Assembly (NCBI RefSeq): GCF_900606115.1
Contig: NZ_UWPJ01000005.1
Span: 248,001 to 312,000 of the forward strand
Length of the DNA stretch: 64,000 nucleotides
Origin: Pigmentiphaga humi
Lineage (GTDB): Bacteria; Pseudomonadota; Gammaproteobacteria; Burkholderiales; Burkholderiaceae_B
Reading direction: 5' to 3'
Numbering within the stretch: the stretch's first letter is position 1; every line of letters begins with the position of its first letter. Under the pieces are notes generated by a model. That model did no database searches. It was not told the DNA's origin and saw nothing but the letters and a program-made list of their open reading frames with translations. This document shows, piece by piece, positions 1-64,000 of the stretch. A program made the translations under genes and the position numbers.

Positions 1-138
1 GGGGTCCGGCGGATCGGGGCGGCGCAGGATCGGTAAATCAGGACGGCAACCGGGGTTTGAGGAGATTCAGGTTGGCCGGCAATATTGCACGGCAGGAAAA
101 GAGCATGTCGGAATGCTGACTGGAATCATCCCAGAGGG

Positions 139-1074
139 CTAACCCTCATTCGGAGGACAGAGGCGGCAATGCCGTCCCGACATGCGGGTCGGCCCCCCGC
201 ACCCCCCGATCATCTCCAGCGTGGCCCGCGCCAGCGCGCTGTCGGCCTTGGCCAGTTCGCACAACAGGTCGAAGTGGTTGCAGTGCCCGGCCTCGACGCG
301 CCGCACGGCGAGCCCGGCCGCGCGGCACATGGCTTCGTAGGCGGCGGTCTGGCGCTTGAAGCCTTCGGTTTCCAGGCCGCCCACCGAGACGATCATGCCT
401 AGCGAGGGGCGAGGCGCCAGGAACAGTGGGCTCAGGCGCTGCGCCTGCTCTTCGTGCAGCCGCAGCCATTCGTTGACGTTGATCCCGCACAGCGGCCGCA
501 AGTCGAACAGGCCGCTCATGGCCAGCACGCCCTTGATCGCGTCGGCCGGCAAACGGTACTTGTCCTGCCAGTCCTGGGCGGCGAGCATGCCGGCCAGGTG
601 GCCGCCCGCCGAACTGCCGCCCACGTAGATGCGCTCGCGGTCCAGGCCGTATTGCGCGGCATGGTGGTAGATCCACGCCACCGCGCTGCGCACTTCGCGC
701 ACCGCTTCGGCCAGCGTGGCCTCGGGCAGCAGCGTGTATTCCACCGGCGCCACCGCCACCCCGGCGGCGTTGAATACGGGCGCCATGACGGGCGCGTCTT
801 CCTTGGTCTGGGAACGCCAGTAGCCGCCGTGGATGAAAACGAACACCGGCGCCGGCCGCGCGGCCGCGGCGGGCAGGAACAGGTCGAGCCGCTCGGCCGC
901 TCCCATGCCGTACTGGATGTCGCACACCGCCGCGCAGCGCTCGCGCGCGGCCCGCGCCAGGTCGGCGTATTCGCGCACGCAGGCGTCGAAGTCGGGCACC
1001 GAGGCGCGCGCGTTGTACTGGACGGCGCGTTCGGCCAGGTCGGGAAAGAACAGCTCGGGCGGCAGGAAAGACAT
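139..1074 (-). CDS. alpha/beta hydrolase (esterase / kynurenine-formamidase-like)
   Basis: This is a 311-residue soluble alpha/beta hydrolase of the hormone-sensitive-lipase/arylformamidase type. The oxyanion-hole motif HGGYW lies near residue 80 and the nucleophile elbow GGSSAGGH near residue 155. A late His in AGHCNHFD completes a plausible Ser-Asp-His triad. The last ~20 residues are Cys- and Arg-rich and look like a non-conserved tail. No signal peptide is visible. It is transcribed away from the lipoprotein gene starting at 1226, so the 151-bp gap probably holds both promoters. The substrate cannot be read from sequence. A formamidase role is possible from the family, but nothing next to it proves this. 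Confidence 0.8.
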   Translation of the reverse strand: MSFLPPELFFPDLAERAVQYNARASVPDFDACVREYADLARAARERCAAVCDIQYGMGAAERLDLFLPAAAARPAPVFVFIHGGYWRSQTKEDAPVMAPVFNAAGVAVAPVEYTLLPEATLAEAVREVRSAVAWIYHHAAQYGLDRERIYVGGSSAGGHLAGMLAAQDWQDKYRLPADAIKGVLAMSGLFDLRPLCGINVNEWLRLHEEQAQRLSPLFLAPRPSLGMIVSVGGLETEGFKRQTAAYEAMCRAAGLAVRRVEAGHCNHFDLLCELAKADSALARATLEMIGGCGGPTRMSGRHCRLCPPNEG

Positions 1075-1225
1075 GCGTGAAAACTCCTTGGAAACGGCCC
1101 GTGGCGCGGGCGGCGGTCCCCGGCCGTGGCAAGCGGGAAGAATATCGCGTCCGGCCGCATGTTTTCCCAGGAGCAGCCTTCGTCATATACTTCCATGCAT
1201 AACGAAACTCGAAAAAGGGAAGAGA

Positions 1226-2215
1226 ATGAACTACTCCATGCTGGCCAAGTTCGGCACCGCCGCCCTGCTGGCCGCCGTGCTGACCGCCTGTGGCGGCGAC
1301 GGCGCCATCCACGAGAACGAGACGGCTCCCAGCATCTCGCTGGGCGGCGATCTCGAGCACGCCGCCTCCTTTACCGTCGACGACCTGAAAACGCGCACGG
1401 CCGTCACGCAGACGGTCACCTACACCAGCGGCAACGGCTCGCAGACGCGCACCTACACCGGCGCGAACCTGTGGTCGCTGCTGGAGGACGCCGGCATCAA
1501 GACCGACCCCGCCTACAAGAACGACGTATTGCGCAAGTACATCGTGGTCGGTTCGTCCGACGGCTATCGGGTCGTGTTCTCGGCCGGCGAGCTCAAGCCG
1601 GACATGGGCAATCGCGCCAGCATCGTCGCCTATGCCGAAACGCGCGACGGCAAGTCCGGTCCGCTTTCCGATACCGACGGCCCCTTCCGCGTCACCTCGC
1701 CGGGAGACGTCAAGGGCGGCCGCTACGCGTCGATGGCCACCAGCGTCGAACTCAAGTCGCCGGTTTCCAAGCAGACCGGCATCGGCGGCGGCCTGTCGCC
1801 CACCTTCACCATCTCGGGCCAGGTGCAGCAGCCGCTCACCCTCGACCTGGCCGCGCTGCAGGCCGAACCCGCGGTCACGCGCACCCAGGGGGCCGGCAAC
1901 GAATACAAGGGCGTGGACCTCTGGTACCTGCTCAACGACGTCGCCGGCCTGAAGACCGCCCCCGGCGCGAAGAACCCGACCCTGGGCATGTACGTGCTCG
2001 CCACCGGCAGCGACGGCTACCAGGCCCTGATTTCGATGGCCGAGATCGACCCGGCCTTCGGCGGCGGCAACAGCCTGGTGGCCTATGCCGTCAATGACCA
2101 ACTGCTCGACATCAACGGCATGGCGCGCCTGGTCGTGCCGGGCGACGGCCGGGCCAGCCGCTCGGTGTCCAACCTGGTCAACCTGGAAGTGTTCGCGCTG
2201 TCCGACGGCAAGTAG
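1226..2215 (+). CDS. lipoprotein with two sulfite-oxidase-like (molybdopterin-binding fold) repeats
   Basis: The 329-residue product starts with a lipoprotein signal peptide, lipobox LTAC with Cys22. Two similar domains follow, about residues 35-175 and 185-329. Each contains a G-x-NLW/DLW-x-LL segment, a GSDGY or SSDGY turn and a late V-PGD segment, the pattern of the oxidoreductase molybdopterin-binding fold. I see no convincing conserved Mo-ligating Cys, so it may bind a ligand rather than catalyse redox chemistry. The ATG at 1226 was chosen over upstream in-frame codons because an AAAAGGGAAGAG ribosome site lies just before it and the signal peptide starts there. A 10-bp stem hairpin follows the stop. 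Confidence 0.75.
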   Translation: MNYSMLAKFGTAALLAAVLTACGGDGAIHENETAPSISLGGDLEHAASFTVDDLKTRTAVTQTVTYTSGNGSQTRTYTGANLWSLLEDAGIKTDPAYKNDVLRKYIVVGSSDGYRVVFSAGELKPDMGNRASIVAYAETRDGKSGPLSDTDGPFRVTSPGDVKGGRYASMATSVELKSPVSKQTGIGGGLSPTFTISGQVQQPLTLDLAALQAEPAVTRTQGAGNEYKGVDLWYLLNDVAGLKTAPGAKNPTLGMYVLATGSDGYQALISMAEIDPAFGGGNSLVAYAVNDQLLDINGMARLVVPGDGRASRSVSNLVNLEVFALSDGK

Positions 2216-2226
2216 CGGCCGGTCCC

Positions 2227-2251
2227 GCCGCCCAGCGCACGGCTGGGCGGC
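2227..2251 (+). terminator. hairpin after the lipoprotein gene
   Basis: A perfect 10-bp inverted repeat (GCCGCCCAGC and GCTGGGCGGC) with a 5-nt loop begins 11 bp after the stop. No T-run follows, so it is either a weak terminator or an mRNA 3' stabiliser. Confidence 0.5.
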
Positions 2252-2392
2252 TTGGCGCGCGATGGCACATGGCGGCGCGGTCCAGCGCCGCTTTGTTTCC
2301 TGAGAAGAAATAACAAGTTTGCGCCTGGCTGGTGCCCAAACCGGCCGGGGATGCCTACCATGGCGGCATCGTTCAGCAAGGACCGCATTGCC

Positions 2393-3310
2393 ATGATGGA
2401 AATCGTACCCACCGGCCGCATACTCGGCGCCACGGTGCACGGACTGGATCTCTCCCGGCCGCTCTCCGAGGAAGACTTCGCGGCTCTGCTGGGCGCGCTG
2501 GGCGCGCACGGCGTGCTGAAGATTCCCGGCCAGGCCATCGCGCCGGCTCAGTTGAAAGCCTTCTCCAGCCGGTTCGGCGGCCTGCAGCGCACGGTGTCGA
2601 GCTTCAACGAACCCGGCCTGCCGGAAGTCAGTATTCTTTCCAATATCGTCGAGAACGGCAAAGCCATAGGCATCGCCGACGCGGGCCAGGACTGGCATAC
2701 CGACATGTCCTACAACCGGACGGTCGGCTTCGTGAACGTGCTGCATGCGCTCAAAGTGCCGCGCCGCGACGGGCGGGCGCTGGGCTCGACCAGCTTCGCC
2801 AATATGCACGCGGCCTATGAAGACCTGCCCGCGGAGATCAAACTCAGGCTCGCCCACGCCACCGCGCTGCACGACTTCAACAAGTTCTGGGAGAACATGC
2901 GCGCCCGGCCCGGCAGCGAACGTCCGCCGCTGTCGCCCGAGCAGCGCGCCAAGCGTCCGCCGTCGGTGCACCCGGTTTTCCTGACCCACCCGATCACCGG
3001 CCGCAAGGTGCTGTACTGCAATCCGGGCTATGCGCTGCGCATCAACGAACTCGAACCGGCCGACAGCGACGAAATACTGGAATTCCTGTTCGCCCACCAG
3101 TTGCAGCCCAAGTATCAGTACACCCATGAATGGGCCGAGCACGACGTATTGATGTGGGACCACATCGGCACGCTGCACAACGCCTGGCCGGACTACCTGC
3201 CGCACGAGCACCGGCTGATCAAGCGCTGCCAGGTGCTGGCCGACCGCATCTTCGATCCCGCCTTCCTGCCGCAGCCGCTGCGGCAGGCGCGCGACGCCGC
3301 GCGGGCCTGA
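2393..3310 (+). CDS. TauD/TfdA-family Fe(II)/2-oxoglutarate dioxygenase
   Basis: The 305-residue product is a non-haem iron dioxygenase of the TauD/TfdA family. The iron-binding HxD is in WHTDMSY near residues 101-103, and the distal His is in GTLHNAW near residue 262. A downstream Arg in HRLIKRC could bind 2-oxoglutarate. These enzymes hydroxylate and often cleave small acids such as taurine or phenoxyacetates; the substrate here is unknown. In-frame starts exist upstream (2252, 2351). I prefer 2393 because AAGGA lies about 8 bp before it and the family N-terminus begins there. It is the first gene of a five-gene set and ends 5 bp before the next gene. Confidence 0.8.
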   Translation: MMEIVPTGRILGATVHGLDLSRPLSEEDFAALLGALGAHGVLKIPGQAIAPAQLKAFSSRFGGLQRTVSSFNEPGLPEVSILSNIVENGKAIGIADAGQDWHTDMSYNRTVGFVNVLHALKVPRRDGRALGSTSFANMHAAYEDLPAEIKLRLAHATALHDFNKFWENMRARPGSERPPLSPEQRAKRPPSVHPVFLTHPITGRKVLYCNPGYALRINELEPADSDEILEFLFAHQLQPKYQYTHEWAEHDVLMWDHIGTLHNAWPDYLPHEHRLIKRCQVLADRIFDPAFLPQPLRQARDAARA

Positions 3311-3315
3311 ACGCA

Positions 3316-4473
3316 ATGGGCCTCTTCCAGCACGCCATCGCGCGCGCCCAGTCCATCGACGAGCTGCGCCTGGCCGCGCGCCGGCGCCTGCCGAGATTCG
3401 TATTCGACTTCTTCGATGGCGGCTCCGAAAGCGAACTGACCCTATCGGCCAACCGCCAGGCCTTCGAACGCGTGCGGCTGCTGCCGCACGTGCTGGTGGA
3501 CGTGGCCGAGGTTTCCACGGCCTGCACGATCCTGGGCGCGCCGGCGGACTACCCGCTGGCGATCGCGCCCACCGGCGGCGTGGGCTACGGCCGCCAGGGC
3601 GGCGACCTGGCCATTGCCAAGGCCGCGGCACGCCACGGCATTCCCTACACCCTGTCCACCAGTGCCACCGCATCCATCGAAGAGATCGCGCGCGAGGCGC
3701 CGGGCCGGCTGTGGTTCCAGGCCTACGTGCTGAAGAACCGGGATTTCTTCCACAAGCTGATCGAGCGTGCCCGCGCCGCCGACTACGAGGCGCTGGTCAT
3801 CACCGTGGACCTGCCGGTGGGCGGCAAGCGCGAGCGCGACGTGCGCAACGGTTTTCGCACGCCGTTCAAGATCACGCCGCGCTGCTTCGCCGACGTCGCC
3901 CTGCACCCGCGCTGGGCGCTCGCCCTGCTGCGCCACGGCATGCCCGTGAACCAGAACCTGGTCGGCCTGCAGCGCGACGTCACGACGGTCCGCGGCGTCG
4001 CTTCGGCGGTGGGCCGCAACTACGATCCCTCGTTCGATTGGGACCGCCTGGCCCAGGTGCGCGATCGCTGGCCGCGCAAGCTCATCGTCAAGGGGGTGCT
4101 GCGCGGCGACGATGCCGACCGGCTGGTGCGCCTGGGCGCGGACGCGGTGGTGGTCTCCAACCACGGCGGCCGCCAGCTCGACGGCGCCAGCGCCACGCTG
4201 GATGCGCTGCCAGGCGTCGTGCGGGCCGTGGCCGGGCGCATCCCGGTCTGGCTGGACGGCGGCGTGCGCCGCGGCGTGGACATCGTCAAGGCGCGCGCGC
4301 TGGGCGCGCAAGGCGTGCTGGTCGGGCGGGCCACGCTCTATGGCGCGGTCGCGGGCGGCGATGCCGGCGCGGAACGCGCCTTGCAGATATTGACCGAGGA
4401 ACTGGTGCGCGCGATGAAGCTATGCGGCGTCGCCCGGGTCGAGGATATCGACGCGAACCTGTTGCAACCGTAA
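3316..4473 (+). CDS. FMN-dependent alpha-hydroxy-acid dehydrogenase (lactate/mandelate type)
   Basis: The 385-residue product is an FMN-dependent (S)-2-hydroxy-acid oxidoreductase of the LldD/MdlB/glycolate-oxidase family. SNHGGRQLD near residue 280 carries the catalytic His and substrate Arg. DGGVRRG and GRATLYG form the FMN phosphate site. IAPTGG near the N-terminus is also typical. It would oxidise a 2-hydroxy acid to a 2-oxo acid, passing electrons to quinone or O2. The neighbouring dioxygenase and FAH-family hydrolase suggest sequential oxidation of one carboxylic acid. The ATG at 3316 follows the previous stop by 5 bp. Lactate and mandelate cannot be separated by inspection. Confidence 0.85.
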   Translation: MGLFQHAIARAQSIDELRLAARRRLPRFVFDFFDGGSESELTLSANRQAFERVRLLPHVLVDVAEVSTACTILGAPADYPLAIAPTGGVGYGRQGGDLAIAKAAARHGIPYTLSTSATASIEEIAREAPGRLWFQAYVLKNRDFFHKLIERARAADYEALVITVDLPVGGKRERDVRNGFRTPFKITPRCFADVALHPRWALALLRHGMPVNQNLVGLQRDVTTVRGVASAVGRNYDPSFDWDRLAQVRDRWPRKLIVKGVLRGDDADRLVRLGADAVVVSNHGGRQLDGASATLDALPGVVRAVAGRIPVWLDGGVRRGVDIVKARALGAQGVLVGRATLYGAVAGGDAGAERALQILTEELVRAMKLCGVARVEDIDANLLQP

Positions 4474-4477
4474 ACCC

Positions 4478-4494
4478 GCTCCCTGCACGGGAGC
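4478..4494 (+). other. intercistronic hairpin
   Basis: GCTCCC and GGGAGC form a perfect 6-bp stem around a 5-nt loop, 5 bp after the stop of the hydroxy-acid dehydrogenase gene and before the FAH-family gene. It may be a processing or attenuation site. There is no T-run. Confidence 0.4.
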
Positions 4495-4515
4495 GATCTT
4501 GGCGAGTAGAAGAAT

Positions 4516-5304
4516 ATGCGTTGGGTGAGATATACGGACGGCGCGGGCACGCACTACGGCCAGCTCGAAGGCGAGCGGATCCGCCGCGTGACGGGTTCGC
4601 CGTTCGAAGGCTACGCGGCGACGGAGGACTGGACCACGCTCGGCGCGGTGCGGCTGGAGGTCCCGGTGATCCCCCGCACTTTTTATTGCGCCGGGCTGAA
4701 CTATGCCGAGCACGCCATCGAGGCGGCGCGCAAGCGCGGCCAGGAGCCCCGGCTTCCCGAACAGGCGGACATCGGCTACCGCGCCAACAATGCGCTGGTG
4801 CCCCACGGCCATGACGTCGTGATCCCGCCGGATGCCCGCACCATCCACTACGAAGGGGAACTGGTCGTCGTGATCGGCAGGCAGGCCCGCCATCTGACGC
4901 CCGCCAACGCGCTCGATTGCGTGCTGGGCTACACCATCGGCAACGACGTCAGCGAGCGCAACTGGCAGCGTTCCGACCGCACGCTGTGGCGCGCCAAGAA
5001 TTCCGACACCTTCAAGCCCATGGGGCCGTGGATAGAGACCGATTTCGATCCTGCCGGCGCACGCACGCAAGTGCGCGTCAATGGCCGGACCGCCATCGAT
5101 TTCCCCACCGCCGCCATGATCTTCGATGTCCCGGCGTTCCTGTGCGCCATGAGCCGCTATCTGACGCTCTACCCCGGCGACGTGGTCTGGATGGGCACCG
5201 ACGGGCAATCCCCCGACCTGCATGCGGGCGACGTCGTGGAGATCGAGATCACCGGGCTGGGCACGCTGCGCAATACCTTCGTCCAAGGACAACGCGATGC
5301 ATGA
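4516..5304 (+). CDS. fumarylacetoacetate hydrolase (FAH) family protein
   Basis: The 262-residue product belongs to the FAH superfamily, which includes hydratases, C-C hydrolases, acylpyruvases and 2-oxo-acid decarboxylases. IHYEGELVVVIG near residue 110 carries the acidic metal ligands, GNDVSERNWQ is the usual mid-domain motif, and GDVVEIEITGLGTLRNTF is the classic C-terminal strand. It probably handles a 2-oxo or enol acid from the same pathway as the preceding dehydrogenase. Its end overlaps the next gene by 8 bp, which implies translational coupling. The exact reaction is not determinable. Confidence 0.85.
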   Translation: MRWVRYTDGAGTHYGQLEGERIRRVTGSPFEGYAATEDWTTLGAVRLEVPVIPRTFYCAGLNYAEHAIEAARKRGQEPRLPEQADIGYRANNALVPHGHDVVIPPDARTIHYEGELVVVIGRQARHLTPANALDCVLGYTIGNDVSERNWQRSDRTLWRAKNSDTFKPMGPWIETDFDPAGARTQVRVNGRTAIDFPTAAMIFDVPAFLCAMSRYLTLYPGDVVWMGTDGQSPDLHAGDVVEIEITGLGTLRNTFVQGQRDA

Positions 5305-5725
5305 CTTCGATAACGCGGCCGCCGTCATCGGCTGCCAGCAGACCATCCACCGGTTCTATGCCGCGCTGGACGCCTCGGACTTCGACACCGTGGCGGCCTG
5401 CATGACGGGCGACGGCTACTGGCCTCGCCAAGGCCGCGAACTGCGCGGTCCGGAACAGGTGCGCGCCGCCCTGGCCGACCGCCCGATCGGCCGCACCACC
5501 GCCCATCTGGTGCAGAATCTCGTCGTCGACGTGCAAGGGCCGGGCGACGCCATCGCGCGCTTCATGACGCTGGTCTACCGCGTCGATCTGCCCGCCGCGG
5601 CCGCCGGTCCTGCGCCGCTTCCCGCGCCCTTGTCGATCTCGGCCCATGAAGAACACCTGCGCCGCAGCGGCGACGGCCAATGGCTGATCGCCAAGAAAAG
5701 CGCACGGCGGATATTCGGCGGCTGA
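5297..5725 (+). CDS. NTF2-like (SnoaL-type) small protein
   Basis: The 142-residue product has the NTF2-like cone fold signature: an N-terminal helix ending in HRFYAALDASDFD, a GYWPRQG strand, and a C-terminal strand with DGQWLIAKK. The family includes isomerases, hydratases and ring-hydroxylating dioxygenase small subunits. Nothing visible assigns a reaction. The start at 5297 lies inside the end of the FAH-family gene, with AAGGAC 7 bp upstream. Confidence 0.7.
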   Translation: MHDFDNAAAVIGCQQTIHRFYAALDASDFDTVAACMTGDGYWPRQGRELRGPEQVRAALADRPIGRTTAHLVQNLVVDVQGPGDAIARFMTLVYRVDLPAAAAGPAPLPAPLSISAHEEHLRRSGDGQWLIAKKSARRIFGG

Positions 5726-5794
5726 CCGGTTTTTCTCCCTATTCGATTGCGCGTATCGTCTGGCCTCATTGCTTCTTTCTCACGTCCGAACTTC

Positions 5795-6628
5795 ATGACT
5801 TCCCCCGACTCCCAACGCATCGCCGAACTCTGGGCCGGGCGCTACGGCAGCGCCGCCGCCGTGCCGCAGGCCATCACGCCCACGCTGGAAGGGCTGCTGC
5901 AACACCGCTCCGTGCGCGCCTACGCGCCGCGCGCGCTGCCCGCCGACACCGCCGCATCGATGGTGGCCGCGGCCCAATCGGCATCGTCCTCTTCCACCCT
6001 GCAGGCCTGGAGCGTGGTCGCCGTCGAGGACGCCGGGCGCAAGGCGCGCCTGGCCGAACTCGTCGGCGACCAGCGCCATGTGCGCGAATGCCCGCTGTTC
6101 CTGGTCTGGCTGGCCGACCTGGCGCGGCTGGACGAAATCGGCGCGCGGCGCGAACTCGCGCGCGACAGCCTGGATTATCTGGAGATGTACACCGTGGGCG
6201 TGATCGACGCGGCCCTGGCAGCGCAGAACGCCGCGGTCGCCGCCGAGGCCATGGGCCTGGGCATCGTCTACATCGGCGGCATCCGCGACCAGCCCGAAGC
6301 GGTGGCCGCCGAACTGGGCCTGCCTCCACGCGTCTTTGCGGCATTCGGCATGTGCGTCGGCTATCCGGATCCGGAGCGTCCCGCCTCGGTCAAGCCGCGC
6401 CTGCCGCAAACCGCCGTGCTGCATCGGGAAACCTACGACGCCGCAGCCGGCGAACCCGCGGTGCAGGCCTACAACGCCACCATGTCCGCGTTCTATGGCG
6501 AGCAAGGCATGAAGACCCAGGGCACCTGGGACACCCATTCGGTGCACCGCGTGCGCGGTCCCGCCGCCATGAAGGGACGCGATCGGCTGACCGAGGCGCT
6601 GCATGCGCTGGGCTTTCCGCTGAAGTAG
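5795..6628 (+). CDS. nitroreductase-family flavoprotein (NfsA-like)
   Basis: The 277-residue product matches the oxygen-insensitive NADPH nitroreductase family. HRSVRAYAPRALP near residue 35 is the FMN-binding loop; SSSTLQAW and GMGLGIVYIGGIR-type segments follow in order, and a C-terminal HRVRG is seen. These cytoplasmic FMN enzymes reduce nitroaromatics, quinones or flavins. The ATG at 5795 is preferred over 5747 because the family N-terminus starts there. It is the last gene on this strand before a strong hairpin and a convergent gene. It may be separately transcribed, since 69 bp separate it from the NTF2-like gene. Confidence 0.8.
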   Translation: MTSPDSQRIAELWAGRYGSAAAVPQAITPTLEGLLQHRSVRAYAPRALPADTAASMVAAAQSASSSSTLQAWSVVAVEDAGRKARLAELVGDQRHVRECPLFLVWLADLARLDEIGARRELARDSLDYLEMYTVGVIDAALAAQNAAVAAEAMGLGIVYIGGIRDQPEAVAAELGLPPRVFAAFGMCVGYPDPERPASVKPRLPQTAVLHRETYDAAAGEPAVQAYNATMSAFYGEQGMKTQGTWDTHSVHRVRGPAAMKGRDRLTEALHALGFPLK

Positions 6629-6666
6629 GACTTGCTGCCGGCCGCGGCCGGCCTTGCGCTGGAGCG

Positions 6667-6704
6667 GCATGCCGCGTCCCGTCCGGGAGGACGGCGCGGC
6701 ATGC
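6667..6704. terminator. bidirectional terminator hairpin between convergent genes
   Basis: GCATGCCGCG and CGCGGCATGC form a 10-bp outer stem around an inner CCGTCC/GGACGG stem with a GGGA loop and a 2-nt bulge. It lies between the convergent nitroreductase gene and the broken Bug gene, so it can serve both strands. T-runs are poor. Confidence 0.65.
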
Positions 6705-6707
6705 GGT

Positions 6708-7730
6708 TTACTGCAGCGTGTTCTTCGCCTGCTGCAGGATGGACGTGTATTGGGCGGTCTCGCGCGCCAGCAGCTCGCGCAGTTCGGCCGGCGTCGACGT
6801 CTTGACCTCCATGCCCTGGGCAGCCAGCGTCTCGATGATCTTGGGCGATTGGCCGGCCTTGAGCAGCGCCGCGTTCAAGCGCTCGACCACGGCGGGCGGC
6901 GTACCCGCCGGCGCCACGACGGCCTGCCAGGTCTGCGCCTCGAAACCCTTCAGGCCCGACTCGTCCACCGTCGGCACCTGCGGCGTGGCGGGCGAGCGCT
7001 TCAGCCCCGTCGTGGCAATCAGCACCAGCCGGCCGTCGGCCACGTGCTCCATGTTGCCGACCAGGGAGCTGAACATCACGTCCACGCGCCCCGCCAGGAG
7101 GTCGGCCATGGCTGGCCCCGTCCCCTTGTAGGGCACGTGCACCATCTTCAATCCGGCAGCCTTGGCGAACGCCTCGCCGGCCAGATGCTGGGCCGAACCG
7201 TTGCCCGAGGACGCGAAGTTCACCTTGCCGGGATTGGCCTTGGCATAGGCGATGAAATCTTTGACCGTGCGCAGCTTCAGGCCCGGCGTCACCAGGATGC
7301 CCAGCGACTGCACGGTGGCCTGGCCGACGGGCTGGAAATCCGCCACGGGATCTTAGGTCTTGGTGTCGTGCAGCAGCGGCGTGATCACGAAGGCATTGGT
7401 GCCGAACAGCAGCGTATAGCCGTCGGCGGGGGAACGTTTCACCGACTCCGTGCCGACCAGGGTGCCGCCGCCGGCGCGATTCTCCAGCACCACGGTCTGG
7501 CCGAGGCTCTCGGACATTTCCTGAGCGAACATGCGTCCGACGATGTCGGTCGCGCCGCCCGGGGCATAGGCCACCACCAGGCGCAGCGGATGCGTGGGGA
7601 ACCCTTGCGCCTGGGCGCCGGCCCAGGGGGCCGCGGCGGCCAACGCCAGCGCGGCCACACCGAGGCGGCGGCGCAGGCGGACGGGCGTGCCCGCGGCTGG
7701 GCGGGTGGAAAGCGGGAAGAACTTGGCCAT
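6708..7730 (-). pseudogene. Bug/TctC-family solute receptor, interrupted by an in-frame stop
   Basis: Both halves are in one reading frame. The first 125 codons encode a signal peptide, the FPTHPLRLVVAYAPGG strand, ENRAGGGT and the start of the tricarboxylate-binding domain. A TAA at 7353-7355 follows ...LLHDTKT. The remaining ~212 codons then read on as DPVADFQPVGQ... to the normal family C-terminus. Relatives usually have a tyrosine (PYDP-like) at the stop position, so a TAC/TAT to TAA change explains it. A GTG at 7346 could restart translation, but that product would lack the signal peptide and half the binding site. It is divergent from a LysR gene that may have controlled it. Confidence 0.85.
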
Positions 7731-7903
7731 GCGGGTCTCCGGTATTTCCAGGCTGTGTACTTGGCCGCTTGCGAGACCAAGGCTGTGCCTTGTACATGGA
7801 TGCGAAACAATGCTTGCCCGCATTATTCGTGCCGCCGACCCACCCAGCAAGAAGGCGGTGCTAAATTTGAAATTTCCTAAACAGAAACCTGCAAGGAGAC
7901 GCC

Positions 7904-8866
7904 GTGGATCAGCTCAGTTGCCTGCGCATGTTCCTGGAAGTGGCCCGGCGCAATAGCTTTGCCGGCGCCGCCACGCACTTCGGCGTCTCGCGCGCCACCT
8001 GCACCAAGCAAGTGGCCTGGCTGGAACGATCGCTGGGCGTCAAACTGCTCAACCGCACCACCAAGCAGCTCGGCCTGACGCCGGCCGGCCTGCAAGTCCT
8101 GGAAAACGGCACCGAACTGCTGCAGCGCTTCGACGATCTGCGCGAATCGGTGCACGACCTGTCGCGCGACGTGGCGGGCGTCGTGCGCGTGGGCGTGCCC
8201 CCTGCCTTCGGCACGCAGCGCCTGCTGCCCGTCATCGGCGAGTTCCACGAGCGCTACCCCGACGTGCAGATCGCCCTGAGCCTGCTGACCGTGCGCAAGC
8301 AGGAAACCTTCGTCGAACAAGGGCTCGACGTGGGCATCATCATCGTGCCGGTGCTCAAGGATGCCAGCTTCATCGCCATCCCGCTGGCCGAAGCGCCCCA
8401 GGCCTTGATAGCCTCGCCCGCCTACCTGGAAAAGGAAGCGCCCATCCGGCATCCGCGCGACCTGCAGCGCTGCAAATGCCTGGTCAACTGGAACAAGGCC
8501 CCCACCGCGAACTGGAACTTCACCGGACCCGACGGCCCGGTCTCGGTAAGAGTGCAAGGGCCGCTGCGCTCGGACTTCGGCGACGCGCTCAAAGAGGCCG
8601 CGCTCGCGGGCATGGGAATCTCGATGCATCCCTACTACATGATCGCCGAGGAAATCGAACGCGGCGATCTGCGGGTCGTGCTGCCCGACTACGAGCCGTC
8701 CGGACTGGACGTCTATGCGATTTACTCTTCGCGCAAGAACCTGCCGCTGCGCGTGCAGGTGTTCCTGGATTTCCTGAAAGAATGGGCGAAGCGGCCGAAG
8801 TCGTGGAGCAAGGGCATGGGGTCGGGCGTCACGCCGCAGGAACGCGCAATGGCGGACGCGGGATAG
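7904..8866 (+). CDS. LysR-family transcriptional regulator
   Basis: The 320-residue product has an N-terminal winged HTH (residues ~1-60, with GAATHFGVSRATCTKQVAWLE as turn and recognition helix) and a LysR effector domain from ~90. The start is GTG at 7904, supported by AAGGAG 8 bp upstream. It is divergent from the broken Bug gene across 173 bp, a common LysR-target layout, so that gene was probably its main target. Its 3' end overlaps the convergent amidase gene by 38 bp. Confidence 0.88.
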   Translation: MDQLSCLRMFLEVARRNSFAGAATHFGVSRATCTKQVAWLERSLGVKLLNRTTKQLGLTPAGLQVLENGTELLQRFDDLRESVHDLSRDVAGVVRVGVPPAFGTQRLLPVIGEFHERYPDVQIALSLLTVRKQETFVEQGLDVGIIIVPVLKDASFIAIPLAEAPQALIASPAYLEKEAPIRHPRDLQRCKCLVNWNKAPTANWNFTGPDGPVSVRVQGPLRSDFGDALKEAALAGMGISMHPYYMIAEEIERGDLRVVLPDYEPSGLDVYAIYSSRKNLPLRVQVFLDFLKEWAKRPKSWSKGMGSGVTPQERAMADAG

Positions 8867-10250
8867 CGCCCAGCCCGCGCTGCACCGCATGCGCGGCGCG
8901 CAGGACGAGGGCGTCCCGGCCGCGCTGGCCGACGATGTGCAGTCCGATCGGAAGTCCGTCGCGGGTCAGGCCTGCCGGAATGCTGATGGCCGGCTGCTGG
9001 GTCAGGTTGAACAAGGACGCGAACGGGGTCCACGCGCGCCGATTGGCATAGGGCTCGTAGTCCTCGGGATAGGAGCGCTCGGCCGGGAAGGCCGGCGCGG
9101 CGACCGTCGGCGTGACCAGCAGGTCGTAGTCCCGCGCGAACGCCAGCGAGCGGCGGCCCAGCGCCTGGCAGGCCTCGTGAGCCGACAGGTATTCGGCGAG
9201 CGAGACGTGCGGCGTCTCGTCGAGGATCTCCTGCAAGGCGGGCCCCAGGAGCCCGCGCTTGTCCGCGGGCAGCGTCCGCAGCGCATGCTGGTAGCCGGCT
9301 TTCAGCAGGACCAGGTAGGGGTCTATCGGGTCGGGGTAGCCCGGATGGGCCGGGGCGACCTCGGCCGCGCCCAGGCCGGGCAGCACCTCTGTCGCGATGG
9401 CCGCGATGCGGGCGGCGATCTCCGGATGCACCCTGGGCGCGAACCCGAGATCGGTGGTCCAGCCTATCCGCAGGCCCTCCAGCCCTCCCGACAGCGCCGC
9501 GACGTAATCGACGCCGTCGCCCGGCAAAGCCGAGGCGTCGCGCGCGTCGGGCTGGCAGATGACGTTCATCAGCAGCGCCGCATCGGCCGCCGAGCGGGCG
9601 AGGGGGCCGATGCAGGCCAGGCCGCCGGCCGCGCTGGGCGGATAGATCGGAACGCGGCTGCCGGTCGCCTTCATGCCGACCACGCCGGTCAACGCGGCGG
9701 GAATGCGGATGGAGCCGCCCGCGTCGGAACCGATGGCGAACGTGCAGAAACCGGCGCAGACGGCCGCGGCGGCGCCGCCGCTGGACCCGCCCGGCTGCAT
9801 CCGCGTGTCCCAGGGATTGCGGGTAATACCCGTCAGCGGGCTGATCGTGACGGGCCCGGCGCCGAACTCCGGCATCGTGGTCAGCCCGAGGAACACCGCG
9901 CCGGCCTCCATGCAGCGGGCAACCGCCGGCGAGGTCTCGGCGACCGGCGCTTCCGGCGTCGTGCGGGATCCCCTGCGGAAGGGATGGCCGGCGACCATCA
10001 TGTTGTCTTTGACGGCGAAGACGATGCCGTCGAGCGGCCCGCAAGGCTGTCCGGTCCGCCAGCGTGCCGCGCTGGCGCCCGCCGCGGCGCGCGCGCGCTC
10101 CACGTCCAGCGCCGTGAAGGCATTGATGTCCGCGTTGAAGTGTTCGATGCGGGCGATCTGGGCCTCCAGCACGTCCACCGGGCTCAGGGCGCCGGCCGCG
10201 AAAGCCGCCGTCAGCTCGCCTATCTCCAGATAGGCCGGGTCGCTGCTCAT
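8829..10250 (-). CDS. amidase-signature family hydrolase, last gene of the nicotinate operon
   Basis: The 473-residue product is an amidase-signature (AS) enzyme like GatA or fatty-acid amide hydrolase. The catalytic Lys is in FAVKDNMMV near residue 80. The Gly/Ser-rich signature PGGSSGGAAAAV comes next, then GSDAGGSIRIPA with the acylated Ser. The N-terminal helix pattern SPVDVLEAQIARIEHFN is typical. It hydrolyses an amide bond and starts 12 bp after nicX, so it is probably co-transcribed. No alpha/beta-hydrolase NicD is present in the operon. An AS amidase could fill the N-formylmaleamate deformylation step; that is inference only. The end overlaps the convergent LysR gene by 38 bp. Confidence 0.82.
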   Translation of the reverse strand: MSSDPAYLEIGELTAAFAAGALSPVDVLEAQIARIEHFNADINAFTALDVERARAAAGASAARWRTGQPCGPLDGIVFAVKDNMMVAGHPFRRGSRTTPEAPVAETSPAVARCMEAGAVFLGLTTMPEFGAGPVTISPLTGITRNPWDTRMQPGGSSGGAAAAVCAGFCTFAIGSDAGGSIRIPAALTGVVGMKATGSRVPIYPPSAAGGLACIGPLARSAADAALLMNVICQPDARDASALPGDGVDYVAALSGGLEGLRIGWTTDLGFAPRVHPEIAARIAAIATEVLPGLGAAEVAPAHPGYPDPIDPYLVLLKAGYQHALRTLPADKRGLLGPALQEILDETPHVSLAEYLSAHEACQALGRRSLAFARDYDLLVTPTVAAPAFPAERSYPEDYEPYANRRAWTPFASLFNLTQQPAISIPAGLTRDGLPIGLHIVGQRGRDALVLRAAHAVQRGLGAIPRPPLRVPAA

Positions 10251-10262
10251 GCTCTACTCCTC

Positions 10263-11315
10263 CTATTGCGCCGTAGCGCCTGCGACGCGCTGGTCTTCGG
10301 GAATCACGTCGCCATCGACGACCATGGGCGCGCCGTCGACATAGAACGAACATCCCCGCATCGGAATATCCAGGTGTGCCGGCGTCCTGTGCTTCCCGGA
10401 CGGGCCGGTGGAAAAAAGAAAGTTGCCGTAGAACGCCCGGGCTTCCATGCCTATGGTCGGATGCTTGTCGTACAGGCCCAGCGACGTCCAGCGGGCGCGC
10501 GGCTGCAGGCCCCATCCGAGGTGGGACACGCCGTACGCATTGGGGTCGCGGAATCCGTCCAGGTAGGACCGCAGGAAGTCGGCGTCGAGTCCCCCTTCGA
10601 TGCGGGTGATGAAGCCGGCCTCGATGGTCAGCGCGATGGCGGTCTGCACGTACGACTTGAACGGCAGGATGATGTCGCCGGGCGCCAGCACCACGCGGCC
10701 GTGCGCGGTCTCGTCGTCGGTCAGCCGCGCCACGAAGCCGCTGGGCCAGTGGTCCCACCGGCCGGGCTCGTCGACGAAGCCGTATTCGGCCGTGATCGGA
10801 TACTGGCCGATCCGGGCATGCAGATCCGTGCCGGCCGGCGACGTGACGCGCATCGTGGAGCCGGCGGCATAGGCCGCCTTGGCGGCCAGCACCCGGCGCC
10901 GGTCTTCCCGGGTCGGCACGATGCGGGCCAGCACTTCCGGCGCATCGTAGGCCAGCAGGATGCGGGTGCCGGACGCGAGCACCTCCTTCTGTCCCGGCGT
11001 GAACAACAGAAAAACGAAGTCCACCACCAGATCGGCGGCTTTCATGGCGGCCAGCGCCATGGGGTTGCGGTCGATCGGCGATTGTCCGCTGACCACGGTC
11101 GGATCGGAGCCGACCTCGAAGAGGTCCCAGTTGGGCTCGATGTCCAGCCGCGACACCGTCGCGCCCAGCGCGGCGGCGGCGCGCCCGGCGGCATCGATCA
11201 AAAGGGGATTGGAATTGGCGGAGGTGAGCAGCAGGACGTTCTGTCCCGGACCGACCTCGGACAGCTCGAGCACCTCGCGCCACATCGCTGTCGATCGGGT
11301 ATCGCTTACCGGCAT
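10263..11315 (-). CDS. nicX: 2,5-dihydroxypyridine 5,6-dioxygenase
   Basis: The 350-residue product equals the usual NicX length. NicX is a mononuclear Fe(II) enzyme that opens the ring of 2,5-dihydroxypyridine to N-formylmaleamate. The expected ligands are visible: His265 in SHLGWG, then His314 and Asp316 in AHLDIP. The fold resembles leucine aminopeptidase T-like M29 proteins. The ATG at 11315 has GGAG about 9 bp upstream. It sits 6 bp after a Bug gene and 12 bp before the amidase gene. The presence of nicC and nicF in the same operon strongly supports the call. Confidence 0.88.
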   Translation of the reverse strand: MPVSDTRSTAMWREVLELSEVGPGQNVLLLTSANSNPLLIDAAGRAAAALGATVSRLDIEPNWDLFEVGSDPTVVSGQSPIDRNPMALAAMKAADLVVDFVFLLFTPGQKEVLASGTRILLAYDAPEVLARIVPTREDRRRVLAAKAAYAAGSTMRVTSPAGTDLHARIGQYPITAEYGFVDEPGRWDHWPSGFVARLTDDETAHGRVVLAPGDIILPFKSYVQTAIALTIEAGFITRIEGGLDADFLRSYLDGFRDPNAYGVSHLGWGLQPRARWTSLGLYDKHPTIGMEARAFYGNFLFSTGPSGKHRTPAHLDIPMRGCSFYVDGAPMVVDGDVIPEDQRVAGATAQ

Positions 11316-11321
11316 GTCTGG

Positions 11322-12326
11322 CTACTCCACGGCAATGTTATTGGTCCGGATGACGCCGCCCCACACCCGCGCTTCTTTCGCCATGACCGCCTGCAGCTCG
11401 GCCGGCGTGCTGCCCACGGGCTTGATGTCGATCCGGGCGAAATCGGCCTGCACGTCCTTGTCTTGCAAGGCTTGCCGGACCGCCCGCGCGAAACGCTGCA
11501 CCGTCTCGTCCGGCGTCTTCGGCGGGGCGAGGAAGGCGAACCAGTTGCCGGTGGGTTCCAGGCCCGGATAGAAGTCCGACATGGGCGGAACGTCGGGCAG
11601 CGACGGATCGCGTTCCTTGCTGGTCACCGCCAGCGGGATCAGCTTGCCCGCCTTGACGTGCTCGATGGTCGAGGTCAGGCCGGTCGTCATCGAATCGACC
11701 TGCGTGCCCAGCAGGGCGCTCAACGCCGGCGCCGAGCCCTGGAAAGGGACGTGCAGGATATCGACGCCCGCCTCGGCGTTCAAGGCGGCCAGCAGCAGGT
11801 GCGAAGCCGTGCCCACGCCCATGGAGCCATACGACACCCGGCCCGGATTCTTTTTCGCATAGGCGATGTATTCCTGGAACGTGCGGGCGGGAAACGAATC
11901 CGGCACGAACAGCACGAAAGGACTGGTGGCGGTCAGGGAGACGGGAGCGAAGGAGGTATGGTCGAAACCCAGCTTCGGATACAGGAGCCTGTTGACGACC
12001 AGCGTCGCCGGCGCGGTGTAGAGCATCGTCAGGCCGTCGGCCGGCGCGCGCAGCACGTATTGCGCGCCGACGTTGCCGCCGGCGCCCGCGCGGTTCTCGA
12101 TGAAGACCGGCTGCTTCAGTTCGCGCGAGATCAGCGGCGCCAGTTTGCGCGCGGTGTAGTCCAGGGTCGCGCCGGCCGGGAAGGGAACGATGATGCGGAT
12201 GGGGTGTTCGGGACTCTGCGCGGCGGCGTCCGTCCCGATGCCCGCGCCGGCCCATGCCGCCGCGCAGCAGATCGCAGATACCAACGCGCGCAAGGCGCCG
12301 GGGGAAAACATCGGCTTGCTCATCAT
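11322..12326 (-). CDS. Bug/TctC-family periplasmic solute receptor (nic operon, copy 1)
   Basis: The 334-residue product has a signal peptide and the tripartite-tricarboxylate receptor fold. It opens with EHPIRIIVPFPAGATLDYTAR, then ENRAGAGGNVG, YGSMGVGTASHL and HVPFQGSAPAL. Bug proteins capture a carboxylate in the periplasm; no TctA/TctB membrane partners are encoded here. The start at ATG 12326 (MMSK) has GGAG 8 bp upstream. Its place just ahead of nicX suggests a pyridine carboxylate or pathway acid as ligand, which is inference. Confidence 0.85.
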   Translation of the reverse strand: MMSKPMFSPGALRALVSAICCAAAWAGAGIGTDAAAQSPEHPIRIIVPFPAGATLDYTARKLAPLISRELKQPVFIENRAGAGGNVGAQYVLRAPADGLTMLYTAPATLVVNRLLYPKLGFDHTSFAPVSLTATSPFVLFVPDSFPARTFQEYIAYAKKNPGRVSYGSMGVGTASHLLLAALNAEAGVDILHVPFQGSAPALSALLGTQVDSMTTGLTSTIEHVKAGKLIPLAVTSKERDPSLPDVPPMSDFYPGLEPTGNWFAFLAPPKTPDETVQRFARAVRQALQDKDVQADFARIDIKPVGSTPAELQAVMAKEARVWGGVIRTNNIAVE

Positions 12327-12366
12327 GATGGTCACTCCAAAGAAGCTGCCATGGCGATACGACGGT

Positions 12367-13116
12367 TCATGCACCGCCCCGCGGATCGGCCGTCGTCCGA
12401 TCCGGAGGCTGCAGCCTGCCGATGGCCTCGGCCACGGTGACCACGTCGGCGAACATGCCGAACAGATTGGAAAGGCTGGCGTTGTGCTCGGCGTCGCTGC
12501 GCGTCGCGCAGCCGTCGGCCAGTATGGCGACCTTGTAGTTCAGCATCTGCGCATCGCGCGCGCTGGCCTCGCAGCAGACGTTGGTGGCCGTGCCCGCTAT
12601 CAGCACGGTGTCGATGCCGCGGCCGGCCAGCCGCTCGTGCAGATCGCACGCCCCCTGGATGAACGCCGAGTAGCGGGACTTCGCCGCGCGCATGTCCTGC
12701 GGCTGGACGTCCAGTCCATGCCAGAGCTCATAGCCCGGGTTTCCCGGCGTCAGCGCATCGCTCCAGGCATCGAACACTTCTTCGCGCGCGAAGAAGTCCC
12801 GGTAGCGGGGCCAGGCCGCGGACACTTCGCGCGATCCGTTCATCTGCACCCAGCACACCGTTCCCCCGGCGCCCCGCAGCGCCTGGGCCAGGGCATTGAT
12901 TCTCGGCACGAGAGGCAGGCAGTGCGGCGAATAGCCCGGCTGCCCCGCTTCGAGCCAGCAGTTCTGCATGTCCACGACCACCATTGCGGTACGGGCCGGA
13001 ACGAAGTGCGGATAGATGGCGGCCTGCCCGCGCCGCTGCGCGATGCGCGCCGCGATCTCGGGAAACAGGTCGATGCGGTGATCGGGCATGTTGCCGGACG
13101 GTTGGGAGGAGTTCAT
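12367..13116 (-). CDS. nicF: maleamate amidohydrolase (isochorismatase fold)
   Basis: The 249-residue product is a cysteine hydrolase of the isochorismatase/nicotinamidase superfamily. Asp in VVDMQN is near residue 47, Lys is in the AAKSRYSAF region, and the catalytic Cys is in GTATNVCCEASARD near residue 180, forming the family triad. In the nicotinate pathway NicF converts maleamate to maleate and ammonia. The operon context with nicX and nicC supports this over nicotinamidase. Its start ATG overlaps the stop of the upstream Bug gene by 4 bp. Confidence 0.82.
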   Translation of the reverse strand: MNSSQPSGNMPDHRIDLFPEIAARIAQRRGQAAIYPHFVPARTAMVVVDMQNCWLEAGQPGYSPHCLPLVPRINALAQALRGAGGTVCWVQMNGSREVSAAWPRYRDFFAREEVFDAWSDALTPGNPGYELWHGLDVQPQDMRAAKSRYSAFIQGACDLHERLAGRGIDTVLIAGTATNVCCEASARDAQMLNYKVAILADGCATRSDAEHNASLSNLFGMFADVVTVAEAIGRLQPPDRTTADPRGGA

Positions 13117-14078
13117 TGCGGCGTTATCCCTGCTGCGTCGAAGACCTTCTTCCACATGCCGGCTTCGGCCTTGACGGATCGCTCGAACTCTTCCGGCCGG
13201 TTCGCCAGCGGAATGAAGCCGATGCCGGAGAGCCGGTCCCGCGTCGCCTGGCTGCGCACGATCGTCGCGGCATCGGCCTGCACTTTCTGCAGCACGGCGG
13301 GCGGCGTCTTCGCCGGCGCGACGATCGCATACCAGGCGTCCACGGTCATCCGCGGCAAGCCGGCCTCGGCGGCGGTGGGAACATCGCCGGCCGGCGCAAA
13401 GCGCGTGTCGCCGAGCACCATCAGCGGCTTGAGCCGGCCGGCGGCGCTATAGGTCAAGGCGGTCGTGGCGTCGAAGATCACTTCCGCATCCCCCGCCACC
13501 ACGGCTTGCGTGGCCTGGGGCGCCGACTGATAGGGCACGTGGACCATCTTGATGCCGGTCTGCTGCATGAGCATTTCCCCCGCCAGGTGGGGGATGGTCC
13601 CGACGCCCGGCGAAGTGAAATTGAGTTTGCCGGGATTCTTGCGCGCGTACTCGACGAATTCCGCGACGCTGTTCACGGGCACCTTGGTCGAGACGAACAT
13701 CAGGATGGGCCCCGACCCCAGCTGCGAAATGGGCGCGAGATCCGTCAGCGGCGCGAACGGCATCTGCTTGAACAGCAGCGGATTGAGCACCATCACGCCG
13801 GACGGAATGACCAGCAGCGTGTGGCCGTCGGGCAGGGCCCGGGCGACCCGGTCGCTGCCGATGTTCCCGCCGGCTCCCGCGCGGTTCTCCACGACGACCG
13901 GCTGCCCCCATGCCTTGGAAAGCCCTTCGGCGAGCACGCGCGCCACGGCATCCGTCGGGCCGCCCGCGCCATAGGGAACGACGATGGTCACCGGATGCGA
14001 AGGGTATTGCGCGAGCGCCGCACCGGAAAGGCACGTCATGGCGGCGATCGCGATGAACCTGATGAAGCGGGCAAGCAT
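13113..14078 (-). CDS. Bug/TctC-family periplasmic solute receptor (nic operon, copy 2)
   Basis: The 321-residue product has a signal peptide ending near ALAQ. Receptor motifs follow: HPVTIVVPYGAGGPTDAVAR, ENRAGAGGNIG, FTSPGVGTIPHLAGE and HVPYQSAPQA. The start at 14078 has GGGAG 6 bp upstream, better than the in-frame ATG at 14090. The stop overlaps nicF by 4 bp, so the two are coupled. The substrate is unknown; nicotinate or hydroxynicotinate is plausible from context. Confidence 0.85.
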   Translation of the reverse strand: MLARFIRFIAIAAMTCLSGAALAQYPSHPVTIVVPYGAGGPTDAVARVLAEGLSKAWGQPVVVENRAGAGGNIGSDRVARALPDGHTLLVIPSGVMVLNPLLFKQMPFAPLTDLAPISQLGSGPILMFVSTKVPVNSVAEFVEYARKNPGKLNFTSPGVGTIPHLAGEMLMQQTGIKMVHVPYQSAPQATQAVVAGDAEVIFDATTALTYSAAGRLKPLMVLGDTRFAPAGDVPTAAEAGLPRMTVDAWYAIVAPAKTPPAVLQKVQADAATIVRSQATRDRLSGIGFIPLANRPEEFERSVKAEAGMWKKVFDAAGITPQ

Positions 14079-14147
14079 GGTGTCTCCCAATGCGCAGAAC
14101 GAAGAAGAAAGCGTTCTTGATCGAAATGGCCGGCAACGACGCGCGCG

Positions 14148-15257
14148 TCACTCCAGTGCGACGGTCATCGCGTCGTAGCCGTACACCCAGTCGGCATCCA
14201 TGTCTTTCTTGGTCCACTCGTTGGCGTGCGAATCGCGCTGGATCCGGGCGGTACGCGCATAGCGCGCCGACTCGTAGCGCTGGAAGGCGACGCCGGGATC
14301 GGGAAACTCGTCTATGCAGCGCGCGAGCACGACCGCGTCCTCGAACGCCATGCCGGCGCCCTGCCCCATGTGCGGCGTGGTCGGATGGCAGGCGTCGCCC
14401 AGCAGCACGGCGCGCCCACTGCTCCAGGGCGAGAACGGGTCGCGCTCGAGCATGGGCCAGCAGGTGATCTCGGTGGCGGCTTTCAGGACTTCCTGCACTT
14501 CCTCGTGGAAATCGCCGAAGGTCGCCAGCAGGTCGTCCACCGACGCCGGCCGCGGCTGGTAGTCGCCGTGGGTCCACGGCTGCGGGCTGCCCGTGACCAG
14601 GTTGATCTCGTCGCGCGCCTCGGTGGTGTAGTAGACCAGCACGTAGCGGTCCGGCGCCCACCACTTGGTGTTGTCGGCGGGACGCAGGTGCGAATTCCTG
14701 ATGAGCGCGCGATAGGCGACCAGGCCGTGGTAGTCCGCCGGCGCAACGCCGAACAGGATCTCGCGCACGCGCGAATGCACGCCGTCGGCGCCGATCACGA
14801 TGTCGGCCATCGCGCTGGCGCCATCCTCGAAATCCAGGTGCACCTCGTCGGGCTGCTGGGTCATCTGCGCCAGGCGGCGGCCGAACTGCACCGTCCCGGC
14901 CGGCAGCGTGCGGTACAGCACCTCCTGCAACGCGCCCCGATGGAAGGCCTGGAAAGGCGCGCCATAGCGTTCTTGCATCTCGGGCACCGGCACGGTGAAC
15001 AGCAGCTCGCCGGTGTTCCAGGCCCTGCTGAATTTGAGCCGGGGCCGTATGCCCGCGGCCTGCATCTGCCGCTCGAGCCCGAGTTCCCGGAAGATGCGGG
15101 TGGAATTGGGCGCGATATTGATGCCGGCGCCCACCTTGTTGAGCCGTGGCGCCTGTTCGTAGACGGTGCAGGCATGCCCCGCGCGCTGCAGCATGGTCGC
15201 GGCGAGCAGGCCTCCCATGCCCGCGCCCACCACGGCGATCCGGTATTTCTTCGACAT
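14148..15257 (-). CDS. nicC: 6-hydroxynicotinate 3-monooxygenase
   Basis: The 369-residue product is a class A FAD monooxygenase. GAGMGG near residue 11 is the Rossmann site, the DG motif GADGVHSRVRE is near residue 155, and GDACHPTTPHMGQGAG near residue 285 is the FAD ribityl/pyrophosphate motif. NicC decarboxylates and hydroxylates 6-hydroxynicotinate to 2,5-dihydroxypyridine with NADH and O2. Length and neighbours (hydroxylase upstream, nicF and nicX downstream) fit NicC better than salicylate hydroxylase. It starts 15 bp after the preceding Bug gene. Confidence 0.87.
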   Translation of the reverse strand: MSKKYRIAVVGAGMGGLLAATMLQRAGHACTVYEQAPRLNKVGAGINIAPNSTRIFRELGLERQMQAAGIRPRLKFSRAWNTGELLFTVPVPEMQERYGAPFQAFHRGALQEVLYRTLPAGTVQFGRRLAQMTQQPDEVHLDFEDGASAMADIVIGADGVHSRVREILFGVAPADYHGLVAYRALIRNSHLRPADNTKWWAPDRYVLVYYTTEARDEINLVTGSPQPWTHGDYQPRPASVDDLLATFGDFHEEVQEVLKAATEITCWPMLERDPFSPWSSGRAVLLGDACHPTTPHMGQGAGMAFEDAVVLARCIDEFPDPGVAFQRYESARYARTARIQRDSHANEWTKKDMDADWVYGYDAMTVALE

Positions 15258-15272
15258 TGATCCTCCTTGACC

Positions 15273-16253
15273 TTACTCGAGACGGGTGCCCGTGGTTTCG
15301 ATGAGATCTTTGTATTTCGCGACGTCATCGATCATGAACTGGCGGAACTGGGCGGGCGTGAGCGGCGGCGCGGCCTGCATGCCGTATTTGGCGAGCTGCT
15401 CGCGCACGTCGTCCGACCGCAGGGCCTTGACGACCTCGGCGTTCAACCTGGAGACCACGTCGGCAGGCGTGTTCTTGGGCGCGACCAAGCCGTACCAGAA
15501 GGTGGTCTGGAACTGGGGCAGCCCGGCCTGCGCGAAGGTGGGCGTGCCGGGCGCGCCTGTCAGCCGCTTGTCGCCGGTCACGGCCAGGCCGGCCAGCTTG
15601 CCCGCATTGATTTCCGGAATGATCGACCCGGCCGTGCCTGAAATGAGCAGGTCGATGTGCCCCGGCAGCACGTCGGCCAGGGCTTGGGAAACCCCCTTGT
15701 AGGGCACGTGGGTAAGTTTGATTCCCGCTTTCTCGGCCACCAGCTCCGTGGCCAGGTGGTGCACCGATCCGATTCCGGTCGAACCGTACGAGAAGCGCCC
15801 GGGCTGCGCCTTGGCCTTGGCGATCAGGTCCTGCAGGCTGGTGATCCCGGACGCCTTGCTGGCCACCAGGATCCAGTCGCCGCGGATCAATTGCGCCACG
15901 GGCGCAAAGTCGTTGATCGAATCGTAGGGCAGCTTCGCGTTCGCCACGGCATTGATCGAATGGGTATCGGTGATCAAGGCCATCGTGGTGCCGTCCGGCG
16001 CGGCCTTGGCGGCCGCATCGGTAGAGATGATCGAGCTGCCGCCCGGCTTGTTCTCGACGACCGCGACCGTGCCCAGCCCGGCGGCCAGCTTGCTGGCGAT
16101 CAGGCGGGCAATCAGGTCGGCGCCGCCGCCGGGCGGATTGGGCACGAAGATGCGGATCGGCTTGTTGGAGAAGTCCTGGGCGAGCGCCGCGCCGCAGAGC
16201 AGCATGCCGGACGCCAGCGCAATAAAGCTTCGTTTGAACCGGTAGACGTTCAT
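15273..16253 (-). CDS. Bug/TctC-family periplasmic solute receptor (nic operon, copy 3)
   Basis: The 326-residue product has a signal peptide ending near ALAQ. The receptor motifs NKPIRIFVPNPPGGGADLIAR, ENKPGGSS, YGSTGIGSVHHLATE and HVPYKGVSQALAD are present. It lies between the coxG-like gene (11 bp upstream) and nicC. As the first of three receptors in the operon it is a candidate for nicotinate capture. No cognate permease is visible in the window. Confidence 0.85.
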   Translation of the reverse strand: MNVYRFKRSFIALASGMLLCGAALAQDFSNKPIRIFVPNPPGGGADLIARLIASKLAAGLGTVAVVENKPGGSSIISTDAAAKAAPDGTTMALITDTHSINAVANAKLPYDSINDFAPVAQLIRGDWILVASKASGITSLQDLIAKAKAQPGRFSYGSTGIGSVHHLATELVAEKAGIKLTHVPYKGVSQALADVLPGHIDLLISGTAGSIIPEINAGKLAGLAVTGDKRLTGAPGTPTFAQAGLPQFQTTFWYGLVAPKNTPADVVSRLNAEVVKALRSDDVREQLAKYGMQAAPPLTPAQFRQFMIDDVAKYKDLIETTGTRLE

Positions 16254-16264
16254 GATGAGCCCTA

Positions 16265-16780
16265 TCAGAGATCGGGAGAGCGGCCGCCCTGCCCTTCGGA
16301 AATTCCCGCTGCCGCCGCGCCGCTCGCGGCGTCCGGCGCGGGTCCCAGAATCGAACGGAAATTCGCGAAGAACTGCTCGGTGTACTTGCGCGCGGTGCTG
16401 TCGATGAGGCGGGCGCCGAGCTGGGCGATCTTGCCGCCTATGTTCATTTCCGCCTGGTAGCGCATCAGGGTCTCGCCGGCCGATACCGGCTGCAATCCGA
16501 TGCGGGCCGAACCCTGGGCGAAGCCGGCCACGCCGCCGACGCCCTCGCCGCTGATCACATAGCCCGACGGCGCCTCGATCTCGGACAGGGCCACCTTGGC
16601 CTTGAAGCGAACCTTCATCGGCCCGATCTTGATTTCCACGACCGCGTCGAAGCCGTCTTCGCCAGTGCGGACCAGCTCCGCGCACCCCGGCAAGGCGCGC
16701 CTGAGCACCTCGGGATCGTTGAGCGCCGCCCACACCGCGTCCTGTGCGGCGGGCAGCCGCTGTTCGTCTTCCATCTGCAT
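16265..16780 (-). CDS. CoxG-like SRPBCC protein
   Basis: The 171-residue product is of the CoxG / carbon-monoxide-dehydrogenase subunit G family (START/SRPBCC fold). It shows LPGCAELVRTGEDGF, IGPMKVRFKAKV and GGKIAQLGARLID, then a Ser/Gly/Ala-rich tail from ~145. CoxG-type proteins accompany molybdenum hydroxylases and are thought to help assemble or membrane-anchor them. It follows the three hydroxylase subunit genes, separated from the iron-sulfur subunit by 71 bp. The ATG at 16780 opens the conserved MQMEDEQRLPA start. Confidence 0.8.
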   Translation of the reverse strand: MQMEDEQRLPAAQDAVWAALNDPEVLRRALPGCAELVRTGEDGFDAVVEIKIGPMKVRFKAKVALSEIEAPSGYVISGEGVGGVAGFAQGSARIGLQPVSAGETLMRYQAEMNIGGKIAQLGARLIDSTARKYTEQFFANFRSILGPAPDAASGAAAAGISEGQGGRSPDL

Positions 16781-16851
16781 GTTCGATTGCCTTTGCTTGC
16801 AGTGCGTCCCGCTCCAGCCGGGACCATTCCCTCGGCGCCGCCGAGGACGGA

Positions 16852-17415
16852 TCAGCGGTCCGGCCGCAGCCGCGCAGCCGCGTCCAGCACGGCCGCGACG
16901 ATGTTGATGTAGCCCGTGCAGCGGCACAGATTGCCGTCCAGCGCGGCACGCACCTCGTCGGCGCTCGGGTCGGGATTGCGCCGCAGCAGCTCGGCCGCCA
17001 CGGCGAGAAAACCGGGGGTACAGAAGCCGCACTGCAGCGCGTGGCGGCGCTTGAACGCCTCTTGCAGCGCATCGAGTTCTGCCCCGGCGGCCATGCCCTC
17101 GACCGTGCCTATATCGCAGCCCGCGGCCTGGACGGCGAACATCAGGCAGCTGCGCGCGGTCGCGCCGTCGACCATGACGGTGCACGCCCCGCAGACGCCA
17201 TGCTCGCAGCCGATGTGCGTGCCGGTGAGCCCGGCGTGATGGCGCAGGAAATCCGCCAGCAGCAGGCGGCAGGGCACGGTGCGGGTCACTTCGCGTCCGT
17301 TGATCCGCAGCGTGACGGTGGCTTCGCCGGCCGGGTCGTTCTGCTGCCGTGCCGCGGCATTCGCCTCGGGGCAAGACGCATCCACCGGGTCGCATACGTG
17401 TACGTGTTCACTCAT
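16852..17415 (-). CDS. nicotinate hydroxylase, 2Fe-2S subunit
   Basis: The 187-residue product is the small iron-sulfur subunit of a xanthine-dehydrogenase-family hydroxylase. The plant-ferredoxin cluster is in GCEHGVCGACTV with a later Cys in SCLMF. The second cluster uses CGFCTPGF and CRCTGY. A ~35-residue N-terminal extension (Cys/Glu/Ala-rich) precedes the ferredoxin domain. It passes electrons from the Mo centre to FAD. Its start overlaps the stop of the Mo-subunit gene by 8 bp. Nicotinate as substrate is inferred from nicC, nicF and nicX downstream. Confidence 0.87.
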   Translation of the reverse strand: MSEHVHVCDPVDASCPEANAAARQQNDPAGEATVTLRINGREVTRTVPCRLLLADFLRHHAGLTGTHIGCEHGVCGACTVMVDGATARSCLMFAVQAAGCDIGTVEGMAAGAELDALQEAFKRRHALQCGFCTPGFLAVAAELLRRNPDPSADEVRAALDGNLCRCTGYINIVAAVLDAAARLRPDR

Positions 17416-19795
17416 TGCCTGCCTCCGCGGCGCGCCGGCCTTCCGCCTGCCTGATGAGGCCGCTCAAGGTCGCCGGGTCCAAGGGCAGCTGGGCGGGCCT
17501 CACGCCCAGCGCCGACAAGGCATCGGCAATCGCATTGGCCAAGGCGGGCACGGCGCCTATCGTGCCGCTCTCGCCCACTCCCTTGAACACCTTTCCGCCT
17601 TCCTCGGAATGCATGGGCTCGATGACCATGCCGCGCAGCGCGCTGGCACGCGGCAGGTGGTAGTCCAGCAGGCTCACGCTCAGCGGCGTGCCGTCCCGGG
17701 CATACGAAAACTGCTCCTGCAGGACCTCGCCTATGCCTTGCACGACCGCTCCCTGGATCTGGCCGTCGACCATGACCGGATTGATCATGCGGCCGCAATC
17801 GTGGATGACGACGTAGTCGTCGATCTCCACCGTACCGGTGTCCAGGTCGACCCGCACCGTCACGGCGTGGACCCCGCTGGCCAGGCGGATTCCGGGAATA
17901 TCGTGCTCGGCCTCGACGCTGCAGGGAATTCCCGGCTGCTCCCGGTCGTGCCGGCGGGCCAGTTCGGCGAAGTCGACCGCGCAGGCCGGGTTGTCGATGC
18001 GGCGCGCCAGGCCGTCGGCGAATTCGAGCTGCTCCGGCCCGCATTCGAGTGCGCGCGCGGCGAGCGCGGCCAGCCGCTGCTTCAATACCGAGGCGGCCTC
18101 GAACACCGCGCCGCCCGTCAGCACCATGCCGCGGCTGGCGAAGGTGCCGGTGCCCGACGGCGTGCGGCTGGTGTCGCCCGCGACGATGCGCACGTCCGCC
18201 AGCGGCAAGGCCAGGACATCGGCCGCGATCTGCGCGAAAGCCGTCTGGTGCCCTTGCCCCTGCGACACCTGGCTGACGAAGACCGTCACCATGCCGTCCC
18301 GTTCCAGCGCGACGCGCGCGCCTTCGTGGCCGGAGATGCGCAGCAGGCCGCGAGCCTTGTAGCGCGCGCGGCCCATGCCGGTCTGCTCGGTGAAGACGGC
18401 CAGGCCCAGGCCCCGGCGTACCCGCGCCGCGGGCGGCTGGGCCGCCTGCATGGCGCGGAATCCCACGTAATCGATCAATTCCAGAGCGCGGTCGAGGGCG
18501 GGTACGAAGCACCCGTCGTCGTAGGTCAGGCCCATCGCATTGACATAGGGAAAGTCGGTCACCAGGTTGCGGCGCCGCACTTCGGCAGGGTCCATGCCCA
18601 GCCGCGCGGCGATGCGCTCCATCAGCCCTTCCATGACGAAGCAGGCCAGGGGCGCGGCCACGCCGCGATAGGCGCCGATGCCGCAGGTATTGCTCAGCAC
18701 CGCCTGCGTCTCGTAGCGGAAATTGCGCAGCGCGTAGGGGCCCGGAATATTGCGGGGCGCGCCGTTGGCCTCCAGGCTGGATCCGAACGGCAGCATGGGA
18801 TACGCGCCCACGTTGACGGCCAGGTCCACGTCGACGCTGAGCAGCCGCCCCTGCTCGTCGAATCCGGCCTCGACGCGATAGCGGTGGTCGCGCGCCTGCG
18901 ACGTGGTGAGCAGGTCGTCGTAGCGGTCCTGCACCCATTTGACGGGTTGCCCGAGCAGTATGGCCGCCGCGGCAACGGCGATCTCGTCCGGATAGACCGT
19001 CGTCTTGCCGCCGAAGCCTCCGCCCACGTCGGGCACGAGGACCGTGACGTGCGCTTCATCCATGGCCAGATGCTCGGCCAGGCAGGTGCGCAGGATATGC
19101 GGCACCTGGGTCGACGACCAGAAGCGCAGATGACCGGACGCCGCATCGTAGTGCGCGATGCAGCCGCGCGGCTCCATGGATACGCAGGCGATGCGGCCCG
19201 TGCGGAACTCTTCCCGCAGATGCAGCGGCGCCGCGCGGTGCGCCGCTTCGAAACCGTCCGTGGCGAAACCGGACTGGAAGACACGGTTGCCGGCTGCGGC
19301 GTCGTGGACCAGCGGCGCGCCCTCTGCCAGCGCATCGTCTATCCATGCGATTGCGGGCAGCGGATCGAGGTCGGCCTGGACCAGCTCGCTGGCGTCCAGG
19401 GCCTCGTAGGGGTCCCGGGCCACGCACAGCGCGATGCTGTCGCCCACGAAACGGACTTTGTCCCGCACGAGCACGTCTCGCCGCGTCCGCGCATAGCCCG
19501 GCTGAACCATATCCGCATATACCGGCAGGACCCGTTCCGCCAGGTCCTGCCCGGTCAGCACCGCAACGACGCCGGGCAGTTCCAGCGCGGCGGAGACGTC
19601 GACCGTTCCCAGACGCGCATGCGGATGGGCGCTGCGTACGAAACAGGCATGCAGCAGCGGCAGGCCGTCGATGCTCCGGATGTCGTCGAGAAAGCAGCCC
19701 GCCCCCGTCAGGAGACGATCGTCCTCCACCCTGGCGGCGGCGTCGCCGATGCGGCCGGCCTGGTCATTGCCGAGGGAGACGGGGTGGCTCGACAT
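17408..19795 (-). CDS. nicotinate hydroxylase, molybdenum (large) subunit
   Basis: The 795-residue product is a molybdopterin-binding catalytic subunit of the xanthine dehydrogenase family. An N-terminal a/b hammerhead domain (~20-140) is followed by the Mo domain with GGGFGGK near 262, AYRGVAAP, GQGHQTAFAQIAA, and the catalytic Glu in GVGESGTIGA near residue 740. It would hydroxylate C6 of nicotinate using water-derived oxygen. The start ATG overlaps the FAD-subunit stop in a TGATG arrangement. Pseudomonas NicB carries fused cytochrome domains; none is seen here. Confidence 0.87.
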   Translation of the reverse strand: MSSHPVSLGNDQAGRIGDAAARVEDDRLLTGAGCFLDDIRSIDGLPLLHACFVRSAHPHARLGTVDVSAALELPGVVAVLTGQDLAERVLPVYADMVQPGYARTRRDVLVRDKVRFVGDSIALCVARDPYEALDASELVQADLDPLPAIAWIDDALAEGAPLVHDAAAGNRVFQSGFATDGFEAAHRAAPLHLREEFRTGRIACVSMEPRGCIAHYDAASGHLRFWSSTQVPHILRTCLAEHLAMDEAHVTVLVPDVGGGFGGKTTVYPDEIAVAAAAILLGQPVKWVQDRYDDLLTTSQARDHRYRVEAGFDEQGRLLSVDVDLAVNVGAYPMLPFGSSLEANGAPRNIPGPYALRNFRYETQAVLSNTCGIGAYRGVAAPLACFVMEGLMERIAARLGMDPAEVRRRNLVTDFPYVNAMGLTYDDGCFVPALDRALELIDYVGFRAMQAAQPPAARVRRGLGLAVFTEQTGMGRARYKARGLLRISGHEGARVALERDGMVTVFVSQVSQGQGHQTAFAQIAADVLALPLADVRIVAGDTSRTPSGTGTFASRGMVLTGGAVFEAASVLKQRLAALAARALECGPEQLEFADGLARRIDNPACAVDFAELARRHDREQPGIPCSVEAEHDIPGIRLASGVHAVTVRVDLDTGTVEIDDYVVIHDCGRMINPVMVDGQIQGAVVQGIGEVLQEQFSYARDGTPLSVSLLDYHLPRASALRGMVIEPMHSEEGGKVFKGVGESGTIGAVPALANAIADALSALGVRPAQLPLDPATLSGLIRQAEGRRAAEAGNE

Positions 19796-20688
19796 CAGTG
19801 TTCCACCATGCTTGTGCCGGCGCCTTCCGGCGGACGGCACAGATCCGGCAGCGACCGGGCCACCAGCGCGGCCGCGGCGTGCAATTTGTAGGCCGTGGCC
19901 GCATCCTGCGGGTCGGCGCCGAACTGCGCCATGTCTTCGGCCAGCCAGGCGCGGATGTCCGCGAGGTCGGGCTGCGGATGGCTGGACAGGCCGTGTTCGA
20001 GGCCGGGCAGGCGCACGGCGACCGAATCGAACCCCAGGCCGCAGGCCGCGACCTCGGCGAGCGGCTCGGCCTCGCCGGCCGGGATGGCCGCGAGCGCGAT
20101 GGCGACCGCCGCGGCTCCGGCGGGGTGGTCGCTCAGCTTCCCGTAGGCATAGCGGCGCCCGGGCTTGCAAGCGATGGCAAAGCCGTACAGCAGTTCGTCG
20201 GGTTCGAGCGCGGTGGTGAACTGCGCGATGAAGAACTCCTGAGCCGCCACGATCCGGTGGCCCGACGGCCCGAGCACGTCCAGTTCGGCGTCCAGGCACA
20301 GCGCCGCGCAGACCAGGTCGGCCGCCGGATAGCAATTGGCGAGCATGCCGCCCACCGTACCGCGGTTGCGGACCGGGACCGGGCCGGCATTGCCGAGCGC
20401 CAGGCAGATCAGCGGGCACATGGCCCGGACAGTATCGTCGCGTTCGGCCACGCCCTGGCGGGTCATCGCTCCGATCTCCAGGCGTTCGCCGTCGCGGCGG
20501 ATGAAAGCCAGCTCGCCGCATCCGCCCAGGTCGACCAGCACCTCGGGCCGGGCGATGCGAAAATTCATCATGGGCACCAGGCTCTGGCCGCCCGCCAGCA
20601 CCCTCGCAGAATCCGCATAGCGCTGCAGCAGCGTCACGGCCTCGTGCGCGCTGGCGGGTCTGGCATATAGGAAGGGCGTCGGCTTCAT
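19795..20688 (-). CDS. nicotinate hydroxylase, FAD-binding (medium) subunit
   Basis: The 297-residue product has the FAD-binding domain of molybdopterin dehydrogenases, with AGGQSLVPMMNFR near residue 35 and NRGTVGGMLANC near residue 105, and the CO-dehydrogenase flavoprotein C-terminal domain. It relays electrons from the Fe-S clusters to an acceptor. The ATG at 20688 is chosen because MKPTPFLYARPAS matches the family start; an in-frame TTG at 20703 lies upstream. No Shine-Dalgarno is visible, so translation could be leaderless or weak. It is the first gene of the nicotinate operon, 100 bp from divergent bpsR. Confidence 0.86.
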   Translation of the reverse strand: MKPTPFLYARPASAHEAVTLLQRYADSARVLAGGQSLVPMMNFRIARPEVLVDLGGCGELAFIRRDGERLEIGAMTRQGVAERDDTVRAMCPLICLALGNAGPVPVRNRGTVGGMLANCYPAADLVCAALCLDAELDVLGPSGHRIVAAQEFFIAQFTTALEPDELLYGFAIACKPGRRYAYGKLSDHPAGAAAVAIALAAIPAGEAEPLAEVAACGLGFDSVAVRLPGLEHGLSSHPQPDLADIRAWLAEDMAQFGADPQDAATAYKLHAAAALVARSLPDLCRPPEGAGTSMVEH

Positions 20689-20703
20689 GGCGAAATAATA
20701 CAA

Positions 20704-20765
20704 TGTACACGTTCAATTTTAATGCTCGTTTACCCCTAATGATAGAATTTAAGTCAACGTATACA
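20704..20765. promoter_or_regulatory. paired BpsR-type operator candidates between the nicotinate operon and bpsR
   Basis: TGTACACGTT at 20704-20713 and AACGTATACA at 20756-20765 are inverted copies with one mismatch (shared core AACGTrTACA). One lies next to each divergent gene, in a stretch much richer in A/T than its surroundings. MarR-family regulators commonly bind such paired sites to repress both directions. No clear -35/-10 pair could be fixed on either strand. Confidence 0.6.
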
Positions 20766-20788
20766 TCCAAATAAAGAGACAAGAAACG

Positions 20789-21241
20789 ATGAGCACGGAA
20801 TTCGAGCTGCACAAGCAGGTGGGGCATTTGCTGCGCAAGGCGGTCCAGAAGAACCAGGCGATCTACAGCCGTCTGTGCGTGGACCCGCGCATGACCTCGG
20901 TACAGTTCGCGGTGATGTATGTCCTGGAAAAGCACGGCCCATGCTCGCTGGCACTGATCGGCCGCCATGCCACCATCGACGCGGCCACCACGCGCGACGT
21001 GGTCAAGCGGCTGGAAGCGCGGGGGCTGGTCGCCGCGCGCCAAGATCCGGAAGACAAGCGCAAAGCCATCGTGACGCTGGAGCCCGACGGCCAGGAACTG
21101 GTCAACGCCATGCGCCCGCGCTCTCAGCGCGTCGCGGAATTGACCATGGAAGGACTGACCCCGGCCGAACAGGTGGCGCTGGTCTACCTGCTGGAGAAAA
21201 TCACGGCCGCGCCGCCGGATCTCGACGCGCTGACGGACTGA
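20789..21241 (+). CDS. bpsR: MarR-family repressor of nicotinate catabolism
   Basis: The 150-residue product is a MarR regulator with a winged HTH spanning ~30-100. SLALIGRHATIDAATTRDVVKR is the recognition region and DPEDKRKAIV the wing. Position and sequence match BpsR/NicR, the Bordetella regulator known to repress nicotinate-degradation genes and biofilm polysaccharide genes and to be released by 6-hydroxynicotinate. It is divergent from the hydroxylase operon across 100 bp holding two candidate operators, implying autoregulation. The symbol rests on context and recognition rather than a database search. Confidence 0.78.
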   Translation: MSTEFELHKQVGHLLRKAVQKNQAIYSRLCVDPRMTSVQFAVMYVLEKHGPCSLALIGRHATIDAATTRDVVKRLEARGLVAARQDPEDKRKAIVTLEPDGQELVNAMRPRSQRVAELTMEGLTPAEQVALVYLLEKITAAPPDLDALTD

Positions 21242-21249
21242 GCGGGCAA

Positions 21250-21270
21250 CCGCCGGGCGGCCGCCTTTTT
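21250..21270 (+). terminator. possible terminator after bpsR
   Basis: A GC-rich self-complementary stretch (GGCGGCCGCC) is followed directly by a run of five T at 21266-21270, shortly after the stop. The stem is short and several foldings compete. Confidence 0.35.
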
Positions 21271-21362
21271 CTAGCCGCGGCTATGAGCATTTGGTCCCAG
21301 CCGGGCCACCCGCGGGCTTCCGGGCACGCCATACTGGCGCGGTTGCCCGCCATCCGCCCACC

Positions 21363-22898
21363 ATGACCCTGGCCGTTCTCTCCAGCTGCGCCCTGACCGG
21401 CATCGAAGCGCCTCCGGTGCGCGTCGAAGTCCACCTCGGTTCCGGCCTGCCCGCGTTCACCGTGGTCGGCCTGGCCGACACGGAAGTCCGCGAGAGCCGC
21501 GAACGCGTACGGGCCGCGCTGCTCAGCAGCGGCTTCGAGTTTCCCGCGGGCCGGCTCACCGTCAATCTCGCGCCCGCCGACCTGCCCAAGGAATCCGGGC
21601 GCTTCGACTTGCCCATCGCCATCGGCGTGCTGCTCGCGTCGGGGCAGATCGCCATGCCGTCGCTGATGCAGCGCAAGCCCGACGCCAGCGGTCCGCCGAT
21701 GCTCGAACGGCTGGTGCTGGCCGGCGAACTGTCGCTCACCGGCGCGCTGGTGCCCATCGCCGGCGCCCTGGCCATCGCACTGTCGGTATCGCGCCGCCGG
21801 CCGGATGCCGCGCTGCTGCTGCCCGTCGACAGCGCGCGCCAGGCCGCCCAGGTACCGGGCCTGCGCGTGCTCGGCGCCACCACGCTGCAGGACGTGGTCG
21901 CCGGCCTCGAAGAGAAACTCGACCTGGGCGTGGCGGCTCCGCCCGCATCCGCGCGAGGCCCCGAGCTGCTCTGCCTGTCCGAGGTGCGCGGCCAGGCGCA
22001 GGCCCGGCGCGCGCTCGAAGTCGCGGCGGCCGGCGGCCACAACATGCTGCTGGCCGGGCCGCCCGGATCGGGCAAGAGCATGCTGGCGCAGCGCCTGCCC
22101 GGCCTGCTGCCGCCACTGGACCGCGACAGCGCCCTCGAAGCCGCCGCCATCGCGGGGCTGGCCGGCGGCGCCCCGCCGGCCTTCGGCCTGCGCCCGTTCC
22201 GCGCGCCGCATCACTCCATCTCCAGCGCCGCCCTGGTCGGCGGCGGCACGCGTCCACGCCCCGGCGAAATCACCTTCGCGCACCTGGGCGTATTGTTCCT
22301 GGACGAACTGCCCGAGTTCGGACGCCACGTACTCGACATGCTGCGCGAACCCATGGAAACCGGCCACGTCGCCATCGCGCGCGCCATGCACCGCACCACG
22401 TATCCGGCGCGCTTCCAGCTCGTGGCCGCGATGAATCCCTGCAAGTGCGGCTGGCGCGGCAGCAACGTACGCGCCTGCACCTGCACGCCGGACCAGGTCG
22501 CGGCATACCGGAGCCGCATCTCCGGTCCCCTGCTCGACCGCATCGACCTGCAAGTGGACGTGCCGGCACCGGGAGACGACTGGACCGAACTCCCCGCGGG
22601 CGAACCCAGCACCGCCATCCGTCCGCGCATCGCCGCGGCCCTCGCCGCGCAGCATCGTCGCCAGGGCTGCTGCAATGCCCTGCTGCCGACGCGCGGCATC
22701 GACGAACACTGCCAGCCGGACGAAGCCGCCAGGGCCTTGTGGAAAGACGCGATGCGCCGCTTCGCCTGGTCGGCCCGCGCCGCGCACAGAGTGCTCAAGA
22801 TCGCGCGCACGCTGGCGGATCTGGAGGCCGCTCCCGATATCGGCGTCGCGCATATGGCGGAGGCCATCCAGTATCGGCGGCCGCTGGCGGAGAGGTGA
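21363..22898 (+). CDS. comM: YifB/ComM-family Mg-chelatase-like AAA+ ATPase
   Basis: The 511-residue product has the ComM layout. An N-terminal Lon-protease-like domain includes GLPAFTVVGLADTEVRESRERV. Walker A GPPGSGKS is near residue 232 and Walker B VLFLDELPEF near 312. Paired cysteines (CKCG, CTCTPDQ) lie in the zinc-containing region, and the C-terminal Mg-chelatase domain completes it. ComM is a hexameric helicase that promotes branch migration during transformation and recombination. Length matches the family. It stands alone between bpsR and the AEC transporter. Confidence 0.88.
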   Translation: MTLAVLSSCALTGIEAPPVRVEVHLGSGLPAFTVVGLADTEVRESRERVRAALLSSGFEFPAGRLTVNLAPADLPKESGRFDLPIAIGVLLASGQIAMPSLMQRKPDASGPPMLERLVLAGELSLTGALVPIAGALAIALSVSRRRPDAALLLPVDSARQAAQVPGLRVLGATTLQDVVAGLEEKLDLGVAAPPASARGPELLCLSEVRGQAQARRALEVAAAGGHNMLLAGPPGSGKSMLAQRLPGLLPPLDRDSALEAAAIAGLAGGAPPAFGLRPFRAPHHSISSAALVGGGTRPRPGEITFAHLGVLFLDELPEFGRHVLDMLREPMETGHVAIARAMHRTTYPARFQLVAAMNPCKCGWRGSNVRACTCTPDQVAAYRSRISGPLLDRIDLQVDVPAPGDDWTELPAGEPSTAIRPRIAAALAAQHRRQGCCNALLPTRGIDEHCQPDEAARALWKDAMRRFAWSARAAHRVLKIARTLADLEAAPDIGVAHMAEAIQYRRPLAER

Positions 22899-23267
22899 CC
22901 CGTGCGAACGCCGCATCGATGCTGACGCATGCGCGTTTTCGGCCGATTTCGGAACATTGAACCCAGCCAACTTAATCACTACGATTGAATATGACTCATT
23001 GCCCCTCGCCCATGCGCTGGAAAGCACCATGCCCAAGGCTGATACCCGCGGCTCTGGCATACGAAGGAAAAGCGTCCATAGTCCAGCCCGCATCGTTTCA
23101 CGATATCCTAGGGGCTTGCCCAGATGGCGGCGGCGCGCACGCCCAGCCGCAGTCCAGATCCGCTCCATGCCCACGTCCGATTCCGGCGGCAACGCCGCCG
23201 CCACCGTTATCTTTCCGCCGACCCCGATCCGCCTCCTTCTTCCCCGCGCCGCGCCGAGGATGCCGTA
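22899..23267. other. intergenic region, no gene recognised
   Basis: This 369-bp stretch has lower coding periodicity. It holds only short ORFs without good ribosome sites until GAGGA just before 23268. I see no tRNA-, riboswitch- or terminator-like structure. Confidence 0.4.
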
Positions 23268-24173
23268 ATGGGCGTCTTCCACATCTACTTCACCATACTC
23301 AGCCTGCTGGCTCCGCTCATGGTCGTGATCGGCGTCGGCACCGCCTGGGGCAAAATGGGCCATCCTTTTCCGGCCCAGTTCATCACGGTGCTGGCCACCA
23401 ACGTCACCACGCCGGCGCTGGTCTTCTACACCCTGGTCACCACACGCCTGAGCAATGAGATCATGGCCACGGTTGCCAGCGCGACGGTGCTGTCGCTGGC
23501 GCTCTGCATGGCCATCTCCGCCGCGGCGCTCAAGCTGTGCAAGCTGCCGGTGCGCAAACTGCTGCAGACCACGACGTTTCCCAACGCCGGCAACCTCGGC
23601 CTGCCGGTCACCCAACTGGCCTTCGGCGACTCCGGGCTGACCACGTCGATCGCGTTCTTCGCGGTCTGTTCCTTCATCCAGCACACGCTGGGCGTGCGCA
23701 CGCTGCCCAGCGCCAGCGGCATGCCCGCGCCGTGGAAAAGCCCGATCCTGATCGCTTCGCTGGCGGCCGTGGCCTGCCGGTTGCTGGGCTATGCGCCGCC
23801 GCAATGGATCATGGAATCGGCGCAGCTCCTGGGCAGCATGACCGTTCCGCTGATGCTGCTGGGCCTGGGCCACGCGCTGGCGCTGATCCCGGCCTCGGGC
23901 CTGCGGCTGGGCGCCCTGATCAGCGCCATGCGGCTGGTGTTCGGGCTGGCCAGCGGCGCCGCGGCGGCCTGGCTGGTGGGGCTGCCCGCCGACATGATCG
24001 GCAATATCGCGCTGCAGATGGGCATGCCCTGCGCGGTGGTCAGCTATATGTACGCGCGGCGTTATACCGACATGGGCGATGCCGCGGCCGGCGCCGTGCT
24101 GATTTCGACGGCGGTCTTCCTGGTGATCGCGCCATTCCTGCTGTGGCTGCTGGGTTCGCCGGTGGCCGGTTGA
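23268..24173 (+). CDS. AEC (auxin efflux carrier) family transporter
   Basis: The 301-residue product is a polytopic inner-membrane protein with about ten hydrophobic segments. The family features NVTTPALVFYTLV and FPNAGNLGLPVTQLAFG appear in the two repeats near residues 45 and 105. AEC proteins export or import small organic acids, often malonate or malate in bacteria; the substrate here is unknown. The ATG at 23268 has GAGGA 7 bp upstream. Upstream in-frame sequence is shadow. Confidence 0.82.
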   Translation: MGVFHIYFTILSLLAPLMVVIGVGTAWGKMGHPFPAQFITVLATNVTTPALVFYTLVTTRLSNEIMATVASATVLSLALCMAISAAALKLCKLPVRKLLQTTTFPNAGNLGLPVTQLAFGDSGLTTSIAFFAVCSFIQHTLGVRTLPSASGMPAPWKSPILIASLAAVACRLLGYAPPQWIMESAQLLGSMTVPLMLLGLGHALALIPASGLRLGALISAMRLVFGLASGAAAAWLVGLPADMIGNIALQMGMPCAVVSYMYARRYTDMGDAAAGAVLISTAVFLVIAPFLLWLLGSPVAG

Positions 24174-24212
24174 ACCTGCCGCCGGCATGCGGGGCGGGAA
24201 GGCATGCCCCGT

Positions 24213-24470
24213 TCACTCCGGCCGCGTTGCCCGCTCCAGATGCGTCAGCCACCGCATGGCATGCTCGCGGCTGTCGCCGCACATGTCCATGCTGGGCGCC
24301 AGCGAACCGCACACCGCCGGCCGCGCCGGATCGCCGAAGATCCGGCAACGCTCGTGTTCGTCCAATTGGGCGCAGCGCACGCCCGCAGGCTTGCCGGACG
24401 GCATGCCGGGTATCGGACTGGAAATGGACGGAGCGGTGCAGCAGGCCCCGCAGCGGGCACGGCACTCCAT
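24213..24470 (-). CDS. YkgJ-family cysteine-cluster protein
   Basis: The 85-residue product carries the YkgJ/zinc-or-iron-chelating signature. CRARCGACC at the start and [17 protein letters not shown] further on provide the clustered cysteines, with [12 protein letters not shown] between. Members probably bind a metal or Fe-S cluster; function is unsettled. It lies 3 bp downstream of a lipoprotein gene on the same strand and may be co-transcribed. Confidence 0.75.
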
Positions 24471-24473
24471 GCG

Positions 24474-25025
24474 TCAATCGGCCCGCACCGACTGCATGAA
24501 GTTTTCTGCAACCTCGCGCGGCAGTTCGTCTTCGCGGCCCAGCGCGACGACTTCGATCAGCCGGTCGCCCAGCAAATACACCCGCCCGAGCAGCCAGGAC
24601 GGCGTGGCAGCCACGGTGCCGTGGATCTCCAGCTCGACCGCGCGCGACAGCTTGCGCGTATCCGACTGCGCCTGCTTGAGCCGCACATCCTTGCGCTGGC
24701 TGAGCGTGCCTTGCAGGTTGGCGCGCAGCACTTCCTCGAACGCATCGGCCACCTTGGCCAGTTCGGCGGGATCGGCCAGGATGGCCTCGGGCAGCACGAC
24801 GTGGCCGACGGCGAAGATGGAGCTGTCCACCGGCGCGATCTCGAACACCAGCGGCAGGGTATGGCCGGCTACCACCACGTCGCGCGCGTCAGGCCGGGGC
24901 TTGGCGGGAAAGGTGACACGGACGGCGCCGTCGGCCGCGGGCATCTCGCGCCAGTCGTACTTGGGCGAACAGGCAGCCAGGCCGGTCAGGCACAGGAGCA
25001 GGAAGAATCGGGACAGCGCATTCAT
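24474..25025 (-). CDS. hypothetical lipoprotein
   Basis: The 183-residue product has a lipoprotein signal peptide with lipobox LAAC (Cys19). The mature part is a single ~160-residue domain with strands around VRVTFPAKPRPDARD and a C-terminal LLGDRLIEVVALG. I do not recognise the family. It is probably anchored in the outer-membrane inner leaflet, because the residue after Cys is Ser rather than Asp. It ends 3 bp before the YkgJ-like gene. Confidence 0.7.
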   Translation of the reverse strand: MNALSRFFLLLCLTGLAACSPKYDWREMPAADGAVRVTFPAKPRPDARDVVVAGHTLPLVFEIAPVDSSIFAVGHVVLPEAILADPAELAKVADAFEEVLRANLQGTLSQRKDVRLKQAQSDTRKLSRAVELEIHGTVAATPSWLLGRVYLLGDRLIEVVALGREDELPREVAENFMQSVRAD

Positions 25026-25216
25026 AGAGGCATTTTTCCTGGCATTCGACGGCGTGTTCTAGGGTTCCATTGTGATCGCCGGTGCGCGCGGCCCCTGCGC
25101 ACCGCGGGATTCCGCGACAAAACGGTACAAGCAGTTACACCCGTCCGCCGCGCCCGAGCCCGGACACTGGGCGACAATCGACGCTACGATCGACCACCCC
25201 CGATACAGGAGCCGAA

Positions 25217-26056
25217 TTGTCGCTGATTTCCATGACGACCGCTCCCGACGGCACGCAACTCGCGGCGTACCGATGGGACGCGCCCCGCCCCCCAGGCTTG
25301 CGGCCGGCCTACCTGCTGCACGGCCTGGGCGAGCATGCCGGCCGCTACGAGGGCCTGGCGCGCTGGCTGGCGGCGCGGGGATGGTCGGCGGCAGCGCACG
25401 ATCACCGGGGCCATGGGCGCTCGGCCGGCAAGCGCGGCGCGCTGCGCACCCAGGACGACCTGGTCGTGGATGCGGAACATCGGCTGGGCGAATATCTGCA
25501 GGAAACCGGCGCGCCGCCGCTGTTGATCGGCCACGGGCTGGGCGGCCTGGTCGCCGCGCGCGTGGCGCTGCGCGGCCGCGCGCCGCTGGCCGGGCTGGCG
25601 TTGTCTTCGCCCGCGTTCGGCATGACGCTGCCGGCCCGGCAGCGCTGGCTGCTCGACGTACTGGGCAGCCATGCGCCCAACCTGCGCGTGCGCAGCCGCC
25701 TGAAGCTGGACAAGCTCACGCACGAACAGGCCGTGGTCGATGCCTATGCCCAGGACCCCCTGGTGCACGACCGCGTCAGCGCGCGCCTGATGCGCTTCAT
25801 CGCCGAGGCGGGCGAGCAGTCCATCGCCGAAGCCTCCCGGCTCGCGCCGCGTACGCTCTTGATGGTCGCGGGCGCCGACACGGTCGTCCCGCCTGCCGGC
25901 AGCCGCCGCTTTGCCGACCATGCCGCCCCGGGCAAGCTCGCGCTGCGCTGGTACCACCAGGCCTTTCACGATGTACTGCACGAAGCGCCCGAACTGGCCA
26001 CGCCGGTATACGCCGACTTCGATGCCTGGCTGGCCACGCTGTCCGAGGGAGTTTGA
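25217..26056 (+). CDS. alpha/beta hydrolase (monoglyceride-lipase-like) lacking the nucleophile serine
   Basis: The 279-residue product aligns with lysophospholipase/monoglyceride lipases. LLHGLGEHAGRY is the oxyanion region, HDHRGHGRS follows, Asp is in VAGADTVVPP and His in AFHDVLHE. The nucleophile elbow, normally GHSxGG, reads GHGLGG (GGG codon near 25552). So the catalytic serine is absent while the Asp and His remain. The start is TTG 25217, 6 bp after AGGAG; ATG 25232 is a less supported alternative. It may be inactive, or use another mechanism. Confidence 0.78.
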   Translation: MSLISMTTAPDGTQLAAYRWDAPRPPGLRPAYLLHGLGEHAGRYEGLARWLAARGWSAAAHDHRGHGRSAGKRGALRTQDDLVVDAEHRLGEYLQETGAPPLLIGHGLGGLVAARVALRGRAPLAGLALSSPAFGMTLPARQRWLLDVLGSHAPNLRVRSRLKLDKLTHEQAVVDAYAQDPLVHDRVSARLMRFIAEAGEQSIAEASRLAPRTLLMVAGADTVVPPAGSRRFADHAAPGKLALRWYHQAFHDVLHEAPELATPVYADFDAWLATLSEGV

Positions 26057-26340
26057 AGCTTTCCGCCAGGTTGGGCTATCCTAGTCTTATGGAACGCCAA
26101 CGGCGTGCCTTTCCGGCACCCTCTTCTTCGCATCGATCCTGCCCGGCGCGCACGCTTGCGCGCCAGGGCATCGTGCGCGCGTCCATTCAGCGCACCGCCC
26201 GCACGGCCTTCCACGGCTGAGCCCGGCGATCCCCACCCCTCCCCATCGCGCCTTTCCGCGCTTGATCGCCGGGCCTTCCCACCGAACTTGATCCGCGTCG
26301 CCCGCCTTGTGGCGCCGCATCGTTTTTCCAGGAGACAGGC

Positions 26341-26760
26341 ATGCAAACTGCCAGCCCCGAATACATTACCGTCAGCGAACTGGACTATGTCCGTCTCACG
26401 GGCCTGCTCAGCCGGCTGGACCGCGATCCTCCGCCCGGCACCACCCAGGCCCACGTCGCCCAGGCCCTGGACCAGGCCGACCAGCTCGAGCCGAGCGAAA
26501 TGCCGGCCGACGTCGTCACCATGCACACCCGCGTCGAAGTCCAGGACGAAACCGGCACGCGGCTGCTCACGCTGTGCTACCCCCACGAGGCCGATGCCGC
26601 GCAGGGGCTGGTGTCGGTCTTCTCGCCGCTGGGCGCAGCCCTGCTGGGCGTCCGCGTGCCCGGCACGATCAGCTGGACGCCGCCGGACGGCGAACGCCGC
26701 GAATTGCGCGCCACGCGCATCGACTACCAGCCCGAGGCCAATGGCGATTACACCGTATAA
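26341..26760 (+). CDS. rnk: Rnk-family regulator of nucleoside diphosphate kinase
   Basis: The 139-residue product has a short N-terminal coiled part and a GreA/GreB C-terminal-like FKBP fold. VVTMHTRVEVQDETG, LCYPHEADAAQGLVSVFSPLGAALLG and GTISW are typical of Rnk. Rnk binds RNA polymerase without cleavage-factor activity and affects nucleoside diphosphate kinase levels. AGGAGA lies 6 bp before the ATG. A dispersed repeat begins right after the stop. Confidence 0.85.
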   Translation: MQTASPEYITVSELDYVRLTGLLSRLDRDPPPGTTQAHVAQALDQADQLEPSEMPADVVTMHTRVEVQDETGTRLLTLCYPHEADAAQGLVSVFSPLGAALLGVRVPGTISWTPPDGERRELRATRIDYQPEANGDYTV

Positions 26761-26876
26761 AGGGAAGACCAGGGAAGCCCACCAAGGGGAAGCCCACCCC
26801 CTACCCGCTTGCGCGGGCCCCCTCGAGGGGGCGGCACTGGCGGACCGGCGGAGCCGGATCCGCTGTGCCCTGGGTC
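26761..26876 (-). repeat. dispersed hairpin repeat, copy 1
   Basis: On the minus strand this reads CCAGGGCACAGCGGATCCGG, then a GCCGGTCCGCC arm, a CCCCCTCGAGGGGG palindrome, a CCCGCGCAAGCGGG hairpin and a GGGGGTGGGCTTCCC tail. The tail unit GGGAAG-CCCACC is partly repeated three times at 26763-26800. Copies 2-4 are at 50511, 59437 and 61966. It starts at the rnk stop codon and may act as its 3' terminator or stabiliser. Confidence 0.75.
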
Positions 26877-27014
26877 TAGATCCAACGTGCTTCGTCGGCT
26901 CGAACTGTTCTGCGGGTTCAACGCGGCCGTTATGCAACATATACGAATGTTTTTGCGGCGCTGCGCGGCCTGAGCGGGCGGCAAGCGCGGTGCAGCGTGC
27001 TAGAGTAGCCGCCG

Positions 27015-27330
27015 AGTCGGTGCTTGACAGTTAAACGGGAAACAGGAGGACCCTTTCAAGGGATCTAACCTGTGCTGCCCCCGCAACGGTAAGCCTCCGT
27101 CGCCGCCGGTAGTCCCCCGGACGCCGCCGCGACAGCCGCATCGATCCCACTGTGCCTGGTCCGCCGCATCCTCCGGCGGGCTTGCGCATGGGAAGGGGAT
27201 GCGGCCATGGATGCCAGCCCGGATACCGGCCGGCTCGATGGTCCTTCCGGACCAACCATGGGGGAAGCGCCGCGGCGGGCGGCGAACCAAGATTTCGAGC
27301 CTGGACGGCATGCGCGCGGCGCATGCCGGT
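27015..27330 (+). ncRNA. cobalamin riboswitch upstream of btuB
   Basis: The hallmark segments of the B12 element are in order. A GGTGC-like start is followed by AAACGGGAAACAGG near 27031, a CCTTTCAAGGG hairpin, and the core GCTGCCCCCGCAACGGTAAGCC at 27072-27093. A B12-box-like GAGCCTGGACGGCATGC near 27297 follows. It ends about 65 bp before the btuB start. Adenosylcobalamin binding is expected to shut down btuB-btuF expression. The 3' boundary is approximate. Confidence 0.85.
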
Positions 27331-27394
27331 GCGACGCTTCCCGATTCGCAAGCCGACGCGCGGGGATCCGCGTCACCGAACCGACACAGGCATC

Positions 27395-29239
27395 ATGTCA
27401 TCCAGTCTCATTTCCCGGCGCCTGGCAGGCGCCGCCGGCGCGCTGCTGTGCGCCGCCCAAGCCCACGCCCAGGCACCTGCCGCCGCCACGCTGGCACCCG
27501 TCACCGTGACGGCCGCGCGCGTGGAACAGCCCCTGTCCAGCGCGCTGGGCGACGTCACCGTCATCGACAGCGACACCCTCGAACGCGCCGGCCAGAGCAG
27601 CCTGGCCGAATTGCTGCAACGCCAGTACGGCGTGGAAATCGGCAGCAACGGCGGGCCGCAGACCACCACCAGCGTATTCGTCCGCGGCGCCAACAGCCGC
27701 CATACCCTGGTGCTGATCGACGGCGTGCGCGTAGGCTCGACCACCTCGGGCGCGATGAGCCTGAACGGCGTCGACCCGTCCAGCCTCCAACGCATCGAGA
27801 TCCTGCGCGGCGCGGCCAGCAGCATCTACGGCGCCGACGCCATCGGCGGCGTGATCAACCTCATCACCAAACGCGAGACCGACCGCCCGCTGGCCATCGG
27901 CGCCTCGATCGGCGCGGGCAGCCACGATACCTACTCGGCCAACGTGACCCTGGACGGCAGCCAGGGCATGTGGAGCTACGGCCTGCAATACGGCCGGTCC
28001 AAGAGCCGCGGCCAGAACACCACCTGGCCCGACAGCTTCGTCTATTCGGCCGACCGCGACGGCTACGAGCAAGAGAACGCCAGCGCCCGCCTGGGGCTGA
28101 ACTGGGCCGCCGGCCATCGCGTCGAAGCCAGCGTCTACCATTCGCGCATCAACGGCCAGTACGACAACGGCTCGCCGTTCGACTCGCACGCCGTGACGCG
28201 CGTACAGGCCACCACGCTCTCGAGCGTCGACCGCCTGACCGACGCCTGGACCAGCACCCTGCGCTTCGGGCGCACCGTGGACGACTACCGCGATCTGGCC
28301 AGCCCCGGCTCCGCTTCGCGCGCCCGCACCCGCCAGGACCTGTTCACCTGGCAGAACGACTTGAAACTCGCGGCAGGCCAGAACCTGTCGCTGATCGCCG
28401 AACACCTGCGCGAAGAAGTGCTCGCCAGCTCGCTGGGCGGCAGCTACCCCGACGGCCGCCGCACCAATTCGGCCGGCGCCATCTACCGCGGCGACTTCGG
28501 CGCCCACCACGTCCAGGCCAACCTGCGCTTCGACCACAACTCGCAATACGGCAGCCGGACCTCCGGCGGCCTGAACTACGCCTACGACCTGGCCCCCGGC
28601 TGGCAGGCCACCGCCGGCGCCCACACGGCCTTCCGCGCCCCCACCTACAACGACTTGTACGGCTGGGGCGCCAACCCCGACCTGCGCCCCGAGAAAGCGC
28701 GCAACGTCGAAGCCGGCCTGCGCTACGACCGGAACGGCACCCAGGCCTCGCTCGTCGCCTACCGCAACCGCATCAGCGATCTCATCGTCTGGGTGGACGA
28801 CGGCACGGGCAACTGGACCGGCACCAACACCAACGTCGACAAGGCCATCCTCAAGGGCCTGACCCTGAGCGCGGCGCAGCAGTTCGGCGCCACCAGCCTG
28901 CGCGCCAGCGCCGACTGGCAGGATCCGCGCGACGCCCGGACCGGCGAGCAGCTGGCGCGCCGGGCCCGGGGCACCCTGCGGCTCGCCGCGGACCATCGCC
29001 TCGGACCGTGGCTGCTCGGCGCCGAATGGCTGGCGACCACCCCGCGCGTGGACTACGCCGGCGCGGTCGGCAGGCTGGGCGGCTACAGCCTGCTCAACCT
29101 GACCGCGGCCTACGACATCGATCGGCACACGCAAGTGCAGGTACGCTTGAACAATGCCTTCAACAAGCGCTATGAACTGGCGGGCGGCTTCGCGCCTCCG
29201 GGCTCGACGGTCTTCGTCAGCCTCAACTACCGTCCTTGA
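27395..29239 (+). CDS. btuB: TonB-dependent vitamin B12 outer-membrane receptor
   Basis: The 614-residue product equals the length of E. coli BtuB. A signal peptide ends near AHAQA. The TonB box lies in APVTVTAARV, and the plug domain follows with VFVRGANSRHTLVLIDGVR and LRGAASSIYGADAIGGVINLIT. A 22-strand barrel ends in the aromatic-rich VFVSLNYRP. The ATG at 27395 is chosen because the signal peptide begins there and the riboswitch lies just upstream. It brings cobalamin into the periplasm, and btuF follows directly. Confidence 0.88.
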   Translation: MSSSLISRRLAGAAGALLCAAQAHAQAPAAATLAPVTVTAARVEQPLSSALGDVTVIDSDTLERAGQSSLAELLQRQYGVEIGSNGGPQTTTSVFVRGANSRHTLVLIDGVRVGSTTSGAMSLNGVDPSSLQRIEILRGAASSIYGADAIGGVINLITKRETDRPLAIGASIGAGSHDTYSANVTLDGSQGMWSYGLQYGRSKSRGQNTTWPDSFVYSADRDGYEQENASARLGLNWAAGHRVEASVYHSRINGQYDNGSPFDSHAVTRVQATTLSSVDRLTDAWTSTLRFGRTVDDYRDLASPGSASRARTRQDLFTWQNDLKLAAGQNLSLIAEHLREEVLASSLGGSYPDGRRTNSAGAIYRGDFGAHHVQANLRFDHNSQYGSRTSGGLNYAYDLAPGWQATAGAHTAFRAPTYNDLYGWGANPDLRPEKARNVEAGLRYDRNGTQASLVAYRNRISDLIVWVDDGTGNWTGTNTNVDKAILKGLTLSAAQQFGATSLRASADWQDPRDARTGEQLARRARGTLRLAADHRLGPWLLGAEWLATTPRVDYAGAVGRLGGYSLLNLTAAYDIDRHTQVQVRLNNAFNKRYELAGGFAPPGSTVFVSLNYRP

Positions 29240-29252
29240 ATCGCGGGCGCAG

Positions 29253-30224
29253 ATGCGGCGCGCCGCCTGGCTCGCCCTGCTGGGCGCAAGCCTGGCCGGC
29301 ACCGCCGGCCCGGCGGCCGGCCAGGCCGGCCGGCCGATTCACGCCAGCGACGACGCCGGCCGGCCGCTCGTCCTGCCTGCGCCGGCCCGGCGCATCGTAT
29401 CGCTCGCCCCGCACGCCACCGAGCTGCTGTACGCGGCCGGGGCGGGCTCCCGCCTCGTCGGCGTCGACCGCGACAGCAACTATCCGCCCGAAGCCCTGAA
29501 ACTGCCTCGCGGCGGCGACGGCATGCAGCCGAACGTCGAATACCTGCTCGCCCTCCAGCCCGACCTCGTGGTGCTGTGGGCCTATGGCGCCCGCTCGTCG
29601 GACGCGCTGCTGGACCGCTTCGGCATCGTCCGCTACACCAGCAATCCGCGCCGGCTGGCCGACATTCCCGACGCCATCGAAAGACTGGGCGAGCTGGCCG
29701 GCACCGCCGGCGCCGCCCGGGCCAGCGCCGAGCCGCTGCGGCGCCGGCTCGCCCAACTGCGCGCCCGCTACGCGGGCCAGGCGCCGGTGCGCGTCTTCTA
29801 CCAGGTCGGCACGCAGCCCATGTATACGGTCAACGACGGGGGCATCATCGGCGATGCTCTGCGGACCTGCGGCGCCGTCAATATTTTCGGCGGACTCCCC
29901 GCCGCCTCGCCGCAAGTCAGCGCCGAAGGCGTGCTCCAACAGCGTCCCCAGGCCATCGTCATCGGCCGGTCCGGCCAGGGCGCCGAAGCCGCGCTGGCCG
30001 AATGGCGCACCCTCGGGCCCACGCTGACGATTCCTTCCAGCGCGATATGGACGGTCGACCCGGACACCATGCATCGGCCAGGGCCGCGCATGATCGCGGC
30101 GACGGCGCGGCTGTGCGAACGGATCGACGCGGTGCGCAAGGCGAACGCGGACGGCCTGCGGCCACAATCGGGGGAACGGGGAAAGAATGGGCGGGAAAGG
30201 GAGCCGCGTCGACGAGATCCGTAA
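29253..30224 (+). CDS. btuF: periplasmic cobalamin-binding protein (BtuF-like)
   Basis: The 323-residue product has a signal peptide and the helical-backbone metal/corrinoid receptor fold of type III ABC binding proteins. RRIVSLAPHATELLYAAGA, GVDRDSNYPPEA, QPDLVVLWAYG and GIIGDALRTCGAVNIF appear in order. It would collect cobalamin from BtuB. The start is ATG 29253, 13 bp after the btuB stop, so the pair is co-regulated by the riboswitch. No btuC/btuD genes follow. The C-terminal ~25 residues are charged and low complexity. Confidence 0.82.
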   Translation: MRRAAWLALLGASLAGTAGPAAGQAGRPIHASDDAGRPLVLPAPARRIVSLAPHATELLYAAGAGSRLVGVDRDSNYPPEALKLPRGGDGMQPNVEYLLALQPDLVVLWAYGARSSDALLDRFGIVRYTSNPRRLADIPDAIERLGELAGTAGAARASAEPLRRRLAQLRARYAGQAPVRVFYQVGTQPMYTVNDGGIIGDALRTCGAVNIFGGLPAASPQVSAEGVLQQRPQAIVIGRSGQGAEAALAEWRTLGPTLTIPSSAIWTVDPDTMHRPGPRMIAATARLCERIDAVRKANADGLRPQSGERGKNGREREPRRRDP

Positions 30225-30251
30225 AAACGGCATCGACGGGATCTGAAGAAA

Positions 30252-30327
30252 TGGCGCGCCCGGCTGGGATCGAACCAGCAACCCCTGCCTTCGGAGAGCA
30301 GTACTCTATCCATTGAGCTACGGGCGC
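30252..30327 (-). tRNA. tRNA-Arg (CCG)
   Basis: The 76-nt minus-strand gene folds as a cloverleaf with acceptor stem GCGCCCG/CGGGCGC and D arm AGCTCAATGGATAGAGT. The anticodon loop CTCCGAA has anticodon CCG. The T arm is GCTGG-TTCGATC-CCAGC, with an encoded CCA end. It decodes CGG, a common Arg codon in this GC-rich genome. Confidence 0.95.
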
Positions 30328-30593
30328 GTAACGCAAGATTGTACCTTGTCCTGGCCATTTCGTCTTTGGGCCGCGCCGGCAGCCGCGATAGGCGCTCGAG
30401 CCGCACAGGCGCACGCCATTGAACCGCCTGGGAGAGCTGCCGCTATAATCGGACGTTTACGTGCGGGGCGCAGCCGGCCTGGAGGAGAACTTGCCAGCCG
30501 CGTTTCCAACGCAAAACGCATCAAAGCAAGCCGTCATCAGAATCCGATAAACCCGCCGGATATCACCGGCACATAGACTTGCAGGACTTGGCA

Positions 30594-31169
30594 ATGAGCA
30601 ATGCGCAGCATACCCACGCGGAAGGCCATGAATCGCCGATCAGGACGCCCCGTCAACTGATCACGCTCGTCGTCCTGGCGTTCCTGGTTCCCATCATCAC
30701 CATTTTGCTGCTCGTGAACTTCGTGGTCAGCGGCACCAAGTCCAACGCGGGCTCCGACGCCCAGAGCCCCGAAGCCATCATCGCCCGCATCAAGCCGGTC
30801 GGCGACTTCGAGCTGCGCGACGCCAACGGGCCGCGCGTGTTCCAGACCGGCGAGGCCGTCTACAAGGCCGTCTGCACCACCTGTCACGCCGCCGGCGTGG
30901 CCGGCGCACCCAAGTTCGGCGATTCCGGCTCGTGGGCCAAGTTCATCGCCCAGGGCTGGGACGCCATGCTCCAGGTCGCCATCCACGGCAAGGGCGCCAT
31001 GCCCGCCAAGGGCGGCAACCCCGACCTCGACGACTTCGAAGTCGCGCGCGCGGTGGCCTACATGGCCAACAACAGCGGCGGCAATTTCAAAGAGCCCGAA
31101 GAACCCAAGCCGGCGGCAGGCGATGCCCCGGCCCCGGACGGCGCGGCCGCCGACCAGCCCGCCAAGTAA
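30594..31169 (+). CDS. membrane-anchored cytochrome c (c5-like, single haem)
   Basis: The 191-residue product has an N-terminal transmembrane helix at ~30-50 (LITLVVLAFLVPIITILLL) that anchors a periplasmic class I cytochrome. Haem-binding CTTCH is near residue 97 and the Met ligand is in GAMPAKGG. A Pro/Ala/Glu-rich tail ends the protein. It is likely an electron carrier to a terminal oxidase; partners are not encoded nearby. The ATG at 30594 is used rather than the in-frame TTG at 30579. Confidence 0.85.
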   Translation: MSNAQHTHAEGHESPIRTPRQLITLVVLAFLVPIITILLLVNFVVSGTKSNAGSDAQSPEAIIARIKPVGDFELRDANGPRVFQTGEAVYKAVCTTCHAAGVAGAPKFGDSGSWAKFIAQGWDAMLQVAIHGKGAMPAKGGNPDLDDFEVARAVAYMANNSGGNFKEPEEPKPAAGDAPAPDGAAADQPAK

Positions 31170-31218
31170 ACCCCGCGCGCCGCCGGGCGCGTGGCCGGCA
31201 ACGGCGCAGCGCCCGGCC

Positions 31219-32445
31219 TCAGCCGCCGCGCGCGATGCGGCGGACTTCCTCTTCGCTCAATCCCAGGCATTCGCGCAGCACGGCCTCCGTATCCTGCCCC
31301 AGCAAGGGCGGCGCGCTGCGGTACTGCACGGGCGTATCCGACAGCCGCAGCGGACTGGCCACCGAGGGCGCCGTCCCGGCCAGCGGATGCGGCAGGTCCA
31401 GGCGTATGCTCCGGGCCAGCACCTGCGGATCGTCGAACGCCTGCTCGATCGTGTTGATCGGCCCGCAGGGCACGCCGGCTTCCTCCAGCCGCGCCAGCCA
31501 GTAGTCGCGCGGACGCCGCTCCATGATCGCGGCCAGCAGCGGCACCAGCTTGTCGCGGTTCAGCACGCGCTGGCTATTGGTGCGGTAGTCGGGATCGTCG
31601 GCAAGCTGCGGCGCCTCCAGCACGCCGCAGCAGGCGCGGAACTGGCCGTCGTTGCCCACCGCCACGATCAGGTGTCCGTCCGAAGCGGCGAACACTTGGT
31701 ACGGCACGATGTTCTGGTGCGCATTGCCGGCCCGCTGCGGGGCCACGCCGGACACCAGATAGTTCGACGCCTGGTTGGCCAGCATGGCCACCACGCTGTC
31801 CAGCAGCGCGATGTCCAGCCGCTGGCCCAGGCCGCTGCGGTGGCGCTCTTCGAGCGCGGCGAGGATGCCGACCGTGGCGTACATCCCGGTCAAGATGTCG
31901 GCCACCGCCACGCCCGCTTTCTGCGGCCCCGCGCCCGGCACGCCGTCGCGCTCGCCGGTGATGCTCATGAAGCCGCCCAGGCCCTGGATCATGAAATCGT
32001 AGCCGGGCCGCGACGCATACGGGCCCGTCTGGCCGAAGCCGGTGATCGAGCAATAGATCAGCCGGGGGTTGTCCGCCTTCAGGCTCTCGTAGTCCAGCCC
32101 GTACTTGGCCAGCCCGCCCACCTTGAAGTTCTCGATGAAGATGTCGCTGCGCAGCGCCAGCTCGCGCACCAGGCGCGCACCCTCGGGGGTGGCGATGTCC
32201 AGCGCCACCGAACGCTTGTTGCGGTTCACGCTCAGGTAGTAGGCCGCTTCCTTGGTCTCCCTGCCCTCGGTGTCCTTGAGGAACGGCGGCCCCCAGCTGC
32301 GCGTATCGTCGCCGCTGCCCGGCCGCTCGATCTTGATCACCTCGGCGCCCAGGTCGGCCAGGTTCTGCGTACACCACGGCCCGGCCAGCACGCGCGTCAG
32401 GTCGAGGACGCGGATGCCGGCCAGGGAGGAAGAACGTTCGGTCAT
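31219..32445 (-). CDS. family III CoA-transferase (CaiB/BaiF)
   Basis: The 408-residue product is a CaiB/BaiF-type CoA-transferase. LDLTRVLAGPWCTQNLADLGAEV opens the CoA-binding domain, NRNKRSVALD follows, and the active-site Asp is in PGYDFMIQGLGG near residue 155. GVPCGPINT is in the C-terminal part. Such enzymes move CoA between carboxylic acids as thioesters. It is divergent from a Bug receptor gene across 219 bp, suggesting uptake and activation of the same acid. Substrates are not determinable. Confidence 0.87.
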   Translation of the reverse strand: MTERSSSLAGIRVLDLTRVLAGPWCTQNLADLGAEVIKIERPGSGDDTRSWGPPFLKDTEGRETKEAAYYLSVNRNKRSVALDIATPEGARLVRELALRSDIFIENFKVGGLAKYGLDYESLKADNPRLIYCSITGFGQTGPYASRPGYDFMIQGLGGFMSITGERDGVPGAGPQKAGVAVADILTGMYATVGILAALEERHRSGLGQRLDIALLDSVVAMLANQASNYLVSGVAPQRAGNAHQNIVPYQVFAASDGHLIVAVGNDGQFRACCGVLEAPQLADDPDYRTNSQRVLNRDKLVPLLAAIMERRPRDYWLARLEEAGVPCGPINTIEQAFDDPQVLARSIRLDLPHPLAGTAPSVASPLRLSDTPVQYRSAPPLLGQDTEAVLRECLGLSEEEVRRIARGG

Positions 32446-32571
32446 TGTTCTGCTCGGTTTTCGGTAAGGGGATGCCGGATGATCGGCGGCCGCAATGCAG
32501 CGCCGTAAGCTTACCGCAGCCCTGGCGGCGGCTTCTCCCCCTGCTGTTTTCCCTTCTTCCGTCCGATAATA

Positions 32572-32587
32572 ACTAGTAGTATAGTTT
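32572..32587. promoter_or_regulatory. small inverted repeat in the CoA-transferase/Bug intergenic region
   Basis: AACTA and TAGTT flank a 6-nt spacer in an A/T-rich island between divergent genes. It shares TATAGTT with the larger operator candidate at 43009-43038. It could bind one of the nearby GntR proteins. Confidence 0.35.
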
Positions 32588-32664
32588 ACTGACCTATTAG
32601 CAAAGACGGCCGGTCCCACGCGACGGCCGCGCGCGCCTTCCGCAGGCGCAAGAAGGAGACGACC

Positions 32665-33639
32665 TTGCAGCTCACCCACCCATGGCGCGCGGCCCTGGCC
32701 GCCCTGGCCCTGGCCTGTGTTCCCGCCGCGCACGGCGAAGAATTCCCGGCGCGCCCGATCCGCCTCGTCACCCCTTATCCTGCCGGCCTGACGCCGGACG
32801 TCGCCACGCGCGTCATGGCCGAGAAGCTCGGCAAGCTCTGGGGCAAGCCGGTCGTCATCGAAGCCAAGCCGGGCGCCAACGGCTTCCTGGCGCTGGGCGC
32901 CGCCAAGCAGGCCGCGCCGGACGGCTACACCCTGCTGGTCGTGGGCGACGCCCACATGACGACCAATCCCAAGCTGCTGTCCTCGGTCCCCTACGATCCG
33001 CAGAAGGACTTCGCGCCGGTCTCGCTGTTCTTCCGCGCGCCCTTCCTGTTCTACACGTCCGCCGCGGCGCCCTATGCCTCGATGCGCGATCTGGTCGAGG
33101 CGGCCCGCAAGGATCCGAAGAAGATCACCTACGGCACGCCCTACGTGGGCAGCCCCGCCCACTTCGGCGGCGCCATCCTGGCCCAGGCCACGCGCACCGA
33201 GATGATGCCGGTGCACTACAAGGAAGGCGCGCAGATCTACACGGCCGTCGCCAACGGCGACATCAGCTTCAGCGTCGCCACGATCGGCTCGGGCCTGCCG
33301 CTGGTCAAGGCCGGCAAACTGAAGATGCTGGCCACCGCGTCGCCGCAGCGGCTGGCCGACTACCCGCAGGTTCCCACCGTGAAGGAATCCGGCGGTCCCG
33401 ACCTCTCGATAGAGACCTGGGTCGGCCTGGTCGCGCCGGCGGGCACGCCTGCGGCCGTGGTGCAGAAGCTCAATGCCGGCATCGCCCAGGTGCTGAAGGA
33501 TCCCGAACTGATCGAGAAATTCGCGGCGCTGGGCATCGAGCCCCAGAGCAGCACGCCGGCCGAGTTGTCCGCGCGCGTGAGCGACGAACTGGCCGAGGTG
33601 GAAACGCGCATCAAGGGGCTGGGCATCAGCATCGAATAG
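32665..33639 (+). CDS. Bug/TctC-family periplasmic solute receptor
   Basis: The 324-residue product has a signal peptide ending near AHGEE. The receptor motifs RPIRLVTPYPAGLTPDVATR, EAKPGANGFLALG, YGTPYVGSPAHFGG and PVHYKEG are present. The start is TTG 32665, supported by AAGGAG 9 bp upstream. It is divergent from the CoA-transferase and convergent with the first GntR gene (36 bp apart). It probably delivers an organic acid for the adjoining catabolic genes. Confidence 0.84.
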   Translation: MQLTHPWRAALAALALACVPAAHGEEFPARPIRLVTPYPAGLTPDVATRVMAEKLGKLWGKPVVIEAKPGANGFLALGAAKQAAPDGYTLLVVGDAHMTTNPKLLSSVPYDPQKDFAPVSLFFRAPFLFYTSAAAPYASMRDLVEAARKDPKKITYGTPYVGSPAHFGGAILAQATRTEMMPVHYKEGAQIYTAVANGDISFSVATIGSGLPLVKAGKLKMLATASPQRLADYPQVPTVKESGGPDLSIETWVGLVAPAGTPAAVVQKLNAGIAQVLKDPELIEKFAALGIEPQSSTPAELSARVSDELAEVETRIKGLGISIE

Positions 33640-33675
33640 CCGCGCCGCGGGCGGCCGGCACGCCAGGCGCCGCCG

Positions 33676-34449
33676 CTATTTCAGCCGCATGTGCACCCGC
33701 ACGAAGTCGCTGCGGAACAGGCCCTGGGATTCGTAAACCAGGACTTCGTCCGTGTCGAACACCGAGCGGGTGACCACCATGATGGCGGTGTTCACCGCCA
33801 CGTCCAACAGCTGCGCCACCTCGAAGTCGGCGTTGCTGGCCTGGATGGTCTGCTCGGCGCGGCCGATACGCTCGCCCGCGTGCTTCTGTATCAGCCGCAT
33901 GGGCACGGGCGAGTTGAACGCCTTCTTGCCGATGGCGCGGAAGATCGTGCGCTCGACGTACGAGTCGCCCACGAAATACGGGATCTGGTTGTGCTTCTGC
34001 AGCCGGCGCAGGTGCTGGTAGCCGTCGGGCGACAGCGAGCCGCCGTGGTGGTCGATCGATTGCGGCCGCATGACGGTGCTGCTTTCCAGCCATTCGATCT
34101 GGATGTCGGGCACGTGGTTGACCAGCGTGTCCCAGCTGGTCGGGATGTCGTAGAAGACCCCGCTCTGCGGCCGGCGCAGCACGAAGGTGCCGCGGCCGCG
34201 ATAGCGGCCGATCAGCCCTTCGGACTCCAGGAAGCCGATGGCGTGGCGGATGGTGGCGCGCGCCACGCCCTCTTCGCGGGCCAGTTCGTCCAGCGACGGG
34301 ATCTGCCGGTCCACCGCCCACTCGCCCGTTTCGATGCGCTTCCTGAAGGACATCACCAGCTTGACGTAGATGGGCGTCCCCACCTGGGCCAGGTTCGCAA
34401 TGGCGGACGGCGGCGTCGTGCGGGCGGCGCGGGGCGGGGGCGAAGTCAT
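33676..34449 (-). CDS. GntR/HutC-family regulator (copy 1)
   Basis: The 257-residue product has an N-terminal GntR winged HTH (~25-90, with PSLDELAREEGVARATIRHAI) and a C-terminal UTRA effector domain (~100-250). It is clearly paralogous to the next gene; both share IPSLDEL, RGRGTFV, RPQS and EWLES. HutC-type proteins usually repress transport and catabolic genes and respond to a pathway metabolite. It lies 76 bp downstream of its paralogue on the same strand. Targets could be the Bug/CoA-transferase promoters or the HyuA operon. Confidence 0.86.
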   Translation of the reverse strand: MTSPPPRAARTTPPSAIANLAQVGTPIYVKLVMSFRKRIETGEWAVDRQIPSLDELAREEGVARATIRHAIGFLESEGLIGRYRGRGTFVLRRPQSGVFYDIPTSWDTLVNHVPDIQIEWLESSTVMRPQSIDHHGGSLSPDGYQHLRRLQKHNQIPYFVGDSYVERTIFRAIGKKAFNSPVPMRLIQKHAGERIGRAEQTIQASNADFEVAQLLDVAVNTAIMVVTRSVFDTDEVLVYESQGLFRSDFVRVHMRLK

Positions 34450-34525
34450 GTGGCGGAATGTGCTGGTTGACTAGCCTTCCATTCTATCAGCGGCCTGTCC
34501 CGGCGTCGGAGGAAGCGACGCGCCG

Positions 34526-35299
34526 CTACTTCAGGTCGGTGTGGATCTCGACGAAATCGCCGCGGAAGACGCCCAGCGATTCGTAGACCAGCACGCCCTG
34601 GTGGTCCAGCACCGAGCGCGTCACCTGGATGACGGGGGCGCCCGAGGTCAGGTCGAGCAGGCGGGCGGTGTCGAGGTCGGCCACGCTGGCGCGCACGGTC
34701 TGTTCGGCATGGCCGACGCCGCCCGGCAGGCGGGCGTCCAGGACCTGCAGCGGAATGGGCTTGGCCAGCACGTCGGCGCCGAAGGCGGCATAGACGTTCT
34801 TTTCGATGTAGGTATGGCCGATGCCGTAGGGAATGCGATGGCGCAGCAGGCGGCGCTTGAGCGCCTGGTAGGCTTCGCCCAGCGCCGCTCCGGCGTGTAC
34901 CGAGGCGGGCGGCTGCGCGCACTCGTGGCTTTCCAGCCACTCGACCTCGATGTCGGGCTGGGCTCCCGTGAGCTCGTCCCAGTTCATCGGGATGCGATAC
35001 CAGATGTTGGACTGGGGACGCGCCATCACGAAGGTGCCGCGGCCGCGGAAGCGGCCGACCAGCCCCTCGGCCTCGAGCATGCCCAGCGCATGCCGCACCG
35101 TGACCCGGCCCACGTCGAATTCTTCCATCAGCTCGTCCAGCGACGGAATGCATTCGTTCAGCGGCCAGACGCCGTTCTCGATGCGCTGGCGGAACAGCGC
35201 GAAGAGCTGCGCGTACATCGGCAGCCCGCCGCGCGGGCCGCTCGTGGCGGCGCGCGCGGAAGTATCGGTAGAGGCGGTATTGCGTCGTGCTGATGCCAT
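34526..35299 (-). CDS. GntR/HutC-family regulator (copy 2)
   Basis: The 257-residue product has a GntR HTH (PSLDELMEEFDVGRVTVRHAL) and a UTRA domain. It is paralogous to copy 1 over nearly its whole length. The start MASARRN at 35299 is preferred over 35383, which would add an atypical Arg-rich stretch. It lies 97 bp downstream of the ridA-like gene and may be the operon's last pair with copy 1, or have its own promoter. Confidence 0.85.
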   Translation of the reverse strand: MASARRNTASTDTSARAATSGPRGGLPMYAQLFALFRQRIENGVWPLNECIPSLDELMEEFDVGRVTVRHALGMLEAEGLVGRFRGRGTFVMARPQSNIWYRIPMNWDELTGAQPDIEVEWLESHECAQPPASVHAGAALGEAYQALKRRLLRHRIPYGIGHTYIEKNVYAAFGADVLAKPIPLQVLDARLPGGVGHAEQTVRASVADLDTARLLDLTSGAPVIQVTRSVLDHQGVLVYESLGVFRGDFVEIHTDLK

Positions 35300-35396
35300 G
35301 GAGCGAATCACCTGCGGCGGATGGCCAGTCTCGCGCCCGGGGCGCAAACGCATATTGTGCCGGGGCGCGGCGGACATCGGCAAACGAGCCGCCCGG

Positions 35397-35792
35397 TCAC
35401 GGCGCCAGCGCGATCACGTCCAGCGCATAGTGCGCGTTGCCGCCGGGTGCTCCATTGGCATCCGCGACGCCCACGGCAATGCGGGCGGGTGGATCCTCCG
35501 GAAAGAACGCCATCCACGCCTGATGGAAGGCCTTGCGCTTTTCCAGGTCATGCAGATAGAGCGTGACCTTCACCACGTGCCGGAGCGTCGCCCCGGACGC
35601 GGCCAGCACCGCCTCGACGTTGCGCAGGGCCTGGCAGGCCTGCTCAAAAGGGTCGTCGGGCATGCGGTCGGTGGCCGGATCGCGGCCGCGTATGGCCGAC
35701 AGGAACAGAAAGCCGCCCGCCCGCACGCCGGGCACCATGCCGGCCATGCGTTCGGGCGCGTCCGGCGACTGCGGCATGGTCTGCCTATCCAT
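35397..35792 (-). CDS. RidA/YjgF-family protein
   Basis: The 131-residue product has the RidA fold signature: GGFLFLSAIRGRDP, then ALRNVEAVLAASGATLRHVVKVTLYLHDLEKR, and a C-terminal ALDVIAL. RidA enzymes hydrolyse reactive enamines/imines to ketones, and relatives act on aminoacrylate-type intermediates. The canonical late Arg region reads PARIAVGV. Its start overlaps the upstream hydrolase stop by 8 bp. It suits a pathway releasing enamine intermediates from a nitrogen-containing compound. Confidence 0.82.
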   Translation of the reverse strand: MDRQTMPQSPDAPERMAGMVPGVRAGGFLFLSAIRGRDPATDRMPDDPFEQACQALRNVEAVLAASGATLRHVVKVTLYLHDLEKRKAFHQAWMAFFPEDPPARIAVGVADANGAPGGNAHYALDVIALAP

Positions 35793-36648
35793 GCAGGAAC
35801 TCCCGGATGATGGCGGCGGCGCGGTCCGGCGCGTCGGTCTGCACCTGGTGCCCAGCCCCTTCCACCCATTCGATGCGCGCGTCGGGCAGCATCTCGGCCA
35901 GCGCGCGCCCGGTGGCGGGAACGGCGAAGGTGTCCTGCGTGCCCCACAGAATCAGGGTGGGAATGCGGCGCGTCAGCGCAGGCAGCGCTTCCTGCCACTG
36001 GGTCTGCAGCTTGAGCACCGGGTCGTTGCGCACGAACTCGATGCCCTGCGCCATGCGCTGGAAGGCCTCGAACGCGCCCGGCCGCGTGGCGGCGCGCTGG
36101 CGCTCGTCGATGAGCGCGTCGGTGATGCGCGCCTTGTCGATGATCAGGGCCTCGAGCAGGCGCTTCATGCCCGCGCGCGAACCGTCATAGCCCATCAGCG
36201 CGTGCATCGCCTCGTTCGGCGCCTGCTTGAGGCCCAGCGAGCCGGCGATGGTGAGCGAAGAAACGATGACCAGCTTCTCGACGCGGTCCGGATGCAGCAT
36301 GGCGTAGTACACGCCCGACCAGGCCCCCTGCGAATTGCCCAGCACCGAGAACTTGTCCAGGCACAGCGCGTCGACGAAATCCGCCATGTGCGCCGCGCGG
36401 CTGATCAGCCCGTAGGGCGTGGGCGCCTGGGTGTCCGTCAGCCCGAAGCCGCCGATGGAATCGGGCGCGACCACCCGGAAGTCCCTGCCCAGCAGCGGCA
36501 GCACGGGCCCCATGCCCGATGCGCCGGACGAGCCCGCGCCGCCGCCGTGCAGCGCGACCAGGGTGCTGCCCTGGCCGCCCGCTTCCGCGTAGTGCGTGCG
36601 GACGCCGTTGGCCAGTACCCAGCGCGAACGAATTGCCGTGTCATTCAT
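35785..36648 (-). CDS. alpha/beta hydrolase (meta-cleavage-product hydrolase type)
   Basis: The 287-residue product resembles MhpC/BphD C-C bond hydrolases. HGGGAGSSG provides the oxyanion hole near residue 35. The nucleophile Ser is in GNSQGAWSG near 105, Asp is in LWGTQDTF near 235, and His is in GAGHQVQTD near 265. It would cleave a vinylogous 1,5-diketone made by the extradiol dioxygenase encoded just upstream. That adjacency (54 bp) is the main argument for the meta-cleavage role; the substrate is unknown. Confidence 0.83.
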   Translation of the reverse strand: MNDTAIRSRWVLANGVRTHYAEAGGQGSTLVALHGGGAGSSGASGMGPVLPLLGRDFRVVAPDSIGGFGLTDTQAPTPYGLISRAAHMADFVDALCLDKFSVLGNSQGAWSGVYYAMLHPDRVEKLVIVSSLTIAGSLGLKQAPNEAMHALMGYDGSRAGMKRLLEALIIDKARITDALIDERQRAATRPGAFEAFQRMAQGIEFVRNDPVLKLQTQWQEALPALTRRIPTLILWGTQDTFAVPATGRALAEMLPDARIEWVEGAGHQVQTDAPDRAAAIIREFLHG

Positions 36649-36702
36649 GGTCGATGTCTCCAGTCGAAGAGCCGGACCCCGCCCGTCGCGGGGCCCGCTT
36701 GC

Positions 36703-37848
36703 TCAGTTGCCGTGCCGCGGCGACAGGCCGCGGTCGCGGTAGGCCTGCACGTAGCGCAGTCCCAGGGTTCCGGCGAAATTGCGGATCAGGAGCGGATGCA
36801 CGCCCCATTCGTACAAGGTGGCCAGGTCCCGCTCGCGCAGGACGCGCCGCTCCTCGTCGTCCAGCGCATGGCCATCGAAGGCGTCGCCGGCATCGGCCTT
36901 CAACGCCGCCTGCAGCGCCGGCTCCTTGTCGAAGCGGAACAGGTAGCGCTCCAGCGCATGCCGGTCGCTTCCCGCCGCGCCCGCTTGCGCGGGCAAGGCT
37001 TCGCGCGTGTCCGTCTCGGGCAGCAGCAGCTCGGTCACGCCTATCCCGGTCACCCAGGCCGCCACCGGCTCGTAGGCCGCCACCCGCGCTCCGGTGGCCC
37101 GGGCCGCGCCCGCCGCCAGCAGCCAGTTGCGGATCTCGGCCGCGCCGTTGCCGGCGCTGCGCACCACCTCGGCCGCGTCCCACCCCGCGATCTCGTCGAA
37201 CCGGCCGGCGGCGAAGCCCTCCAGGAAGCGTCGGTCGAAATCGCGGTTGATGTGTCCGGTCTCGGGCATGCCGACCCAGTGGCTCAGCCCGCCGGTGCCG
37301 AGCACGGCCACCCGGGGCGCCAGGTCCTGCGCGCGCAGCGCGTCGCCCAGCGCTCGCCCGAAGGCCAGGCAGCGGTCCAGGCGCGGCAGCGGCTCGATGG
37401 TGCAGTTCACGTACACCGGCAGCACCGGCGCGTCCCAGCCGGCCAGCAGCAATTGCAGCGGACACGAGAAGCTGTGGTCCAGCGGCAGGCCGCGCGCGCC
37501 GGCCGCGTCGAAACCGGCCGCCACCATGCCCGCGTGCACCGCTTCGCCCAGGTTCGCCACGCCGGTGTAGTCCCGCTTGGGCACGCCGAACTCCCCGTGC
37601 CCCGGAAACGCCGCGCCCGTGCCGATGGCGAATACCGGCAGCGCGGCCTGGTCGAAGGTCAGGAAATGGTCGGTGGCGGCGACCACGAGCACGTCCGGAC
37701 GCGCCGCGCGGAGCGAGGCGGACAGGGCCGAGAAGGCCTGGAACACCCGGTCTGCGCGCGCCAGGTCGTCCGGGTCGCCCTTGGGCGCGCGCATCATGGC
37801 GCCCGTATGGGCCGTGGCGGCGGCCCAGACGATCTCGCTCATGTTCAA
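36703..37848 (-). CDS. class III extradiol dioxygenase with fused LigB and LigA-like domains
   Basis: The 381-residue product starts with a LigB-type catalytic domain (~1-285). Candidate Fe(II) ligands are His in ATAHTG near 13 and His in ATDHFL near 61, with a Glu in the C-terminal part of the domain. A LigA-like helical domain (~295-370) follows, with FRFDKEPALQAALK and LLIRNFAGTLGL. Protocatechuate 4,5-dioxygenase has these as separate subunits; gallate-dioxygenase-type enzymes fuse them. It opens catechol-like rings. Its start overlaps the upstream gene by 4 bp. Confidence 0.82.
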   Translation of the reverse strand: MNMSEIVWAAATAHTGAMMRAPKGDPDDLARADRVFQAFSALSASLRAARPDVLVVAATDHFLTFDQAALPVFAIGTGAAFPGHGEFGVPKRDYTGVANLGEAVHAGMVAAGFDAAGARGLPLDHSFSCPLQLLLAGWDAPVLPVYVNCTIEPLPRLDRCLAFGRALGDALRAQDLAPRVAVLGTGGLSHWVGMPETGHINRDFDRRFLEGFAAGRFDEIAGWDAAEVVRSAGNGAAEIRNWLLAAGAARATGARVAAYEPVAAWVTGIGVTELLLPETDTREALPAQAGAAGSDRHALERYLFRFDKEPALQAALKADAGDAFDGHALDDEERRVLRERDLATLYEWGVHPLLIRNFAGTLGLRYVQAYRDRGLSPRHGN

Positions 37849-38603
37849 TCCCCCGCGTCCAGATGACGATGCAGGAAGTCCACGAATCGCTCATAGGTCA
37901 GCGCGGCGGCCTCGGGCGAATACCGTTCCAGCGTGCTGTCCATGTAGGCATGGCGCGCGCCGGGATAGACGTGGAACGCGATGGGCGCGGGCGCCTGCGA
38001 TTCGAGCGCCTCCTTCAGCGCCAAGGTCTGATCCATGGGAATGGCTTCGTCGGCGTCGCCGAAATGCAGTTGCATGGGCGCCTGGATGCGCGGCGCCAAC
38101 TCGATGCGCGAGCGGTCGCGGCCGTCGGGCGAATAGGCGGCCGGCACCACCGGCAGCGCGTACAGCACCACCGAGCAGGCCAGGTCGCGCGTGCCGGCGG
38201 CCCAGGCCAGCACCGTGCCGCCCCCCAGGCAATAACCGAGGGCGCCGACGCGGCCCACCCGCGGCTGCGTGCGCAGCCACTCCAGCGCCGCCTGGCAGTC
38301 GGGCACCACGACTTCGTCGCGCGCGGCGATGAAGGCCTTGCTGCGCCGCTCCTCGACGGTGGTGTAGTCCTGCGGCGGACGGCCGCCGATGCGGCTGTAC
38401 GGGTCCACCGTCAGGACGATGAAGCCCTCGGCCGCGAGGCGCCGCGTTTCTTCCTGGCGGTGCTCGGTCACTCCCAGGTTCTCGGGCGCGCAGACCACCG
38501 CGCCCAGTACGTCGTCGCCATCGGGCTCGGCCAGGTAGCCCCGCACCTGGTCGGCGCCGCTGGGAAAGGTCACCCAACGGCCGTGGCTGGTTCGCTTGTT
38601 CAT
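37845..38603 (-). CDS. dienelactone hydrolase family protein
   Basis: The 252-residue product is a DLH-type hydrolase. The nucleophile Cys is in GYCLGGGT near 125, Asp is in FGDADEAIP and His is in YPGARHAYM. DLH opens dienelactones to maleylacetate in ring-cleavage pathways. The ATG at 38603 opens MNKRTSHG; upstream in-frame sequence belongs to a shadow frame. The gene sits 11 bp after the HyuB-like gene and overlaps the dioxygenase start in ATGA. Confidence 0.85.
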   Translation of the reverse strand: MNKRTSHGRWVTFPSGADQVRGYLAEPDGDDVLGAVVCAPENLGVTEHRQEETRRLAAEGFIVLTVDPYSRIGGRPPQDYTTVEERRSKAFIAARDEVVVPDCQAALEWLRTQPRVGRVGALGYCLGGGTVLAWAAGTRDLACSVVLYALPVVPAAYSPDGRDRSRIELAPRIQAPMQLHFGDADEAIPMDQTLALKEALESQAPAPIAFHVYPGARHAYMDSTLERYSPEAAALTYERFVDFLHRHLDAGD

Positions 38604-38614
38604 GGATGCCTCCT

Positions 38615-40801
38615 TCAGGCCGCGACCTGGATGTCGAACAGGGATGCCTCGCCCTTGCGGCGCACCTCGACGTCGAGCAGCGTGGCGCAATGCGGGCAGG
38701 CGTGCTGGACGACTTCGAGGTCGTGGTGGATGCGCACGCGCGGTCCCAGGTCCTCGGGGGTGGCCAAGTAGTGGCGCGCGTAGTCCTTCCAGTTCTCCGC
38801 CGCCGGCGCGATGGCGGTGTCGCAGCTGTTGCAGACCAGGTAGGGCGTGCCGGCCGCGCGCACGATGCGCGCCACGTCGCCGACGATGGCCACGGGTTCG
38901 GCTCTCGCCGTTTCCGGCCGAACGGCCAGCGCCTTGCCAGCGGGCCACGTCAGCCTGCGCTGGCGGATCGCGGCGCGCGCCACGTCGGTGGCGGCCTCGT
39001 CCAGCGCGCCGCCCTTCGTCACCACGCCGAAGATGTGTTCGGCCACCTGGGCCGAAAAGGCCCCGGCCGCGACATCCTCGGCCACGCTGTCCGCCGGCCG
39101 GCCCAGCGGATCGCCCCAGCCGCCGCCAGCGGTGGGATTGCATTCATAGACGTCGTCCTTGCCGAACTCGAACTCGGGCGGCTTGGCGTTGAACTCGACT
39201 TCCTCGCCTTCCAGGCCGTCCATGCGGTCGGGGAACACGCCGTCCGCCAGCAGCTGGCGGATGTTGCTGTGGCGCAGGAAGCGGCGATGGTTGCAGCCGC
39301 TTGGATAGCCGCCGAACAGGCCGCGCGAGGTGGGCGACTGGTAGCCGTGGCAGGCGACCAGCGATTCGACCTCGTCCACGCCGTGCAGCACGAAGGCCGC
39401 GCCGGCGGCCTGGCCGCCCACGTTGCGGCCGGCGCCGGAGCTGTCGGTAATGATGCGGCGGTACATGTACAGCACCGGCAGCTTCAGCTCGGTGGTCTCG
39501 ACGTTGGGCGCGCGGCCCGCGGTGATGTTGCGCTGGCCCGAGACGCTCACGCCGTCGCGGTGCGCATAGGCGCCGCCGCCCGAGAGCATCACTTCGAGGA
39601 TGGGCGCGGTGGCCGGTTCGCCGTACTGGTTGCGGCCGTGGATGTGGAACAGGTCCGGTCCGCTGGCCGGCGACGACTGGGCCTCGGCCAGGTAGTCCGG
39701 ATGCGTGGCCATCAGCTTGGAGATGGCCTCGGTGGTGGTGACCTCGACCAGCCACATCGCGCCCAGCGGCCCCTGGCTGCACGGCGCGGGGAACTTGCAC
39801 GAAACGATGGAGCCTTCGGTGGACAGCACTTCCAGCGGCCGCAGCAGGCCCTCGTTCCACGGCAGGTCGTAGGCGATGACCGGCAGGATGCCGGCGTACA
39901 CGCCGGCCAGCAGGCCCGTACGCGTCGCGTTGACGAAGCCGGGCGCCTGCGGATCCGACCCGGTGTAGTCGAACACGATATGGTCGCCCTGCTTGCGCAG
40001 CTCGACGTGGATCTTGTAGATCTTGTTGTCGAAACCGTCGTGGTCCAGGAAGGCCTGGGCGCGGAACACGCCGTCGGGCAGCTCCTTCAGGCGCTTGCGC
40101 ATCTTGGTCTCGGACAGGTTCATCATGCCGTCCATCACCGTCAGCACCGTGTCCACGCCGTACTTGGCGATGGTGTCCAGCAGGCTCTTCACGCCGATGT
40201 TGTTGGCCGCCATCAGCCCCTTCAGGTCCAGGCTGATGTTGGTGGGCAGGCGCGACATGCCGGTGATGAAGTTCAGCACGTCGCTGCGCAGTTCGCCGCG
40301 GTCGATGATCTTGACCGGCGGGATCAGCATGCCTTCCTGGCGGATGTCCTTGGCCATCGAGGCGAAACTGCCCGGCACCATGCCGCCCACGTCCAATTGG
40401 TGGGCGCAGGCGCCGGTCCAGCCGATGCGCCTGCCGTCGACGAAGATGGGTGCCAGCACGCCCACGTCCGGGCAATGCAGCGCGCCCTTGTGCGGGTGGT
40501 TGACGATGAACATGTCGCCCGGATTGATGCCGACCGTGTCCTCGCAATCCTCGATCACGTGCTTGACCATCAGCGACAGCGAGGCCGCGTGGAAGGTCAC
40601 CGTCTTGCCCATGGTGACCACTTCGCCGAAGGCGCGGTAAAGGCCGGTGTTGAAATCGGTCGCCTCGTTCACCAGCGCCGACCCCGACACCGAGGCCAGC
40701 GTGGCGGCCTGCTCGTCGGTGATCGACAGCAGCCGGTGGCGGATCACCTCGAAGGTGATCGGGTCGACCTCCTTGGCCGTGTATTCGTAGACCTGATGCA
40801 T
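38615..40801 (-). CDS. hydantoinase B / acetone-carboxylase-alpha-like protein with C-terminal zinc-ribbon domain
   Basis: The 728-residue product is HyuB-like over ~1-570, from DPITFEVIRHRLLSITDEQA to NPTAGGGWGDP. It then carries an extra ~150-residue segment ending in a zinc-ribbon-like module, CNSC near residue 655 and CPHC near 702. That module resembles the small subunit of acetone/acetophenone carboxylases. The partner HyuA lies 16 bp upstream. The pair would use ATP to hydrolyse a cyclic amide or carboxylate a ketone. The fused module favours the carboxylase-like subgroup, but this is inference. Confidence 0.82.
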   Translation of the reverse strand: MHQVYEYTAKEVDPITFEVIRHRLLSITDEQAATLASVSGSALVNEATDFNTGLYRAFGEVVTMGKTVTFHAASLSLMVKHVIEDCEDTVGINPGDMFIVNHPHKGALHCPDVGVLAPIFVDGRRIGWTGACAHQLDVGGMVPGSFASMAKDIRQEGMLIPPVKIIDRGELRSDVLNFITGMSRLPTNISLDLKGLMAANNIGVKSLLDTIAKYGVDTVLTVMDGMMNLSETKMRKRLKELPDGVFRAQAFLDHDGFDNKIYKIHVELRKQGDHIVFDYTGSDPQAPGFVNATRTGLLAGVYAGILPVIAYDLPWNEGLLRPLEVLSTEGSIVSCKFPAPCSQGPLGAMWLVEVTTTEAISKLMATHPDYLAEAQSSPASGPDLFHIHGRNQYGEPATAPILEVMLSGGGAYAHRDGVSVSGQRNITAGRAPNVETTELKLPVLYMYRRIITDSSGAGRNVGGQAAGAAFVLHGVDEVESLVACHGYQSPTSRGLFGGYPSGCNHRRFLRHSNIRQLLADGVFPDRMDGLEGEEVEFNAKPPEFEFGKDDVYECNPTAGGGWGDPLGRPADSVAEDVAAGAFSAQVAEHIFGVVTKGGALDEAATDVARAAIRQRRLTWPAGKALAVRPETARAEPVAIVGDVARIVRAAGTPYLVCNSCDTAIAPAAENWKDYARHYLATPEDLGPRVRIHHDLEVVQHACPHCATLLDVEVRRKGEASLFDIQVAA

Positions 40802-40817
40802 GCTCGTCTCGATAGCG

Positions 40818-42911
40818 TTATTGGTTGCGCGCGATGGAAATCACGAAGTTGCCGTAGGGCTCCATCTCGACCGACTGGTCCGGGCCGACGACGATGGTCG
40901 TGTCGGGCCGCTCGATGATGCAGGGGCCTGAGATGGCATGGCCGGGACCCACGTCCTCGCTGCGGTAGATGTCGGCGCGGATGAAGCCGTGGCCGTAGAA
41001 ATAGACCTGGCGGTCGGACACCGGCCGGTTCGAGCGGCCGGCGCCCTCGACCTGGCGTGCCGCCGGCTTGATGACGGGGGACGTGCCCTCGACCCGCACC
41101 ACGGTGAACTCCACGCCCGAACTGCGCAGCGCGGTGTTCTTGCCGTAGATGCGCTCGTACTGCGCCTCGAAGGCATCCACCAGCGCATCGACGTCGGCGG
41201 GCTGGAGCTGCCCGGCCGGCACCTCGACGCCGATCTCGTGCACCTGCTGACGGAAGCGCATGCCGATGTAGCGATGGATGGTGACGTCGTCGCCCAGCGC
41301 ATCGCGCGCACGCTGCTCGATCTGGCCGAAGCCTTCGTTCAGGGCCGCGATGTCGATGTGCTCGGAGGCCCGCTTGAAGCGCGCCGGCGCGTGCTGGCCC
41401 ACCGCCAGCGAGAACGAGCGGTGGCGGTCGCCCGTGACGGTGCCGTAGGCCGAATGCGCCGGTCCGGTGTTGGGCACGACCACCTTGCCGATGCCGGCCA
41501 CCTCGGCGTACTGGTGCGCGTGCGTGGCGCCCGCGCCGCCGTAGGCCATCAGCACGAAGTCGCGCGGATCGTAGCCGGCGCGCAGCGTGACCCGGCGCAG
41601 CAGGTCCGCCATCTGGTTGTTGGCCACCTCGCGGATGCCCGCGGCCGCCTCTTCCACGCTCATGCCCAGCGGCTCGGCCACGTGCCTGCGCACGGCTTCG
41701 CGCGCGGCCTCGACGTCCAGCGCCATGCGTCCGCCGAGGAAGTAGCGCGGATCGATGATGCCCAGCACCACGTCCGCGTCGGTGATGGTCGGCTCGACCC
41801 CGCCGCGGCCATAGCACGCCGGTCCCGGCGTGGAGCCCGCGCTCTCGGGGCCCACGGTCAGGTGCCCGTCGCGCACGCGGGCGATAGAACCGCCGCCCGC
41901 ACCGATGGCCGTGACCTTGATCGACGGCAGCGCCACGTGGAAGCGCCCTACCTCGCGCACCGTCTCCAGCAGCGGCTGGCCGTCCACGATCAGGCCCACG
42001 TCGAAGCTGGTGCCGCCCATGTCGGCCGTCAGCACGTTGCGGTAGCCCAGCAGGTCGCCCAGCTTCTGCGAAGCCAGCACGCCGCCGGCCGGCCCCGAAG
42101 TCAGCAGGTTGGCGGCCTGGAACGCGGCTTCGGCCGCGGGCAGCACGCCGCCGCCCGACTCCATGATGGAGATCGGACCCTTGAAGCCGAAGCGCCGGAT
42201 CGCCCCTTCCAACCCGTTGATGTAGCGATGGATGACGGGGCCCAGGTAGGCGTTGATCGACGTGGTCGAGGTGCGCTCGTATTCGCCGATGATGGGCACG
42301 AGCAGCGAGGACGTGGTCACGAACAGCCCCGGCGCCTCTTCTTCCACCAGTTCGGCCAGGCGCTGCTCGTGCGCCGAATTGCGGAACGACCACAGCAGGC
42401 TGATGGCGATGGCTTCGACGCCCGCGTCGCGCAATTCGCGTATGGCCTGCCGGGCCGCCGCCTCGTCCAGCGGCACGATGACCTCGCCCTTGTAGTCCAC
42501 CCGCTCGGCCATGCCCTTGATCAGGTTCGCCGGCACGATGGGCTCGGGCACGCGGCGCTTCGAGAAGTGCGAGATCTCGTGCGTGGGCATGCCGATCCAG
42601 CCGCCCATGGCGCGCTGGATGCGCAGCGTGTCCTCGAAGCCGCGCGTGGTCAGCAGCCCCGTCTTCGCGCCCTTGCGCTCGATGAACGCGTTGGTCGCCG
42701 CGGTGGTGCCGTGCGAGAAGTATTTCAGTTCCGCCACCAGCCGATCGGCCGGGATGCCCAGTTCCTCGGCCGCCAGTTTCATGGCGTCCAGCACGCCGCG
42801 CGTGCGGTCGTCGGGCGTCGTCAGCGCCTTGAAGATGCGCACGTCGCCGTCGTCGGACAGAAGAACGAGGTCGGTGAACGTCCCTCCGATATCCGTACCT
42901 ATGTAAGACAC
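40818..42911 (-). CDS. hydantoinase A / acetone-carboxylase-beta-like ATPase subunit
   Basis: The 697-residue product belongs to the HyuA/acetone-carboxylase-beta family of the ASKHA ATPase fold. GTDIGGTFTDLVLL at the start is phosphate loop 1, SHGTTAATNA follows, and DMGGTSFDVG near 290 is the second phosphate motif. GAGGGSIARV and AYGGAGATHAH come later. It supplies the ATP-dependent activation step for the downstream HyuB-like subunit. It is the first gene of a six-gene operon. The ATG at 42911 follows a ~200-bp upstream region holding a perfect inverted repeat. Confidence 0.87.
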   Translation of the reverse strand: MSYIGTDIGGTFTDLVLLSDDGDVRIFKALTTPDDRTRGVLDAMKLAAEELGIPADRLVAELKYFSHGTTAATNAFIERKGAKTGLLTTRGFEDTLRIQRAMGGWIGMPTHEISHFSKRRVPEPIVPANLIKGMAERVDYKGEVIVPLDEAAARQAIRELRDAGVEAIAISLLWSFRNSAHEQRLAELVEEEAPGLFVTTSSLLVPIIGEYERTSTTSINAYLGPVIHRYINGLEGAIRRFGFKGPISIMESGGGVLPAAEAAFQAANLLTSGPAGGVLASQKLGDLLGYRNVLTADMGGTSFDVGLIVDGQPLLETVREVGRFHVALPSIKVTAIGAGGGSIARVRDGHLTVGPESAGSTPGPACYGRGGVEPTITDADVVLGIIDPRYFLGGRMALDVEAAREAVRRHVAEPLGMSVEEAAAGIREVANNQMADLLRRVTLRAGYDPRDFVLMAYGGAGATHAHQYAEVAGIGKVVVPNTGPAHSAYGTVTGDRHRSFSLAVGQHAPARFKRASEHIDIAALNEGFGQIEQRARDALGDDVTIHRYIGMRFRQQVHEIGVEVPAGQLQPADVDALVDAFEAQYERIYGKNTALRSSGVEFTVVRVEGTSPVIKPAARQVEGAGRSNRPVSDRQVYFYGHGFIRADIYRSEDVGPGHAISGPCIIERPDTTIVVGPDQSVEMEPYGNFVISIARNQ

Positions 42912-43008
42912 GAGTCTTTCCTCCAGATGCCGCCCCAGCGGGCGATCGTTCCCCGGAACACGGCCGCCGCGCGGCCGCGTCCGAATCTGGCGCTATTAAA
43001 ACCCGAAA

Positions 43009-43038
43009 AACATTCTATGTATAGAACTATAGAATGTT
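43009..43038. promoter_or_regulatory. perfect inverted repeat, operator candidate for the hyuA operon
   Basis: AACATTCTAT at 43009-43018 and ATAGAATGTT at 43029-43038 are perfect 10-bp arms with a 10-nt spacer that itself contains TATAGAA. It sits about 100 bp upstream of the hyuA start in an A/T-rich island. The size fits a dimeric or double-site operator, most simply for one of the two HutC-type GntR regulators of the locus. Confidence 0.65.
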
Positions 43039-43112
43039 AAAAGACTAGGTAATTACCCTTTCTGGACCGCGCGGGCGCCGGCCAGCCAGCGCGGGACGCC
43101 CTGCGCCGTGGT

Positions 43113-45245
43113 TCAGTCTTTCTTTAGCAGGGACTTCAACCTGTCCAGCCTTTCCTTGGCGCTCAGCCCCGGCGTGGCATCGGCCACGCGGTCGTCTTCC
43201 AGCCCCATTTCCTTGATGAAGCGCGAGGGCTCGCGGGCGATTTCCTCACGGCCGCGCTTGCGCTTCTTGCACCAAGTGACGTTGAGGGTGCGCCGGGCGC
43301 GCGTGATGCCGACGTACATGAGACGGCGCTCTTCCTGCACGCGCGCCTCGATGGATTCGGCGGCTTTTTCGGGATCGCCTTGCTCGTCGTCCTTGCCCAG
43401 GTGCGGAAGCAGCCCCTCTTCGGTGCCGACCAGGAATACGTGCGGATATTCCAGGCCCTTGGAAGCATGCAGCGTGGACAGGCGCACGAGGTCGGGGTCT
43501 TCGTCGTCGCTCTTTTCGAGCATGGTGATGAGCGCGATGTGCTGGACCAGCGCCATCAGCGTCATGTCGTCTTCGTCGGCCTTGCGCTTGAGCCAGCCCA
43601 GCAGGTCGAGCACGGTCTGCCATCGGCTCTGCGCGCCGCGCTCGTCGAAGTGGTCGTAGAGGTAGTTCTCGTAGTTGATCGCGCGCACCAGGTCGTCGAG
43701 GATTTCGCCGGCGCTCTCGCCGCTCGCGGCGCCTTCGCCCTTGGCCGCCCCGGCGCGCCATTGCATGCGGTTGATGAATTCGCAGAACTCGCGCAACGGG
43801 CCGAGCTGGCGCGGCTGCAGGCGCTGTTCCAGGCCGGTCTCGAACACGGCGGCGAACAGCGGGATCTCGCGCTCGCCGGCATAGGTGCCGAGCGCTTCCA
43901 GCGTGCTCTGCCCCACGCCGCGCTTGGGCGTGGTGATGGCGCGGATGAAGGCGGGATCGTCTTCGTCGTTGGCGATCAGGCGCAGGTAGGCCATGATGTC
44001 GCGCACCTCGGCCTTGTCGAAGAAGCTCTGGCCGCCCGAGACCATGTACGGGATCTTGAGGTTGCGCAGCGCCTGCTCGATCATGCGCGCCTGGTGGTTG
44101 CTGCGGTACAGGATGGCGAAGTCGCGCCAGTCAGCCTTGAGCTCGAAGCGCGCGGCGGAGATCCGCATGGAGACGGATTCGGCCTCGGCTTCTTCATCGT
44201 CCATGGGAATGACGCCGATGGGGTCGCCCACGCCGAGATCGGACCACAGCTTCTTGTCGAACAGCTTGGGATTGTGGCCGATCACGCTGTTGGCCGCCGC
44301 CAGGATGCGCTGCATCGAGCGGTAATTCTGCTCGAGCTTGACGACCCGCAGGTTCGGATAATCGGTGGTCAGCTTGGCCAGGTTCTCGATGGTGGCGCCG
44401 CGCCAGGCATAAATGGCCTGGTCGTCGTCGCCCACCGCCGTGAACATCGCCCTCGGCCCGGTGAGCAGCTGCACCAGCCGGTACTGGCAGGCATTGGTGT
44501 CCTGGTATTCGTCCACCAGCAGGTAGCGCAGGCGCGACTGCCAGCGCTCGCGCGCCTCGGGATCGGATTCGAGCAGCCTGGCCGGGAGGCGGATCAGGTC
44601 GTCGAAATCCACCGACTGGTAGGCGCGCAGCGTGGCGTTGTAGCTGCGGTAGACGCGAGCCGCGTCGCGCTCGCTTTCCGTGGCCGCCAGGCGCTCGGCC
44701 TGGTCGGGCTCGACCAGCGCGTTCTTCCACAAGGAGATCGCGTTCTGTACGGCGCGGATGTGGCCTTTGTCCGTAGTTGCGACCAGATCCTGCACGATGC
44801 CCATGGCATCGTCGGCAGCGAGGATGGAAAACTGCGGCTTGAGTCCGACCTGCTTGGCTTCTTCGCGCAGCATCTTCACCCCCAGCGAGTGGAAGGTGCT
44901 GATGGTCAGCCCCTTGAGGGCATTGGGCGGAGCGATGGCCCCGACCCGCTCGGCCATCTCGCGCGCAGCTTTGTTGGTAAACGTGAGCGCGGCGACGTTG
45001 CGTGCGGAATAACCGCAATCACGCAGGAGATAGCCGATTTTCTGGGTGATGACGCGGGTCTTGCCGCTGCCCGCGCCGGCCAGCACCAGACACGGTCCAT
45101 CGAGATAGCGCACCGCCTCGCGCTGCGCCGGGTTCATGCCGGCGTCGAGCGGCGGCAGCGCCGCCGCCTGCCCGCGGGTCTTGTCGAGACGGGCCTCGGC
45201 GCGGTTCATGGCGCGATCGGTAGCGGAGGGGGAAGAAGCGGTCAT
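43113..45245 (-). CDS. rep: ATP-dependent DNA helicase Rep
   Basis: The 710-residue product is a superfamily 1A 3'-5' helicase. Walker A AGAGSGKTR is near residue 56; TFTNKAAREM, DEYQDTN, VGDDDQAIYAWRGA, KLEQNYRS and VYVGITRA-type motif VI are all present. The C-terminal CKKRKRGREE..PSRFI segment resembles Rep (CKERR..PSRFL) more than UvrD. Rep removes proteins ahead of forks and aids replication restart. A 35-residue Ala/Asp-rich N-terminal extension precedes the helicase core. The start overlaps the priA stop as TGATG. Confidence 0.87.
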   Translation of the reverse strand: MTASSPSATDRAMNRAEARLDKTRGQAAALPPLDAGMNPAQREAVRYLDGPCLVLAGAGSGKTRVITQKIGYLLRDCGYSARNVAALTFTNKAAREMAERVGAIAPPNALKGLTISTFHSLGVKMLREEAKQVGLKPQFSILAADDAMGIVQDLVATTDKGHIRAVQNAISLWKNALVEPDQAERLAATESERDAARVYRSYNATLRAYQSVDFDDLIRLPARLLESDPEARERWQSRLRYLLVDEYQDTNACQYRLVQLLTGPRAMFTAVGDDDQAIYAWRGATIENLAKLTTDYPNLRVVKLEQNYRSMQRILAAANSVIGHNPKLFDKKLWSDLGVGDPIGVIPMDDEEAEAESVSMRISAARFELKADWRDFAILYRSNHQARMIEQALRNLKIPYMVSGGQSFFDKAEVRDIMAYLRLIANDEDDPAFIRAITTPKRGVGQSTLEALGTYAGEREIPLFAAVFETGLEQRLQPRQLGPLREFCEFINRMQWRAGAAKGEGAASGESAGEILDDLVRAINYENYLYDHFDERGAQSRWQTVLDLLGWLKRKADEDDMTLMALVQHIALITMLEKSDDEDPDLVRLSTLHASKGLEYPHVFLVGTEEGLLPHLGKDDEQGDPEKAAESIEARVQEERRLMYVGITRARRTLNVTWCKKRKRGREEIAREPSRFIKEMGLEDDRVADATPGLSAKERLDRLKSLLKKD

Positions 45246-47476
45246 CAGATTTCCAGCGGGTCGACTTCCAGGTGCCAGCGCACCCGCGCCGCCGCCGGCA
45301 GGCGCGGCAGCGCGGCGGACCATGCCCGCAGGAAGGCCTGCAGGACGGGTCGGCTGTCGCTCTCGGCCAGCAGTTGGGCACGTTCGACATTGGCCACGCG
45401 CACCACGCGCAGCGGTACGGGATCATAGAGCGTAATCCGCGCCAAATCCGCGCATTGGGACAGATCCGTCCCACCGGCGAGGTCGGGACGCTCGGGCAGC
45501 GCGCGCGCCTGCGCCAGGAACTCCTGGGCCTGCGCCAGCTCGCGCGCCTCGGCGGTGAGCAGCGCCTGGAAAGCAAAAGGCGGCAGGCCCGCGGACTCGC
45601 GCTCGCGCAGCGCATAGCGGGCGAAACCGGCGTAATCGTGGCGGATCAGCGCCTGATAGAGCGGTTGTTCGGGATAGCCGGTCTGGATATAGACCTCGGC
45701 CGGCGTCCCCGCCCGGCCGGCCCGGCCCGCCACCTGCATCAGCTGCGCGAACAGCCGCTCCGGCGCGCGGAAATCGTGCGAGAACAGCATCGCGTCGGCA
45801 TTGAGCACGCCGACGAAGCCGAGATTCTGGAAATCGTGCCCTTTGGCCACCATCTGCGTGCCCACCAGGATATCGATCTCGCCGGCGTGCACACGCGCGA
45901 AGAGTTCCTGCGCGCTGCCCTTGCGCCGGGTGCTGTCGGCGTCGATGCGGGCCACGCGCGCTCCCGGAAACACTTCCGCCAAGTGTTCTTCCAGACGTTG
46001 CGTGCCCCGCCCCATGGGCTGCAGGTCCTGATTGCCGCAATCCGGGCAGGCGGCGGGGACGCGATGCTGCCAGCCGCAATGGTGGCAGCGCAGTTCATGG
46101 CGCGCCGCACCGCCGGGCGCGCCCGAGGCCTGGCGATGCAGCACCATATAGGCCGAGCAGCGCGTGCAGCCGCTCACCCAGCCGCAGGCGTCGCAATGCA
46201 GCACCGGCGCATAGCCGCGCCGGTTCAGGAAGATCAGGGATTGTTCGCCGCGCTCCAGGCGCTCGCCCACCGCCTTGAGCAATTGCGGCGCCAGCCCCTG
46301 CACGAGACGCTGGTTGCGGGTATCGAGCAGGCGGATGCGGGGCGGCGCCGAGGCCAATGCACGCTGGGGCAGGGATAACAGAAGATAGCGGCCGTTCTGC
46401 GCGTGATGCCAGCTTTCAAGCGAAGGCGTGGCCGACCCCAGCACAATGGGCACGTCGCGTTCGCGCGCCCGCCAGATCGCCAGGTCGCGGGCCGAATAGC
46501 GCAGCCCCTCTTGCTGCTTGTAGGACGGATCGTGCTCTTCATCGACGACGATCAAGCCCAGCGCCGGCAGGGGGGTAAACAGCGACAAGCGCGTGCCCAG
46601 CAGCACCCGGGCCTGGCCCCGTACCGCGCGCAGCCAGGCTTCCAGGCGCTCGCCGTCGGCCAATCCGCTGTGCAGCACCGCCACGCCGCCCGGGCCGGCA
46701 ATTGCCTCCAGGCGCCGGCGGAATACGCCTTCCAGCTGGGGAGTGAGGTTGATCTCGGGCACCAGCAGCATGACCTGGCGGCCTTGCTTGAGGACACGCT
46801 CGGCAGCGCGCAAATAGACTTCGGTCTTGCCGCTGCCCGTCACGCCATGCAGCAGCACGGGCTTGAATCCGGCCAGCCCGGCCAGGGCGTCGACAGCGGC
46901 CTCCTGGGCTTCGTTCAGTTGCGGCAGGACCGGCGCCAAGGCGGCGGAAGCATCGTCGGGCGAGCGGACCGCCGGATCCGGCATGTCTTCCCCCCCCTCC
47001 TCTTCCCGGCGCTTGCCACCGCGCCGGCTCGTCCTTGGCCGCGCCGCCTTGGCGGCGCGAGCGTCCAGGCGCGCCACCGGCCCGCCGGCCGACCGCGCCC
47101 CCTGATAGGAGGCGGGCTTGCGCAACGGGCCGGGCAGGGAAGGCAGCATCACCTCGCCCATGGGCCGCTGGTAATAATCCGCTGCAAAAGCGGCCAACTT
47201 CAGCCAATCCGCCGGGAAAGCGGGAAGATCGTCCAGCACTTGGATGACGTCCTTCACCTGCTCGGCAGCCACTGCGGGCACATCGGGCGTCTCCATGACG
47301 ATGCCGACCAGCTCGCGCCGTCCAAAAGGCACGATGACGCGCGCCCCCGGCTCGACGCGCCCGGGCACGCGATAGTCGAACAGGCCAGCCAAGGGCACGT
47401 CCAGCGCCACGCGCACCCACGTCGTGGGATCCTGCTCCGCCGGGGCGGCGTCGGACCTGGGCTGGTCTGTGGACAA
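45245..47476 (-). CDS. priA: primosomal protein N' (replication-restart helicase PriA)
   Basis: The 743-residue product has the PriA layout. The 3'-DNA-binding domain ends near 115, followed by a Lys/Arg-rich insertion at ~130-165. Walker A GVTGSGKTE is near residue 218 and DEEH lies in VVDEEHDPSYKQQ. The eight zinc cysteines are in CDACGWVSGCTRC and CHHCG...CPDCG, before the C-terminal helicase core. It reloads the replisome at stalled forks. The start codon is TTG at 47476, inside a DnaA-box-like sequence. It precedes rep with a 1-bp overlap. Confidence 0.9.
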   Translation of the reverse strand: MSTDQPRSDAAPAEQDPTTWVRVALDVPLAGLFDYRVPGRVEPGARVIVPFGRRELVGIVMETPDVPAVAAEQVKDVIQVLDDLPAFPADWLKLAAFAADYYQRPMGEVMLPSLPGPLRKPASYQGARSAGGPVARLDARAAKAARPRTSRRGGKRREEEGGEDMPDPAVRSPDDASAALAPVLPQLNEAQEAAVDALAGLAGFKPVLLHGVTGSGKTEVYLRAAERVLKQGRQVMLLVPEINLTPQLEGVFRRRLEAIAGPGGVAVLHSGLADGERLEAWLRAVRGQARVLLGTRLSLFTPLPALGLIVVDEEHDPSYKQQEGLRYSARDLAIWRARERDVPIVLGSATPSLESWHHAQNGRYLLLSLPQRALASAPPRIRLLDTRNQRLVQGLAPQLLKAVGERLERGEQSLIFLNRRGYAPVLHCDACGWVSGCTRCSAYMVLHRQASGAPGGAARHELRCHHCGWQHRVPAACPDCGNQDLQPMGRGTQRLEEHLAEVFPGARVARIDADSTRRKGSAQELFARVHAGEIDILVGTQMVAKGHDFQNLGFVGVLNADAMLFSHDFRAPERLFAQLMQVAGRAGRAGTPAEVYIQTGYPEQPLYQALIRHDYAGFARYALRERESAGLPPFAFQALLTAEARELAQAQEFLAQARALPERPDLAGGTDLSQCADLARITLYDPVPLRVVRVANVERAQLLAESDSRPVLQAFLRAWSAALPRLPAAARVRWHLEVDPLEI

Positions 47477-47774
47477 CTCACGAACTCCGTCTATGCGTCA
47501 CGGAACTCATCCGTGATGACTTAAAGTAAAACCTCTGAAAGCTTCCTAACCCCATTGCCCGGACAAGACTTTTCGCAGGCCTGGCCTCCTGTGGATAACT
47601 ATGGGGACAACAGGGGTACAAAGCCGGGGATAACTGAAAGCCATGGGAAGGAAAGTCGCTTCCTTCATTTGGGAATATCAGAAAACTCTTTTTAAATCAT
47701 GAGCTTATGAATATCCACGGAGTCTGTGGAAATAGGCGCTTTCGTTCCGGGCGAATGGCGCCGTATGTGCATAA
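47468..47774. other. DnaA-box-rich intergenic region between hemE and priA
   Basis: Within the 377-bp gap are a perfect DnaA box (TGTGGATAA, 47590-47598), a second matching the relaxed consensus (TGTGCATAA, 47766-47774), a one-mismatch TGTGGACAA at 47468-47476 and a near match around 47726. Between them lies an unusually A/T-rich stretch at 47670-47715 with CTTTTTAAATCATG. This could be an origin element, a DnaA-titration site, or DnaA control of priA-rep. It also must hold the priA promoter. Confidence 0.5.
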
Positions 47775-47853
47775 GTCCAATCCGTCGTAGGAACAATCAG
47801 GGTTAGCACGGACCACTGGAGAACCGCGCCCATCCTCGTTCTGCGTGTAAACC

Positions 47854-48927
47854 TCAGGCCTGCCGGCGCTGCGCGCGGCTGTGTTCATGCACAGTCTGCA
47901 CCAGCACTTCGACCGCCTCGGGCGGCGTGAACTGGGAGATCCCATGGCCCAGGTTGAAGACGTGGCCCGGCCCCGGACCGTAGCTATCCAGGGTACGGAC
48001 GACCTCGGCGCGGATCGCGTCCGGTCCGCCGAACAAGGCCATCGGGTCGAGATTGCCCTGCAGCGCCACGCGGCCGCCCACGGCGGCGCGCGCCTTGCCG
48101 AGATTGACGGTCCAGTCCAGCCCGACGGCGTCGCAGCCGCAAGCCGCGATATCTTCCAGCCACAGGCCTCCGCCCTTGGTGAAGACGATCACCGGCACCT
48201 GCCGGCCGTCGTGGTGGCGAACCAGTTTCTTCACCACTTGCCGGGTATAGTCCAGCGAGAACTGCTGGAACAACCCATCGGCCAGCACTCCGCCCCAGCT
48301 ATCGAAGATCATGGCGGCTTGGGCCCCTGCTTCGATCTGCGCGTTGAGGTAGGCCGCCACGGCCTCGGCATTGATCGACAAGATGCGGTGCATCAGGTCG
48401 GGCCGGCTGTACATCATGGACTTGACCGTGCGGTAATCGCTCGACCCCGCGCCTTCCACCATGTAACAGGCAAGCGTCCAGGGACTGCCGGAAAAACCGA
48501 TCAACGGCACCCGACCGTGCAGTTCGCGCCGGATCTGGGCAACGGCGGCGAACACGTAGTCCAGCTCGGCCATGTCGGGAACGGCCAGCGCGGCCACGTC
48601 CGCCTCGGTGCGCAATGGCCGGGCAAAGCGCGGCCCTTCGCCGGCGGCGAAATCCAGCCCCAGTCCCATGGCGTCGGGCACGGTCAGGATGTCGGAAAAC
48701 AGGATGGCGGCGTCCAGCGGATAGCGGTCCAGCGGCTGGAGCGTGACTTCGGTGGCGTAATCGGGATTCTTGGCCAGGCCGAGGAAAGACCCCGCGCGGG
48801 CACGCGTGGCGTTGTACTCGGGCAGGTAGCGGCCGGCCTGGCGCATGAGCCAGACGGGCGTGTAGTCCGTAGCTTCGCGCGCCAGCGCCCGCAGGAATAC
48901 GTCGTTTTTCAATATCGGCTGGGACAC
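47854..48927 (-). CDS. hemE: uroporphyrinogen decarboxylase
   Basis: The 357-residue product is close to the usual ~354. It converts uroporphyrinogen III to coproporphyrinogen III in haem synthesis. [14 protein letters not shown] is the substrate-binding signature near residue 25; the [15 protein letters not shown] loop with the catalytic Asp comes next, then [13 protein letters not shown], and NLGHGI near the end. The start is GTG at 48927 (VSQPILKND); upstream in-frame codons give a basic non-family extension. Confidence 0.92.
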
Positions 48928-49074
48928 GGGCTTGCCTCGCTTTGCACAAGCCCGTGATTTTACCCTGCCGGCGGGCCGGCCACGCCGTGCCCGGTCAGGC
49001 GGCGCACGTTCATGTGAAAAGGGGGAAGTACGCCGTATCGCCGTTTCACGCACCGATACGGGACGCAGCAATTG

Positions 49075-49221
49075 TTACCGTGCCAGCAACAATACGGCAG
49101 CCATGAGAATGAAGGGCAGCAGCACCCGGGCGGCAGCCGAGAATACTTCGGCGGCGGAATGGCCGCAGACGCTTCGATGCACGTTCGGCGTTCGGACGGC
49201 GGGGGTGAAATGTGGAATCAT
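49075..49221 (-). CDS. small hypothetical membrane protein
   Basis: The 48-residue ORF starts at an ATG with GAGGAA 7 bp upstream. The product is polar at first (MIPHFTPAVRTP...) and ends in one hydrophobic helix, VLLPFILMAAVLLLAR. That layout suits a small single-pass inner-membrane protein. I do not recognise the family. It is on the hemE strand, 147 bp upstream of hemE. Confidence 0.5.
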   Translation of the reverse strand: MIPHFTPAVRTPNVHRSVCGHSAAEVFSAAARVLLPFILMAAVLLLAR

Positions 49222-49322
49222 GATGCGTTTCCTCGTCGCGGCGCGCGCCATCCTGCCAGGAGGCATGCGGGCCAGGTTGTCGTTGCAGGCAGCGAGCGGC
49301 GGCTCGCAGCGGCGCAAGAACG

Positions 49323-49472
49323 CTAAAGGTCGGGAACCGGCAGAACCGGGGAAGCGCGTAAGACACGGGCAGCGCGCGAACCGGAGGCGGCATGCTTGGC
49401 ATGCCGGGCCGCGCCTGCGGGAAACGTGGCAGGGCGCCTTGCGCTCGGACCGCGGCGTAGCGGGCTGAACAT
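49323..49472 (-). CDS. small basic hypothetical ORF
   Basis: The 49-residue ORF has a strong AAGGAG 7 bp before its ATG. The product is Arg/Ala/Pro-rich (MFSPLRRGPSARRP...) without a recognised domain. It is divergent from the LysR gene at 49568 and lies 101 bp upstream of the other small ORF. Composition in GC-rich DNA makes chance ORFs common, so the case rests mainly on the ribosome site. Confidence 0.35.
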   Translation of the reverse strand: MFSPLRRGPSARRPATFPAGAARHAKHAASGSRAARVLRASPVLPVPDL

Positions 49473-49545
49473 GGGGTCGCTCCTTGAAAAAGGATGAGAT
49501 TGCGTGTTTTCAGTATAGGCCCCCATTGCTTGGATGCCGTAACCA

Positions 49546-49570
49546 CATTGTTCATTAAAATAGAACAATG
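49546..49570. promoter_or_regulatory. inverted repeat overlapping the LysR start codon
   Basis: CATTGTTC (49546-49553) and GAACAATG (49563-49570) are perfect 8-bp arms with a 9-nt A/T-rich spacer. The right arm contains the ATG of the LysR gene. Such a site could mediate autorepression or control of the divergent small ORF. Confidence 0.55.
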
Positions 49571-50467
49571 GAAAAATTGACTCCCGTCCGGGCCTTCCTG
49601 GCCGTTGCCGATACCGGCAGCTTCACCGCCGCCGCTCGCAAGCTCGCGCTGTCACGCTCGGCGATCACCGGCCACATCCAGGAACTGGAACGCCACCTGG
49701 GCACCCAATTGCTCAACCGCACCACCCGCCGGGTCTGGCTGACCCGCGAGGGCCAGCGCTATGCGGAGCGGGCCGCCCGGCTCGTGGACGGCCTGGACGC
49801 GCTCGACGCCGAGTTGCAGTCGCGCGCGGGCCGGGCCGAGGGCCACCTTCACGTGGAGATGTCGGAATCCCTGGCCAACGCCCGGGTAATTCCGCGCCTG
49901 CCCGAGTTTGTCCGCGCCTACCCCGACGTATCGCTGCGCATCTCGCTCAACGAAGGCGTGGTCGACCCCGCCGTCTCGGGCGCCGACATCGGCCTGCGCG
50001 TAGGGCCGCTGCGCGACTCGGCGCTGCGGTTCAAGCTGCTGGGCCGCGGCAACTACATCATGGCCGCCAGTCCCGCCTACCTGGCGCTGCACCCGCCGCC
50101 GCGCCACCCCGGCGAACTGCGGGAACACCGCCTGATCGAGTTCTGGGACGCGAACACCGGCAAACCCTACGACTGGCAACTGGTGAAGGGCCGCCAGACC
50201 GCCAGCGTGGCGGCCCAGGGCCAGCTCATCGTCGACAACACCCGCGCCGGGCTGACTTGCGCGCTCGCCGGCCTGGGCATTTATGAAGACCTGGACTTCC
50301 TGCTGACGCGGTCGCTGGCCGAACAACGCCTGATCCAGGTGCTGCCCGACTGGCGCCGCCCCGGCCCGCCCATCGCCGCCCTCTACACCGCGCGGCGGCC
50401 GACGCCGCCGCACGTCAAGGCTTTCGTGGACTTCCTGGTATCGATCTTCGGCCCCATGCGCACCTAA
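49568..50467 (+). CDS. LysR-family transcriptional regulator
   Basis: The 299-residue product has an N-terminal HTH (FTAAARKLALSRSAITGHIQELE, ~15-40, then LLNRTTRRVWLT) and a LysR effector-binding domain from ~90. No Shine-Dalgarno is visible before the ATG; instead an inverted repeat overlaps it. Divergent neighbours are only the two small ORFs, so the target is unclear. It resembles the CrgA/DsdC-like group with a short C-terminal domain. Confidence 0.87.
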   Translation: MEKLTPVRAFLAVADTGSFTAAARKLALSRSAITGHIQELERHLGTQLLNRTTRRVWLTREGQRYAERAARLVDGLDALDAELQSRAGRAEGHLHVEMSESLANARVIPRLPEFVRAYPDVSLRISLNEGVVDPAVSGADIGLRVGPLRDSALRFKLLGRGNYIMAASPAYLALHPPPRHPGELREHRLIEFWDANTGKPYDWQLVKGRQTASVAAQGQLIVDNTRAGLTCALAGLGIYEDLDFLLTRSLAEQRLIQVLPDWRRPGPPIAALYTARRPTPPHVKAFVDFLVSIFGPMRT

Positions 50468-50510
50468 GGGCGATGCACCTCCCGCGAAGCACGACGGGTT
50501 TCAACCAGGA

Positions 50511-50582
50511 TGCGGAGGATCCGGCTCCGCCGGTCCGCCCGCAGCTCCCCCTAGAAGGTGCCCGCGAAGCGGGTAGGCGATG
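50511..50582 (+). repeat. dispersed hairpin repeat, copy 4 (degenerate), overlapping a gene end
   Basis: GGATCCGGCTCCGCCGGTCC, then CTCCCCCTAG and CCCGCGAAGCGGGTAGG, follow the same order as the other copies, but the CCCCCTCGAGGGGG palindrome is degraded. The last ~11 codons of the HTH gene that ends at 50551 fall inside it. Confidence 0.65.
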
Positions 50583-51279
50583 GTCTCATCTTGCGATAGG
50601 CGTCGGCAGCGATCTCGTGCTTGCGCATCAACTGCCAGAACGCGCGGCGGTTCTTGCTCGCCGCGCGTGCGGCTTGCGAGATATTGCCCTCATAGCGCTG
50701 CAGCAGGCCGGAGATGTAGTGCCGTTCGAACTGGGTGACCAGGCGCGCCTTGGCGACCCGGAAGGCTTCGCCCTCGGCAGGGAAGGCGTCGGCCGCGGGC
50801 AGCGGCGGCCATTCCGGCTGTTCGTCCGGAACCCCGGGCGGCCGCAACACGGGGCGGTCGACGGCGGGCGCTCCCGCCGCCAGCATCAAGCGCGTCTTGA
50901 GTTCCTCGGTGCACATCGGATCGCGCATGAAATCCGCCAGGCCGAAAGCGAGCAGGTCCTGCAGCGCGGCGGACCTGAGCCCGCGCACCAGACCCAGCAC
51001 CGGCGTATCCAGGATGCCCGCGGCCGACGCCAGCGCCATCCGCGTCCAACCCAAGGTTTCCACGGTGACCGGCAGCAGGCACACGTCGAAGCGCCGCAGC
51101 GCGACGGCCTGGCGCGACAGAGCATCGCCCGGCAGCATGCCGCCCTGCCCCGGCTGCGCCAGTTCCACGCAATGCAGCGCCACCCGGTCGGGTGCCAGCG
51201 TGCAGGCCTGCGCCAACTCCCGCATCCACCGTGCATGGGGCGGAATCATCAACAACGCGCAATCGATCGTTCCTCGCAT
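50551..51279 (-). CDS. response-regulator-like protein with Fis-type HTH and no AAA+ domain
   Basis: The 242-residue product ends in a Fis/NtrC-type HTH (~175-225, FERHYISGLLQRYEGNISQAARAASKNR). The N-terminal ~120 residues alternate strands and helices like a degenerate receiver (FDVCLLPVTVETLG, LGLVRGLR). The sigma-54-activating AAA+ module expected between them is absent, so it may be an accessory or repressor. The ATG at 51279 is favoured by GAGGTG 7 bp upstream. Its final ~11 residues are encoded by a dispersed repeat. Confidence 0.7.
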   Translation of the reverse strand: MRGTIDCALLMIPPHARWMRELAQACTLAPDRVALHCVELAQPGQGGMLPGDALSRQAVALRRFDVCLLPVTVETLGWTRMALASAAGILDTPVLGLVRGLRSAALQDLLAFGLADFMRDPMCTEELKTRLMLAAGAPAVDRPVLRPPGVPDEQPEWPPLPAADAFPAEGEAFRVAKARLVTQFERHYISGLLQRYEGNISQAARAASKNRRAFWQLMRKHEIAADAYRKMRPSPTRFAGTF

Positions 51280-51434
51280 GGGTGCCACCTCGTGTTGTGA
51301 GGCCCCAGACTAAGCATCGCACCCGGCCCGCACAATGCGAGCAACACACAAAGGGAGATCCCCGCATTCAGTTATGCCGCCGGCCGTCGTTAACGCGGAG
51401 TCCCGGCCGCCGGAGCGGAGCGCGAGAGGCCCGC

Positions 51435-52535
51435 CTAGGCCTGCTGCGGCACCGGTCGGATCGGATCCCGGTTCTTGCCCCCCTCCAGTTCCGCCCGCAC
51501 TCGCGGCAGGCCGTCCGGATGATGGGCGGCAATGAAAGCCAGCAGCTTCTCGCGCAGAATGCAGCGCAGCTCGAACGCATCGCCGGAGCTGGCGGCGCTG
51601 ATCAGGAAGCGCACCTGCATGGCCCGATCGGTGGTGTCGGTCACCTGCACCGCAGCCGCCCGGCCGTCCCAATATTTCGATTCGCGGCACAGCCGTTCGA
51701 ATTCCTGCCGCACGGGCGCCAGCGGCACCGAGAAATCGAGCCACAGGAAGACGGTGCCCAGCAGCGTGGAGGTGCGATGCGTCCAGTTCTCGAACGGGTT
51801 TTCGATGAACCACTGCAGCGGCACGATCAGACGGCGTTCGTCCCAGATCCTGACCACCACGAACGAACCGGTAATTTCTTCCACCCGCCCCCATTCGCCC
51901 TGGACGATGAGCACGTCGTCGATGCGTATGGGTTGGGTAAAGGCGATCTGCAGCCCGGCGATGAAGTTGCCGAGCACCGGCCGCGCGGCGATACCGGCGA
52001 CGAGGCCGGCCACGCCTGCCGAGGCCAGCAGGCTGGCGCCGAACTGCCGCGCGCCGGGCAAGGTCAGCAGCACGAAAGAAACGCCGAGCAATAGCGCGAT
52101 CGCATGCGCGCTGCGCGCCAGCACCCGGGTCTGGGTCAATTTGCGGCGTGCCAGGAGATTGTCGGCCGCATCGTAAGGGTTGAGCTGGATCGTCGTATCG
52201 CTGAGCGACTGGATGCAGCTGCTGGCCAGCCACGTTACGCAGACGATCAGCAACACGGTCACGATATAGGACAGCCCCGCGGCATACGCCATTTCGTCGG
52301 GCGTGCCGCCGAGGACGACGCGCAGCGCCAGCAGCGCCATCACCCACAGGCTGGATCGGCGCGCGCCCAGGACCATCGCGTGCAGGTACGGCCGCGGCGC
52401 GGAGAGGCGGCGCAGGATCAGGAAGCCTGCCTGGTGCACGGCCGCCGCGATGGCCACCGCCACCACGGCGGCAAGGACCAGCACGAACCACGGCCGATAA
52501 GTCTCAGGAAGAAATTCCAGTGCCGGAAATGCCAT
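51435..52535 (-). CDS. MscS-family mechanosensitive channel
   Basis: The 366-residue inner-membrane protein has about four hydrophobic segments (~18-45, ~58-75, ~85-105, ~150-175). The pore-helix/beta-domain core follows: SLLASAGVAGLVAGIAARPVLGNFIAGLQIAFTQPI, then IDDVLIVQGEWGRVEEI. MscS channels release solutes on hypo-osmotic shock. The ATG at 52535 opens MAFPALEFLP. It is a lone gene on the minus strand. Confidence 0.85.
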   Translation of the reverse strand: MAFPALEFLPETYRPWFVLVLAAVVAVAIAAAVHQAGFLILRRLSAPRPYLHAMVLGARRSSLWVMALLALRVVLGGTPDEMAYAAGLSYIVTVLLIVCVTWLASSCIQSLSDTTIQLNPYDAADNLLARRKLTQTRVLARSAHAIALLLGVSFVLLTLPGARQFGASLLASAGVAGLVAGIAARPVLGNFIAGLQIAFTQPIRIDDVLIVQGEWGRVEEITGSFVVVRIWDERRLIVPLQWFIENPFENWTHRTSTLLGTVFLWLDFSVPLAPVRQEFERLCRESKYWDGRAAAVQVTDTTDRAMQVRFLISAASSGDAFELRCILREKLLAFIAAHHPDGLPRVRAELEGGKNRDPIRPVPQQA

Positions 52536-52711
52536 GATCGAATCTCCCGTCGTGCAGCGTGCGCCTGTGCCGGACGCGGGCAGACCATGCCCCGGCCCGG
52601 CGCCCATTCGCCATTCACGCTAGCAAGCCACGTGCCGGCGCGTCGCGCTGCCCCTGGGACAGGCCCGTGCCGGCGCGCGGGGATCGGCTTATTGCAACTT
52701 GCGCCGCGCCG

Positions 52712-54190
52712 CTATTGCCCCGGAGACGCCGCCTCCCGGCTCGCCGTGGCCGCCACGGCAGACTGTGACGCTCCTGGGCCCGCCCAGTCGCCGCCCAGCG
52801 CCTTGACCAGGTATACCGAGGTCAGCAGGCGCTGCCCCAGCAGCTGGGCGCGCTGGCGCTGCGCCGCGAGCAGCGACTGCTGGGCGGTAATCACGTCCAG
52901 GTAGGTCGTGGCGCCGCCTTCGTAGCGCGCGGTGGCCATGTCCAGCACCCGCTGCGCCGAATCCACGGCGCGCTGCGATTGCGCCGAAGCGCGCTCCAGC
53001 GCGGCCAGGCCGGAGATGCCGTCCTCGACCTCCTGCATGGCGCTCAGCACCTTGCCCCGGTACGCCGCGACCGCGGCCTGGTAGCCGGCCTCGGCAAAAT
53101 CCAGGTTGGCCTGGATGCGGCCGCCGTCGAACAGCACCTGGGTGGCGGAAACGCCGAACGACCACAGCAGGCTGGTCGCGCTGAACAGCCTGTCCAGGTC
53201 GCGGCTTTCGACCCCGACCATGGTGGGCGACAGGGTAATGCTGGGATAGAAGGCTGCGCGCGCCACGCCCATCTGCGCATTGGCGGCGGCCATGGCGCGT
53301 TCGGCCGCGGCAATGTCCGGACGGCGTTCCAGCACGTCCGAAGGCACGCCCAGCGGGATCGCCGGCGGCGTCATGTCCTGGACCTCGGCGGGCAGCGAGA
53401 ACTCCGGCGCCGGCGTGCCCGTCAGCGTGGCGATCGCATGTTCGTACTGGCTGCGCTGCTTGGCCAGCACGTCCACCTGGGTCAGGGTGGCATCGAGCAC
53501 GCCTTGCTGCTGCGCGACCTCCAGCCCCGAAGCCGCGCCCAGCTCGTGGCGCGCCGAGATCAGGCCGAGCGCGCGGCGCTGCAGCGCGATGGACCGGCCC
53601 AGCACGTCCAGTTCGATGTCGAGCTCGCGCAGGTTGACGTAGTCGGCCGCGAGCTCGGCGGTCAGCAGCAGCCGGGTATTGGCGAAATCGGCGGCGGACT
53701 GCTGCGCCGAAGCCTGCGCGCCGGATACGGCGCTGCGGACGCGTCCCGCCAGGTCGGCTTCGTAGCTGACGGTAAAGCCCACGGTCGTATCGTTCTGCAC
53801 CGTCGAATAAACCGACTGCGCGTAGTTGGTCAGCGGCCGGTTGGCCGAGTTCTTGGCGCGGCCGCTGCGCCCGCCTATGCCGATCTGCGGGAACAGGCCG
53901 GCCGATGCCGCGTCGGCCGTCGCGCGCGCCTGTTCGAGCCGGTGCGCGGCGGCCTCCAGCGTGGGGCTGCGCGCGACGGCGAGCTGCTCCAGCCGGTCCA
54001 GGACCGGGTCGCGGAAACGCTCCCACCAGGGGCCTTTGTCGTGCGTGTCGCTGGGCGCGCTCTCGCGCCAGGGCGGCTCGAGCTTCCAGGCCACCGGCAT
54101 CGCCACGTCGGGCCGCCGGTAGTCGGGCGCGGCGCAGGCGGACAAAGCCAGCATGCCCGCGAGGACGACGCCCCGGCCAATCCGCCTCAT
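52712..54190 (-). CDS. RND efflux outer-membrane lipoprotein (OprM/NodT family)
   Basis: The 492-residue product has lipobox LSAC (Cys19) and two outer-membrane-efflux repeats (~55-250, ~260-465). PTLEAAAHRLEQARA and RPDIAAAERAMAAANAQMGVARAAFYPSI are family hallmarks. It forms the trimeric outer-membrane duct of a tripartite pump. Its ATG overlaps the adaptor gene stop by 4 bp, so it is the third gene of the operon. The C-terminal ~25 residues are Ala/Gly/Ser-rich. Confidence 0.88.
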   Translation of the reverse strand: MRRIGRGVVLAGMLALSACAAPDYRRPDVAMPVAWKLEPPWRESAPSDTHDKGPWWERFRDPVLDRLEQLAVARSPTLEAAAHRLEQARATADAASAGLFPQIGIGGRSGRAKNSANRPLTNYAQSVYSTVQNDTTVGFTVSYEADLAGRVRSAVSGAQASAQQSAADFANTRLLLTAELAADYVNLRELDIELDVLGRSIALQRRALGLISARHELGAASGLEVAQQQGVLDATLTQVDVLAKQRSQYEHAIATLTGTPAPEFSLPAEVQDMTPPAIPLGVPSDVLERRPDIAAAERAMAAANAQMGVARAAFYPSITLSPTMVGVESRDLDRLFSATSLLWSFGVSATQVLFDGGRIQANLDFAEAGYQAAVAAYRGKVLSAMQEVEDGISGLAALERASAQSQRAVDSAQRVLDMATARYEGGATTYLDVITAQQSLLAAQRQRAQLLGQRLLTSVYLVKALGGDWAGPGASQSAVAATASREAASPGQ

Positions 54191-55404
54191 TGGCGCTCCT
54201 TGGGCTGGGCCAGCACGACCTTGTCGCCGTCGGCCAGCGAATCGGCCGGATTGAGCACTACACGGTCGCTGGCCGTCAAGCCGTCCAGGATCTCTTGCCT
54301 CTGGCCGAAATTGCGGCCCAGCGCGACGGGCGCCAGGCGCACCACGCCCTGGTCGTCCACCACGCCCACGCGCGGCCCTTCGGCGCGCAGCAGCAGCGTG
54401 TTGGAAGGCACGGTCAGCGCCTGGCTGGGCGCCATCTTCAGCGCCACGCGCACATAGGCGCCCGGCAGCAGCGTGCCTTCTTTATTGGGCAGCGACACCT
54501 CGATCTGCATGGTGCGCGTCGTGGCGTCGATTGCCGACGCAGTGCGCGCGATCGCGCCCTTGAACACCCGCCCGGGCAGTTCGGACTGAGTCACCTCCAC
54601 CGGCGCGCCCACCTTGACCAATTGGGCATAGGCCTGCGGCACGTTGACGTAGATGCGCAGCGGATCGGTCTGCGACAGCATGAACAGCGTCTTGCCGACC
54701 CCGCCGCCGGCGTCGATCAGGTCGCCCACGTCGACGTTGCGGCGCGTGATCACGCCGGAGAACGGCGCAACCACCCGCTTGAAATCCTCGAGCTGGCGCA
54801 GCCGCTGTTCGTTGGCCTGGGCCGCCGCCAGGTTGGCCCGCGACTGTTCCGCCGCGCTGCGCCGCTCTTCCAGGTCCTGCTGCGAGACCACGTCCTTCTG
54901 GCGCAGGCCCTCCCAGCGCCTGAGCGTGCTCTGGGCGAAATCGAAGCTGGCCTGCGCCTGCTGGCGCGCGGCGGCGGCCTGGGAGAGCTGCTGGTCGATC
55001 TCCGGGGTCTCGATCTCGGCCAGCACCTCGCCTTTATTGACGCGGCTGCCGATGTCCTTGGTCCAGCGTTTGAGATAGCCGCTGGCGCGCGCCGAGATCG
55101 GCGACTGCACGAAACCCTGCAAGGTGCCGGGCAGCATCAGCGTCTGGTCGCCCTGACCGGCGCTGGGCGACACGACCTGGACGTACTGGTGGGCCAGTTC
55201 GGCGGCGTTCTGCTCGAGCTCGATGGCGTTGGCGCGGCGGCTCAACACGGTTCGCCCGCCGCCTATCAGCAGCAGCACGACGACCACGCCGGCCAGCAGG
55301 CGGGCCCGGCGCGCCACCTGTTTGCGGCGGAGCAGCTCGTGCTCCTCGCCGGGCGGCGTTTCCAGGGGGTGGATGCCCAGCATCGCGTGGCGTTGCTCGG
55401 TCAT
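54187..55404 (-). CDS. RND efflux periplasmic adaptor (membrane-fusion protein)
   Basis: The 405-residue product has one N-terminal membrane anchor (~38-55). A lipoyl half-motif ASGYLKRWTKDIGSRV follows, then a long coiled-coil hairpin (~150-225), APFSGVITRRNVDVGDLID as the second lipoyl half, and beta-barrel strands with VVLNPADSLADGDKV at the end. It links pump and duct. It starts 3 bp after the pump gene and overlaps the duct gene by 4 bp. Confidence 0.88.
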   Translation of the reverse strand: MTEQRHAMLGIHPLETPPGEEHELLRRKQVARRARLLAGVVVVLLLIGGGRTVLSRRANAIELEQNAAELAHQYVQVVSPSAGQGDQTLMLPGTLQGFVQSPISARASGYLKRWTKDIGSRVNKGEVLAEIETPEIDQQLSQAAAARQQAQASFDFAQSTLRRWEGLRQKDVVSQQDLEERRSAAEQSRANLAAAQANEQRLRQLEDFKRVVAPFSGVITRRNVDVGDLIDAGGGVGKTLFMLSQTDPLRIYVNVPQAYAQLVKVGAPVEVTQSELPGRVFKGAIARTASAIDATTRTMQIEVSLPNKEGTLLPGAYVRVALKMAPSQALTVPSNTLLLRAEGPRVGVVDDQGVVRLAPVALGRNFGQRQEILDGLTASDRVVLNPADSLADGDKVVLAQPKERQ

Positions 55405-55407
55405 GGT

Positions 55408-58400
55408 TCAGCTCTCCTGCAGCGTATCGGGACGCTGCGTGCGCGCAGCGGGCCGCCGCTGCGCGCGGCGGACCATCCATTCATGGACGCCGGCATAGAC
55501 CACCGGCACGAAAAACAGCGTGGATACCGTGGCGAAGACCAGCCCGCCGATCACCGCGCGGCCCAACGGCGCATTCTGCTCGGCGCCCTCGCCCAGGCCC
55601 AGCGCCATGGGGATCATGCCTATGATCATGGCCAGCGCGGTCATCAGCACCGGCCGGATGCGGGTGGCGCCGGCCTCCAGCGCCGCCGACAGCGGCGGCA
55701 TGCCGTCTTCGGCGCGCTGGCGCGCGAACGCCACCAGCAGGATGCTGTTGGCCGTCGCCACGCCCATGGTCATGATGGCGCCGGTCAATGCCGGCACGCT
55801 CAAGGTCGTGCCCGTGATGAACAGCATCCACGCGATGCCGGCCAGCGCCGCGGGCAGCGCGGCAATGACGATGAGCGCATCCACCCACGACTGGAAATTG
55901 ACCACGATGAGGAAATAGACCAGCACGATGGCCATGGCCAGCCCCACGCCCAGGCCGACGAACGACGACTGCATGGTCTGCACCTGGCCGCGGATGACCA
56001 GCGTGCTGCCTCGCGGCAGCCGCGGCCGCATGGCCTCGACGCGCTGCTCGATCTGGCTGGCGACCGAGGCCAGGTCGGTGCCCTGCACGCTGGCGAACAC
56101 GTCGAGCGCAGGCTGGATGTTGTAGCGCGACGCCACCGCCGGCAGGCGCGTCTGGCTCGCTTCGACCAGATTGCCCAGCAGCTGCGGCCCGCTGGCCGAC
56201 GCGGCATTGCCCGCCGCGGCCACCGGCAGGTTCATCAGCGCATCGAGCGTATCGATGCGGTATTGCGGCGCCTGGATCGCCAGCCGGTACGACACGCCGT
56301 TGCGCGGATTGAGCCAGAAGGCCGGCGAGGTCTGCGAACTGCCCGACAACGTGATCAGCACGTTCTGCGCGACATTGGCGGCGCTCAGCCCGACCTGCTG
56401 CATGCGCGAACGGTCCATCGCCAGCGACAGCGTGGGCTCGTCCAGGCGCTGGTGCAGGTGCACGTCCACCGCGCCCGGGATCTCGCGTATCGATTTGGAC
56501 AGCTCGGCCGCCAGCCTGGCGTTCTCGGCGATGTTGGGCCCGGTGAACTGCACGTCGATCGCGGCCGGCAGGCCGAAGTTCAGGATCTGCGTGACGATGT
56601 CGGCGGGCTGGAAGAAGAACTCCACGCCGGGAAACCGCCTGGGCAGTTCCTTGCGCAGCGTGGTCACGAAACCCTCGGTCGGCGCGTGGCCGGGCTTGAG
56701 CGCGATCTGCAGTTCGCCGTCCAGCGTGCCGATGGTGCCGGAATTGCTGAGCGACAGGTTGATGCCGCTATTGGGCATGCCCAGGTTGTCGAGGATGGTG
56801 CCGAGCTGGTCCGGCGGGATCAGGCCGCGGATGGCCTTCTCGACGTCGTCGGCCAGGCGCGCGGTTTCTTCGATGCGGGTCCCCGTGGGCGCGCGCATGT
56901 GCAGGCGGATCAGGCCGGCATCGACGCTGGGAAAGAAATCCCGGCCGAGCACGCCGTAGAGCCCACAGGACACCACGCAGAACCCGAAAAACACCAGCAT
57001 GAAGGCGCGCCGCTGCGCCAGGAACGACGACAGCGCCAGCGTGTAGCTGCGCCGCAGCCGCTCGAAGCGCTGGTCGAAGCCGCGGTAGACGCGCTGCAGC
57101 AGGCTGGGCGGCGCGCCGGCGTCGGCGCCATGGTTGCGCATCAGCAGCATGGCCATGGTGGGCACGAAGCTGCGCGACAGCAGGTACGAGGCGATCATCG
57201 CGAACACCACCGCCTCGGCCAGGGGCACGAACAGGAAGCGCGCCACGCCCGACAGGAAGAACATGGGCACGAACACGATACAGATACAGAGCGTGGAGAC
57301 GAAGGCCGCGCCGCCGATCTCGTTGGCGCCGTCCAGGATCGCCGCCTTCAGGTCCTTGCCCAGGTGCAGGTGCCGCTCGATGTTCTCGATGGTCACGATG
57401 GCCTGGTCGACCAGGATGCCGACCGACAGCGCCAGCCCGCCCAGCGTCATCAGGTTGAGCGTCTCGCCCAGCCCGCGCAGCGCCAGGATGGCGGCCAGGA
57501 TGGAGAGCGGAATCGTCATGCCGATGATGAGCGTGCTGCGCCAGTTTCCCAGGAACAGCAGCACCATGGCCGCCGTCAGCGCCGCGGCGATCAGCGCCTC
57601 GGTCACCACGCCCTCGACCGCCGCCTTGACGAAGACCGACTGGTCGAACATGGGCGTAACCTTGACGCTGGGCGGCATCAGTTCCGACGCATGCGGCAGC
57701 AGCTTGTAGATGTCCGAGACGATGTCCAGCGTCGAGGCCGAACCGTTCTTGAGCACCGACAGCAGCACCCCGCGCGCGCCGTCCTGGCGCACCACGTTGG
57801 TCTGCGGCGAATAGCCGTCGCGCACGTGGGCCACGTCGCGCAGGTAGATGGTGCCTGCCGGCGTCGTGCGCACCGGCAGGTCGTTCAGCTCCGCAATGGT
57901 TTCGGGCGAGGCGTTGAGCTTGACCCCGTACTCGGCGGCGTCGAGCTTGATGGTGCCCGACGGCAGGATCAGGTTCTGCGCATTCACGGCGGTCACCACG
58001 TCGGCGGGCGACAGCCCGCGCGCCTGCAGCGCCTGCATGTCCAGGTCCACCGACACCAGCCGCGAGCGGCCGCCGTAGGGCCCGGGAATGGCCACGCCCG
58101 GCACCGTCACCAGCTGCGGCCGCAAGGTATTGAGCGCGAGATCGAACAGCGACTGTTCGGGCAGTTCCGAACTGGACAGCCCGAGCTGGATCACCGGCAC
58201 GCTGGAGGCCGAATAGTTGATCACCAGCGGCGGCGTGATGCCCGGCGGCAGCTGCCTGACCATGGACTGCTCGGAGGCGACGATCTGCGCGATCGCCATC
58301 TGCAGGTTGACCGTCGGCTGGAAGAACACCTTGATCACCGTAACGCCGTCCATGGACTGCGACTCGATGTGCTCGATGTCGTTGACCGTGGTGGTCAGGC

Positions 58401-58608
58401 TGCGCTCGTTGGCGGCGGCGATGCGCTGGCCCATCTCCTCGGCCGACAGGCCGGTATAGGTCCAGATCACGCTGACCACGGGGATGTTGATGTTGGGGAA
58501 GATATCCACCGCCATCGACATCAGGGCGAACGGCGCCGAGATGAGGATCAGCAGCGCCATCACGATGAACGTATACGGGCGCTTGAGGGCCAGTAGAACG
58601 AAGGACAC
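55408..58608 (-). CDS. RND-family efflux pump inner-membrane protein
   Basis: The 1066-residue product is a full-length RND transporter with twelve membrane segments in two repeats and two large periplasmic loops. It starts MSFVLLALKRPYTFIVMA. TM4 reads GILVDQAIVTIENIER and TM10 GVATANSILLVAFAR. AcrB-like pumps have VDDAIVVVENVER and a SAKNA lysine at these places, so one Asp and the relay Lys are missing. This fits a distinct RND subgroup. It is the first gene of the pump operon, and no regulator gene is adjacent. Confidence 0.88.
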   Translation of the reverse strand: MSFVLLALKRPYTFIVMALLILISAPFALMSMAVDIFPNINIPVVSVIWTYTGLSAEEMGQRIAAANERSLTTTVNDIEHIESQSMDGVTVIKVFFQPTVNLQMAIAQIVASEQSMVRQLPPGITPPLVINYSASSVPVIQLGLSSSELPEQSLFDLALNTLRPQLVTVPGVAIPGPYGGRSRLVSVDLDMQALQARGLSPADVVTAVNAQNLILPSGTIKLDAAEYGVKLNASPETIAELNDLPVRTTPAGTIYLRDVAHVRDGYSPQTNVVRQDGARGVLLSVLKNGSASTLDIVSDIYKLLPHASELMPPSVKVTPMFDQSVFVKAAVEGVVTEALIAAALTAAMVLLFLGNWRSTLIIGMTIPLSILAAILALRGLGETLNLMTLGGLALSVGILVDQAIVTIENIERHLHLGKDLKAAILDGANEIGGAAFVSTLCICIVFVPMFFLSGVARFLFVPLAEAVVFAMIASYLLSRSFVPTMAMLLMRNHGADAGAPPSLLQRVYRGFDQRFERLRRSYTLALSSFLAQRRAFMLVFFGFCVVSCGLYGVLGRDFFPSVDAGLIRLHMRAPTGTRIEETARLADDVEKAIRGLIPPDQLGTILDNLGMPNSGINLSLSNSGTIGTLDGELQIALKPGHAPTEGFVTTLRKELPRRFPGVEFFFQPADIVTQILNFGLPAAIDVQFTGPNIAENARLAAELSKSIREIPGAVDVHLHQRLDEPTLSLAMDRSRMQQVGLSAANVAQNVLITLSGSSQTSPAFWLNPRNGVSYRLAIQAPQYRIDTLDALMNLPVAAAGNAASASGPQLLGNLVEASQTRLPAVASRYNIQPALDVFASVQGTDLASVASQIEQRVEAMRPRLPRGSTLVIRGQVQTMQSSFVGLGVGLAMAIVLVYFLIVVNFQSWVDALIVIAALPAALAGIAWMLFITGTTLSVPALTGAIMTMGVATANSILLVAFARQRAEDGMPPLSAALEAGATRIRPVLMTALAMIIGMIPMALGLGEGAEQNAPLGRAVIGGLVFATVSTLFFVPVVYAGVHEWMVRRAQRRPAARTQRPDTLQES

Positions 58609-58877
58609 GGTTCTGCTTCCGCCAGGAAAGGAGCGTGGTCGGCTCGGTGGGGACGGCGCGCCCCTGGCCGGACTGGCGGGAACAATGGCGCAACACGATC
58701 AAAAATGCCCGCATGGGCTTCGTGAAGTTAGCGCCAACCAGCTTAAGCAAAGCTGAATAATGGCCCGGAGCGGAAAAACCCCTATTCCGCGCTTGCAGCC
58801 TGGCCATCCCGAAGGAAAGCCGCCTCCGGACGGCAGCCCAGACAATGTGCCTGGTCCGGCGAACGTGCGGCGCGGGC
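58609..58877. promoter_or_regulatory. upstream region of the RND operon with two inverted repeats
   Basis: CAGCTT/AAGCTG arms lie at 58739-58755 and GCGGAA/TTCCGC arms at 58770-58790. Both are perfect 6-bp repeats in the only A/T-richer part of the gap. They are candidate operators for an unlinked regulator. I could not fix a promoter. Confidence 0.35.
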
Positions 58878-58902
58878 AAAAAAATGGAGCGAGCTCTCGC
58901 TC
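58878..58902 (-). terminator. Rho-independent terminator of the atp operon
   Basis: On the minus strand a GAGCGAG/CTCGCTC stem is followed by CA and a run of seven T (58878-58884), about 50 bp after the atpC stop. A second hairpin, GGCCCGG/CCGGGCC at 58921-58939, lies between it and the stop. Confidence 0.8.
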
Positions 58903-58950
58903 ACCCCATTCCTGTCCCATGGCCCGGAATTCCCGGGCCGGGCCGTTCGA

Positions 58951-59373
58951 TCAGCTGCGGCCGCCCCGCAGTTTGCGGATAGCCGCCAGCTGCGCCGCCA
59001 GCATCGCCAGCTCGGCCTCGACAACGGCGACTTCCGCCTTGTCCTTGGCGTTGCGCAGCGCCTCCTCGGCAGCCTTGCGGGCCTGTTCGGCCTTGGCCTC
59101 GTCCAGGTCGCGGCTGCGGATGGCCGTATCGGCCAGCACCGTCACCGTGCCCGGCTGGACCTCGAGCAGACCGCCGGCAACGAAGATGTGCTCTTCCTCG
59201 CCATTGTCCGCGCGGGAAATCTTGACGGTGCCGGGACGGATGCGCGAGATCAGCGGCGTATGCCCAGGCAGAATGCCCAGCTCCCCCGCCTCACCCGGCA
59301 GCGCCACGAACTTCGCCTCGCCAGCGAAGATCGACGCTTCCGCACTCACAACGTCTACATGAATAGTTGCCAT
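58951..59373 (-). CDS. atpC: ATP synthase F1 epsilon subunit
   Basis: The 140-residue product is of normal length. The N-terminal beta sandwich includes [19 protein letters not shown], and the C-terminal helical hairpin is Ala/Glu/Lys-rich. Epsilon couples rotor to catalysis and inhibits ATPase activity. It starts at ATG 59373, 211 bp after atpD. That long gap is filled by a dispersed repeat, unlike the tight spacing usual in this operon. Confidence 0.93.
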
Positions 59374-59436
59374 ACTCAATTCTCCTGTGCTGCGCACCAG
59401 CGCAGCGCCAGCACCTCAACCCAAAACCAGCCGCTC

Positions 59437-59583
59437 CAGACCCAGGGCACCGCGGATCCGGCTTTGCCGGTCCGCCAGTGCCGCCCCTTGAGGGGAGTGG
59501 CCGCAGGCCACCAGGGGTGGACTTCCCTGCCGGTCCGCCGGTGCCGCCCCCTGGGGGGCGCGCGTCAGCGCGTAGGGGGGGGG
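59437..59583 (+). repeat. dispersed hairpin repeat, copy 2, between atpD and atpC
   Basis: CCAGGGCACCGCGGATCCGG, GCCGGTCCGCCAGTGCCGCC and CCCCTTGAGGGG follow the common order. A partial second unit then repeats GCCGGTCCGCCGGTGCCGCC and ends CGCGCGTCAGCGCGTAGGGG, shared with copy 3. Several strong stems result. It lies inside the atp operon. Confidence 0.8.
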
Positions 59584-59584
59584 T

Positions 59585-61027
<1,443 letters not shown>

Positions 61028-61045
61028 TTAAGGCGTCGCGCCGGC

Positions 61046-61924
61046 TTACACCGCCGCCGCACCGCCCACGATTTCCGAAATTTCCTTGGTGATGGCCGCC
61101 TGGCGGGTCTTGTTGTAGACCAGTTGCAGGTCGCCGATCACCTTCTTGGCGTTGTCCGATGCAGCCTTCATGGCCACCATCCGGGCAGACTGCTCGGACG
61201 CCATGTTTTCGGCAACGGCTTGGTAAACCAGCGCTTCGACGTAGCGCAGCAGGAGTTCATCGACGACCGACTTGGCATCCGGTTCGTAGATGTAGTCCCA
61301 CGAGTACGCCTGCTTCTCTTCCTCGGTCTGCGCGAAGCGATCCGCCGACAGCGGCAGCAGCTGCTCGACGACGGGCTCCTGCTTCATCGTATTGATGAAG
61401 CGGTTGTACGCCAGGTACACCACGTCGACCTTGCCTTCGGCATAGGCGTCGAGCTGCACCTTGATCGCGCCGATCAGGCGCTCGAGGTTGGGCGCATCGC
61501 CCAGATGCACGACCTGGGAGACGACGTCGGCATCCAGACGGGTCAGAAAGCCCAGACCCTTGTTGCCGATGGCGGTGGCCTGCACCTTGACGCCCTGCGA
61601 ATCGGCTTCCTTCAGGCGGTTGAGCACCACACGCAGAATGTTGGTGTTCAGCGCGCCGCACAGGCCCTTGTCGGTCGTGACCACGATCATGCCGGCGGCC
61701 TTGACGTTCTCGCGCTTGGCCAGATAGGCGTGCTCGTAGTCGGGATTGGCTTGCGCCATGTGCGCAGCGATATTGCGCACCTTGTCGGCATACGGACGGG
61801 CCGCGCGCATCCGGTCCTGCGCCTTGCGCATCTTGGACGCGGCGACCATTTCCATCGCCTTGGTGATCTTGCGCGTGTTTTGCACGCTCTTGATCTTGGT
61901 TCGGATTTCCTTGATTCCGGCCAT
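61046..61924 (-). CDS. atpG: ATP synthase F1 gamma subunit
   Basis: The 292-residue product has the gamma signature ends: [36 protein letters not shown] at the start forms the rotor coiled coil, and [36 protein letters not shown] is the closing helix. It transmits rotation from the c-ring to the catalytic ring. 156 bp separate it from atpA, a gap holding repeat copy 3. Confidence 0.95.
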
Positions 61925-61965
61925 CTCTTTTCCCTTGTCTGTTTCCCTTGCTCAGACCGCTTCGC

Positions 61966-62076
61966 TATCCAGGGCACAGCGGATCTGGCTTTGCCAGTCC
62001 GCCAGTGCCGCCCCTCGAGGGGGCCTGCGAAGCGGGTAGGGGGTGGTTTCCTTCGCGCGTCAGCGCGTAGGGGGGC
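61966..62076 (+). repeat. dispersed hairpin repeat, copy 3, between atpA and atpG
   Basis: CCAGGGCACAGCGGATCTGG, GCCAGTCCGCCAGTGCCGCC, CCCCTCGAGGGGG, CCTGCGAAGCGGGTAGGGGG and a CGCGCGTCAGCGCGTAGGGG tail follow the order of copy 2. The element ends 4 bp before the atpA stop codon (minus strand), so it forms most of the atpA-atpG spacer. Confidence 0.8.
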
Positions 62077-62080
62077 CTTA

Positions 62081-63619
<1,539 letters not shown>

Positions 63620-63672
63620 GGTTGACTCCTGGAATCCTTTGACTGGGTGCCGAGTGGGGCGCAGCGACCGAA

Positions 63673-64000
63673 CTATGCGACGAGCGCGTCGCGCATGCGA
63701 TCAAGCTGCGCACGCACGGAGGTATCGAGCACCTGATCCCCGACGGACACACGCACGCCGCCGATCAGCGAAGCGTCGACCCGGACGATGGGCTTGATTT
63801 TCACGCCGAATTTCTTTTCCAGCCCGGCGACCAGGTCGGCAACCTGGGCATCGGTCAACGGGAACGCGCTGGCGATCTCCGCATCGGCCGAACCTTCGTG
63901 GCGATTCTTGAGCCACAGGAACTGCGATGCGATCTCGGGCAACAACAGCAGGCGCTGGTTATCGACCAGCAGCTTGATGAAGTTCCGCGCGGCCGGCGAC
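63673..64000 (-). CDS. atpH: ATP synthase F1 delta subunit (3' part, cut by window edge)
   Basis: The C-terminal ~108 residues of the OSCP/delta subunit are present, from [19 protein letters not shown] to the stop at 63673. [28 protein letters not shown] is the usual C-terminal domain. The reading frame is open through the window end, so the start lies beyond 64000. Delta joins the F1 head to the b-subunit stalk. The gene precedes atpA, as expected. Confidence 0.92.

Follow-up and report, generated by a model that had tools for sequence, protein, structure and literature searches.

In E. coli, the datA site switches DnaA off after every replication round. It comprises box 2, an IHF site 65 bp on, and box 3 a further 97 bp on, all on one strand, and its essential low-affinity box 7 is probably TTGTAAACA, 12 bp before box 2. 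Passages of one paper state that the essential datA boxes share direction and that orientation and interval lengths are optimised (PMC5742627), and passages of another that the distances to either side of the IHF site are important (PMC4585315). Passages on oriC-proximal DnaA-box clusters of Bacillus subtilis and Streptomyces call them analogous to datA and suggest that such regulation is conserved in most eubacteria (PMC5742627); B. subtilis is described in part of another source as having neither IHF nor datA (PMC13220808), and titration of DnaA on the E. coli chromosome is described in passages of a third (PMC12371093). Literature passages on DARS conservation and datA-type regulation present DARS as conserved in other proteobacteria and datA-type regulation as widespread in general terms, and these passages name no betaproteobacterial datA counterpart.

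DnaA boxes between hemE and priA in Pigmentiphaga humi

We analysed a 64-kb stretch of Pigmentiphaga humi DNA (the window). The gap between hemE and priA, and the two genes themselves, contain the following features, with distances within the module given start to start.

47590..47774, minus strand: module resembling datA in sequence (box A, 67 bp, IHF-type site, 97 bp, box B1, 12 bp, box B2)
47766..47774, minus strand: DnaA box A, TTATGCACA, a perfect match
47696..47707, minus strand: IHF-type site TAAGCTCATGAT, one mismatch to YAANNNNYTGAW, 109 bp before box B2
47602..47610, minus strand: weak DnaA box B1, TTGTCCCCA, exactly 12 bp ahead of B2
47590..47598, minus strand: DnaA box B2, TTATCCACA, a perfect match
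47519..47527, minus strand: ACTTTAAGT, starting 71 bp past the start of box B2
47468..47476, minus strand: third DnaA box, TTGTCCACA, one mismatch, overlapping the TTG start of the priA ORF
45245..47476, minus strand: priA, primosomal helicase (Pfam), downstream of the module and in the same direction
47854..48924, minus strand: hemE, uroporphyrinogen decarboxylase (Pfam), upstream of the module

The sequence-only reading of this DNA had placed a DnaA-box cluster at 47468-47774, and boxes are there on the minus strand at 47766-47774, 47590-47598 and 47468-47476; the IHF-type site and box B1 were absent from that reading. The A/T-rich stretch that it described is real (32% GC over 47660-47719, compared with 46% over the module and 68% for the window) but modest; at 20.7 and 43.0 kb, the window has 60-bp stretches with still less GC. 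The proposed atp-hemE-priA neighbourhood holds for hemE and priA, but the atp genes, recognised by eye at 59-63.7 kb, are about 10 kb off with other genes between. The genome encodes IhfA (TIGR00987, 148.1 bits; cut-off 120.25). A conserved RNA element in the gap was rejected, as the only Rfam matches in the window at gathering thresholds, a tRNA and a cobalamin riboswitch, both lie outside the gap.

The third box TTGTCCACA over the priA start is present too at L035-L038 and L117, and is missing from L118 and L119, assigned by the tool to the same genus, and from the printed Bordetella and Achromobacter gaps. The ACTTTAAGT sequence, largely kept in the Alcaligenaceae alignment, is possibly part of the priA promoter.

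The pattern TTWTNCACA occurs twice in the window, both times in the hemE-priA gap, compared with 0.44 copies expected; at least two copies were reached in 5 of 100 shuffles of the window. Enrichment of boxes across the genome was rejected, because perfect TTATNCACA boxes number 18 in 5.12 Mb, compared with 26 for the reversed-pattern control. What is unusual is the clustering of the boxes, not their overall number. The box-density comparison suggested by the sequence-only reading bore this cluster out: in the 364 kb of contig sampled, which hold 45 boxes at up to one mismatch, the gap has the second-densest 500-bp cluster, with 4 boxes, one of them inside hemE.

Conservation of the module

Box A, the IHF site and box B2 recur at module spacing in 84 of 96 hemE-priA gaps (82 of 94 distinct, L039/L120 and L041/L122 being identical pairs); none of 1920 dinucleotide shuffles and none of the 96 reverse strands gave a match. 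These gaps come from 111 loci, less 15 on the minus strand, because one strand was read. Nine of the 12 gaps that miss the module are Burkholderia-type. Distances from box A to the IHF site, sought over 25-130 bp, fall into bands of 55-58, 65-70 and 76-81 bp, one helical turn apart; three distances (94, 112 and 125 bp) fall outside them. At up to 3 mismatches, a weak box stands 12 bp before B2 in 88 of 88 loci and 12 bp before box A in none of them, in a set that includes repeated gaps and Pigmentiphaga humi twice (its own locus and L162). Two tandem units are found in 44 of the 96 gaps, and one gap has up to 13 boxes; the tandem units are a trait of Oxalobacteraceae-type genera.

Searches of other genomes returned the same arrangement. 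A relaxed triple pattern had exactly one match in 16 of 17 whole genomes, beside hemE in 14 of these, and its reversed control had none. Box pairs 169-193 bp apart were present in 197 of 300 order-level genomes, with one reversed match. Gap shuffles, reverse strands and reversed patterns across genomes together led us to reject chance clustering. A strict triple pattern, which was drafted after E. coli datA had been seen and whose spacing range was set to include datA, matched 123 of 369 class-level genomes and, in a phylum sample, 27 of 87 Gammaproteobacteria compared with 1 of 212 other genomes. It had no match in Pigmentiphaga humi (G000) in the class-level and phylum scans, because the IHF-type site there has one mismatch. 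Five of 11 genomes of family f232 match it, all at the place of datA (4 behind tRNA-Gly genes, 1 before queG); since the spacing window was set to include datA, its recovery in enteric relatives is a consistency check and not a blind discovery. The class-level loci were picked by pattern, from the best listed matches or by eye, and so are not a random set, and they carry an A-IHF window of about 60-82 bp, a limit from which the hemE-priA set is free.

Weighing an origin, priA control, DARS and titration

The sequence-only reading had offered part of oriC as one explanation, and the gap, which lies about 104 kb from dnaA, does combine DnaA boxes with an IHF-type site and A/T-rich DNA; the gaps with tandem units and as many as 13 boxes also fit an origin or alternative origin. 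The GC-skew comparison that it had suggested, made here on sampled stretches, points elsewhere. Along the contig, skew is for the most part negative until about 350 kb and for the most part zero or positive after that, and the gap is at 295.6 kb; the sign change lies 55-95 kb from the gap, near two other box clusters, and dnaA and a denser cluster of six boxes are located near it. KOPS (GGGNAGGG), mapped by strand at 0-6 sites per stretch, agree with the skew in Pigmentiphaga humi, with a minus-strand excess left of 350 kb. The picture is more mixed in two other genomes, neither of which gives a clean placement of the origin. In genome G075, skew is negative in all 7 stretches over 1.70-2.09 Mb and varies in sign over the 13 that follow (7 positive, 6 negative), which puts the lowest sampled cumulative value near 2.09 Mb, roughly 0.4 Mb away from the module; KOPS there are at odds with the skew, since almost every stretch sampled to either side of dnaA favours the plus strand, with no strand change over 1.70-2.82 Mb. 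The skew of Massilia sp. 9I is noisy, and its indistinct KOPS strand bias shifts somewhere between 3.2 and 3.56 Mb, near hemE (3.57 Mb). The annotated E. coli oriC stretch has no match to the module. An oriC at the gap in Pigmentiphaga humi is thus not supported, and we consider an origin of either kind to be highly improbable.

Control of priA has more in its favour, and we regard it as unlikely. Under this explanation the module is a cis-regulatory site at which DnaA and IHF bound upstream would make restart-helicase output follow the replication cycle, close to the earlier suggestion of DnaA control of helicases. In all 96 hemE-priA gaps analysed, priA comes next in the same direction, and it is present in 19 of 60 class-level loci. 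Within about 0.5 kb downstream, and always in the same direction, priA starts in 15 of 57 distinct class-level modules (a repeat, L190 = L220, and the module-less L177 removed; starts corrected for a query that was without roughly the first tenth of E. coli PriA; L204 and L211 have priA about 0.9 and 1.8 kb off), and two of the 15 share the order of the window. A trans-acting role leaves this frequent linkage unexplained. The same geometry, however, stands away from priA in several places: in E. coli datA and its relatives; in Burkholderiaceae, following a gene of the ComM/YifB type (assigned by Pfam at L222 and by eye at L226 and L227); in Massilia sp. 9I, ahead of a gene for a UvrD-type helicase (L224); and in genome G1050, at three loci. 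A DARS-like site, which would reactivate DnaA by exchange of ADP for ATP, is very unlikely. The E. coli stretches taken, from their presumed positions, to be DARS1 and DARS2 have no module match; the inverted boxes of DARS1 are visible in its stretch, and the full DARS2 was not confirmed within its own. According to passages of two papers, DARS2 too relies on DnaA boxes together with IHF, and many proteobacteria, beta included, have DARS-like sequences (PMC5742627, PMC10380432), but the DARS core is described in the first of these as having three boxes, of which box I runs opposite to II and III (PMC5742627), and the boxes of the module share a single direction. Passive titration of DnaA, with no catalytic effect on DnaA-ATP, would also be expected of strong boxes near the origin; as titration requires boxes and not a fixed IHF spacing or one-turn bands, titration as the sole role is scarcely credible.

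A candidate datA-like element and its relation to known systems

The arrangement and its resemblance to E. coli datA suggest that the hemE-priA gap probably holds an element akin to datA, which would inactivate or titrate DnaA. What the sequence itself shows is the parts of the module, their direction and spacing, the helical-turn bands, the likeness to datA and, in 16 of 17 genomes, a single match each. Among the readings offered earlier, a DnaA reservoir comes closest, and the datA geometry would give that reservoir a more specific form. We infer binding of DnaA and IHF, looping, ATP hydrolysis and an effect on timing. DnaA-ATP would occupy box A and the B1/B2 pair, and IHF would sit between them and bend the DNA, so that, as we propose, DnaA molecules of the two sides meet head to tail. 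As in E. coli datA, the looped complex would boost hydrolysis of DnaA-bound ATP and tie DnaA up. Because it is origin-proximal, the site would double soon after initiation, and the early-doubled site would help to block a second start within the same cycle. The distance from module to dnaA is about 104 kb here, and that from hemE to dnaA is about 0.04-0.74 Mb in 21 genomes of the family, with genome sizes rounded and dnaA as a stand-in for the origin.

If so, datA-type control may predate E. coli and extend beyond it. We see an even chance that inactivation by an IHF-bent DnaA loop is ancestral to the class Gammaproteobacteria (in the GTDB sense, betaproteobacteria included). In that history, the hemE-priA or priA-linked module would be the older form, and E. 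coli datA would be relocated and rebuilt, its weak partner box having moved from beside B to beside A; the unit would be doubled in tandem in Oxalobacteraceae, and Burkholderiaceae and Massilia would have another copy at a distance, with helical phase kept and the A-IHF arm varying by whole turns. The module supplies precise positions in hundreds of genomes and predicts loss of function on half-turn changes of spacing, and its natural variants (one, two or separated copies) allow comparison of replication control. DnaA-box clusters near origins may be control sites of this kind, open to being mistaken for oriC.

Among known systems, the oriC-proximal DnaA-box clusters of B. subtilis and Streptomyces are like the module in lying outside oriC and, for the module presumptively, in restraining initiation; the passages on these clusters describe no fixed IHF-centred geometry. 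DARS1 and DARS2 share with it the use of non-coding DnaA-box elements and, in DARS2, of IHF, and differ in the core with inverted box I and, in DARS2, in Fis sites, as passages of the literature describe them. E. coli oriC, in its left DnaA-oligomerising region, likewise has boxes near an IHF site and A/T-rich DNA, but it is without the module geometry, and the chromosomal place of the module differs from the origin region here. The differences from datA lie in the partner boxes, the arm and the context. The weak partner box of the module is 12 bp before the B-side box, while that of datA is beside the A-side box, and none of the 88 loci has a counterpart of datA box 7 beside box A. The strong B-side box of the module is direct at 109 bp, where datA has the inverted box 4; the context is hemE-priA instead of glyVXY-queG, the A-IHF arm is about one turn shorter or longer in modules of other lineages, and Oxalobacteraceae-type genera have tandem units. 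The likeness to datA is nevertheless the closest of these: both have two boxes of predicted strong affinity in one direction around a single IHF site of the same direction, with 65 bp in datA and 67 bp in the module from the first box to the IHF site, 97 bp in both from there to the nearer B-side box, and both are intergenic and origin-proximal.

DnaA boxes and a conserved module between hemE and priA

The sequence-only reading had claimed DnaA boxes between hemE and priA, and boxes are indeed present there in the window (contig 22, 248001-312000, of the 5.12-Mb draft genome), where 377 bp separate two tandem genes:

45245-47476, minus strand, priA, in tandem with hemE
47854-48924, minus strand, hemE, in tandem with priA

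The HemE product shows 88-90% identity to HemE of Pigmentiphaga and close relatives. The perfect box TTATNCACA is rare (18 copies in the 5.12-Mb genome), and the gap is one of three prominent box clusters in the 364 kb of contig 22 that were sampled; the other two are a six-box cluster (349364-349596) and the dnaA-dnaN spacer, with three boxes (401196-401358). Inspection by eye shows ACTTTAAGT and, after it, a short inverted repeat (TCACGGA...TCCGTGA) upstream of priA at 47500-47527 of the window, minus strand; at the equivalent position, the inverted repeat of locus L035 differs in sequence. A cobalamin riboswitch (Rfam RF00174, 59.5 bits) is found at 27001-27248 on the plus strand of the window.

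We gathered 80 loci via HemE (the best 80 of 518) and 30 from family genomes, and analyzed 96 hemE-priA loci, 94 of them distinct, including that of the window. In all 96, hemE is followed by priA, with one or more perfect boxes in the gap. When 35 Alcaligenaceae gaps are aligned, the conserved islands are box A, TAAGnnnYTGATTT, and TTTCCCCAAAGTTATCCACAGG, and the remainder has diverged. These islands belong to a module comprising box A, an IHF-type site, a weak box B1, and box B2. Among 88 loci (of 124, repeats included) picked because both strong boxes were present, a strict IHF-type motif occurs 106-112 bp before B2 in 51, compared to five occurrences in total elsewhere between the boxes and 10 on the opposite strand, with at most three at any one offset. 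Moreover, three positions of the weak box located precisely 12 bp ahead of B2 are invariant in these 88 loci, even though this box was not a selection criterion. A scan for box A, the IHF-type site, and B2, with one mismatch allowed in each and B1 scored but not required, matched 84 of the 96 gaps (82/94 distinct), compared to 0/1920 dinucleotide shuffles and 0/96 reverse strands, and in the 84 matching gaps B1 departs from TTNTNCNCA at no more than one position. Two tandem units are present in 44/96 gaps, one in 40/96, and none in 12/96, the last being nine Burkholderia-type and three Achromobacter loci. By title, the two-unit loci are from Massilia, Duganella, Herbaspirillum, and similar genera, which we take to be Oxalobacteraceae, plus some further assemblies.

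The distance from box A to the IHF-type site was measured by seeking a perfect box A 25-130 bp before the site. In the hemE-priA set, to which 81/96 loci contribute, distances fall at 55-58 (39 counts), 66-69 (76), and 76-79 bp (9), with single cases at 94 and 112; in the class-level set (51/61 loci), for which the search pattern admitted only ≈60-82 bp, they fall at 65-70 (24) and 77-81 bp (26), with one at 125. Distances of 59-64 and 71-75 bp are absent from both sets. The IHF-B2 arm is nearly fixed at 108-111 bp, which are the limits of the scan itself, most commonly at 109 and 110; therefore, IHF-B1 is ≈97 bp. Because the A-IHF arm changes in steps of about one helical turn, these sequences suggest looping within a protein-DNA complex, for which the face of the helix would be important.

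Occurrence, genomic context, and possible control of priA

The module matches the window once, in the hemE-priA gap. Across 1.02 Mb from three genomes, examined as 51 stretches of 20 kb that include the dnaA cluster and the six-box cluster of the window genome, it was confined to the hemE-priA gaps of Massilia sp. 9I and an Alcaligenaceae genome (G075). A relaxed triple pattern run on 17 whole genomes gave exactly one match in 16, with no match to the reversed control in the 17; 14 matches lie directly after hemE, those of a Paraburkholderia genome (G124) and Massilia sp. 9I lie outside this site, and genome G036 has none. The hemE-priA gap of G124 contains both boxes, with no clear IHF-type site. 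At order level, the box pair was found in 197/300 genomes and 100/135 genera, with one reversed match. A strict triple pattern matched 123/369 genomes at class level (reversed matches, 0) and, in a phylum sample with groups tallied by hand, 27/87 Gammaproteobacteria compared to 1/212 other genomes. The window genome was unmatched in both runs owing to the single mismatch in its IHF-type site.

The module might control priA, because priA lies closely downstream (within ≈0.5 kb, always in the same direction) in 15/57 distinct class-level modules. This number follows from 19/60 class-level loci containing priA, minus one repeat, one without a module by scan, and two with priA ≈0.9 and 1.8 kb away; in addition, across the 96 hemE-priA loci, priA is the gene that comes after the module. 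As the whole story, however, priA control is opposed by identical geometry elsewhere. At three Burkholderiaceae loci (L222, L226, and L227), a ComM/YifB-type gene (assigned by Pfam for L222 and by eye for the others) precedes a second datA-like module, one 4.7-Mb genome of family f210 (G1050) has three separate modules (L273, L274, and L275), E. coli datA has the same arrangement, and Massilia sp. 9I has a further module:

C7:2416367-2416550, locus L224, before a UvrD/Rep-type helicase gene, ≈1.2 Mb from hemE-priA

Likewise, modules in two other gammaproteobacterial groups lie behind an AroE-type (Pfam for L187) or HemW-like gene (named by eye) at L187, L188, L201, and L203, implying that context varies while geometry is constant.

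Replication origin

The gap had also been proposed as part of oriC. Across the parts of contig 22 that were sampled, negative GC skew predominates as far as ≈350 kb, except for three slightly positive 10-kb windows (258, 288, and 308 kb), and gives way to mainly zero or positive values further right, where dnaA lies (399.5-401.2 kb). The gap (295.6 kb) falls in the mainly negative part, which argues against oriC at this location; because local skew is ≈0 at the gap, this conclusion depends on the trend over the wider region. Close to the skew change is a possible oriC, flanked by aminotransferase-like and SIR2-like genes (named by eye):

349364-349596 of contig 22, right of the window, a 233-bp cluster of six DnaA boxes, each with no more than one mismatch and three being perfect TTATCCACA copies

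In Pigmentiphaga kullae, a 190-bp stretch (C1:952488-952677) contains four perfect boxes.

In G075, a single contig with the module at 2.487 Mb, skew is negative in 7/7 stretches at 1.70-2.09 Mb, beside dnaA (2.064 Mb), and mixed over 13 stretches further on (seven positive, six negative); KOPS favor the plus strand on either flank of dnaA, at odds with the skew. The hemE-dnaA distance is ≈0.04-0.74 Mb in 21 family genomes. In Oxalobacteraceae, the module may still have an origin role, because skew and KOPS of Massilia sp. 9I are both too noisy to place its origin. The origin region of B. cenocepacia chromosome 1 is described in excerpts as containing an IHF site along with scattered DnaA boxes, with the exact origin called uncertain and no mention of hemE-priA in those excerpts (PMC4948915).

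Comparison with E. coli DARS and datA

The module has no match in annotated E. coli oriC or in stretches at the presumed positions of DARS1 and DARS2, where the DARS1 inverted boxes are visible and the full DARS2 was not confirmed within its stretch. A DARS-type role fits worse than a datA-like one, because the first box of DARS cores is inverted, according to part of a published account (PMC5742627).

Our scan of E. coli K-12 found TTATCCACA at 4392744, then TAACCTATTGAT at +65 bp, then TTATTCACA a further 97 bp along; all three share a strand, and a box in the opposite orientation follows 12 bp after TTATTCACA. We assign these boxes and the IHF motif to datA boxes 2, 3, and 4 and the IHF site, because of their location behind glyVXY and the order of boxes. 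According to reviews, minimal datA combines two strong boxes (2 and 3) with weak box 7 and a single IHF site; its essential boxes point in one direction, with optimized orientations and intervals (PMC5742627), and spacing matters on either side of the IHF site (PMC4585315). The strict pattern, whose spacing range had been set to include datA, matched 5/11 family f232 genomes in the phylum sample with box distances of 161-163 bp, four behind tRNA-Gly genes and one ahead of a QueG gene, which is the datA neighborhood. From B. subtilis and Streptomyces clusters, PMC5742627 suggests that most eubacteria conserve datA-type regulation; a noisy search of parts of the mainly open-access literature, in which "datA" also matched "data", found no paper on a betaproteobacterial counterpart.

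In E. coli, TTGTAAACA, probably datA box 7, is located 12 bp before box 2. By contrast, no box-like sequence with up to three mismatches lies 12 bp before box A in 88 beta loci, whereas a weak box lies 12 bp before B2 in 88/88 (86 with at most two mismatches). Thus, compared to E. coli datA, the weak partner box is on the other side in the module, and within the far pair the strong box and the weak box have exchanged places. Since one feature that defines E. coli datA is lacking, the module is, on sequence grounds, a datA-like variant rather than a member of datA.
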